Shown in pieces: positions 1 through 64,000 of a stretch of 64,000 nt of DNA (positions within the stretch are counted from its first letter, which is position 1; the number at the start of each line of letters is the position of its first letter). Below the pieces are notes generated by a model. That model saw only the letters and a list, made by a program, of their open reading frames with translations. It searched no databases and was not told the DNA's origin. The stretch comes from Nymphaea colorata (taxonomy: Eukaryota; Streptophyta; Magnoliopsida; Nymphaeales; Nymphaeaceae), in assembly GCF_008831285.2 (NCBI RefSeq), contig NC_045140.1:18040370-18104369 (forward strand). The letters run 5' to 3'. The translations under genes were made by a program, and so were the position numbers.

Positions 1-706
1 TAAGAATGAGAAAAAAATCTTAAACAATCTATGTGTAGACGAGATGCTATAAACCAGAAAGCTAAGACTGTCGATTTTTTAGAACTTATAAATTAGATCT
101 GCATTTCTTTTGGGTCTTAATTATAAATTTTAGCATTTAACAATCAACACTACAATCGAACTTATAAAAAATATCATTCATATTAGCTGAACCTAGGAAG
201 AAAACTCAGACTAATAGTGAAATAAATAATTTTGAAAACAGTTAAATAGCGTTTGAATGAAAAAAATGGTTTTTTTTATAAGTCTGGTTTATTAAAACTT
301 TGGTTTTATAATTAATTTTGAAACATGGTTTGTGTGTTTGGGGAACTAGTTATACGTAGACAAAAAGATGAATAAAAATCATAATCACCAAAATACCCCG
401 ACACCGAACAGAAGGGTGTCATTCTAACGCGCCGCCCCGGCCCCTGAATGCCATAATACGGCACTGTGACCTGTGTAATTCCTTTGAAGGGGAGCTTCTC
501 TCCGCAGTCCCTCCTGAGCACCATCCTGTCTGCTACTTTTATCATATAAAACATAATCTAGAAGGTCGTTGGCCCCCCTTTCGCCGCGCTCTTAATTCAA
601 TTTCACTGTCTGTGATATATAAGTTTCAACGTTCACGCGTTCTGATCTTGGCGTTGGCATATGGGGACGACTTTAGCAGCACGTCTTTTCCCCGCCTTCT
701 GGCCTC
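1..706. other. Upstream region of ABCC gene 1
   Basis: AT-rich non-coding sequence up to about 370, then a GC-richer patch (about 395-545). On the minus strand this patch holds an 80-codon open frame (554-312) that I do not recognise. It has no visible splice sites or neighbours, and the last third of the frame is AT-rich like the flank, so a chance frame or a relic exon are both possible. Positions 560-700 rise in GC as expected for a promoter-proximal region of the downstream transporter gene. Confidence 0.4.
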
Positions 707-712
707 TATATA
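707..712 (+). promoter_or_regulatory. Candidate TATA box of ABCC gene 1
   Basis: TATATA in the context CTATATACC, about 175 bases before the ATG at 886. It is followed by a C/T-rich stretch typical of plant transcription starts, so a start near 740 would give a 5' leader of about 145 bases. Assignment rests on position and motif only. Confidence 0.45.
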
Positions 713-885
713 CCTTCTCCGACGATACGACCAACCGAGAGACTCGAACAGCCTTCACCGCCAAGGCAGTCTCATTCTGCAAGTTGCACCTCTTCCGAAG
801 GTGATCGCGTTGATTATGTAAAGTTATGCATTCCTTGTTCTGCTGGTTATTGGCCTCTGTTTTTGCTTGGTCCTAGATAGACACC

Positions 886-6422
<5,537 letters not shown>

Positions 6423-7215
6423 TTTTCAGAATTTGGTGGTTAATGATGCTAAGTAGGTATTCCAGACGTGACAATTTTTTGTCAAGTTAATGCAATTCAC
6501 GGCAAGGAAGAACCTTCTTACTATAAGTTGCATGCGGGGAACAGTTGCTCTAAGATAAATGAGCTACAAGCAATACGATGGCATCACTTACATTCTTCAG
6601 TGGATAGGATCTTTTTTTGTTGTATCTATATATAGGTTCAACTTCGAGATTTTGATTGTTGTTTAAACTCTAGCATCTGCATCTGTATGTGATTTCTTGA
6701 TTGAGTCTTCCTCAATAAGATGGCGATACTTCATCTTTTCATTTCTTTTTGTGGATGAGATGCCTAAGGAGCAAAGAGAGTAAAAGTAAATAAAAAACAC
6801 CATAGCATGTTACTCAGCGGGAAAAGAAGTTTACAATGCACTGTGAACTGGATTATTGAATTTTATATATGTGCTTGTCTAATTTTTCCCTAGTGGACTT
6901 GTAATGTTTTGTAAAATATTTTTCAGAAGCAAATTACTGATCACCCAAGACCAGAATCATGAGGTTTCATGTCGAGCATTGTCGACCAAAAAATAATTAT
7001 TGCAATCCCATGTTTCTCTAAATTTGAAGATTATTGTGATCTGTGATTTCCAGTCACATCATCTGTGGGAAATCCAAGCTTGTCTGTGCCTACGAGAATG
7101 TGCCCTTTGATATTATTTTGTTTATTGTGGAGCATCTGAAAGAATAAATGTGCATTTCAGAAAGCAACTTAGAAATAAAATAAATCTATTGGGAACTCTT
7201 GCCCCGGAAGGTATG
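6423..7215 (+). repeat. 3' UTR and flank of ABCC gene 1 (duplicated block)
   Basis: No further coding sequence. The region is nearly identical to 34486-35254, so the duplication that made the pseudogene reached about 770 bases past the stop codon. A CAATAAGA near 6713 is a weak poly(A)-signal candidate. Similarity to the second copy ends abruptly at about 7213, after the shared GGGAACTCTTGCCC. This marks the right edge of the duplicated unit. Confidence 0.7.
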
Positions 7216-9480
7216 TAACAATGCACATAAACACACACGCGTACACACATATATATATATATATATACATCCTCACGTCATCCACACCTAATCTATTTTG
7301 AAAAATTATTGCATCCGTGCTCGTACCTCACACCCATGTGACATAGGTTGTCGAAGGACAAATCTGATGGTTGTCTTCAAGATAACCCAGTTTCAGCAGA
7401 AACGTCATCATCAAGGGCCGAGACATCCTTTTGATTGCTGATGCTGTGTCGGGCTGCACCCGACTTGGTCAAACCTGATCTGCTGCCGCCAGACTTCACT
7501 TTCACCGGTGTTGAGAACAGCAGTTCTCCTAGCAATGGCAGAGCCTAGCATTGTGTTCCTCAAATGCCTCTTTAAGACCCTCTCGCTCTCTGTCACATGG
7601 GTGCAGGTGTGGTTGTGAGATGCGGCAAGTTCCAAAACAAATTGGTGTGGCTGTGACTGCAACTGCGGTAATCTGTTGTGCAAGTAATTTTAGTTGTCTA
7701 TATTTTGAATTTTTTTTATCAAGGTTGTTTTAATCTCATGCAAAGTTCAAAATTTTATTAAATAAAATAAGGGAGGGAGAGAGAGAAGAGGGAAGAAGGA
7801 AATGCTAGGCGAAAAAAAAAGAAAAAAAAAAAGAAAAAATGAACAAGTGCGGTCAGCAGTAACAGACTAGGTTTGACCAAGTTGGGTGCGGTGTTGGGCT
7901 GCACTCGCACCCGCACCTGAGTCAGCTCGGGTGCGCCACCATTTTTGGTGCACACCTTTGTGTCGTCACCATCAATCTTTCTGAGATTTGCCTTTCTCGG
8001 GCAGCGAGGCAAGGAATAGGTTGAAGCATAGGCTTCACGGTCAAACTTGTGAATTGTGTAATATGTATAAAAACAATAAGAAAATTGGAAAAAAAAAAAC
8101 TAAAGTAACAATCATATCAATTGTACTCATTTTCTAATATAACTAATTTTTTTGCATAATAAAGGTTATAATTTTTTTTAAAATAAAATTATTGCAACAT
8201 AAAGCTTTGGAGGGTGGGAGGTAGAGAGCCCCTAGGTTGTCTTTGTTTTTCCATTTACCGTATCAGTGTGAAGCTTGTGGTTGTGTTTTCATATTTCTAG
8301 TTGGTAAATATGCTTCCATAGCATTCATATTTCTTTTATTGATCTCTATTTCATCTAAATAAGTGAGAAACTAATAACACAAACATAAAAAAGATAGATT
8401 TGTAATAAATAAAAAAAATAAAAAATAAAAAAAATTGTTTGACATTAAAAAAACTGAAACAAATGAAAACAGTAAAAAAACACGTTAAAAACATGTTAAA
8501 AAAATATTTTTTAAGTTCTAAATGACCATTTAATTTATTGCTTTTTTTTTTCGAAAAAACACAATTTCTGTGACTATGATATATATATATATATATTGGT
8601 CATGAAAATATTTTTTGTTGTTAAAAACTGTGACCAAGTAATTAGTCATTGCGAATGCACATTGTGCAATGGTTTTGAGCGACAAAAAAAAAAAAAAAAC
8701 TATTTAGTCGTTTGATTTCAATTTCTTATATATATATACAACGTAGCACTTCTGCCATCTCGTTCCCCTCTTGGTTGTATAGTGGTTGCTTAGCTACTTG
8801 AATTAAATAAGTCCAGCAGTCGAAGGAATTTTATTTTCTAAAATGTAGTGTAATGTCACAAAATATTTAAGCGTTTCCTTTTTTAAAAAGCATTGCCATT
8901 CATGTAAACTCTGACTGCAAGAACCTACAATCTTTTAAGCTGCGTTTGATATAAAATCTGTAAGATTTTATAACCATGGACTCTTTTCTTTGATTTTTCA
9001 TCCAAGCTTTTCTTAATGTAAAAAGGCTAAATAAATGAAGGCTTCAGTTTGAGACCTTCAGTTTGAGGAACCGTGTATATCATCAACCATATATATTTTA
9101 TCACGTCAACAAAATCATGTCATATCAAAAAAAAAAAAAAAAGAAGAAAAATAGACGCTCTTCAGTTGATGGGGGTTGGTGCATAGTAGTGCCGATTGGG
9201 CTTTTAAACGCATTCGCACATAATAATTAAGGATAGGCATGAAGTGGAAGCGGATGGACTTATAACGTCCGATCTATTGAGAGGAAAAATCGGCTAATTT
9301 CTCATTTTATACATGTGTGTGCGCGTGTGACTGACTGTCGTCCATCCATGTCCATGTCTTGGAACTATTTGGGCATGCTTGTTCAGCAATCTGCCGTCCT
9401 GGAGACATTAAATTATCAATGACAAAGGGTGAACTCAAATTGGTGCCTCGCCCAGGCGTAGCATGTAAAAAATAACCGTA
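7216..9480. other. AT-rich intergenic DNA with simple repeats
   Basis: No gene seen. Contents: a (CA)/(TA) microsatellite at about 7225-7267; a short inverted repeat with arms at 7456-7475 and 7868-7888; A-rich runs at 7810-7840, 8395-8450, 8682-8700 and 9127-9145; and a (TA)n at about 8578-8597. Open frames here come from low-complexity sequence. Confidence 0.6.
7456..7888. repeat. Short inverted repeat, possible small TIR element
   Basis: GCACCCGACTTGGTCAAACC at 7456-7475 is the reverse complement of 7868-7888 with one mismatch. Weaker pairing extends outward (GCAGC/CTGCTG). The arms enclose about 390 bases of moderately GC-rich DNA, unlike the AT-rich flanks. This is consistent with a degraded terminal-inverted-repeat element, but no target duplication was found. 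Confidence 0.35.
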
Positions 9481-10193
9481 AATTTCATTTTTTTTTTATT
9501 AAAGAGAACATGTGATCAGAGGCACATATGAATGAATCTCCATCACATGCCACAGTGAGGAGCAACAACCAATCAAAGTATGAAATTGTACATCATTGTG
9601 TTCATCGTGTATGAAATTGTACATCTCTAGACAAATGCTGCCGGCTAGCTAAAATTTTTGGCTAATCTAATACTCAGTCAACTAATTTTTTTCCTTTATT
9701 ATGTTTTGAGTTGACCATAGATTGCTTGCTGTGGGTGGTTCGATGGCAGGCACATGATCTATCTGTTCTTTGCGGCGGCCTTTCTTACTATTTCTAGTTA
9801 ATGGCAGATTTGCCGTTTCAACTTGAAGTAAAAGCTTGCTTGGGGGTAAACCATTTAATGTGTCTCCTTTACATTTAGCCAATGTAGTGATTGTACATAT
9901 ATATGACACCAGTTTTCTATCCGCGTCAAATTCCTATGACAAACAGCTGTGTTAATATAATATACAAGGTCTAGGACTAATAACTCGAAAAACAATTTTC
10001 ACAGCATTTTGAAATTTTAACATATATATGCACTTTTCATAATGAAAAGCTTGGGAATCGGCTAATAATATTTAACCTTTTATATACAATTTGAGTTTAT
10101 AATTACCAATTTTCATACCAAATGTTTATGATATATAACTTGTACATAAAAAGGTTATAACTAATGAACATAGACCAAAAATAAGAATCACAA

Positions 10194-10259
10194 CATCTTG
10201 GCTTCAGGTCACCTGGGCCCATCTTACATCTTGGCTTCAGGTCACCTAGACCTATCTTA
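10194..10259. repeat. 33-bp tandem duplication
   Basis: Two adjacent copies (10194-10226 and 10227-10259) of a unit starting CATCTTGGCTTCAGGTCACC, differing at four bases. No gene context. Confidence 0.8.
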
Positions 10260-10699
10260 GTGCGCCCACGCAACAGTCTTCTAGCACGGGTGGAGCTACA
10301 TGCAAGCATGTACAGGAAGTTGTCCACGCAGTCCCACAGAATTTATTACTTTTTACATTGGTGGCTCCCAACAATTTGTTTATTCATATACTGTCTTCCC
10401 ATTAATTATTTGCCAATGCCCTTTGATGATTTTATTACGTTTAAGATTTTTTTTTTTTAATAAGTACCCATTGGCCAAAAATTTCCAGCACAACCTCTTG
10501 CAGTCTAAGCGCTGCAAATAGCTTCATCTTCTAAACTCCTTGAACCTAGGTGATGAACAGCACATGGAAATCTTAGGCATGGCTTTAACAATATAAATTG
10601 ATAATCACGGTCATACTATAATGTTGAGATTATGTTTAAAAAATTTCTTATCATGTAATTTAAACGTTTTTGTTTGATTCTTGACATAAGTGGACTGAG

Positions 10700-10700
10700 A

Positions 10701-10743
<43 letters not shown>
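10700..10743. repeat. Compound (TC)n(AC)n microsatellite
   Basis: About ten CT units run directly into about eleven CA units, a common compound microsatellite in plant intergenic DNA. Confidence 0.95.
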
Positions 10744-13700
10744 AACATGCATTCCCAGTTTTTTTATTTGAATTTTCACATATATCACCTTCCTCATTTA
10801 TAATCCCCAGCTATGCTAAGCTAATCGCGGATCGAATTTTGGAAGCCTTGTCATTGGGGTTATCAAAATGGGGCTCGGGTAGGAGTCCAATACAAAAAGT
10901 GGGGAGCCATTTAGATTGCGTCTGATGATCTCATCTTCTTCCATTACATATCAACATTTTCCCGGCGGGTATGTACACTGTTTATTTTTTATTAGTTTAA
11001 CTATTGTTTTAGTTTTATTGTGGGTATCTTACCCCACCTGGCTTAAGATCCACAAGTTGTCTAGTAGGAAAAACATTTGGGGAGTGTCTAATGAATCTGC
11101 CCCTTAATAGAGCATTAGAACTATTGCTTTACGAACCTACCCCAATATTCTAGGCAAATTCATTGGACACTCGCAAACTGTATTTGCTGTTAGACAACAC
11201 CTGAAAGTCATTATTTGTACTCATGGTCCTAGCAATGTTGACTAGACACCTTTAGGATTTGAACTAGCAACTAGCTACTTACTAACCATACAAGCATCAA
11301 ACCCTTTCGTATGTTATTGTCTCAAATTTGCCCAAAAAACTAAGGGGGATTCATCAAACACTTCAAATTGGAGACAATCGGGGTTGCACATGGGATAGTA
11401 ACATGACAAATTACTATAACCAAATGTTCCCTTGGATTTGGATTTTTTGATAAGGTTAATTAAAGTACTCCAACCGAATACTTAGAGGACCGAACCCTTA
11501 TTGGAGATCTCACCAGGTATTGGAGGACTCACGTGCCCATCCTTGTGTTTTGTACTCCCTTTCAGCACAATGTAATATAGATGGGGGCCTTTAGATACGA
11601 GGGAGTCCATTTTTTAAAAACTTAAATTAGTGGTTGAACTTGAATGGGTGGATCTAGGTTCAATTTTATAGGACAGCTTCACAAGACCAGAGTCACAGTC
11701 CATGACTAAATAAAAATTTGTTGCCCTTAAAAGGTTGTTTCATTGCTGTCTACTGGGACGACATACAGGAAGTCCTGTCTATCACATTACTGTCCTATTC
11801 TTATGGACAATGATGTTCTTTGTTCACCGTTTGATAATTTTATGAACAGAACATTATGTTCTTCTTGTCCAGCGTTTATTTCACATATATCAGTTTTGTT
11901 TGTTCCTGTCTGACGTTTGTTTCTGTTCTGTTTGATCTGTCTGTTATGTTCGATGTTTGTGTCTTTCATAGTGTTCTGTTTAGTGTTTGTTTATATTCTG
12001 TTTGAAATGTAATATGCCATTTATAGTTTCAACAGTAAGACATCAATAGCTTGTGATTTCTTTATCAGTTTAAAAATCATTTTTTTAGATAAAAAAAATT
12101 TAAGTAGTACAATCTAGTGGAATCATCCCATCCCAGCTCTTAAATTGAGGAGTTGGGATATGCCCGTCAAAGGAGAAGAACGCTATTGGTGGTTTTCTAC
12201 ATGAATGTAAGAATACAGTATGTGATGACAACAAGTTGGAGAGCAAGAGGGTACCGTGAAGGGTAACAAAATATGTTGCTCGTTGCATTTATATTTCTAC
12301 CTATAATACGAGTAAAAGAAAGAAAAAAAAAACCTCTTTGCAGTACTGCATCATGATAGTTAGAATTGATCCACAAGTAGTACATCAGATGATACACTTC
12401 CAGTTTCTTATAATAAATAGTTTCCAGAAGATCCACGAATTCGCAACGTCGATGATATTGGTGGCATTTATTGTGCATAGATCAAGAAAATCTTCAAATT
12501 TTTGAGCTACTGCAAAACAAGGTGCATGGGGCCATCGTCTGAGCTAAGTCTGCACAGGCATAAGAAGCGAGCTCACAAATCACCAAATTAGCCCTTGGGA
12601 TAAAATCTCTTGAATGGAACAAGATGTCGATGAAATGTAAAGCTAAAACAGGTTGGGAACAAGCAATGGCAGTGAAGATGATATAACAATCTGTTCATGC
12701 TTATCCACATCACACGAGAGTACACAGATGGTGAATCGGCATCTTGTTCTTTTATGCTTGCTTTACACATCAACGAACCAAGGAATCAATCACTACCAAT
12801 TTGTTTCAACCCAGCTGACATTTACAACTTTATGCACTTATTTTACAGCAAATACATCGAGACACCAGATACAATGTTCAAACAGCACATTTAGTTTTTT
12901 ATAGTAAGGTTCTGTTTGTGAGATGTGCTTCGAGGGGGGACATCATGGATTTACAAGCTAAGATATTAAGTTAAGCTGGTCAAATTTCAAAAAAAAAATA
13001 AAAATAATAAAACGTAATTTTCATAGTCACATTACATTAATATTTCTTGTACTACTTTTCATTTGTCTATTTTTATGCACGATCTCATCCATCTCCGTAT
13101 GATGATCAGATTTTATAATCTGATTGCACATTTGTAATGTGGGTATTAAATTTTCTCGCCGATCGAATGCGATCAACTATGCGAAATTAGGTGTTGCACC
13201 TCTTTGAAATTTGATTTGAAATTGAGATCAAAGCCTTTAGACAAAGTATTTTCGCTCATGCATTTGGTAACATAAATTGGAGACCATAAGCAAGTGTTTC
13301 CTTTCTCCTTTCCTTTCCCTGACGCATTTGAGGATACTGAGAAAAGATTCAACATCTTGTTTTTAGAAAAAGGAAGAAAAGAAAAAGAAGGAAAGAAGTG
13401 GGTTTTTAATGTTCAACTCTGCGGATGGCTAAAAATGGGATACAAATAAAATTTTTAATGTTCGATTAATAGGGTTAAAGGTTTGACGTAGGTAAACCAC
13501 GAAGCATGTTTAAGTGATACTCTTTCTTTGAATGCATGTTGGCTTCCATGGATATTCATTAAAGACATCCACACACACACATACATGTACACATGTGTTC
13601 AACGAATCCTGCTTACATAATCTACTCCAACAAATAAAATTTTCTGGTTTGCCGACATCGGGCAACATATATTGTATTTAAGAACACAAAACTTAGCTTA

Positions 13701-14045
13701 GCTTACTAAACTTAATTCAATTGTATATATGGTTAATCGTGCCCATTTGATTGAGGGACTGGCACTCACTATATATTTGAGGGAATTTTATATATAAGCA
13801 TGCAAAAATTTAAGGTCAAGCAATAGGTAAATAAGAGAATCTTATTAGACTGTATGGGCAACTGCCAACATGCCCTCATGTGTCTCCGCCCAATACAGAA
13901 GGTATTTAAGAGCAAATTTGTAGTGGTTGGAGTTAGACATGCTTGGCTTGTGAAAATGCAACTGCATAGATCATGGGATAGGAGGAGGGAGAACATGACT
14001 TAAAACAAATTTGATGATCAATTTGGTGATGTGAGTGTGTTTGTT

Positions 14046-15812
14046 GCAATATATATATATATATATTCTCAAAATAATATATAAGAAATGAAACTTATAC
14101 TTCAAAATTTACCTGTACATAATAAATGGGAGTAACCATATATATATACACACACATATATACCAAAAAAATATATATATATATATAACTATATACTCAA
14201 AATAATATATAAGAAATGAAACTTATACTTCAAAATTTACCTGTACATAATAAATGAGTGTAACCAATAAGGGATATATGCACACACACACATATATATA
14301 CCCAAAAAGTCAAACACATATCATAGGTATCAGGATGCAAATCACCTTGTGTTTTAAATCACATTGGAATCCCAAAAAATTAAGCAGCTACTGATATTTC
14401 ATGAAGCTTTACCATATCATGTTAGTCGTAAAATAAGATAGAGATAAACATCTTTGTTATTTTCTTAATATATTGGTGGTCATTTTACAAGGTCTGACAT
14501 AAATTTTTTTTGCATGGACAAAGTTCTTAAGCTATTCCATTCAAATTTCAGATTCAGAAATCAGATTGATCGTGATTTCAGTTTTGATTAGTTAAATAAT
14601 GTTTCACAGCAAAAATCTCTTTAAAGTGTCAATATTTCAGGAAATGACTTGATTTAGTATATGGCATGACTTTCAGTACAAAATTTTGTTTTTTAGCTAG
14701 TATGAGAAAAAAATTCTCTCCTCATAACAACAATTATAAATGGAGAGGACATGGGGGAGACCAGACACCGAATTGCAAGGCAAAAAACTTGTGCTAGAGT
14801 TGGGAAAACCTTGACTACGATGCACTCTCTTGGTTGGAAAAGAACATGTTGGCCAAAATTTTATTCACATTAAGTCTGTTTCAGTCTAAGCTTTAAAGGT
14901 CTAGATCTGGTTTTTTTGTTCCCAAAAACTAGTGCTGAGTAGTTTTTTCTAGGCAAAGTTTCTTGAGACTAAGTACTTACACTTCAGGAGGTACATTATT
15001 AGGTATTTCCATCTCTCTTTTTCCTTTCTTCTTTTTCTTTTCTTTCCTTGCTTTATTTAGTTTTTGCTTGCGTAATTGTTTGTTTCTTATTTGGCAAAAA
15101 ATTAAATCAGTTTGCAATTTTTTTTTTGCCTAGATCTTAATGTTTTTTTAAAATTTTATTGTTTATGTTTGATTTATTTCTGCTTTTTGCCTGGTGTTAG
15201 GGCATCTGCCCTAGATGCCCAAGGATCCTAAGATATTTTATGGTAGTCTCCCAAGTGCAGGAGATTACAAGTATCTGCATTCAAACAATATTGGATCTAT
15301 TATCATAACCAAATGCAATTCCCTCAACCCCCAATGCAGTCTCTCTCTCTCTCTCTTATATATGTTTGCACTATCGAAAAACTTTCCCACGTGTCGATGA
15401 ATGCATGTTTTTTTTTGTAGTGCATGCACAAAACAAAGTAAGAGTCTCCATTATTTTTCCTTTTTGAAAACTAGAGATATGCTCAATTTCTGTTGACTGT
15501 AACTCTAGTTATTTCTCATTAGCTAGTAGCAATTTACTTTAACCATTTGTTTTTCTGTAAATAATGTACACACCTTACTATTGTACTCATCTTATCCTTG
15601 AAATATGGAATACAATGGACTCTTGGGTCCCATTTGATAGATTCTCCCAAATTTTGTTGTCTTTCAAATTCTAAATTGCCAGTATAATGCATTCTGGGCA
15701 TTCAAGAAATATGCCTTCTAAATTTTGGATAATATGGCGAACTTTCACCAATTGGATTTTTTATGTTCCTCAAGTATGTTGGCATTGTAAATAAAAGTTC
15801 TGATCGTCAATT
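14046..15812. repeat. Direct-duplication copy A (about 1.6 kb)
   Basis: From about 14192 to 15812 this sequence matches 17776-19390 in the same orientation. I judge identity at roughly 85-90% by eye, with microsatellite-length differences. The first part is itself duplicated in tandem: the block starting with ATAAGAAATGAAACTTATAC occurs at about 14080 and again at about 14208. There is no open frame of note and no recognisable transposon protein. Landmarks shared by both copies are a TTTCCTTTCTTC tract, AAGGATCCTAAGATAT and a (CT)n run. It could be the LTRs of an eroded element with a 2-kb interior or a local segmental duplication; I see neither a clean TG...CA boundary nor a target duplication. 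Confidence 0.7.
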
Positions 15813-16843
15813 TCCAGTAAATAGATGAATCTATTCAAGTGTTCAAGTTCCAAGAAAAATGAGAATATTACAGAAAATCATTAAGATGGTAAATGATCGC
15901 TTACCATAAGGAGGAACATCTTTGTTTGATGGAAAGTGGATTACTAAATGCAAAGGGAGGGAAGATTACGAAATGCAAAGGGAGGGAAGATTACAAAATG
16001 CAAAGAGAGTGCTTATTTTGTGCCATTGAAATTATGGGATTCGAGCTTTTAGTAATTCAGAGCATGAGATTTACCGGGACTCCAGCAGATGAGTTTCCTG
16101 CTTGACGGTCGGACTGTTACTGTTGTGGACCCATAGTTGGTGTATGGTTTTATGGTTTTAGGTTGGCGAAAACAAAAAAAAAAAATCTCATATAATTTGG
16201 AAGGGACATGAAAAAATTAGAATTTGTTTGTATTTATGTGACTTGTGTTTGTGTATATCTTATTAGTGAATATGATCACAACATCAATTATGAAACCAAA
16301 ATCTTGTAGCCTCCTGGCCGAACCAATTATCATCCTAGACGAAAAGTTGTAAAAGAATTGTATCGAGTACAGCCAATACAAGCAACTGCACTAATGGTTG
16401 GGCCAAAGTAGACTTTTCTTACTTGAAAGAGAGACGTAACTGCACAAATCCATTTGCCCACAAAAAAATTAGAAAGTATAAATAGAAAGCACATACATTT
16501 TATTTCATGTTACATCAAGATCAACGTCCAAATAACCTTTAGGAACTATATCAAAGAGGAAGCCGCGTGGAAATCTAATGTAGCGAGAGGAAGAAAGAGG
16601 GGGACTGCAGGTCTTCAGTGGCAGCTCTTCCACAGCAGCAAGACAGAAGCAAGGCAGCTGTGTCTTCTTCAGCGGGACATGTATGTTTGCTTCTCGACCA
16701 TTGCTTCTCTCTCTTCCCATCTTTCTATCACTTTTTACCGTTTATTTATTTATTGCTAATTAATTTTGTTTTATCTCATAAATTCGTCATTCCCTTTGAC
16801 TAGCTACTAATTGCAGAGGTCCAAGATGATGGTTGATATGCTT

Positions 16844-16919
<76 letters not shown>

Positions 16920-17775
16920 TCATTCTTTTTCCTTATCCCATTTTGTTAGAAAGACAACTCTACGTTTATTATTTATTATTATTGGTTTTGTCACCTTTCT
17001 GTGTTCACCAACCCTCGCTCACGCTAACATGTCCATAACAATTGCTACTAGAAGTTGACATTAAATATGTCTTCATAAAAAGTTATGAGCCAGGCTAAAG
17101 TTTGGATCTTGTTGGATCTTGTGATCAGTTCTTTCCATTTAAGATCAGAAGAAAAATTAGTGTATTTGCGTGGAAAACCAATGTACATAAATCCTGCTTA
17201 GAAGCAATGCAATATAAACTTTTTAACGTGACAGAAATAATAGATGCACACATTATATTACAAATCAGGAACTGCAAATTGCAGAGGTACAAGGTCTGCC
17301 GAGGGTGCCTGAGAGGCTGCCGAGGTGTCGCCGAGCCCTATGCTGCTCCCAAGATCACTTCCAACTGCACTCCGGGAAAGGCTTGTACAGGGTTGGCCGC
17401 CTTTCATTTTAAATTGATATGCTAACAACATAAAAAGCATTACTTGGGCCATAGAAAGCTTTGTTTAGGAAAAAAAAAAAACCAAAAAACTAAGAGTTTA
17501 TAATATTTAGCTGACCACCACTCTTTACTATTATACTTATATTGACACATAGGTATAACTTAATTATGATCTAGTATCACTCAAATAAACAGTCAAATTT
17601 TCCAAAAATTTAAGTGAGAAAGAGGAGAAAATGAAAAAGTCTGCATCAGTGCATGTGTGAAACTCAGAGGTCTTTCCGCTCTAAGCCTATATTGTGTTTT
17701 CTAAGCATTAAAGGTGAAATTTGGTGTTTGTGTATCTTTTCAAGAAACTACAAGCAGGATATTAACGATGAAAGA
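15813..17775. other. Spacer between the two 1.6-kb copies
   Basis: No gene that I recognise and no transposon protein. It holds a 25-bp tandem repeat (15946-16010, 2.6 copies of a unit beginning AAATGCAAAGGGAGGG) and a long (TC)n(TA)n microsatellite (16848-16911). A GC-richer island at 17275-17405 has open frames on both strands but no motif I can name. Confidence 0.5.
16848..16911. repeat. Long (TC)n(TA)n microsatellite
   Basis: About ten CT units followed by more than twenty TA units. Open frames that cross it (poly-SL or IYIY peptides) are artefacts. Confidence 0.95.
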
Positions 17776-19390
17776 TCTATATACTCAAAATAACCTATAA
17801 GAAATGAAACTTATACTTAAAAATTTACCTTTACATAATAAATTGGAGTAACCAATACGGGATATATATATATATATATATCATAGCATTTGCCCAAAAA
17901 GTCAAATGCATATCCTAGGTATTGGGATCCAAATCATGTTGTGTTCTAAATCACATTGGAATCATAAAAAACTAAGCACCTACTATATGCATCAAACTCT
18001 ACCATATCGTGTTAGTCATACAATAAGATAGAGATAAATATCTTTTTTATTTTCTTAATATATTGGTTGTCATTTTATAGGGACTGTATGCACAAATATT
18101 GATAGAAATTTTGCATGCATGGACAAAGTTCTTAGGCTATTCCATTCAAATTTCAGATTCAGAAATCGGATTCATCGTGATATCAGTTTTGATCAATTAA
18201 ATAATGTTTCGCAGCAAAAATCTCCTTAAAATGTCAATATTTCAGGAAATGGCTTGATTTAGTGCATGACACGACTTTCTATACAAAATTTAGTTTTGTA
18301 CCTATTATGAAAAAAAAGTTCTCTCCTCACAACTATTATAAATGGAGAGGACATAGGGGAGACCAAACACCAAATTGAAAGGCTAAAAAGCTTGTGCTAG
18401 AGTTGGGAAAACCCTGACTATGTTGCGCTCTCCTGAGAAGAAAAGAGCGTGTTAGCCAAAATTTTGTTCACATTAGTTCTATTTTAGTTTTAAAGGTCTA
18501 GTTTTGGTTTTTTGTTCCTAAAAACTAGTGATGATCCGTTTTCTTCTAGGCAAAGTTTTCTTGAGACTAAGTACTTCACAAACTTCAGGAGATGACGTAT
18601 TAAGTATTTCCCTATCTCTTTTTCCTTTCTTCTTTTTTTTTCTTTCCTTGCTTTATTTATTTTCCCTTGCGTAATTGTTTATTTCTTATTTGGTATAAGT
18701 TTAAATCAGTTTGCAATCTTTTTATGTCAAGATCTTAATGTTTTTTTTTAAATTTTATTGTTTATGTTTGATTTAGTTCTGACACCCAAGGATCTTAAGA
18801 TATGTTTAGGTAGTATCCCAAGTGTAGGAGATTATAAACATCCGTGTTCAAACAAAATTGGATCAATTAACATAACCAAATGCAATTCCCTCAACCTCTC
18901 CCTCTCTCTTTTATATATATATATATATGTACTATCGAAGTGTTTTCCTACACGTCAGTGAATGCACTTTTTTTTTTGTAGTGGATGCACAAGACAAAGT
19001 AAGAGTCTCCATTATTTTTCTTTTTTGAAAACTAAAGATATGCTCAATTTCTATTGACTATAACTCGAGTTATTTTTCATTAACAAGTAGCAGTTCACTT
19101 TGACAATTTGTTTTTCTATAAATAATGTATACACCTTACTATTGTACTCATCATATCCTTGAAACGTTGAATACAATGGACTCTTGGGTCCCATTTGAAA
19201 GGTTCTCCCAAATTTTGTCCTTCTTTCTCTTGTCTTTCGAATTCTTAGTTGACAGTCTGGGCATTCAAGAAGGTCTTCAAGAAATATGTCTTCTAAATTT
19301 TGGATGATATGAAGAACTCTACCAATTGGATTTTTGAAGTTCCTCAAGTAGGTTGGTAAATAGACATTCTGATTGTTAATTTTTACCGCA
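17776..19390. repeat. Direct-duplication copy B (about 1.6 kb)
   Basis: Second copy of the block at 14192-15812, same orientation. Alignment begins at TATATACTCAAAATAA and decays around 19390. It lacks a short palindromic stretch (GGGCATCTGCCCTAGATGCCC-like) that copy A has near 15200. It ends only about 70 bases before the inverted-repeat element at 19460. No coding content. Confidence 0.7.
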
Positions 19391-19459
19391 AGGAAAAGAT
19401 TTGCCTTAAATTGAACAACCAAAAGAGTCTTTTAGAAGATGGAGACTCGTCCTTAGTTG

Positions 19460-21976
19460 CGCATTAGTGTATTCGAGGGGTAAACTGCAAGGTAATATCA
19501 ATGCCAAGACGTGCCCAAATATTTAAAAGTGAAGGCATAAATCAGAAAAAAAAAAAATTGATTTTAATATTGCCAATACGTCCACTGGTTTATTGGGCTC
19601 TGTCCGAGCTGGCAGCCACGTGGCATGTGACATTCAGCGGTCATTTGATGTGGCCATTTGACGAAAAGACCCCCGCCGTTTAACGCCTTCCCTGTCTTAC
19701 CCGGATTCGGATTGGTATGTGAAACGACATGACGAATTTGAATCCAATTAATAAAGATATCTGAATTTATATATTAAAGTTCTGCCAAATAGATTCATAA
19801 TCACACCGTTAATCTGGTAAAACCCTATTAATTATGGTTTATTAATTGACTTTTCTTCCTTAAAACCCTATTATTTGAACAAATAAACAAGTCTTTGGTA
19901 AAAATCAGTCCGTTGATTGATATATATATATGTATGTGAACTGCAAGGGTCTTAGTTAAGAGATCCATTAATCGAATAATAATATAATATATGAAACTAT
20001 AATATAACATCTAAATACAATTATTTCAATATATACAAATGTATATATATTTATGAGGGAGAAAAATGAAATTAAACTGTTTTTTAAGAGTCTGAAATAC
20101 TTTTTTAAAGTAGGAGGGAGAAAAATGAAAATGAATGAGTATCCTTAAACGAAACTCTATCTATATAAAAGACCAGCCAAACATATACCAAACTTGATAA
20201 TAATGATCTCAGCCATCGATTTCCATGAGATCAAACGGTGAAAATTAAATTGTGAATGTACAAGATAAACTATTGTTTAAAAGTCTGAAATACCCCTCAA
20301 AAGAGAGAGAAATTTCATAGCAAACTCATTTATTTGTTTTTTCCAAAAGATACTTTGGATTATTGAAAAAAAAAAGACTTCTATATTTGCAATTTAATCT
20401 CTACCGTCATCAAGTCCGATATATAAGGGTATGATAGCTAGCTGGTCTTTTGTATAGATAGGGTTTCGTTTAAGGATACTCATTCATTTTCATTTTTCTC
20501 CCTCCTACTTTAAAAAGTATTTCAGACTGTTGAAAAAAACAGTTTTATTTCTGTTTTTGTCACTTAATCTGCACCCTCTAATTTCTTTAGAACTGACGGC
20601 CGACATGATATCCTTAAGGGTTTGAATGTTTATCTATATATGGACGTCTCTTAGACATACAACCATATATTTTAACAACTAATAAAATGTTGTACAACAC
20701 AAACTGCAGTAAATATTTTGTGCAATTAGAAATGATTGACGTCCTATCATAAAACCATTCAAAATTTCAAATTGCAAATACTAAGATGGGACTCGTAGAT
20801 CTGAAACAAATAATAGATCGTTAGAAATATGCTTCTCTTACCTGAATGACTCGGAGGATAACACAAAATTTGAAAGCAAAAGCATGTCATCTGGATGGAG
20901 CGATGCTTTTTGAGCTCCCACAAGGCTGATAACCTGCAGACTTTATATGCTAAAGCTAATACACAATACCAACCACAATGGAAAAACATGTAAACCCAAA
21001 AATGATACTAATGATGGATCTCTTTCAGAAAATATCATTGTGGTTTTTGCAAAATTTTTCATTTTGAGAATGTTTTCAAAATGTAAAGATTGTTCTTTTC
21101 CAATTTTTTTCTGACATTTTTGCTATGTTTTTTTAAAAACATCCGCAATATTTGTGATGCTATACATACATACAAACACACACACACTCAACAAAACAGC
21201 AGCCCGCAGGCTGGCTGGTCCGTGCTTGGGCGTCGGGCTATTCGTCAGACTTGACCCGATAATTTAATTAAAATATCATTTTACTTGAACATAAATATAT
21301 ATACATTTGCATATATTGAAATAATTGTATTTAGATGTTATATTATAGTTTCATATATTATATTAATATGAAAAAAAAAGTTCAACAACCAAGTCGGGTC
21401 CGGCTTTCCAATTGTAACGTCTTCATCTTATCCCCTGACTTTTCTAACTCAAATTAATAATCTTTTTGAAATCACTAATGGGGTGCTTATTTTTTAATGG
21501 AAATTTGGAAGCAATCAACTGACTGATTTTTACCAAAGACTTGTTTATTTGTTCAAATAATAGGGTTTTAAGGAAGAAAAGTCAATTAATAAACCATAAT
21601 TAATAGGGTTTTACCAGATTAACGGTGTGATTATGAATCTATTTGGCAGAACTTTAATATATAAATTCAGATATCTTTATTAATTGGATTCAAATTCGTC
21701 ATGTCGTTTCACATACCAATCCGAATCCGGGTAAGACAGGGAAGGCGTTAAACGGCGGGGGTCTTTTCGTCAAATGGCCACATCAAATGACCGCTGAATG
21801 TCACATGCCACGTGGCTGCCAGCTCGGACAGAGCCCAATAAACCAGTGGACGTATTGGCAATATTAAAATCAATTTTTTTTTTTCAGATTTATGCCTTCA
21901 TTTTTAAATATCTGGGCACGTCTTGGCATTGATATTACCTTGCAGTTTACGCCTCGAACTCGAATACACTAATGCG
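19460..21976. mobile_element. Foldback-type element with ~460-bp inverted arms
   Basis: Left arm 19460-19918 is the reverse complement of 21514-21976. The pairing is essentially perfect for about 400 bases; differences sit mainly in the outermost 100 bases and in the length of an A/T run. A second inner pair matches 19979-20054 with 21291-21367. The arms hold a GC-rich stretch (ACGAAAAGACCCCCGCCGTT) and an outer word GTAAACTGCAAGG, which recalls Mutator-like terminal repeats, but this family call is a guess. No transposase frame is present, so the element is non-autonomous. No 8-11-bp target duplication is visible outside the arms. Confidence 0.75.
20067..20553. repeat. Nested inverted repeat inside the foldback element
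   Basis: 20067-20176 pairs with 20441-20553 (about 110 bases, few mismatches). The shared core is AAAGTAGGAGGGAGAAAAAT followed by a block ending near GACCAGC. The loop is about 264 bases and contains another partial copy of the AGTCTGAAATAC word (20283). It looks like a smaller MITE-like element inserted into, or forming the core of, the larger palindrome. Confidence 0.7.
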
Positions 21977-22770
21977 TAAATTTTTAGCATTCACATTAAG
22001 TTTAGCATTGTCGGGCAGAGGTAGTGTGTAGTTAAGCAAAGGCAGCGGCCGGATTAAGAAAATTTTAAAAGTGGGAGACCTTTAAGGTAAAACTTCTGCA
22101 TTATAAGAAAGAACACGACGAGAGAGAGAGCGGGGGAGGGAATATTCACTACCTATTTTTCCGGCCAATGCAGCGATTTGCCGGCGAGTGTGTCATCGTC
22201 AAAAGCGTCTCCCCTCTACGGCATTTGTGACCGGAACCCTTTAAAACCCCTCCCCTCCGCTCCGGAGGCTTTCCCAGCACGCCTCGTTCTCCTTCCGTTC
22301 CGTTCCGTTCGGGAGCCTCGCCCAGCGGATTCCCGCCGGAGGTCCCCGCCGGAGTTATCTCAGGTACGGCATCTCGAACTCGCGAGCTATCGGTATATCG
22401 CATGGCTTAGTTTCCTGTTCGTGTACCGTGCATTCGGAGACACGGACTCAACTGAAGGCGAAGCTGTTTAGTTGCGGGCCTTCCCCTTTTCTTGCCTGAA
22501 ACATTTCTGCTCTTTCCTGCGTGTAGAACGGGTTTTCTAGCCGTAGGAGTGCTCGTGGAGACAAACGGTGCTCCGAAGACAAGCATTCGCGTGGTTTTCT
22601 CGAGTTTGGTTGTTCTGAAGAGTGGCATTTCCTGGCAGCGGAGGAACCTGTGACAGACCAACAGCAACGCAAGGTATAGACACAAATGAAAGCATGTCAT
22701 TTATAAATTAATGAGGTTAACTGTTAGCCTGTTTTATAAATTTCTACTTGTGCGAAGGAATGACGAAGTC
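21977..22770 (+). promoter_or_regulatory. GC-rich promoter and leader-like region
   Basis: A sharp rise in GC after AT-rich DNA, with a GAGAGAGAGAG tract (22120-22131) and a TTTAAAA TATA-like box (22240-22246). A CpG-rich, C/T-rich leader follows and ends in a good donor, TCAG|GTACGG, near 22362. A further possible donor is GCAAG|GTATAG near 22672. The sequence resembles a plant housekeeping-type promoter with non-coding first exons. The short frames here (for example 22178-22471) show no recognisable protein. It may feed the candidate exon at 23243. Confidence 0.4.
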
Positions 22771-23242
22771 TGGGATCAGGGATTCGGGGGAGTCTCCATC
22801 TAACTTGTGGAGGGCTCCTGAGAGTTTTAGAAAGTTCTTAGTAAATACGGCTTTAAGAATTTCACGGACAGCCACGGCCCTTGAATAAGACCTGTATTAA
22901 ATCGCTGAACATTCGAGAAAAAGAAGCATTTTACTTTCCTCTGGAAATTGAGATGAAGCAATAGGGGTATGGATTAATGCCCATCACCACTTCTTCCATA
23001 TCATGGAGATACGGGGCCTAAGGACCTATAACGGTCACCCATTTATCATTGTTCTTTTTTTATTTCACACCAGTAAATATTGGATTCTTAATTGTGCGAT
23101 ATGGTAATATTTAGGAACAATACGTTGCGCATCGGGAACTTTGATTCTGGAATGAATAAAAGTACCCCCTGGGGCCCGATTTTGATTCCAGCATCCATTT
23201 ATAATTTTGGAATCAAAATGTTGTGTTTGATTTTGATTTCAG
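22771..23242. other. Intron-like or intergenic stretch
   Basis: No gene motif. Near 23170-23220 there is a small hairpin with arms ATTTTGATTCCA and TGGAATCAAAAT. A pyrimidine-rich acceptor, TTGATTTCAG, ends it at 23242. Confidence 0.35.
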
Positions 23243-23340
23243 CGATGGAGGCAATGGACACCGCGGCGGGGGAACGGGGATGGACCGGATGGTCTTCACG
23301 GTTCTTTTCGGTGGTGAGAGCGGCGTTCACGTTGCTGCTT

Positions 23341-23747
23341 TGTGAAATATTTTTCTCATGACGATGGGCACGTTGAACAAGAAAAGAAGGTTTATCAATG
23401 GAATGATGATTTCTTTATTAAAAATTCAAGATAATATATACAATAGATTTACAATTCACGTAAAAAGTTTTTCAAAGATACATTTGATATTTGATGCAAG
23501 TTGATATTTTTCTGATGAGGATGGGCAAGTTGAACAAGAAAAGAAGGTTTATCAATGGAATGATGATTTCTTTATTAAAAATTCAAGATAATATATACAA
23601 TAGATTTACAATTCACGTAAAAAGTTTTTCAAAGATACATTTGATATTTGATGCAAGTTGAAGTGGAGAGCCTTGACATGAACGTTGAAGTTGAGGTGGA
23701 CGTTGAGGTGCCGTTGGGTTTGAACGTTGTAAAACTTTCCTTTAACA
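23341..23747 (-). repeat. 3' LTR of the copia element, internally duplicated
   Basis: Contains a 153-bp tandem duplication: the block from 23348 is repeated from 23501. Both copies contain GATGGGCA followed by TTGAACAAGAAAAGAAGG. Without the duplication the LTR would be about 254 bp. Confidence 0.75.
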
Positions 23748-23754
23748 CTCCCCC

Positions 23755-26700
23755 TTCACCTTCAAACACACATGTGTGTAAAGATTGATGATACCTAGTT
23801 TGAATAATAGATGATAAAAGCCTTCTTTTCCTAATGCTTTCGTAAATAGGTCTGCTAGCTGGTCTTTACTTCGAATGTAACATGTGCATATTGTCCTCTG
23901 AAGCAATTTTTCTCGTACGATGTGACAATCTAGTTCAATATGTTTCATACGCTCATGAAAAACTGGATTTGCAGCTATATGTAATGCTACTTGATTGTCA
24001 CAAAAAATTGTTACTGGATGTAGTTGACATACTCCAAACTCGTTCAATAGATATCTTAACCATGTTTTTTTGCATACCACATTTGCCATGGATCTATATT
24101 CAGCTTCAGCAAAAGATCGTTATACTATTTGTTGTTTCTTTGACTTTCAAGATATGAGAACTGGGCCAAGAAACACACAATAACCAGTGATAGATCGTCA
24201 CATTTGACGCAGGCAGCCCAATCTGAATCACAAAAGACACTTAACTGCATATTATTCCATTTACTCATTAAGATTCCTTGGCCTGGATTTTTCTTGAGGT
24301 ATCAAATCGCTCAAAGTGCCGCTTGTAGGTGCTGTATGCGTGGTTGTTGCATGAACCTGCTTAAGACGTGTACGGCATATTGTATATCTGGGTGTGTAAT
24401 GGTGAGGTAGATTAATCTCCTAACAAGCCGACAATATTGTATTGGATCCTTGATGTAGTCTCCAAGATTTTCGTCCAACCCATGTTTTTGTTCCATTGGT
24501 GTTTCTGTTTGTTTTGCTCATAAAAAACTTGTTTCATGAATAATATCTAGTGCATATTTTTGTTGTGAGAGATATATACCTTTTAAAGAACATGCAATTT
24601 CAATTCCCAAAAAAATACTTAGGTTTGCCTAAGTATTTCATGTGGAATTTTTGACATAGAAATGATTTGAAGTTATCAATTGCATCCTTCACGTTTCATG
24701 CAATTATCAAGTCATCAACGTATACAAGAATGACAAGAAATATTTTATCACCCTTGTATGTAAAAAAGGAGTAGTCAGCTTTAGATTGCGTAAAACCATA
24801 CTCTTGTAGAGCAATTGAAAGCTTGTGAAACCAATTTCTTGGAGATTGTTTTAAACCGTAAAGGGATTTATGTAATTTACATACCTGATTCTCCCCCAGT
24901 TGAACATACCCTTGAAGTATTTTCATGTAGACTTTTTCATGCAAGTCGCCATGTAGAAAAGCATTATTGACGTCCATTTGGCACATGACCCGATCTTGAT
25001 TAGCTGTTATAGTGAAAAAAGTACGTACCGTGACCATTTTTGCAACTGGGGTGAAAGTTTCATTATAGTCTAATCCCTCTTGTTGAGCATATCCTTTGGC
25101 CACCAGCCTCGCCTTGTAACGTTCTATAGACCCATCTGAATTTAGTTTAATCTTATAAACCCATTTGCACCCGATTGGTTTCACCCCGATTGGAAGTGAA
25201 GTAACAGTCCAAGTCTTGTTTTCTTATAAGACATTAATCTCGCTATCCATGGCGTCTCTCCATTCCTTATGTTGAACGGCTTCTTCAAAGGTTTGTGGCT
25301 CAGAATTGAAAACAAGAGATGTGAGAAACACAAAATGATTACTACAAAACCGATGAAAAGAAATAAAATTTATTATAGGATACCTCGTTCCTTGTTGATA
25401 ACCTGATTTGGAGATGTCGTTGGTTGAGGGTGAGGTAAGGAGTGAACATTGAAAATCATTCAACCATACCGTTGGTTTTCTTACACGAGTAGATCTCCTA
25501 GATACTAAAAATGGATTCAGATCTGAATTTGGATCAAACAAAGATGGGTTTGGTTCATCTAAAGATGGATCTGGATTAGACAATGATAGGTTTGGTTCAT
25601 TGGTTTCTTGATCAACTTCCATTTCTAGGTTAAGGGGACTAGAAATGGACGTGTCGTTCCTTATAGCTTGAGTATGATAGATGTCTAGGTGATAAGGAAT
25701 GGGTAAAGCAATACATTTTTCACCAACCTTTTTATTTTGAAAAGGAAAAACATTTTCATGAAAGATTACATCGCGACTAACAAACACCTTGTGGGTCTCA
25801 AGATCGTAAAGTTTATAGGCTTTTTGTCTGTCCGGGTACCCAAAGAAAATGCATTTAATCGCTCTAGAATCGAATTTGTGTTTGTGTTGGCATGTATTTG
25901 TGGCATAACATAAGGATCCAAAAACTCTATGTTTGATGCTTGGTTTTTTGCCAAATAATATTTCAAAAGAGGATTTTTCTTTTAGTTTTGATGATGGTAA
26001 TCGGTTAATTAGATATGTGGCTGTCAAAACACATTCGCTCCAAAAATGCAAAGGTAAGTTTGCTTCAAAACGTAGGGCCCTTGCAACTTCAAGAAGATGG
26101 CGGTGTTTACGTTCCACAATGCCATTTTGTTGAGGGGTAGCCACACAACTATGTTGATGAGTGGTACATTGTTTTTGTAAAAAATCTTTCATTTCATATG
26201 AAAAAAATTCAGTCCCATTATCCGTTCACAAATATTTAATTTGACAATTAAACTGCGTTTTAATCAAGTCAAAAAAAATTTTTGATAAGATGCAAGGTTT
26301 CATATTTATGTCTCATTAAGAAAATCCAAGTGACATGAGAGTAATCATTTACAATGCTAAGAAAATAATGCACACCAGAAATAGTGGATTGAGCATACGG
26401 GCCCCAAATATCACAATGAATTAAATCAAAAGGATGCATTGTAGATATTTAACTCAAGCCAAACTTAAGTCGAGTTTGTTTTGCTCGATGACAAACATCA
26501 CAAACATAGTCATCATTCACGCCAAAGTTTAAATTTAAATAATTGGTCACCGGCTTTAAGCGAGAATGTGAAACATAACCTAATCTTTTATGCCAAAGTT
26601 CATGAGTAGAAACGGCCAGACAAGCTTGAACAAATGGTGGTCTTTGTTGAAGAACATATAGTCCACCTTTTACCTCACCCTGCCCAATCGTCATCTTCGA

Positions 26701-26990
26701 TTCCAAGTCCTGTATAATACAATAATCAGATAGGAAAGTTATGGAACAATTTAAATTTTTAGTTAATTCACTAACTGAAAGTAAATTAACTTTAAAAGAT
26801 GGAATGCATAATACATCATTAGCTTCAAACAAAGGCAATGATTGTTTACCCGCCTGATGAACTGGAATTGTTTTTCCATTTGTTAATGTCACGGGAACAA
26901 TTGCATGATTTTAAGTTTTGGAGCATATTTTCATTAAAACAAATATGACGACTCGCTCCCGAGTCAATAATCCAAGTACAAGATTGAGTA
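23755..26990 (-). pseudogene. copia pol remnant (PR, INT, RT, RNase H)
   Basis: Read from high to low coordinates. The aspartic protease motif DSGAS lies near 26955. The pre-integrase HHCC zinc motif is at about 26610 (HKRLG) and 26490 (CDVCH). The integrase core and a C-terminal region with the RRSTRVRKP tail are in 26192-25224. Reverse transcriptase is in 25184-24311 with the catalytic YVDD near 24715. The RNase H C-terminal part is in 24089-23742. The frame breaks between at least four blocks (near 26450-26200, 25224-25184, 24690-24500 and 24310-24090). Family membership is certain from motif order; activity is lost. Confidence 0.9.
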
Positions 26991-28163
26991 TTAATGGAAT
27001 AAATGTTACCTCCATGAACGACATTACCTGCAAAGTTGATACTGGTTTGCTGGTTTTTCACCAAGGATAGCAATTTGTGATATTCTTCAAGAGTAAATAC
27101 TGGAGCAGAACCTTTAGTGTCTAGTCCTCCACAACTTAGACCCCCAACACCATCAAAGGGAGTCGGTTTCACATAAGGTGTATTGTTCCTTTGAGACACA
27201 TTAGCTGCAATTGAAGATTTAAAATTAGGATCATAGAAACGATGTCGTGGAGGGTACCCAATGAGTTTGAAGCACTTTTCTTTAATGTGTCCAATTCCTC
27301 GACAATGGCTACAAATAGGCCGATTTTGACGTCCTCCTTTGGTTCTATAAAAGCCACCATAGTTAGCATCGTGACTTTTAACGTGCTCACTTTGTTTGAC
27401 TGCCAAGGCTGCAGTCCCTTCGTTAGCCGAACCAGAAAATCGTGCCTCACGCTGTTTTTCTTCTTGAAGAACCATCGCATAAACTTTGTTGACATTAGGA
27501 AGGGGATCAAGAAGTAAAATCTGGCCTCTAACAGCATTATAAGAATCATTGAGGCCCATTAGGAATTGGATAACATGTTCCCTTTGGATTTGTTCCGAAT
27601 ACGATTTCATGGCTCCACAAGAACACATGGGAATGGGAGAATATGAACTAAGTTCGTCCCAAAGAGCTTTTAATTTGGTAAAATATAATGCAACAGTCAT
27701 AGTATCTTGTTGTAGATGACTAATAGCACTCTGGATTTGATAGATCCGAGGGGCAAGACTTTGAGTAAATCGTTCTCGTAAATCTCCCCAAACTTCTCTA
27801 GCATTAGTCGAATAAATAACACTTTCTACAATATCTTTATTGACTGAATTTAAGATTCAAGAAAGTATCATATTGTTGGACCGAACCCATAGATGATAGC
27901 TCGGATCATCCTTTTCTAGTTCCTTGATAGACCCATCATTGAAACCAATTTTGTTTTTTGCTGAAAGAGCCATCAACATGGCTCTGCTCCACATCCCATA
28001 ATTTTCCCCATTAAAATGTTGTGAAACCAAGACATTTTCAGGGTTGTCAAATGGTGAATAAAGAATGGGTTAGACATCACCTGGGACAGATCTGCGCCAT
28101 TGAGATCAACATGAACGACATCATCCGCCTTTTGTTTATCGTTGTTCTCATCAACTCCACAGA
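26991..28163 (-). pseudogene. copia gag remnant
   Basis: The N-terminal Gag part lies in 28163-27973, then a frameshift, then an in-frame stop near 27855 where the family has a tryptophan. The long C-terminal frame is 27700-26991. The nucleocapsid zinc knuckle CSHCRGIGHIKEKC (C-X2-C-X4-H-X4-C) lies near 27310-27270. Gag begins almost directly at the LTR border, so the leader and the usual tRNA-primer site are missing. Confidence 0.85.
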
Positions 28164-28380
28164 TGAACAAGAAAAGAAGGTTTATCAATGGAAGGATGAT
28201 TTCTTTATTAAAAATTCAAGATAATATATACAATAGATTTACAACGGTAAGGAGTGAGCTCTCCTTCCTTCACGTAAAAAGTTTTCCAAAGATACATTTG
28301 ATATTTGAGGCAAGTTGAGGGGCCTTGACATGAACACTGAAGTTGAGTTGCCGCTGGGTTTGAACGTTGTAAAACTTTCC
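28164..28380 (-). repeat. 5' LTR of the copia element, trimmed at both ends
   Basis: Matches 23531-23747. It carries a 20-odd-base imperfect palindrome around 28246-28268 (AAGGAGTGAGCTCTCCTT) that the other LTR lacks. It also lacks the outer ~34 bases seen at 23341-23374, so a deletion joined the LTR to gag. Confidence 0.75.
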
Positions 28381-28639
28381 TGCTTTATCCTCGCTGGCAG
28401 GAACGGGAGGTGTGCTTTTCTGTCATCCAAACTCAGAGGAAGACGGTGTACTCCTTCTCGGTGAAATTCAGCAATGAGAATAGCACTTAGGTAAGTTAAT
28501 TAGATGCATCTTTCGAATGTCCTCCATGCTCTTAATATCAAGGAAAATATTATTTTTGTATCCAAACTTATAGATAATTCCAAATTTACAATTCTGCTAC
28601 TGAATTCACTTCATCTTTTGCTTATGTCAAGGACATTAC

Positions 28640-29224
28640 AATGAGGAAGACGTTCCCTAAAGGAGAGAGATGCAGAGACATAAAGAAGATCCTGCAGTTG
28701 CTGTCTCATCTCAAAACCCTGGGGTTTATGGTCTTGATAAATGTAATAAGCCAAATATTTGGCATTCACAGTTTGGTCATTGTTGTCGTGTCGTTGTTGA
28801 GAGTCTTGTGATAGATGATCTTCTTCTTAAGTTTAGTGTAAGTTTCAGTTCTTGTGGTTAGTTGTGTCCCAGTTGTCATTTGTGTAAGGTTCATGTTCTT
28901 CCTTTTCAATCGATAATGAAAGCGCTTCACAGCCTTTTGAGATCATTTGTTAAGATGTGCTGGACCTGCTCTTGAACCTTCAAATTCTGAAAGTAAACAT
29001 TATGTTCTTTTCCTTGACAGCTTTTCTCATTTCACATGGATATACTTCATGAAAGATAAGTCTCAAATTATCCCATACTAAGTATATAAACATTTTTTTG
29101 TTGATCTAAAATTTGGTATAAACATTTTTTCTGTTCAAGTCACTTTGTTCAATATTTTCAAAACCTTCCACTTCTAGGAGAATATCATCGGCACTATGAA
29201 CAGAAACCTCATTTGCAAGAGATT
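28640..29224 (+). mobile_element. Second, older copia pol fragment
   Basis: Opposite strand to the element at 23.3-28.4 kb. The pre-integrase zinc region is visible (IWHSQFGH near 28755, then CPSCHLC near 28868-28890 and a trailing VHVLPF). The start of the integrase core follows near 28993-29075 (HYVLFLDSFSHFTWIYF, with the conserved FLD and W). It has several stops and frameshifts and neither LTR. Its right edge touches the truncated ABCC pseudogene, so this element or its deletion probably removed that gene's 5' end. Confidence 0.75.
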
Positions 29225-30410
29225 GGGATGGTTCAAAACGTTGTTTTGCACTGTCTGGAAGGAAGTATTATGGACAGCGTTCCTCTGCCTACTGCATACT
29301 CTTTCTACGTTTGTTGGTTCTTACCTTATCGACTCACTGGTCCAGTATGTCAATGGCCGCCAGAGGTTTGCCCACGAAGGCTACTTCCTGGTTATTGTCT
29401 TTCTTTCCGCTAAGGTGGTGCAAAGTGTCTCACAGCGACACTGGCTTTTCATAACACGGCAGATTGGTATCAGAAACAGAGCAGCACTGAGTGCCATGAT
29501 TTATGAAAAAGGTCTTTCTCTCTCTAGCAAATCTCGGAAGCAACGTACTAGCGGGGAGATCATAAATCTGGTGAGTGTGGACGCCCGTAGGATTGGCGAA
29601 TTTAGTGGGTACTTGCATGACCTGTGGGTGGTGCCTCTTGAAGTTACTATTGCTTTAGCAATTCTATACAAGAAACTCGGATTAGCTTCAATTGCTGCCT
29701 TGATAGCTGCTTTCCTGGTTATGTTGGCAAACTTTTTAAATGGCAAGAGGACTTCCAAGAAAAGCTTATGGAGACAAAGGATGAGAGCATGAAGGCAACT
29801 TCCGAGATCTTGAGGAACATGAGGATTCTGAAACTCCAGGCTTGGGAAATGAGGTTCTTGTCAAAGATTATGGACTTACGGAAAACTGAAGAAAGTTGGT
29901 TGAAAAAACTCATTTATACATCAGCATTTATGAATTTTGTTATTTGGGGTGCACCTATTTTCATATCTGCAGCTGCGTTTGGGTCGTGCATGATTCTGGG
30001 AATCCCACTTAGGTCCGGAAAGGTTCTATCGGCACTCGCTACATTTGAGATACTACAGCAGCCAATTTACACCCTGCCAGACACTATTTCAATGATCACG
30101 CAAGTTAAAGTTTCCCTTGATAGGATTTCATCTTTTCTTCAACTTGAAGATATGCAACCAGACGCAGTTGAGAAATTGCCTAAAGACAATTTTATGCCAG
30201 CTGTTGAGATATGTGATGGTACCTTCTCTTGGGATCCACTATCAAGCCATTCTACCCTGCAAAATCTCAATTTGAAAGTTAACCATGGGATGAAGATTGC
30301 GGTCTGTGGTCCTGTTGGTTCAGGAAAAACTAGCCTGCTTTCTTGCATTCTAGGCGAGGTTCCAAGGATATTTGGAACTGTCCGTTTGAGTGAAAGAACT
30401 GCCTATGTTG

Positions 30411-30980
30411 TGTTGGTGTATGGAACTTGATCCATACTGGACACTCATTTATAATAATGTAAGGGCATATATGTCATTTTGTACAAATGCGGGTTGGCCC
30501 TAATCCTTATGTTTTGAGGATGGCTGCCGCTGGTGAGTGTCTGTACTGTGTGTTCATCTAAGAGAGAGAATACAAGAGATCTGTGTGATCGTGGATGTAG
30601 GAGATTATTGCTCCGAACCATGTAAATTGTTGTCTTCTTCCTTGTTGCTTCTAACCCTCTTTTGAGAGTGCGAGAGGAGAGTTTATTGTGTTTTGTTCCT
30701 AACAGATCTCAAGTCATGCAGCTCAACTGTAGAGATGTCAATACCGTCTATCACAATCTGACCACATGATGGGTCAATTATGCGAAAGAGTGTTTGCACA
30801 AGCGTGGATTTCCCACTGCCTGTTCTTCCCACTATGCTCGTCTTTGACCCTCCACGAAAGGTGCATGTGGACGTAGGAGATTATTGCTCCGAACTACGTA
30901 AATCGTTGTTTTCTTCCTTGTTGCTTCTAACCTCCTCTTGAGAGTGCGAGAGGAGAGTTTATTGTGTTTTGTTCCTAACA
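30411..30980 (+). mobile_element. LTR-type element carrying an antisense ABCC fragment
   Basis: Starts TGTTGGTG and ends TTCCTAACA. It is flanked by identical TGTTG (30406-30410 and 30981-30985), and removing it restores the ABCC exon alignment. Structure: full LTR 30411-30704 (294 bp); 165 bp of inverted ABCC NBD2 sequence, 30705-30869; then 30867-30980, a second copy of the last 114 bp of the LTR. There is no primer-binding site, polypurine tract or own coding. Strand is given from the LTR's TG-to-CA reading and could be either. It resembles a miniature LTR (TRIM-like) element that captured host sequence, perhaps by template switching at the 3-base GTG shared at the right junction. Confidence 0.85.
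30705..30869 (-). pseudogene. Captured antisense ABCC NBD2 fragment
   Basis: Reverse complement of exon 7 coding sequence. By my alignment it differs at 4 of 165 positions from 33522-33686 (the host pseudogene) and at 6 from 5498-5662 (gene 1). The fragment covers NBD2 Walker A and the following strand. Two diagnostic bases (CACCTTTCG and GACGGT versions) match the pseudogene rather than gene 1, so the donor was probably the pseudogene or its recent ancestor. Confidence 0.85.
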
Positions 30981-33900
30981 TGTTGTTCAGTCTCCTTGGG
31001 TACAGGGTGGTAAGATTGAATTAGAATATTCTTTTCGGCAAAGAGATGGACAGAGAAAGGTGTGAACAGGTCCTTGATGTTTGTGATTTAAAGAAGGACC
31101 TGGAAATACTGCCCTTTGGAGATCAAACCATCACAGGGGAAAGAGGAATTAACCTGAGTGGTGGGCAGAAACAGAGAGTGCAAATTGCACGGGCTCTATA
31201 CCAGGATGCTGACATTTATTTACTTGATGATCCTTTTACTGCTGTTGTCGCTCACACCGGAAGTCACCTTTTTAAGGTATGTGTTTTTTTTTTTTTTGCG
31301 ACTAATTTCCTGCATTTAATATTTCATCAGTCTAATTATGTGATGCACCTAATCAGGGTACTGATAACGAGATAAAATCTTCAGATTCATGATTGAAATG
31401 TATTTCTCCTTTTCATACTTTATGTTCTTCAATGCTTTGGTCCCTTGTTGGTTCTGAAAGTTCTCATTCCTGAGGGTGTAAGTCATTTATATGAAATGCA
31501 ACACATAAAAGTTGACTTCTTTTGCCACGTGCAAATTACTTCATTTTTGCGGGAATGTTTGCATGGTTTCTTAGGTTCAAAGACTCTGTAACCCATCAAG
31601 TGGAATTTCTACCCAGTGCTGATATTGTTCTGGTGAGTTTTTTGGTGTCTTTGATTATTGTTCTCAAGTTTCTTCTTTTCGTTTCTGGTGGAGTTTCTGG
31701 CCTCTAAATTCGTGGTTATGTCTCATCGTAGGTTATGCGAGATGGGAGGATTACATAATCTGGTCATTATGCTAGCATTCTTAGCTCTGGATCCGACTTC
31801 ATGGAACTGGTTGGTGCACATGAGCATACTCTGTCAGCCCTAAAAGCTGCTGGTGCTGCTCTTGATTCACAACCATCAGATGTCAATGATTTAAACATAG
31901 GTCCTAAGGTGGAAAGCAATGAAAAGGATGAATTTGGATATGATGAGATTAATGATGATAAAGATAAGATAGAACAGCTGGTAGAGGAAAAGTACCAGCT
32001 TGTTCAAGAAGAAGAGAGAGAGGAAGGAAGAGTCGGCCTCTCAGTATACTGGGAATATATTACAGCAACATATGGTGGGGCATTAGTCCCATTGATTCTA
32101 CTTAGTCAAATTGCCTTTAACTCTTTTGAAATAGGAAGCAATTATTGGGTGGCATCAGCCACACCAGTTTCTGATGAGAAGTCATCTCCTGTGGGCGGAA
32201 TTACTTTGATTTTAGTCTACGTTGTGTTGTCGATGGCTAGTGCTATATGTGACCTGATCATGGCCTTGTTAATAGGAACTGTTGGCTTTAAAACTGCAAC
32301 AGTACTCTTCAATAAGCTGCACATGTGCATATTTCGTTCACCAATGTCGTTCTTTGATTCTACTCCAACTGGTCGTATTCTAAACAGGGTAAGTCCATTT
32401 GTTGTTGTCTTCTTGTTGTAGTTCCACTCAGCCAGGAGCATGTTGTATTTACCTTTTTTCTTTTCCTTCAGGTATCAACTGATGAGAGTGAAGTAGACCT
32501 ATCCATTTTAGGGTTGATGGGATCTTGTGCTTTCTATGTTATAGAGCTTCTTGCGAGCATTGCAGTGATTTCACAGATTTCATGGCAAGTTTTTGTTGTT
32601 TTCGTACCAGTTGTTGCTGCCTGCGTGTGGTTGCAGGTAAGGATGCTTCAGTGTTGTGTATACTGTACTAGAAACTTTTTTGGGTGAATATACATAGATT
32701 TGGAAAGGATGCTTTTCCAATTTTTTTCTCTAGATTTTTGTTTCATCAGTTGATTTGGTTGATTTCAATGGCTCATATTGTGGCAGCAATACTACTTGCC
32801 CACTTCTCGTGAACTAGCCCGATTGGAGTTTGAGGCCCCTATGCTGCAGATTTTTTGGAGACTATCTCTGGATCATCTATAATTAGGAGTTTCAATGAAG
32901 AGTCAAGATTCATGAGGACAAACCTCCTGGTGATAGATAACTTTTCTAAGCCAACTTTCATTCTGCTGCTGCAATGGAGTGGCTTTGTTTGCGCTTGGAT
33001 CTTCTGTCGTCTCTCATTTTTGCATTTTCTTTGGTTTTCTTGATCTCATTGCCCATGGGCATAATTGATCCAGGGAACTGCATTCATATCTTGCAAGACC
33101 ACATATTCTCACTGCATCTAACATCTAAGAGATATCATGAAGTATGTATGATCTGCATATTCTCAAAACTGTTCTTTTATTTTTTCTTTCAGGAATTGCA
33201 GGATTGGCCGTGACTTATGGGTTAAACCTGAACATGTTGCAAATATATTTCATATGGTGCTTAAATGTCGATAATAATATGATCTCTGTGGAACGAATTC
33301 TACAGTATCCTCGTATTCCTCCTGAACCTCCTCTTACAATAGAAACTAGCATGCCAAGCAGGGATTGGCCATCTTATGGAGAAATTGATATCAGCAATCT
33401 GCAGGTAGTTATGGCTTTATCACATGTCAAAGTCTGTCTTTGAAAATGGAGTCGGCATTAACATTTGGCATTTGGTGTACGTCCGCTATGCTCCTCATCT
33501 GCCACTGGTTTTAAAAGGTCTCACATGCACCTTTCGTGGAGGGTCAAAGACGGGCATAGTGGGAAGAACAGGCAGTGGGAAATCCACGCTTGTGCAAACA
33601 CTCTTTCGCATTATTGACCCATCATGTGGTCAGATTGTGATAGACGGTATTGACATCTCTACAGTTGGGCTGCATGACCTGAGATCTAGATTAAGCATCA
33701 TCCCTCAAGAACCAACAATGTTTGAGGGAACCATAAGGACCAATCTTGATTCTTTGGAAGAATATACTGATGAAGAAATTTGGGAGGTATCCATGTGTTA
33801 TCCTTTGACAATTGTCGACATCGATTAGTCAAAGTTTTAAGATTACTTTCTTCTATGTCCTTTGTGCATGTTATGTTTCAGGCTTTAGACAAAACACAAA

Positions 33901-34003
33901 TGCCAACTTGGTGAAGTGGTGAGGCAGAAAGACCACAAGCTTGATGCAACAGGTCTGGTTCTTCATTTGTGATATTTTTGTCATAGTTGTATTTTGTGTC
34001 TAA

Positions 34004-34324
<321 letters not shown>

Positions 34325-34485
34325 TAACTACCTTTTGTTTTTTCCCATTAGGTACTGTTGCTGAATATGAATCTCCAGGAAAACTTTTGCAGGATGCCTC
34401 CTCAGCATTTTCAATGCTTGTAAATGAGTACGAGATGAGATCCAGCACTAGTTTTCAGAATTTGGTGGTTAATGATGCTAAGTAG

Positions 34486-35254
34486 TTATTCCAGACGTGA
34501 CAATTTTTTGTCAAGTTAATGCAATTCATGGCAAGGAAGAACCTTCTTACTAAGTTGCATGTGGAGAATAGTTGCTCTATAAGATAAATGAGCTACAAGC
34601 AATACGACGGCATCACTTACATTCTTCAGTGGATAGGATCTTTTTTTGTTGTGTCTACAGATAGGTTCAGATTTTAGATTTTGATTGTTGTTTAATCTCT
34701 AGCATCTGCATCTGTATATGATTTCTTGATTGAGTGTTCCTTAATAAGATGGCGATAATTTACCTTTTCATTTCTTTCTGTGGATGAGATGCCTAAGATG
34801 GAGCAAAGAGAGTAAAAGTAAATGGTTCACAAAGCACCAAAGCATTTTACTCAGTGGGAAAAGAACTTTACAATGCACTGTTAACTGGATTATTGAATTT
34901 TATATATGTGCTTATCTAATTTTTCACGAGTGGACTTATAATGTTTTTTAAAATATTTTTCAGAAGCAACTTACCGATCACCAGTACCGGGATCTAAGAC
35001 AAGAATCATGAAGTTTCATGTTGAGCCTTGTCGACCAAAGAATAATAATTGCAATTCCATGTTTCTCTAAATTTCAAGATTATTGTGATCTGTGATTTCC
35101 AGTCACATCATTCGTGGGAAATCCAAGCTTGTCTGTGCCTACGAAAATGTGCCCTTGATATTATTTTGTTTATTGTGGAGCATCTGAAAGCATGAATGTG
35201 CATTTCAGAAAGCAACTTAGAAATAAAATAAATCTATTGGGAACTCTTGCCCAG
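34486..35254 (+). repeat. Duplicated 3' flank of the ABCC pseudogene
   Basis: Matches 6423-7213 with small indels. The homology stops just after GGGAACTCTTGCCC at about 35252, defining the duplication breakpoint. No coding content. Confidence 0.75.
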
Positions 35255-37341
35255 AAGGATTGCAAGAAACAAATCAAGTTCCCGTCGGGGACATGGTTTG
35301 TGGAAAATCATGAATTCTTTACAAAAGTCCTCTTGGCATTGTAAAAACCCAATGCCCTTCTCTTGGCATAAGCTAGTAAAGGTCCGGCTAATCCAACTTC
35401 TGGTGGGCTTGAGCGCGACGCCTTTAGCATTAGACCAAAACGTACACATGATTTATTTTAGACGGAAGTTTTCAAAAAGCATTAAAGTTGATGATAATTG
35501 ATACAGACCCAATTTTTTATTATTGCTAAAAAATCCATTCATGTCATTTCATGCTTAGCCAAGCATCTCTAGGAGATTTTTTTTTTCTTCAGATTAAGTG
35601 TTAATTCGGTTATAAATCACTACCTTTCCCCTTAAAAATTGATTTAAAATTATATATTTTTGTGAAATACATATAGGTTTATATCGTAACCTTCTAGCCA
35701 TAATAAAGAAAAAAATCCTTCAGCTGACTAATTTAATTGCAAATAAAAATATTTAACTTAAATATAATCTATTATGTACTGAGACCGTTACGTATATTGA
35801 AGAAGCTAATGCAAAGCAATAAATTTAATCTTTTTCATTTGTGCGTGCTTTAATCTTTTTCTCACATTCCATAGCTTTAAGTAAGCCATAACCTAAAGTT
35901 AATTTTGATAAACGGTGCAAAAGTTAAGTACGCTTTTAACAATATCACTAAGTTAGGTGTTTAACCGCATTTTATGAAGAATTTCTCGAAAACAAAAAAA
36001 AATCTCCTCTGAGTTGAACATGATCCTTTTCGAGCAAGGTAGAGACTAACTTGTGTATTCAAGAGATAAGCAGTGTTGTGCTAAGGTGACGTCTCTTCAG
36101 CCTCTTCAAAGCGTCTCTCCTTAACTTTCCAAGGTTTAATCCAAACTCCACACCATTGGCACCAACCAACTCAGTTTAGGGGGGTTCCACTTATTGTCAG
36201 TGCCGTCAGCATTACTTCGTCAGAAGTCATCCACTAACCCTGTTGCAAATTGTGGGGCATAGGATAATTTAGTAAACTTGATCCCCAAGGAAGTAAGGAA
36301 TATTTTGATATTAGAAAATCTTGTTTACGCCCTATTCTTTCAGTTATTTTCAAAAAAATACCTCACTTCTTTGGATTTGAATCTATGCCACCATTTGCTC
36401 CTTTTACCATTTTCCTGCTATTCAAGTTAAAGATTCGGCACGACCCATCAAACATGTACTAACATGACTTGAAGGAAGGAAGGAAGGAGAATTGAAGCTA
36501 TTCCTAGGTTAGTCCATAAGAGAGAAAGGGTATGAAACACTACGCCGGCCTTGTCGGGCAAGTGTAGGCGTTCATACCCTTTCTTCATATAACCAATCCT
36601 TTCTAGGAGGGGAGCATGTTACATATTATAGCCCTTAACAATAGATTATGCGTTAAGTAATGAAAATGTCCAAAATACTCCTGTTAGTTAAATGGAAGAT
36701 CACTCCCCTGGTATAAGCAAAAGTAAGTTCTGAAAAAAAAAACCAACAAAATTATCAAATGCCCCTCTAATGTAACGTATGAGCATGACATCCCACGTTT
36801 GAAGGCAAAACATGAAAAATTGCCCTCCCCAAAAGGAAGGTGATTGTTGTCTCGGAGGAAATTGGAGCGTGGAAAGGGTGACTTTTTAATAAGACCAAAA
36901 GGAAACGCGTGGCTTGAAACTTTTGAGGAAAGAAATGTCTTATGATGCCGACTCATGCACAAGCCGCCGGTTGAAACCTTGAAATTCCACATGCTCCAAC
37001 GACCCGAAACGAAAGCCTGTCACTTTCCCTTTGTCGGCAAGGAGAAAGAGTGGGTAGACCTTTAGCAGAGGTATCTGCCGTTCGATAAAGCCGCCTGCTT
37101 TGACTCCTAAGCACTGGAGTAACCTTCACTACCAGGGCAACTGGTTATTCTGAGCTTGGCTAATGAACTGTGTGGGGGTATTATTACATTTAAATTCTTT
37201 TCTCTTGATCAAGTTGATTATTTAGTTTAGGTAATCTGTATTTTAAAGTAATTAGTTTTGTTTTTCAAATTTTGTTTTGTTTGTGGGGTGGAGGGGAGAT
37301 ATCTCCTCTTGAAGCCTCTTTTCCTTCCTATTCCGACAGCT
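35255..37341. other. Intergenic DNA before ABCC gene 3
   Basis: No gene recognised. A stem-loop with arms AGAAAGGGTATGAA (36523-36536) and its complement (36570-36585) encloses a CACTACGCCGG word, possibly a small CACTA-like relic. A 102-codon minus frame (36992-36684) shows no known motif. GC rises from about 36900 toward the promoter of the next gene. Confidence 0.45.
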
Positions 37342-37347
37342 TATATA
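37342..37347 (+). promoter_or_regulatory. Candidate TATA box of ABCC gene 3
   Basis: TATATA in GCTTATATAGCTG, about 260 bases upstream of the ATG at 37609. A transcription start near 37375 would give a leader of roughly 230 bases. Motif and position only. Confidence 0.45.
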
Positions 37348-37608
37348 GCTGTGGACGGGAATGGTATATTCGGCAACTAAAATGTCGTGTATCCAAGCAT
37401 CCATGCAATAGAACTCACGTCCCGTAAATATGTGCAGCTTTCCAATATCATTTGGTGACGGTTTCTCTTTTTCAGTTGCATGATGCCTGGTTACCGGTTT
37501 TATCGATCTCCCACCAGTCGGCATACCATCAGCTGGGGGACTCGCATGACAGAGACCGCTTCTCGTTTCTCTTGGTTTCTCTCTTAAGATTGCTATTGGA
37601 AGCGTGCC

Positions 37609-43087
<5,479 letters not shown>

Positions 43088-43255
43088 TGCTATGACACTA
43101 TGTTACTGCCAAAGTTTACTGGTCCGTGCAAGCAAGCTAAAATTGTTTATGTTCTAAAACTGCACACTTTCAGATTAATGCAAAAAATATTGTCTGAGGC
43201 TCTTTTTCATAATTTTTTCTATGAATGTGCTTATCATAATTTAACTATTATTGAA

Positions 43256-43261
43256 AATAAA
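43256..43261 (+). terminator. Poly(A) signal of ABCC gene 3
   Basis: Canonical AATAAA about 170 bases after the stop codon, in T-rich sequence. It fits a plant near-upstream polyadenylation element. Confidence 0.55.
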
Positions 43262-46200
43262 GTTACATTTCTCATGTTTGTGTCTTTTGGAGTTTAACCC
43301 TCTGATGGTTGTTGGAGATTGTCCTCGTAGCTCATAATGATAACCTTATGAAACTATTGCTATAAAATCCCAACGAAAGTTGCTTCAAATGAAACGCTGG
43401 GGAAGGAAAGCTAGCTGATATTGTTACAAGAATGTGAGGGCCATTCTAAACTGATTAACAGTTCAGAACCTAGCTTTCACCTTCCACTAATCAAGAGCTC
43501 CCACGAAGAGGCTGGCCAGTCTCCCAAGTTCAATTTGACGATTAGAAATTCACCGATCGCATTCTTGAGTACATCGATGCTAACTTTGGCCCTTTTCAGT
43601 AGAGGTGCAGCCATCATCCAGGCCCGTAGTTTGACAAGGAAGCACAAGCAATGTATAGTTTCAGAAAAAAAAAAGAAAAGGTAGAGCAGCATTTTTTTGG
43701 TAGAATCACTTGATTTTTATGGATTCCAATGATGGTTGCTTAAGATCTTCCTTCTAACCCTTCAGCAACATTTCCTGGTACCTCGCGCATGTTGTCCATT
43801 GTTCATCTTGGGCAAAGCATATCGTGTCCAAATTTCCGCAGTGAGCAATGTCAACATCACTTTTGTATTCCAATAAAACGAGATGAATATTATATGATTC
43901 CTATGTTGTAAAAAAAGGATATCTGGAAAGGGATTGCAACTCTTTTGTTTCTCTGGAAATTTCTTCCATAAGAGCTAGTGGTTTTTGAAAGTTGGCAATC
44001 TCCTGTGTGACCTGGACGAAATTGAGATAATTCATGAAAAGGGAGAATTTCAGTGCAAGTGAACTATTTTTTGATATCCAAGTTGCAGGTGCGTCAGCAC
44101 AGGAAATTCCAAGCATGCGACCACATGCTGGCATACATTCTAGTATGAAGATACACGCAAGCACCAGCTGCTAGGAGTTTTCTGATCGACTCTGAAGCTC
44201 CATTACACAATCCGTTGAACATTACTTGTCAGGTTCTTAATGTAGTGAATACGTATTCTATCGCAATCCTTTTTCATTTTCTCTTTTTACGTATAGATTT
44301 CAACACATTAATCATATGCTAGGAACCAGATTTGAGCTGGTAACGTGAGGATTTCAGTCCTTTGCTTTACCGGCTTTGCTATTGTGACCGTCTATACATC
44401 ATCCTACTGGAGGACATGGATCTATGCCAATTCCTTTAAAGGAATTAAAGAAACATTGCAAGTCCTTATTTCTTTGATGATATACATGGCCTTGAAGGTC
44501 CTTCTTTATCAGTTGGTGCTGGTGCACGTTTCAGAGGAGCAATCTCAACCCTCTATCTATGTCTTCTGTACTAGATCATCAACTTTGCATAACCATTTCA
44601 ACTATTTGGACTGTCTGCATTAATTTGACTTGAATTTGTCTGCACAGCATAATTACAACGGATGCATTATGACTACATGCAAGCACTATTTATGCTTTCA
44701 CGATTTGAGTAACGCTGCATCAGACAAGAGGACCCAATGGAGGTGCTCATAAGGACCACACAGCTAAAGGAATTCATGTTATCACCAAAATAAGATGATA
44801 TTAACTTGCCTGTGACAAGTTAATCATGCCGCCCATTATAAATATACTTGAAGCCTAAGGTAGATTTCATATTTTTTCCCGTAATGTGGCTGGGAAAGTG
44901 AATCGAGCCTTTAGTCCAACCTAAGGTGGGGAAGAAAACCATTCGTGCAACCTAAGGGGGGAAAGAAAACCATTCGCGTTTCTGATTAATAATTTCTCCT
45001 CACCAAAAGCATCTAGGTGCTACAATTTTCTGAGCATCCATGAACTGTTATTTCTCCGTCTAGTTATTGTTTTTAAGTTATGTAGTCGCCTGATACATCG
45101 ATAAATTTCTATTAGAATTTAGAAATACATATATATAAATCGTATTATTCACCATTGGCTATAGACAAATAATATCATCCTCGATGAGTTCGTTTCCAAT
45201 GCAATGTGGTATTCTTTGCAGATGCTTGTGGTTTTTAATGTATATTTCAGAAAGCACTGCCACCAAGAGCTTAAAACGCACTCTGAACGATGCCCTCTTC
45301 AGGAAGAAGTAAACATTTTTTGCTCACTACTCAGCTTTTAAGTTTGTGCGGGGCAGTGACACTGACCAGATTACGCATGGTTTGGATCTCTTTCAAGTTT
45401 TTTTCTGGTGTCTTCTATTTCATTCTTTTCATATGCTCTTTTTCTCCGTCTTCTGTCTCGGCTTCTGGTTCTGCATTTTGCTTCTTTCTGCAGCTTCTTG
45501 TCCCCTTAAGTAAGTGTCAACCATTTTGTCGAATCAGGAGAACAATTAGGCAGTTCCATTCTCAAATATTTCTATCAAGTATGTGCCTGTCAGACATCAG
45601 TTTAATGCCGAAGATAAAAAAGATCTAGACTAGTTGCCCATTTAAGACAGAAAGTAGCACACTTAGTTGAGATAAGGATAGTTAATCTTATCGATATCAC
45701 TTGGCAACAGGTTTAACCATTCTTTGAGTCTATATATCAAATTTTTAACAGATCAAATGTTGTCCTTGTCTAAATTAGATTTTTCAGAGACTATCATCAA
45801 TATACACCCCAAGCAACAGGTGAATCTCCCGTTTGTTAAACAATGAACCAACCCGCTCAAAAACAAGTAAGTAGTGTGCAACATACAGTACATAAAACAG
45901 AAATGCTTCATATAATTTTTAGGTTTCCCTGGAAGGCCGATTAAAGCAAGACCATAAGTTTCTAAACCTGCTACACAATATGGTTGCTTTTAGTTTTCTG
46001 TGAAACTGCTGCATACAAGCTTAAATGTAATGTAGTATGGCAGCATAAGATACATGCTCTAGCGTAAGAATGGCAATCGAGGAAACAAAAAACAGAAATC
46101 ATTACCTTGTGAAGCTGAACCACTTCTTCAAGAAAAGCATTCTTCGAACCAAGCATGAGAAGATAATAGTTTCTATTTGGCTATTCTTCGAACCAAGCAT

Positions 46201-46637
46201 GAGAAGATAAATTTGGCACGATAATTTATTCGATTCAATTGCTTCTGCCAGATGGTGTTTCTTTTTTCTTTTTTTTTTTAAGGTAAAACATCATGCACTG
46301 TATGACACTAGCTAATAGCTCCCGGATGATAAAAGGCATTAGACCTTAAATAATTACTGGGAAAGTATCCAAGCTAACGCAGTTTTTATGGTCCTGGCTT
46401 GATGGACCATTCTGTTTGAAGAGAATAAAACGTGAACAACAGAATAACCAACTAGGACCAGAAAACAATGATATGAAAGAGGACCAAAATATTATACCGT
46501 GCAACAGATTTCTCTTTCTTTCACGCCATCCTAGTATTTAAGCATGTACAAGCAAAAACAAGCGTCTACAATTATTTATCCCTCATAGCTCAAGTTTATA
46601 TGAAATGAATCATCTCTAGCATTAGAGGTTCATTGCC
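43262..46637. other. Intergenic DNA
   Basis: No gene I can support. Two open frames (44164-43901 on minus, 45290-45628 on plus) have no recognisable motif. There is a 31-bp tandem duplication at 44917-44978 (unit begins CAACCTAAGG) and a 27-bp direct repeat at 46139-46165 and 46183-46209 (ATTCTTCGAACCAAGCATGA). A transcribed but non-coding or relic gene cannot be excluded. Confidence 0.45.
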
Positions 46638-47623
46638 TTACAGTAGTTGAAATTCCGGCAGAAGCTTTGGCATTTCTTCCTGCTGAAATGAAACACTAGC
46701 CTGAAAACAACCCTGAAAACAACGCAATTCAGAACTGGACTAGTGTGAAAACCAATCAAACAAAAACGAAAGCTCCTTCAGTTGAAAGATATTGCCTTAT
46801 ATGCATTGATCGATGCCTCAACCAACCCTAAGGCAAACTCTGACACCCGAAGCTCCTTTTCTGCCACTTCCTTGGTGCATTTTGCTTCCTCTAGTGCCCA
46901 GTTATTTGCGTCTAATTCCGCCTGAAGTACTGAAAACCTCATCTTGAGAACAGAAACTCGGCGTTCTGAATCATGAAACGACCCAGAAAAGCTGAATGCA
47001 GGAATCAGCACATTCCTCCAGAATCATCCTAGAAGTCGATTTCAGTAATCAGAAGCGAGATATGGGGAAATCATGAACAAAGAGGCGCGTAAAAGAAGAT
47101 CCAAAGATCCGATTTTTCATGGCGGCAGATAAAGTCTTGATCCACGATCGGAAATCTCTCCAGTCAGAAAAGTAGACAAAGGAGATTCACCAACAGAAAC
47201 AACATCCTGACACGTAGACGGCGACCAACTAGATCACATCCATCGTCCAGAAAAGAGGAGACACTAGAAGGCAAATTAATTCATGAATCCACGAAAATTC
47301 TTGGTTCTTTTGCGTCGGAAGCAAGAAGACGAGCAATTCGTGGAGGAAGATGAACCCGGGAAACAGGATGAAGAGAATTAACTACGGCATTGGCGCGAAT
47401 TTGAAGACGAAGTATCAGACGAAGGGAAATCTTCCTCGCTTACCTCCCTGAGATCTTTGCGAGGCCACATCTCGGACCACCGACAGGAATCGAGCCTTAG
47501 CGTTTTTCTCCGCCCTTCAAGAGTTCCTTCGAGTTTCCCGCGCTTCTTGAGTCTTTGAAATGAGGAGGGGCGGTTTGGCGGTTGAACGTTGGAAGGGGCT
47601 CCACTCTTCTCGGGGCAATTCAA
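46638..47623 (-). CDS. Candidate small coiled-coil protein gene
   Basis: I do not recognise the family. The 3' end is well supported. A last exon 46700-46638 (20 codons ending LLPEFQLL, then TAA) follows a TTGTTTTCAG acceptor. The exon before it ends at 46796 (...NAYK) in matching phase and encodes a helical, charged segment (LQAELDANNWALEEAKCTKE) likely to form a coiled coil. That exon probably starts at 46991 after acceptor GCATTCAG. The junction needs a GC donor (AAG|GCAATA). A GC-rich first exon may run 47623-47444 (MNCPEKSGAPSN..., donor GGGAG|GTAAGC), but its phase does not match the exon at 46991. Either another exon lies between or the start is wrong. GC rise and frames fit a real promoter-proximal exon. 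Total length would be about 150 residues. Confidence 0.45.
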
Positions 47624-47639
47624 AGCGCGGTATTTTGAG

Positions 47640-50250
47640 TTTTTTGGTTTATGAGAGAGAATATAGAAAAATAACGGGAAAGCATAAAAGAATATATATA
47701 ATCATATTTCTAAAATTAGTAAATTCTAAAAGATATTAAACATGAAAGCAGCTACTATCAAACTAAAATCGCATTATATCAAGGTAAGTTTTTCCGGAAC
47801 ACTATTAGGTTGATTTTATCAGCACTATTATGCGTATAAGAAAGCGGTGCAGTCCAAAATTCTTCACCAAAAGTACTAATATATAATGACCTACTTTTAG
47901 ATCTTAAAATAATTCTTTAGATTTAAAGGGCCCCAATATATAATAATCTAGGGCACTAATATGAAAATTAAACTAAATTCTTTAGGTTTATATGTGGGCA
48001 ATTGCCTACACCAGCCCGCACCTAGCTTTTGACATTGGCGTCCATGTTGGAGCAGTGCAGAGCCTGATCCCAATTTAATATGTGCTTTTTCGTGAAAATT
48101 TTGAATGAAGGATATTATTGTAATATCTTGTTTTTGCAGCATTGTTGAAGACTTGTGTTTAAAGAGGGGCAACATGTTTTGTATTTGTCTCTAAGAAAGT
48201 CCATATATCTGATTTGGATTGGATATCCGAACAAACCATTCTGAAAAAATATCAAATATGAAAAAAAAAAAATCACTTGAGAAATCAGATCAGAATGAGA
48301 TTTAAGAAATAACATCCAATTGGATTCAGATTCCGTATACATAAATATCCAATTAGATATAGATTCGGATTGGATGGAATTTTAAACAATTTATCATATA
48401 TTTGACGTCCTTACATTTTGAAAATCAGCCAAATTCAGCTCAAAATTTGGATTCTAATTCAGATTCAGATGTGTACGTAAAAATTGGATTTCGAATTTGG
48501 ACTTGCATATGACTTTTCTTCACTTGTATTCAAATCTGAATTCCAATCCAAACATGTGGTTGGGAATATATCCGACTCCTTATTTGTCTCGGTCGATTTA
48601 ATATGTTTGGTATAGTTGTGGATGTAGGAAGAAGCCGTTGGTCTTGCCGAATAGTAAATCCTCGTATCTTTGGGTGCTTTTCTTTTCTTCTTGTTCATCT
48701 TCAGGGCGTCATCCTTGATAAGATTCAAATGGGACCAAGATACGGGGAGAGGTAAAACTGAATTACATTTTATCAGCTTCGAATCTGACATTACTCGCTC
48801 CTTGGTTGGATTTTAGTCATTAACCAGATCTTCATAAAGAACTTGTTGAAACCGATGAGGAACTAGTGATGCTAATTGGATCTGATTTAATGAATTTGGA
48901 TATAATAAGATATAATAAAACAACATATAATAAAATACAATATAACAACATATTGGAACAATCCAATCCTACATGATAATATGATATTGTGGGTTCAAGC
49001 ATCTATTGATGGGGAGATGTCGATGGTCCACATTCAGATCCAAACGCTCGCAATTCACTATATAATAAATAAATACTAATATTGTTGAAGATAGTATTAA
49101 GTCTATAACCAATTAATTTGATCCAAACATATAAAAATTATGCTGCATTAGGAACAACTAGTCTCTTCTTTCTTTTCTTTTTCTTTTTTCTTTTTTCAAT
49201 TCTTTCTTGTTTTTAGAGAAAAATCATTCACCAAACGAAATTGGGAGAAGCACCTTAGGCCTTAGCGTGTGGTGTGGATCCATTCGTGCCCCCACTGTTC
49301 TTGAAAAAATAAAATTTACCGTTGAATATTTCTAAAAAAATTAATTCGTCCGGTCTGTAACCATTCTGGAAATTATGTAGCGGCCCTCTTTAGAAAACAA
49401 TAAAAATTCCTGGCTTGGCCTCAGGCTTACTCTAATCGAACAAATGATTGACATTTATAAGAAAATTGTTTATATTTACGAAGCCATGGTATCCAATATT
49501 TTTATTCTTCGAAATTCGAAAATCCTGGCCTTAAAAGAGTCCGACGGGTCTAAGAATTCATTTTTAACCTTAAAGACTTGATAAGCTTATGAGATGAAAA
49601 TAAAAGATTTTCGCCAACATAAGGGTTTATTATTTCTTGTAAAACTATATATCATAGTTGAAGTTCATTATTTTTTGGAGTTTACTTCTCAAAATTAGAA
49701 AATAGACGATCTCATATTCAAAAGATACCAGACATCTAGGACTCTTAGAAAGGTCTTGATGAGAATTGAAAGACTTTCTATTAGTTTCTATCTTTCGTTT
49801 AATTTTATTTATCGCCTCAGTTTCCTTTTTTTTCCCAAATTATTCTTAAATATCGATCTAGAAATATCTGATCTCGAATATGAGGTTTTGAATCATAAAC
49901 TGAAGAACTGAAATGCAAAATCCGGTGTTTGTTTGCACTGTAAGGTTCCACATAAAAAGAATCCTAGTGAGATCGGAGGCCATGAAGCACACCCCAAGGT
50001 AAAACACAGGCCTGCCGATAACAAGATCGCACTAATTTGGTCAGGAGGGGAAGGGAACGCAAAGAAACGTTGACATGGAATCCAGTACTACTAATCGAAC
50101 TTTGTCTTGCAACCTGACTATTGCTGGCACCATTGCAATCACTGCCAATAATTTCGCAGTTCGGATTCCAACAGAAAATGCGCAACCAAACACGGATGAA
50201 TCACGGAGCAGAAGGATGATCACTTAAAAACAGAAAAGCTTGTACCGGGT
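47640..50250. other. AT-rich intergenic DNA
   Basis: No gene. It contains a degenerate repeat (48220-48520) related to 56785-57150 and several AT-rich runs. A minus frame at 50185-49964 has no recognisable motif. Confidence 0.5.
48220..48520. repeat. Dispersed GGATTCAGATT-rich repeat, copy 1
   Basis: The segment 48291-48381 aligns with 56846-56936 in the same orientation (shared words GATTTAAG, AATATCCAAT and GATT(C/T)GGATT). It is built of variants of a short GGATTCAGAT motif, like many decayed plant repeats. No ends defined. Confidence 0.5.
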
Positions 50251-51436
50251 TTAAGGAATAGTCAGACCTCCATTGACAATAGCTACATAGTTGGCACCTC
50301 TGAAATTGAATAATTTCCTTCCAGACTCCATAAAAGCAAATCGCAATTATATTTTTTTTTGTCAATAGGTAATCTTACTGTAAATGGTGGCAGACACTAC
50401 ACTCCAGTTGACAGGTTTGAACCGTATGATCACCAAAGTAGATTCCAGAGGAAGGAGAATGTGGGAGATTCAAAATAGAAAAGCTTGTATCAGGTATAAG
50501 GGATAGTCAGACCTCCGTCGACAAGGTTGCCACCTGCGAGGTTGAAATAATTTTCCTTTTAGACTCCATGAAAGCAAAGCACAAGCACATTTTTTTGTCC
50601 CAATAGATAAGGTCTCTGGTGCAGCAGTCAATTATTGAGCAGCAAATGAGCACATGGAAGCATGTTGCTTTGGTGGGGAATTCTTCCAGAAAATTTTTCC
50701 AGGATAAGAGCTGTCCACTATTTGTGGCATCTGCTTGATAGCACGTCCTTTTTATCCATCATTTTGCAGCAAAAGGCTGATAAAAACAAGCAAAACTGGC
50801 AACATATACATAAAAAAAACGATTATTTGGTTGTATGACCAATAATTCATCTTTTAGTTATCGTAGTAATTAAATGAAGCAAGCTGGTGGCTCTGGCATC
50901 TTGTAGGAGATTTAGGGAGAACAAAACAAGATAGGTCAAATGAGCAGAAACGACTATTTTATGTACCAAGTTCAAAGAGTTGCAGTTCTAACTGTATGTG
51001 AGTTGTCTGGGGGTGCATTTTCTTCTCGTTGCAAAAGTTCATACTCGAGTACTCTTCCTTTATGACACTGTATCGTTAAATGCATCCCCATTATTTAATT
51101 TGCTGGGACTCACATGCACATTCCCATGCTCTTGTTGAAGGAGAAGGTGCTCGGATTACTTGTTTCCCTAAAGGCCTTTGGAGAAAAGATAATTGTGTTC
51201 TTGAAAATTTGAAATACATGTTTTTAACATACATAATTTAACAATATGCAAACATTTTTTATTCTTGGAGACGCTACTGCTCTTTTAAACTGCAAACGTT
51301 GATAGTGCAACACTGTAGTTGATGGGCGTACCATAGGGTCTTCCAAATCTCGAAATAGACCTGAATCCCAAAAGTCAGAATAAAGTGGGGAGGACTTCAG
51401 CTCTTCTTCGGGCGGCTTCCAGTCACCCAATATGGT
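50251..51436 (-). pseudogene. Exon-like remnants of an unidentified minus-strand gene
   Basis: I cannot name the protein. One internal exon is convincing: 51436-51332, 35 codons, phase 0 at both ends, acceptor TCAATTTAG and donor ATG|GTACGC, encoding a piece with DWKPPEEELKSSPLYSDFWD. A terminal exon, 50299-50251, follows acceptor ATTTCAG and ends NGGLTIP then TAA. A diverged second copy of that terminal exon lies at about 50540-50494 and ends VDGGLTIPYT then TGA, keeping frame despite a 9-base deletion. Flanking sequence is duplicated too (about 50236-50360 and 50484-50605). The GG-L-T-I ending recalls short-chain dehydrogenase C-termini, but that is weak. It may be a real gene with exons I missed or a partly lost one. 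Confidence 0.35.
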
Positions 51437-51458
51437 CTAAATTGACAAGAAAAAAGTC

Positions 51459-51572
51459 ACTTATATGGCTAGGGTTTATGAGGAATGAAGACAGACTTTT
51501 ATCACAAGGTTCCTACTTATATGGCTAGGGTTTATGAGGAATGAAGACAGACTTTTATCACAAAGTTCCTAC
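51459..51572. repeat. 56-bp tandem duplication
   Basis: Two almost identical adjacent copies (51459-51514 and 51515-51572) beginning ACTTATATGGCTAGGGTTTA, next to the orphan exon at 51332-51436. Confidence 0.85.
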
Positions 51573-54500
51573 CATAAGGATCTAAGTGACAATGATTGCA
51601 TAGAGAAAATGGTATTCCTTTGCAAGTGATGGCTGTCAACAGGTTGGGTTTGTGAGATTGATCTCATACCCACTTACCCAACCGCACCATGAAGAAAATC
51701 AATCTGAAAGATTTCCTCTATAATTTTGAAGGGTTCCTATGGCATTTATACGCATACAAAAACATTCAATTTATGAACTGAATTCGACTTCCGTCGCCCT
51801 GGCAAGCACCAGATCGTTGGCGCACCTACTTAGCTCAGAGACAAACTGTATAGTTCTTTTTCTTTTCAAAGGACTGTCGTCCTTCAGATTAAGGCTGCCA
51901 ATCGACCTGCTTTAGCTGTACTAATATTCTTACACGAATATTCTGTAACCGGGTAAGATGCGTGGTTTCAGCACAATAAATTAATCTCAAAAGAAAACGA
52001 TGGAGATCTGATAATGTTTCCACTTTTGTGATTTAGTTTTGTAAAATCAAGAGATCTCCGTTCCTCCATGCATCTCGATTTTTTGCTGAGTACTTCACAT
52101 ATCTTGCAAATTAAGACCAATTTTGTGATATTTTTCCGATGCATTGACTTTAATTTATCACTAGATCGATCTTCATTTGTTCATGAAATCCAGACTAATA
52201 TTGGTTTCGCGAGCGCACTTAGTGCGCAACGATGGTGGAGCCACATAGGAGCCAGGGTGGGCAAGTGTCCACTATGATGCAGATTTTCTCAACAGTATCA
52301 GGGTTCAGGTCAGGCAGTCGGTGCCATGTATCTAGATCGGACATGGACAGTGGCCCCCGCCTGCGCCTTGAGCCCAAGGCTTGTCAATTGAATGAAAAAG
52401 AAAGAAACAGAATCAAAGAACTATTCTTCTAATGAGTGCTCTACTACATCCTACGGGCCCTCCCTACCACTGTTTCCGCCGAGACTTTAGTCTTTAATTT
52501 GGGTTCAAAAGAAACCAAAAGAGTTTAGTATCCTTGCAGCTTGCTGCCAGGGTTTATGCTCACTTAAGCTTGATACCCATGAGAATCGAACCAGCGACCG
52601 ACTGGCCTAATCAACTACATCAAATCTCGTCAGCAAGACTCTAATTTTTTTTTTGTTGTCTAAGACCCAACTCTAAAATCTGGGTGATTAAGTTTTACAT
52701 TGTCAAGCTGGATCTGGATCTTACTTAGATTCCACCTACAAAAAATCTAGCTGTAAAAAATGAAATAAATTATGAACAAACCACTTTGGATCTGATTCCA
52801 ATTGAGAGGTCAGAAAAGAAAAATTGCCCAGGAATTATGCATGCATGTGATGTTCTTTCCTCATACCAATATTCATTGACAGTATCAATCTTGGATACCC
52901 ATGCAATCAATTATATCTCAGAGGAGAAAATGAAAGCTCTGGCGCCATAATCATAATCTATGCAAATGCCTTCAATAGTTGGTCTCTTCTGGGTTTGACA
53001 TGTGTTCACATGACCATGCTACAGCTGCTCCACATATATCCAAGACATCGCCATTCATTGTGGGCCCTTGCAGAGTTCCTCTCATGGAGGTAAGCTATAT
53101 ATATATATATATATAAAAACTCCATGAAAACTGGCATCATAGAAATGCTTTGTTTGCTTTTGGTACAAGTCATTATCATGATCATTATTACTTTTCAATA
53201 TTGTTCTCTTTCTTCTTGCAGCCAGATCTATTGGTCTCTTACATTTCTAAGCCACTAGAGCGCACAAAGGCGATCGATGATTTGTTATTATCGTCATTAA
53301 TTGTTGCTTCTAACTGTTGCAAGTAGTAATGATGATATTATTGTTTTCTTATTACTATCGTTCTTGTTTATAATAGACTTTTATAGTAATTAATGGTGGA
53401 GTTTCTTGGTGCGTTTACTAAGATGTATGTCATAATAGATTTTTCGATGTGTTGGTTATTATATTCGTGTCAACTCATATTGGCACTTAAAATATGCTGC
53501 ACCATGTTATCCCAAAGCAACGTCAGGTGGTTCTGTTTTCGCTTCTTCTTAATTAGCGTATGAAGCAGAATTAATTGCCTTCCATCAACAAGGTATCGAT
53601 GGGCGGCTACCTTTCACATATTGGACCACAAGTTTCACAAGAGAAAAACGAACTTGCTCAGAGAAACAACTAAAGTAAAAGAATTCTCAATTCCGCAGCT
53701 TCACCAGTACTTGTCTGACTTCTTAAAAATACAAAAGGGTTTCTACTTTTTTCAACTTAATGTACACCATCCACCTCTTAAAATCAATAGATCAGACAAT
53801 TCTTTGCAAACACTTAAAGAGTGTGTTCGTGTGAATAATATAAATATATATATATATATATATATATGCTCACTGCCATTATATACTCGTTGCCTTCCTT
53901 AAGGCAGGAGCAATTTATGAATGGACCATTGAAAGGCCCAAACGAAGGATGCTAAAAGCATCTATATATTGAAAATGACCTACTTTAAGAATCATGGACA
54001 CTTTAAATAAACATGTTGAGCGTGAAAGGGAATAATATGTTTCCAACTCCAGCTACGTTGCTAAGCTCGGCTTGTCCAGACCCAATTGAGCCTGACTAAG
54101 CTGGCTGAGCGTGCATACGTAAAAATATTATTGGATCTTGGCAGATACATATAATTGGACCTTACAATTAAGAAAATGGGATGAATCTGGGGACGTAACA
54201 TGGGGCTGGGAGAGGTCCATGCTGGAACAGTTGTCCATATCGGGAAGCCCAAACTGCAACATCTGACAGGTGCATGTGGGGAAGAGAGAGTTAAAGGAGC
54301 GGCAGGGAATGTCTTTGTTAACTCTTAGGCTTAGCACATCATCACCAGTGAATGAACATCCGCCATTGCATGTGATGCTGCTTCTGCGGGGGACGACACA
54401 CTTTTCTACGTTGCTGTTTTGCTCTCAACTCTCTCTCTCTCGGGAAGACCCTTTTGCATGTGAGTGGGCTTTGTCCCGGACGCATATCCTGCTTGTTCCT

Positions 54501-55461
54501 TGCTCCCCACTTGGTCAGCCGAGCACGCCACGGCGATTAACTCCCTCTCCCCTCTTCTTCCCACCATTTTTGTCCCGTTCCCCTGCTCATAAATTATAGA
54601 GAATCGGACTGTTTTGTTTATTTTACTTGAGCCTCATGTACGTAAAGATAAGCTTTGGATTTCTGAATGCCAATTGTCGATGTAATCTTCACCTTATATG
54701 TGAACATTGGTCGTGGAAATAAGATCCGTTTAAAGATAGGATGTGGGCCTTTTTATGGAGGCTTCTGATCCCATTCGTATTCGTCTGTGTGGGGGCCAGT
54801 GCTTTCGTCAGCCTTTGAAATCTTTCCATCGTGATTAAGTTGGATCTAAGTTCAATTAAGTCCAGCTTCCATTGTGATTAAGTTGGATCTAAGTTCAATT
54901 AAGTCCAGTCGCACGTAGTGCCCACACTAAACCTGAGCCAGTGTCTTACAATCACTCATTCTCTTAAACATGCTCCTCAACCAGACTTTTTTTTGGCTCC
55001 GCCACTATTAATATAAACTACTTTGATACGAAACAGGTTTGCAATCAAGTTGCTTTATGTAGATTTTTCTATTATCAAAATGTTGATGTCATGAGAGTCA
55101 TTCATTTTTTGTTGTTACAAAAACACTAGCTAAACCCAAAAAATGATACATTTTGCATCAATCTATCCTTGACATCATATTGTAAGGTCGGATTTGAAAA
55201 ATATTTTAAATATCATATTTAAAGAGTCTGGTTTTTATTTCTAACCTATTCGTTTGGTTTATATATATATATATAACGTATCGCTCACTATTTGCCACTT
55301 CCTTTAACTAACACAGTAACTTTACAAAAAATCCGTGAGTGTGCATCAGTAAAGTAGATTTTCATTCCTACACATGATCTTTAGATCTATCATTGTGTGC
55401 ATGTGTACTCCGCATACGTGGGTGCAGTTAAAGTGGTTGTCACTCGTTGCAACGCCACAAA
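51573..55461. other. Intergenic DNA with transposon-like fragments
   Basis: No gene seen. Around 52205-52400 lies a GC-richer, retrotransposon-like leftover (GGTGGAGCC, GGGTGGGCAAGTGTCC) without a readable protein. (TA)n tracts occur at 53096-53116 and 53845-53870. GC rises at 54240-54600 with a CTCTCTCTCTC run but without a supported gene. A 41-bp tandem repeat is listed separately. Confidence 0.45.
54827..54908. repeat. 41-bp tandem duplication
   Basis: Two adjacent copies of a unit containing GTGATTAAGTTGGATCTAAG followed by TTCAATTAAGTCCAG. Confidence 0.85.
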
Positions 55462-55619
55462 TTTTGGGTTGATGTGTACTAATTAAGAAAATATTAAATT
55501 TATATTAGTTTTGGGTTGATGTGTACTAATTAAGAAAATATTAAATTTATATTAGTTTTGGGTTGATGTGTACTAATTAAGAAAATATTAAATTTATATT
55601 AGTTTTGGGTTGATGTGTA
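55462..55619. repeat. 47-bp tandem repeat, 3.3 copies
   Basis: Units start at 55462, 55509, 55556 and 55603 with TTTTGGGTTGATGTGTACTA. The three full copies are identical, so the array is recent or homogenised. It does not fall in a gene. Confidence 0.95.
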
Positions 55620-58415
55620 AAATTTTCCTTTAAGGGTTATTTGGCTCACGCGACATAGACAATGTGTTATTGTCGCCAAAACTCTCCTTTAAAATAGCCA
55701 AACGTCTCATCATCTAGTTAGTGACAGTGACACGTATGAGTGGATTAACGAGATTTTCGGACACCAACATAAATGATACATAAAAGTATTTCTATGCATC
55801 TGTTTGGGCAACTCTACACACATGCCTGCATGTGGCTATGCCTATACCCACTACCTAACCTAGTTAAGCTCATCTCTATTTGAGCATGGATTAGGCACCA
55901 GTACATATAAATGAACAAATAGTAGATAAAGTACTTTTGTGGGACCGTGTGGTCAACTGCCCACATGTGGCTCCCTCTATCTAGTTGAGCTCACCTGTTT
56001 GAGCAATGCAATGATGGTATACCTACCTTACCTCATTTCTACCATCTGCATCTCCCCTCATCATCAGAATCTCTATTATCTGAGTCGATTTTCATTTAAT
56101 CAGTGTTGCCTTCAATCATCATCTAGTACAATATTATTCATAATATATTGGCGTACACCAGAAGCTAAGAATATTTGCAGATGGATAGATAGAAGCTTTA
56201 TGGAAGGACACATGGGCGTAAGTTTTAGTTGGTTGATCAGGCTGTTTTTGAATGCACATAGTTCCAGATCCAAAATAGAGTTGTTTGATGCAAAAGAGAG
56301 CACAAACAATAGTTATTGGAATTCTGATGGATATGTGGATCCAATTTATACTGCAAACAGTTTCATGCGTCGACAGCAACGTATGCTTCTTTTGAACATG
56401 CGAATCCGAGTCACGATTTCATCAACTTAATGGGGTTGGCAGAGTTCTACGTCTTACCATAAGCCAACCTGCTTATATCCCTATTTCGGAAGAAGAAGAA
56501 AGCTTGTGCCAGACTCAAAAGAGTTGGTGCTAGTGGGGACAGCCCACCTGCAGTCAAGTTAGATCGTACCAGCTTCTGGTGTGGTGGATACTCGAACCTA
56601 AAATGCTCAAGATTGGATCTTCTCCCTTGATTTTGAGAAAAATATATGAATTCTTATGGTGAATTTTTGTGTGCTTTTTTTTTTTTTAAAACAAAATAGA
56701 GTAGCCTGCTCTCGTTACTCGAGATTGAAACGTGGCAAACACCACTTGGCTTGTACCAGCCATGTAGTTCGCTAGGGTTGTCAATGGATCAGATTCGAAC
56801 GGGATATCTAATTGGATTACTTCATTTAATATCTCATCGGATTAGAATCGGATTTAAGGAATGACATCCTATCAAATTCACATTCAATCTTAAATAAATA
56901 TCCAATCAGATTCAGATTTGGATTCAGATTCAGTCTTCAAGAAATATCCTATATCTAATCTTCAACTCTTAAAATATCGTGACATGCTTCGGGTTCTGTT
57001 GTACATTTATAGGTCTGATCTTGGATTTAGATGTAAAAACAAAAATCAGATTCAGATGTGAAAATCAAAGCCAGATTAGATTGAGATTGTGTATTAAATT
57101 TTCTTCGTCCATGTTTGAGTTCGAATATATAAACATCTGTCAAATCTAATTCGATTACTTGGCACCAACAACAAATTGTTACTAACCAATGAAACTTTTA
57201 ACTTAAAAATTGAAGCAAATTTACAAATCTCTACGGCATAATGTTCTACAAATATTTTGAGACAAATTTGCTGCTTTTTACATCGTTTGACAGAAAGACA
57301 TTGTTTGCTTGATACATGGATGTGATTTAATAACACACCAGCCGTCGTCGAATCACATCAATGACTTCGACAAAGAGACAGATAGTCTTCACGCCGACCT
57401 GATGGATCGATCCGCCTTACATCATTATTAAGAGGAGGGCCATTCCAATGCGACATGTTGTCACGTGGCATGTTCATGGACTCCCACTGTTTCCGCTGTA
57501 CTTGCAATACGATCTCTGTAGTTAATCGAATTCTGTAGGTCGTAGTAATCTTGGACTGATGATAGTTTGCATTCATCTTTTGGGTAGCAGTAAATTTTTT
57601 TTATAAAATATTATACAATTTTACGCCATCGAAGTTCTTGGGATGTGAAAATTTCGTCCATTGAAGCAAACATGCATATATGTTTATGAATGGAACTTTT
57701 ACATTTTTCTTCATTTGCCTCATTTTTACTCGCTTCTTGTCTTTTTTCATGTTTGTAAGCTTGAGACGATCGATCGGAGAAGAAAGTTAGATTCCTTTCA
57801 TAATTACATGAATGCATATTATTGTTTCTGACCGACCAAGTTTTCAGCAATCCATTGATTAATGACCTTCTTTATTCCGAAAGAAACCACAGACCCAGCT
57901 AGCCTCTTTAAAGAAGGAAAAAGTTTTACTAGTTTCAATTTCCCAAGTGATAAATGCCAAACATGAAAGCATAACGCCCTAAATTAAAATCCTGAAGGTT
58001 GAAGATCGGCAATTTTGTTTCAATGAGCCTTTGCTTTTCGTAAGTAATCTCAATGCTGGGACTAAGTTTTGCTTCACTTTTTTTTGCAATAAAGGTTTGG
58101 GGCCTACCCCTCTGTGTAGGTGTTTGCCTGGAATTCATGGAAGTTCACGACTCCGAATTGCCGTGTTTGAATCAGCATCCACAGACAAAGCCATGTTCGT
58201 ATCAAACCCTTTCTCTAATTTGGGGATTACGTCTTCCACATTTTTCTGGTTACCCACATGGCTTTTCAACCACATCCATTAAATGGCAGCCCTTCATCAG
58301 TCACTCTCGCCTCAGCCGGGCACATGCGCTTGCATGTGCACCATACACACACATTCAGGCAAACAGATTTTTAATTTTCAGTCATTCGATACTATCCGAC
58401 ATCCGGCAGATCTCC

Positions 58416-58451
<36 letters not shown>

Positions 58452-61400
58452 AAATGCTTCTTACATGTATACAAACATGCTTACGAGCATGCATATATTG
58501 ATACATAACCTTCTTCCCAAGTGGATAATTTTTGTTTTCTCCTTTTAAAAATTTGACGAAAACGACAAGAAAAGTACTTTTTTTTTTCTCTCTTAAATTC
58601 ATTGTCAAGAGATTGGTAACGGGCACATCAAAGGTAAGGGATATATGGATTCCTCCCATCTTGCCGACACATAAAAATTAATGGCTTCATCTTCACGTTG
58701 ATCTCCAATTCCTTTAGTCCTCATCTTCTTTCTGCACCGACCTGACCTCGAGATCGCCGCGGTAAACGCACACATGGAATTCACCAATAGAAATATCACA
58801 GTATTTTAGGTTGAAGATCGCCGTCATTTTAAATATCACTCATGGTTGGGCTGTTCCAAGTTCGGCGATATCAGAAGTCGGATCCCACGTCATGAGATCT
58901 TGCATCTTTTTGTTGGTTATTGAGAACATAATGGCGACCGTTCATCTTATATATATATATATATATAATGCTGGATGACTAATTTATTTTATATGAAAAG
59001 AAACTAAATTCCAATTAATTTGTAGAAAAAAGGGATCATAATTGATGTTGCCAGAACATTCAGTGAGAAAAGTACTATAGATTTCACGTCTCATGCCACG
59101 AAATTTGTAATCCGTGGCTATGCAAATTTCATGGCGTTGTATAGCAAAACATTTTTCTAGACGAAACTTTTGTTTGGTCAAGAAGAGAAAAAAACCAGCA
59201 AAACTCTTTTCATGTTTAATTAAACACAAAGCAAGTACAAGAAGAAGGAATGATTCAGTTTAAACAGAAGTTATTTCTTCTTACAATAGAGAAAAGCTCT
59301 TTCCTAGAAAAGAAGTAAAAGAAAAGCTAAAGGGCAATAAGAAAAATCAATAAGGCCCACTAAGTTTGGGCCTTCCGCAAAACTTTTGCTAATTAGACTA
59401 AGTTCCAAGCAATGTCATAAACAAATAATAGTTGGTAATTTGAAGTTTATTTGAGCCAAGAGATCATCCGATTTACGGGCAGATAGATGTAGGCGAACTA
59501 CCATACTAACAACTGACAAACAATAACGATTTTTGTTTCCTTTATTCACAAGAAGAGGTCAGCATTACAAAGAATCCGATAGTTTTCCACAATCCAGATA
59601 GCATCGGAATTTGGATGCAGTTTCTCGATGTGTGAGAAGTTGAAGCGGTCGCATTTTTCATTTCGGTTCTCCCCCACACCACACCAAACATCGAAGATAT
59701 GGCACGAAATTCGAGATATGGAGAAACCCAGGCCCTCTATTTAATCATACCCACTACAGTTTTTGCTATCGCCTGCAGGATTTTCAACTTATGAGATAGA
59801 AAGAGAGAGGGTGTTACTGTAATGTTCAACTGCATTTCAATTTTCATATATTAATTCGTACCTAGAAATGCATTTAGATCACATTGGGATATCAATTGTT
59901 TGGGATCAAACGCAATAGAAACTTTCAAATTTGAATTCAATTGGTCAAATATGATATTGATCAAGTTAGTAGCTGTTTGGTTTGAATTTGGCGTAGAACT
60001 TTCTTATCGAATCTGCAAAATTATGAATTTCGTACTGGATCTTTGTAGGTCTGAGTTTTAATATTCCGAGCCTAAGCCTAACCGAGCAGCATCTGATTAG
60101 CTGAATAAAACATTTACACTTGTTATAAATATGGTCAATTGACGTCCTTGGAGTTATACAAATCAATAAAAAAAAAAAAAACTTTTGTTTTATCAATTAT
60201 TTTTTGCTGTAATGTGAAAGTTGTTGATTCCCCACATACCTAAATAACCAAAATAAAAAATTTCTAGTTCAACAAATTGTATCTTGCAAGCAAACGATGA
60301 GCATCACATTACAAGTTTGGATTTCTCTCTCCTCTCTCTCTTCTCTCTGGCATTTTTTTCTATTTTACTTGGTGGAATTAGAAAAAAATTGTTGATGCCA
60401 TCTTCTCTCTTGTTGTTCCCTGGGCTCGACATGTGTTGACTTTGACATGATAGCGATACTATTGAGATTTGAACCAGTGACTGGCAGTACATCAACCCGT
60501 TGCTAGTATTCTCATTTTTGTCAGCTATCTCTAGGTGTAATATCTATGAAGATATTAAAAGAATTGATCAGATATTAATGCTCATAATATTCACAAGGGA
60601 ATCATAAATGCAATGCACATTGATCAAATAATTTATTTATTGTAGGAGTAAAAGTCAATTTCCTAGGAGTACAACACTGCAGCAATTATTCCTTTTGGTT
60701 GCTCAGAGTCGCTATTATTGTGCAGTAGAAAAATAGGGAGGTGAAATAGAATTCACGGGATAAGAAAGTCCAGTAACCCACTGCTACCATCGTGAATAAT
60801 AATAATTTTGAGGGACGCAGTAATAAAGAAGCAGAGGAGCTTCATCCGTAGTTCCCTAATAATGATTGGATTCGGAATGCATGAATGCCTTGATGGGTCC
60901 GGTCCGTCCGTGGAGGGGAAAACTGTTTCCTCCTCTCCGCACAGCATCCACGCTGCACTCGAGCGCACCCGATCCCTTCCCACTGCAACTGCCAGCGCCA
61001 TCCTTTCCCATTTTAATATTGGTGCCTTTTGGATTTCTCTCATGGACAATACTGCCCTTCTGCCTTCCCCCTTTCATTTACCAGTCAGCCCCCGAACTTT
61101 TGTTTGTTGGATATGTTTGGTCCGGGTCCTGGCTCCTCAATATTGCCAGATCCGAACTTCTCTCTCTCCCTTAAAACTCACTTTCTTTGTTTTTGTTGAG
61201 ATCAACACTTTTTTTTTTTGCATTTTTTTGTTATAAAAGTTCAAGCAGAAAGAGTAAATTAATAATATCGTCATATGTTGAGAAATTAAAGATAAACATC
61301 GTTTTTGAAATAGTGAGAGATAATATTTTGATTGAATAGAGAATGTGAAGCTGCCGTTGTAATAGGACGCGGGAATGCTTCATATTCAGATTTTAATTTG

Positions 61401-61877
61401 GATGGATTTAATAGTCATAATATCCCACCAAAATATGCAAGTTTTGCTTGATCGAAACGAATCTAAAATAATAAAAAAAATTTATAGAAACAAGCTCAAG
61501 TTTTGATGGAACAACAAGAGCATTCCAAATATGATTTACTTGCATTTTTAATCGCTCCTTGTTTTCTATCAATGCATGTATTATATATCCTTGCAAAAGT
61601 TGCCTTTCTAGATATATCCGATAAAATTGGAACGTGTTTGTAATTTTTTTTTTACTCCGTAGATCTCGTAAGCGCGGCTCAATTTGACAAAGCAGTTAAT
61701 TTACCAATCGGAACACAAAGTGAAAAGAGTCAGCCTACCAAATCTGACCATCAGTCGACCTCCTCAAGGGTCAGTGGCAAACTGATTTGATTTGGTCCCT
61801 GACTCATAGGTGCCAGATGTTAGCTCTTTTTGATTTATTTTTAAATATTTAAAGATTTTCCTAGCTTTACTGAACCT

Positions 61878-61918
<41 letters not shown>

Positions 61919-63042
61919 CATTTATGTTTTCTCAAAAACTATTTTTCTTTTTAAAATATTTTTGGCTTGTTGAATCTTACAAGATATTCTAAGAAATGAC
62001 GGAGACTTCACTCGACAAAGTCTGGCCGCAGTTGGGTGGTAACAATCGAGGCCCTACAGCCGCACAGGGACAGGGCCGGCACACCCTGTTTTTGTGCCTA
62101 AGCTACGTTGACGGCAGTTCAAATATTTATGCAAAAAAAAAAAATGTCATAACTTCTTTGCTTACAAACGAGAACTGAAGTACACGAATGAGTAACTATG
62201 CCTACAACTTATATGAAATGGAAAAGAAAGTAGTGACTTAAACGAAGTATTTACTCCGTGGAAACTAAAACGACTGAAAGAGGTACATGGTTTGGGCAGA
62301 GGTTCGAAACTCAGTGTTTGTCCATGTGACAGGTAAATCCAATGTGGATAAACAACGGGGAGCAGGAAGTGTGGTGCAGCAATCATATATATATATATAT
62401 ATATAAAAAAGAAAAGGAGGCCAGAGGAATCTTGAAAGCCCCAAACAACAGTGCAATGTAAGGACGACGGTATATAGTGCTACTGTCCCAAGCGGACTCA
62501 TGTGCTTGTCCTTTCTAGGAGACCCAGCCCATGTGATGGTGCGCCCGACCCCACTTCTCTCAAGCGCTCACATGGCTCGCGACCAACTTGAAGCACAACA
62601 ACATTGCAAGCCCCAAACTTCAAGGTAAGTGAATGATTTTGGAAGTTTTAATATCCCAATAAGTTATGAAGTAGGTTGATCGATGAAAGTCTCCAAAACC
62701 CGAGATCAAAGTTGATGTAGCACGACGACTGCGCCTACATGACCTCACCATCCCGAACCTACCCCACCATACAAGCATACCAGACCCACTAGGGGGTTGG
62801 GGTGGGTCGGTTGCAAGTTCAGGTCAGACCCAACCCATCGACTGTTGTCCTCGTGCTCCTCCCCAGGGCAGCAATGCACATCTTAAGTCATATGGTGTAA
62901 TGTGAAGGGTGAAAAGGTTAAATATCATTCGGCGAAATGTGGCAATGCCGTAATTCTGCATGATTCCAGAGGCATTGGTTCGCAGAAACTGCAGCGTCGT
63001 TTCCGAAAATATCCACTAGAACTTCGTTATTGCTTTTGTGTC
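55620..63042. other. Long gene-poor stretch before the TORTIFOLIA1-like gene
   Basis: No gene I can support. The longest frames (55939-56430, 58053-58508, 60808-61236) lack known motifs and contain low-complexity or stop-flanked sequence. Contents include the second copy of a dispersed repeat (56785-57150) and (TA)n tracts at 58417-58446, 58948-58968, 61878-61902 and 62384-62404. There is a CT-rich run at 60325-60350 and a GGGTTGGGGTGGGTCGG stretch near 62800. Confidence 0.45.
56785..57150. repeat. Dispersed GGATTCAGATT-rich repeat, copy 2
   Basis: Relative of 48220-48520 in the same orientation; see that entry for shared words. Strongly degenerate. Confidence 0.5.
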
Positions 63043-63078
63043 CTTTATACCCGCGAGAAGACTCAAAGCCCTTTAAAA
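63043..63078 (+). promoter_or_regulatory. TATA-like boxes of the TORTIFOLIA1-like gene
   Basis: CTTTATACC (63043-63051) and CCTTTAAAAGC (63070-63080) both resemble TATA boxes. Either would place transcription start about 110-150 bases before the ATG at 63225, in a GC-rich leader that includes a long T run (63180-63196). Confidence 0.4.
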
Positions 63079-63224
63079 GCCCCAGCGACTAACCCAGTCC
63101 ACCCCCGCGCTAATTCTGCTCCCGCCACCGGGAAATTCCTCCGACGAAATTTCCGGCCTTCAACCGAACGAACGAGGTTGTTTTTTTTCTTTTTTCCTGA
63201 GGGGGCAGTCCATTTGATGACACA

Positions 63225-64000
63225 ATGCCGGCCGAGCCCACCATGTATCCGGCGAGCTTCGGCCCCAGATCGGCCGGGAAACGGTCGGCGCTGACGCCGC
63301 AGCAGGCGATCCACGAACTTCGGCAGCGGACGGTCTCCTACCTCAACAAGCTCGCAGATCGAGACACCTTCCGCCTCGCCTCGGCCGAGCTCGAATCGCT
63401 CGCCCGGTCGCTCACTCCGGAACTCTTCTCCCCTTTTCTGTCATGCCTTTCCGACACCGACTCGGAGCAGAAGGCGCCCGTCCGGCGGGAGTGTGCGCGT
63501 CTTCTCGGGACGATGGCCGAGGCGCACGGAGACGCTCTCGCCGGATTCGTGCCGAAAATGGTCGCCGGCGTCCTCCGGCGGCTCAAGGACGCTGATTCGA
63601 GCGTGCGTGCCTCCTGCGCCGAAGCCGTCCGGGCGGTGGCAGAGCGGGTGACTCGGGCGCCTGTGTCGGTGATCCTGAAGCCCCTGATCGACTCGCTCGG
63701 GGAGCAGAGCTACGGCCTGCAAGCAGGTTCGGCCTTGTGTCTCGTATCGGCCATAGAAGGATCGCCCGATCCCGACCCGGCCTACCTGCAGAGAATGGTA
63801 CCGAAGGTGGTGAAGCTGCTGGGGAGCCAGAGCTTCAAGGCGAAGCCTGCCCTCCTAGCGGTCGTGTCCGCGATCATCGGCTCCGGTGCGGCGGAGAGCC
63901 GGGCGGTGCTGGCGTTGCTTGTTCCGGCTGTGACGGAGTGTATGAAGAGCAACGACTGGGCCACGAGGAAGGCGGCGGCTGAGGCGATCTGGCGGCTTGC
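63225..64000 (+). CDS. TORTIFOLIA1/SPIRAL2-like microtubule-associated protein (5' part)
   Basis: The first 258 codons, open to the window end, so the gene is incomplete here. The family consists of plant HEAT-repeat proteins that bind cortical microtubules and influence directional cell growth and organ twisting. Visible N-terminal hallmarks: a short basic lead (SAGKRSALTPQQA), then helical HEAT repeats with LNKLADRDTFRLASAELESL (about 40-60), FSPFLSCLSDTDSEQKAPVR (about 69-88), LGTMAEAHGDAL, RRLKDADSSVR (about 118-128), LKPLIDSLGEQ, FKAKPALL (about 208) and NDWATRKAAAEA near 244-255. Coding GC is far above the surrounding DNA, typical of GC-rich 5' exons in some plant genes. The start is the first ATG of the frame; a second lies six codons on. 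Paralogue class (TOR1, SP2L or TOR1L) cannot be fixed from this part. Confidence 0.88.
   Translation, partial: MPAEPTMYPASFGPRSAGKRSALTPQQAIHELRQRTVSYLNKLADRDTFRLASAELESLARSLTPELFSPFLSCLSDTDSEQKAPVRRECARLLGTMAEAHGDALAGFVPKMVAGVLRRLKDADSSVRASCAEAVRAVAERVTRAPVSVILKPLIDSLGEQSYGLQAGSALCLVSAIEGSPDPDPAYLQRMVPKVVKLLGSQSFKAKPALLAVVSAIIGSGAAESRAVLALLVPAVTECMKSNDWATRKAAAEAIWRL

What the first reader, a model, noticed from the sequence alone, without database searches (positions are those of the whole stretch)
30406..30985. Miniature LTR element that captured an antisense piece of the gene family it landed in
A 570-bp insert with TG...CA ends and a perfect TGTTG target duplication interrupts the NBD1 exon of the ABCC pseudogene. 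Between a 294-bp LTR and a 114-bp partial LTR it carries 165 bp of ABCC NBD2 exon in antisense, closest to the host pseudogene itself (4 differences). It has no primer site, polypurine tract or own protein. LTR elements with captured host exons are known in plants, but one inserted back into the same gene, inverted, is unusual. It suggests a local event such as template switching on the host gene's own transcript.
Basis: partly seen in the sequence, partly recalled or inferred. Interest (0 to 1): 0.75.

Follow-up and report, generated by a model that had tools for sequence, protein, structure and literature searches.

The report
Retrotransposon scar patched with nearby DNA
A leftover end of an ordinary plant jumping gene, stuck in a dead transporter gene, contains a 165-letter backwards copy of the same gene's DNA from about 2.5 kb away, most likely a patch left when a DNA break was repaired with whatever was nearby; a known kind of repair scar rather than a new kind of element.

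Summary
Window 30411-30980 is a 570-bp insert with TG...CA ends and a perfect TGTTG duplication: a 294-bp Copia-type LTR, about 165 bp of ABCC NBD2 exon in antisense, and the last 114 bp of the LTR. The tandem paralogue at 1749-7204 keeps the empty site. The ABCC piece shares a derived base with the host pseudogene alone, so the host lineage was the donor. One such chimera was found in the assembly; it is not a miniature LTR family.

Repair at the site explains the locality directly: a break in the LTR was patched with nearby DNA and closed on 1 and 3 matching bases. A second member of the family (C9) carries a similar patch, a 98-bp copy of its own host flank. This matches published repair-mediated duplications (donor under 5 kb, mean 162 bp), including an exon copied inverted into its own gene. 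Whether the template was DNA or RNA, and by which route the break arose, stays open. Ordinary: a new member of a known kind.

The parts
30406..30410 (.). left target-site duplication TGTTG
   Evidence: the paralogue has a single TGTTG at 2940-2944
30411..30704 (+). complete 294-bp LTR of a Copia-type family
   Evidence: relatives with PBS, PPT and RVT_2
30704..30869 (-). captured piece of ABCC NBD2 exon, antisense to the host gene; base 30704 and bases 30867-30869 are shared with the LTR parts (1-nt and 3-nt microhomology)
30867..30980 (+). 114-bp LTR tail (LTR 181-294), a direct duplicate of 30591-30704
30981..30985 (.). right target-site duplication TGTTG
33522..33687 (+). donor stretch in the host pseudogene's NBD2 exon
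29222..35252 (+). host ABCC pseudogene: a 5'-truncated tandem copy of window 1749-7204, with a 7-bp gap against it after 29735
1749..7204 (+). paralogous gene region with the empty site (TGTTG at 2940-2944)

Best explanation
A Copia-type LTR retrotransposon inserted into the NBD1 exon of a partly duplicated ABCC gene (shown by LTR ends and target duplication). At or after integration a double-strand break in or at the end of its LTR was repaired by copying about 165 bp from the same gene about 2.5 kb downstream, read in the inverted direction, and by rejoining at LTR position 181-183 through a 3-base match (inferred from the junctions and the locality). The outcome is a templated filler flanked by a 114-bp duplication of the LTR end. 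Why the left junction sits exactly on the last LTR base is inferred. Route (a): the break fell in the unrepaired integration intermediate, whose bottom strand ends exactly there, so that filling in both overhangs gives this duplication. Route (b): the repair strand ran across the boundary of a second LTR that sat in the NBD2 exon of another allele. Route (c) is the second rival below. If the element was full length, ordinary LTR-LTR recombination later removed its body, as in the many solo LTRs of this family. The result is a dead insert with no activity of its own; its only foreseeable effect would be a 166-nt hairpin with NBD2 if the pseudogene is transcribed.
For: Donor on the same chromosome, 2,537 bp from the target site, and in the host's own lineage: at 33645 host and insert share C, while the paralogue at 5498-5663, the gene at 42171-42336 and the C8 paralogue have T. 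Single copy: 5 genome places for the piece, only this one with an LTR; of 70 LTR-end motif sites the next closest pair lies 2,642 bp apart. Junctions with 1 and 3 shared bases. The 8 differences between the two LTR tails are all minority C-to-T states, 5 in the 5' copy and 3 in the 3' copy, as expected for two copies that started alike, and both carry the minority T at LTR 282 (11 of 84 relatives). Changes in the ABCC piece (4 in 162) and in the LTR tails (8 in 228) are compatible with one age (Fisher p 0.77). Precedent in the family: G000:C9:22094602-22099374 has a polypurine tract, LTR 1-54, 3 bp, a 98-bp copy of the host flank (4 differences), then a full LTR and the matching AGTTT duplication. 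Published repair-mediated duplications: donor under 5 kb, mean 162 bp, microhomology 2-9 nt (PMC2671141, passages).
Against: The left junction falls exactly on the LTR terminus, which a random break would hit rarely; routes (a) and (b) explain it, but neither intermediate was seen. The 1-nt left match is at chance level (P of at least 1 about 0.44) and 3 nt is only weakly unusual (P of at least 3 about 0.05; simple simulation). The 5' copy shares three C-to-T states (LTR 179, 186, 248) with one relative, L044; the 3' tail lacks the last two and does not reach the first, which could mean two source LTRs, though these states recur in 8, 5 and 11 of 84 copies. All 8 tail differences recur in 1 to 11 of 84 relatives, so none is strictly private. 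The donor carries 0 changes of its own against 4 in the piece, an uneven split. The donor stretch lies inside one exon, so DNA and RNA templates cannot be told apart (exon ends read by eye).
Confidence: 0.8

Rival explanations
1. Capture during reverse transcription: in the virus-like particle the growing cDNA switched onto an ABCC transcript and back to an LTR end, and the chimeric cDNA was then integrated.
For: Both outer ends are intact LTR ends with a 5-bp target duplication; the exact LTR terminus at the left junction could be a plus-strand stop (inference); the orientation allows a sense transcript as template; template-switched LTR insertions with target duplications are published (PMC1950507, abstract and results section).
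Against: Needs an insertion to land in its own donor by chance (about 1.3e-5 under even insertion); only one copy found; no primer site or polypurine tract in the insert; the donor is a 5'-truncated frameshifted copy.
Confidence: 0.12
2. Route (c), counted within the 0.8 of the best explanation: a full-length element inserted first, and an internal deletion from the 5' LTR end to position 180 of the 3' LTR was later patched with the NBD2 piece, the two LTR parts being the two original LTRs.
For: Explains why the tail differences split between the two copies and the outer target duplication; relatives are full-length Copia elements.
Against: The left break would have to fall by chance exactly between the LTR and the primer site.
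Confidence: 0.2
3. Assembly artefact joining unrelated copies.
For: The locus lies in tandem paralogues and a repeat family; no reads were available.
Against: Every part differs from the other copies compared and the target duplication is perfect.
Confidence: 0.03

Closest known systems
Repair-mediated duplications by capture of proximal DNA (Pace et al. 2009, PMC2671141; passages seen)
   Same: A transposable element interrupted by a copy of DNA from within 5 kb; 162-166 bp here against a mean of 162 bp; short microhomology; the paper also reports an exon (ACSBG2) copied in opposite orientation into an intron of its own gene.
   Different: Described in vertebrates; here a plant-type Copia LTR, an exon-internal site, and a 114-bp duplication of the LTR end around the filler.
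Gap-filling capture by transposons, single-copy Pack-TIRs (PMC8277862; passages seen)
   Same: Single copy, bias to nearby donors, microhomology of a few bases.
   Different: Those are terminal-inverted-repeat DNA transposons in animals.
Plant filler DNA at end-joined breaks (maize p1/p2, PMC2686159; passages seen)
   Same: Filler copied from close to the break within a tandem gene cluster.
   Different: The fillers it cites are shorter (1-131 bp) and the one it describes lies in an intron, not in an LTR.
Complex LTR insertions by template switching (PMC1950507; abstract and results section)
   Same: One insertion with a 5-bp target duplication around an abnormal LTR arrangement.
   Different: Those have two core sequences and three LTRs; nothing of the element's core remains here.
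TRIM elements with gene pieces (PMC4717578; passages seen)
   Same: Small, with LTRs and exon sequence between.
   Different: TRIMs form subfamilies; this is a single insert with one truncated LTR.

Membership tests
Repair-mediated duplication (proximal capture) | donor on the same chromosome within 5 kb | tested here: met
   2,537 bp
Repair-mediated duplication (proximal capture) | length within the published range (proximal maximum 619 bp) | tested here: met
   162-166 bp
Repair-mediated duplication (proximal capture) | microhomology, filler or deletion at the breakpoints | tested here: met
   3 nt right, 1 nt left; the left one is at chance level and below the published 2-9 nt
Repair-mediated duplication (proximal capture) | uninterrupted element at the same site in a relative | not testable with these tools
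   no sister genome held; the paralogue lacks the insertion altogether
Copia LTR retrotransposon (source of the LTR) | LTR with TG...CA ends and 5-bp target duplication | tested here: met
Copia LTR retrotransposon (source of the LTR) | full-length relatives with primer site, polypurine tract and Copia-type reverse transcriptase | tested here: met
   17 of 84 LTR loci followed by a primer site and 15 of 84 preceded by a polypurine tract; RVT_2 in pieces of 2 of 2 elements sampled
Copia LTR retrotransposon (source of the LTR) | the insert itself is a complete element | tested here: not met
   no primer site, polypurine tract or protein in 30411-30980
TRIM / miniature LTR element | several dispersed copies of the same unit | tested here: not met
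   one chimera only
TRIM / miniature LTR element | two complete LTRs with primer site and polypurine tract between (definition recalled) | tested here: not met
   second LTR is 114 of 294 bp; neither site present
Retroposed gene capture by template switching | intron loss or poly(A) showing an RNA template | tested here: inconclusive
   the donor stretch lies inside one exon

The most novel reading that the evidence does not exclude
The break was in the integration intermediate itself, and the exposed LTR 3' end was extended on the host gene's own sense transcript (RNA-templated repair, perhaps by the element's own reverse transcriptase). The orientation of the piece allows this. The resulting inverted copy would also make the pseudogene a potential hairpin source of small RNAs against its intact neighbour (perfect runs of 22, 32, 58 and 21 nt to it).
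Probability: 0.08. Interest if true: 0.5.

Novelty: new member of a known kind. Interest (0 to 1): 0.22.

Why it matters
It shows how a repair scar can look like a gene-capturing mini-retrotransposon, and that donor distance, copy number and a shared derived base help to separate the two. The second case on C9 suggests that LTRs of this family have been patched with local DNA more than once, so part of what is counted as gene capture by LTR elements may be break repair after insertion. If the inverted copy were transcribed with NBD2 it could affect its neighbours, which is untested.

Tried and rejected
A miniature LTR family: rejected, one copy found. A donor other than the host: the paralogue at 5498-5663 has 6 differences and lacks the shared derived base. 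Two unrelated LTR sources for the two tails: considered because L044 shares LTR 179T, 186T and 248T with the 5' copy; left open but not favoured, since those states recur in 8, 5 and 11 of 84 copies while both tails share 282T (11 of 84). Exon or intron borders to tell RNA from DNA template: no information. Dating in years was not attempted.

Papers: the searches for an LTR filler or capture precedent (one search found 0 papers) listed related papers; I saw no title or abstract start describing a solo LTR that carries an inverted piece of its own host gene. That is not proof of absence in print. PMC13317346 and PMC8355091 were seen as passages only.

Dropped or weak rows: 21 of 84 LTR loci fell in no class in the automatic sorting, and at least one of the 21 called solo with a perfect duplication, L057, is in fact an end of the C9 element, so the class counts are rough. 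Columns where under 85% of copies agreed were left out of the change counts (which dropped LTR 248); one search used 34 of 39 copies.

Full report
What is there. The insert lies in the NBD1 exon of a degraded ABCC gene copy. It starts with a complete 294-bp LTR at 30411-30704, goes straight into 166 bp that match host 33522-33687 in antisense with 4 differences (30704-30869), and ends with LTR positions 181-294 (30867-30980). It is flanked by TGTTG on both sides. The left junction shares one base (A) between LTR end and donor, the right one three (GTG). The tandem paralogue at window 1749-7204 has the uninterrupted site with one TGTTG at 2940-2944.

The host. Window 29222-35252 is a partial tandem copy of 1749-7204: it lacks the first part of the first exon, has a 7-bp gap against the paralogue after 29735, and differs at 184 of 4,230 aligned sites right of the insert and 43 of 1,184 left of it.

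The LTR family. A search with the LTR gave 45 matches from 40 of 268 candidates scored, and an end-motif search gave 70 sites including the two here. Of 84 LTR loci fetched, 17 are followed by a primer site and 15 preceded by a polypurine tract; 21 were called solo LTRs with a perfect 5-bp duplication (at least one wrongly, L057) and 10 with four of five bases; 21 stayed unclassified (automatic sorting). Pieces from inside 2 full-length relatives carry a Copia-type reverse transcriptase domain.

The donor. In the whole assembly the ABCC piece matches 5 places: itself, the host NBD2, the two neighbouring genes in the window, and one place on C8. At the two sites where host and paralogue differ, the insert agrees with the host. 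At 33645 the host base C is shared only with the insert, while the paralogue, the third gene and C8 have T. At the four sites where insert and host differ, host and paralogue agree. So the piece was most likely copied from the host lineage after it split from the paralogue; this rests on one shared derived base.

Age of the parts. The two LTR tails differ at 8 sites; at each, 35 to 39 of 39 relatives have C and one tail has T, 5 times the 5' copy and 3 times the 3' copy. With 84 relatives each of these T states is found in 1 to 11 of them, so they are minority states rather than strictly private ones. Both tails share T at LTR 282, which 11 of 84 relatives have. The ABCC piece has 4 changes of its own in 162. 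These loads agree (Fisher p 0.77), so LTR and piece may be of one age, although 0 changes in the donor against 4 in the piece is uneven.

Which order. If the piece had been captured in a virus-like particle, the chimera would have to return by chance to the very gene copy it came from: 5,456 bp of 407.8 Mb, about 1.3e-5 under even insertion. Repair at the site needs no such chance, because fillers are often copied from nearby (PMC2686159 and PMC2671141, passages). The genome also holds a second case in this family. At C9:22094602-22099374 the 3' LTR stops after about 54 bases, is followed by 3 bases and a 98-bp copy of the element's left host flank (4 differences), then by a full LTR and the matching AGTTT. 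Only the two ends of that element were read; that they belong to one element is inferred from orientation, spacing, primer site, polypurine tract and target duplication. That host flank is not expected in the element's RNA, so that patch most likely arose after integration, by repair or by end joining between alleles. It also shows captured DNA joined exactly at an LTR end because an LTR-host boundary was copied.

How the exact left end may arise. In an unrepaired integration intermediate the bottom strand ends at the last LTR base. A break of the top strand at 180/181 would, after filling in, give one end at exactly 294 and another starting at 181, whose first bases GTG are the ones matched by the donor. 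That accounts for the target duplication, the 114-bp duplication, the exact left end and the right microhomology together. It is an inference from known integration chemistry (recalled). Copying across a second LTR in NBD2 of another allele would do the same; no such LTR is found in this assembly's copy of the gene.

Comparison. Pace et al. 2009 (PMC2671141, passages) describe transposable elements interrupted by copies from within 5 kb (mean length 162 bp, mean distance 1.2 kb, microhomology 2-9 nt), and an exon copied in the opposite orientation into its own gene. Single-copy captures in DNA transposons show the same locality and microhomology (PMC8277862, passages). The finding fits this kind in the features tested, with a left match shorter than the published range; the Copia LTR setting and the long LTR duplication are variations. 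I rate it as a new member of a known kind, with low interest.

Limits. Template (DNA or RNA) is undecided because the donor lies inside one exon.

Noticed in passing
G000:C9:22094602-22099374 (L057, L058, L088, L089), minus strand: Same LTR family: 3' LTR cut at about base 54, then 3 bp, a 98-bp copy of the left host flank (4 differences), then a complete LTR and the matching AGTTT duplication; a second local patch.
   Followed up: yes
window 30411-30980 (LTR parts): Polarised transitions in the insert's LTR parts are C to T on the + strand (9 against 0 G to A), while 84 relatives show 147 against 151 (p 0.0017, post hoc); the ABCC piece has 2 against 1. Perhaps linked to the transcribed strand of the host; unexplained.
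   Followed up: partly
window 30704-30869 with 33522-33687: 166-nt inverted pair, 98% complementary, 2,652 nt between the arms, within one gene copy; a possible hairpin with runs of 22, 32, 58 and 21 nt identical to the neighbouring gene.
   Followed up: partly
window 24696-27700, minus strand: Broken Copia-type element (RVT_2 and SH3_retrovirus matches, a Pol_BBD match below its cut-off) upstream of the host pseudogene.
   Followed up: no
window 28161-28381 and 23374-23741: Short repeat of 79-83% identity on both sides of that broken element.
   Followed up: no
L052, G000:C7:17440203-17440683: Solo LTR of the family with AAAAC on both sides that keeps only TGT and positions 111-294: another internal loss inside an LTR with the target duplication kept (read by eye).
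   Followed up: no
L062 and L069 (C11:22375424-22375904, C2:5507434-5507914): LTR heads with overlapping matches (1-46 with 19-294; 3-38 with 14-294), suggesting small tandem duplications inside the LTR.
   Followed up: no
L074 and L075 (C7:21564771-21565251, C7:21567413-21567893): Two headless LTRs 2,642 bp apart with nearly the same flanks, probably one insertion duplicated with its surroundings.
   Followed up: no
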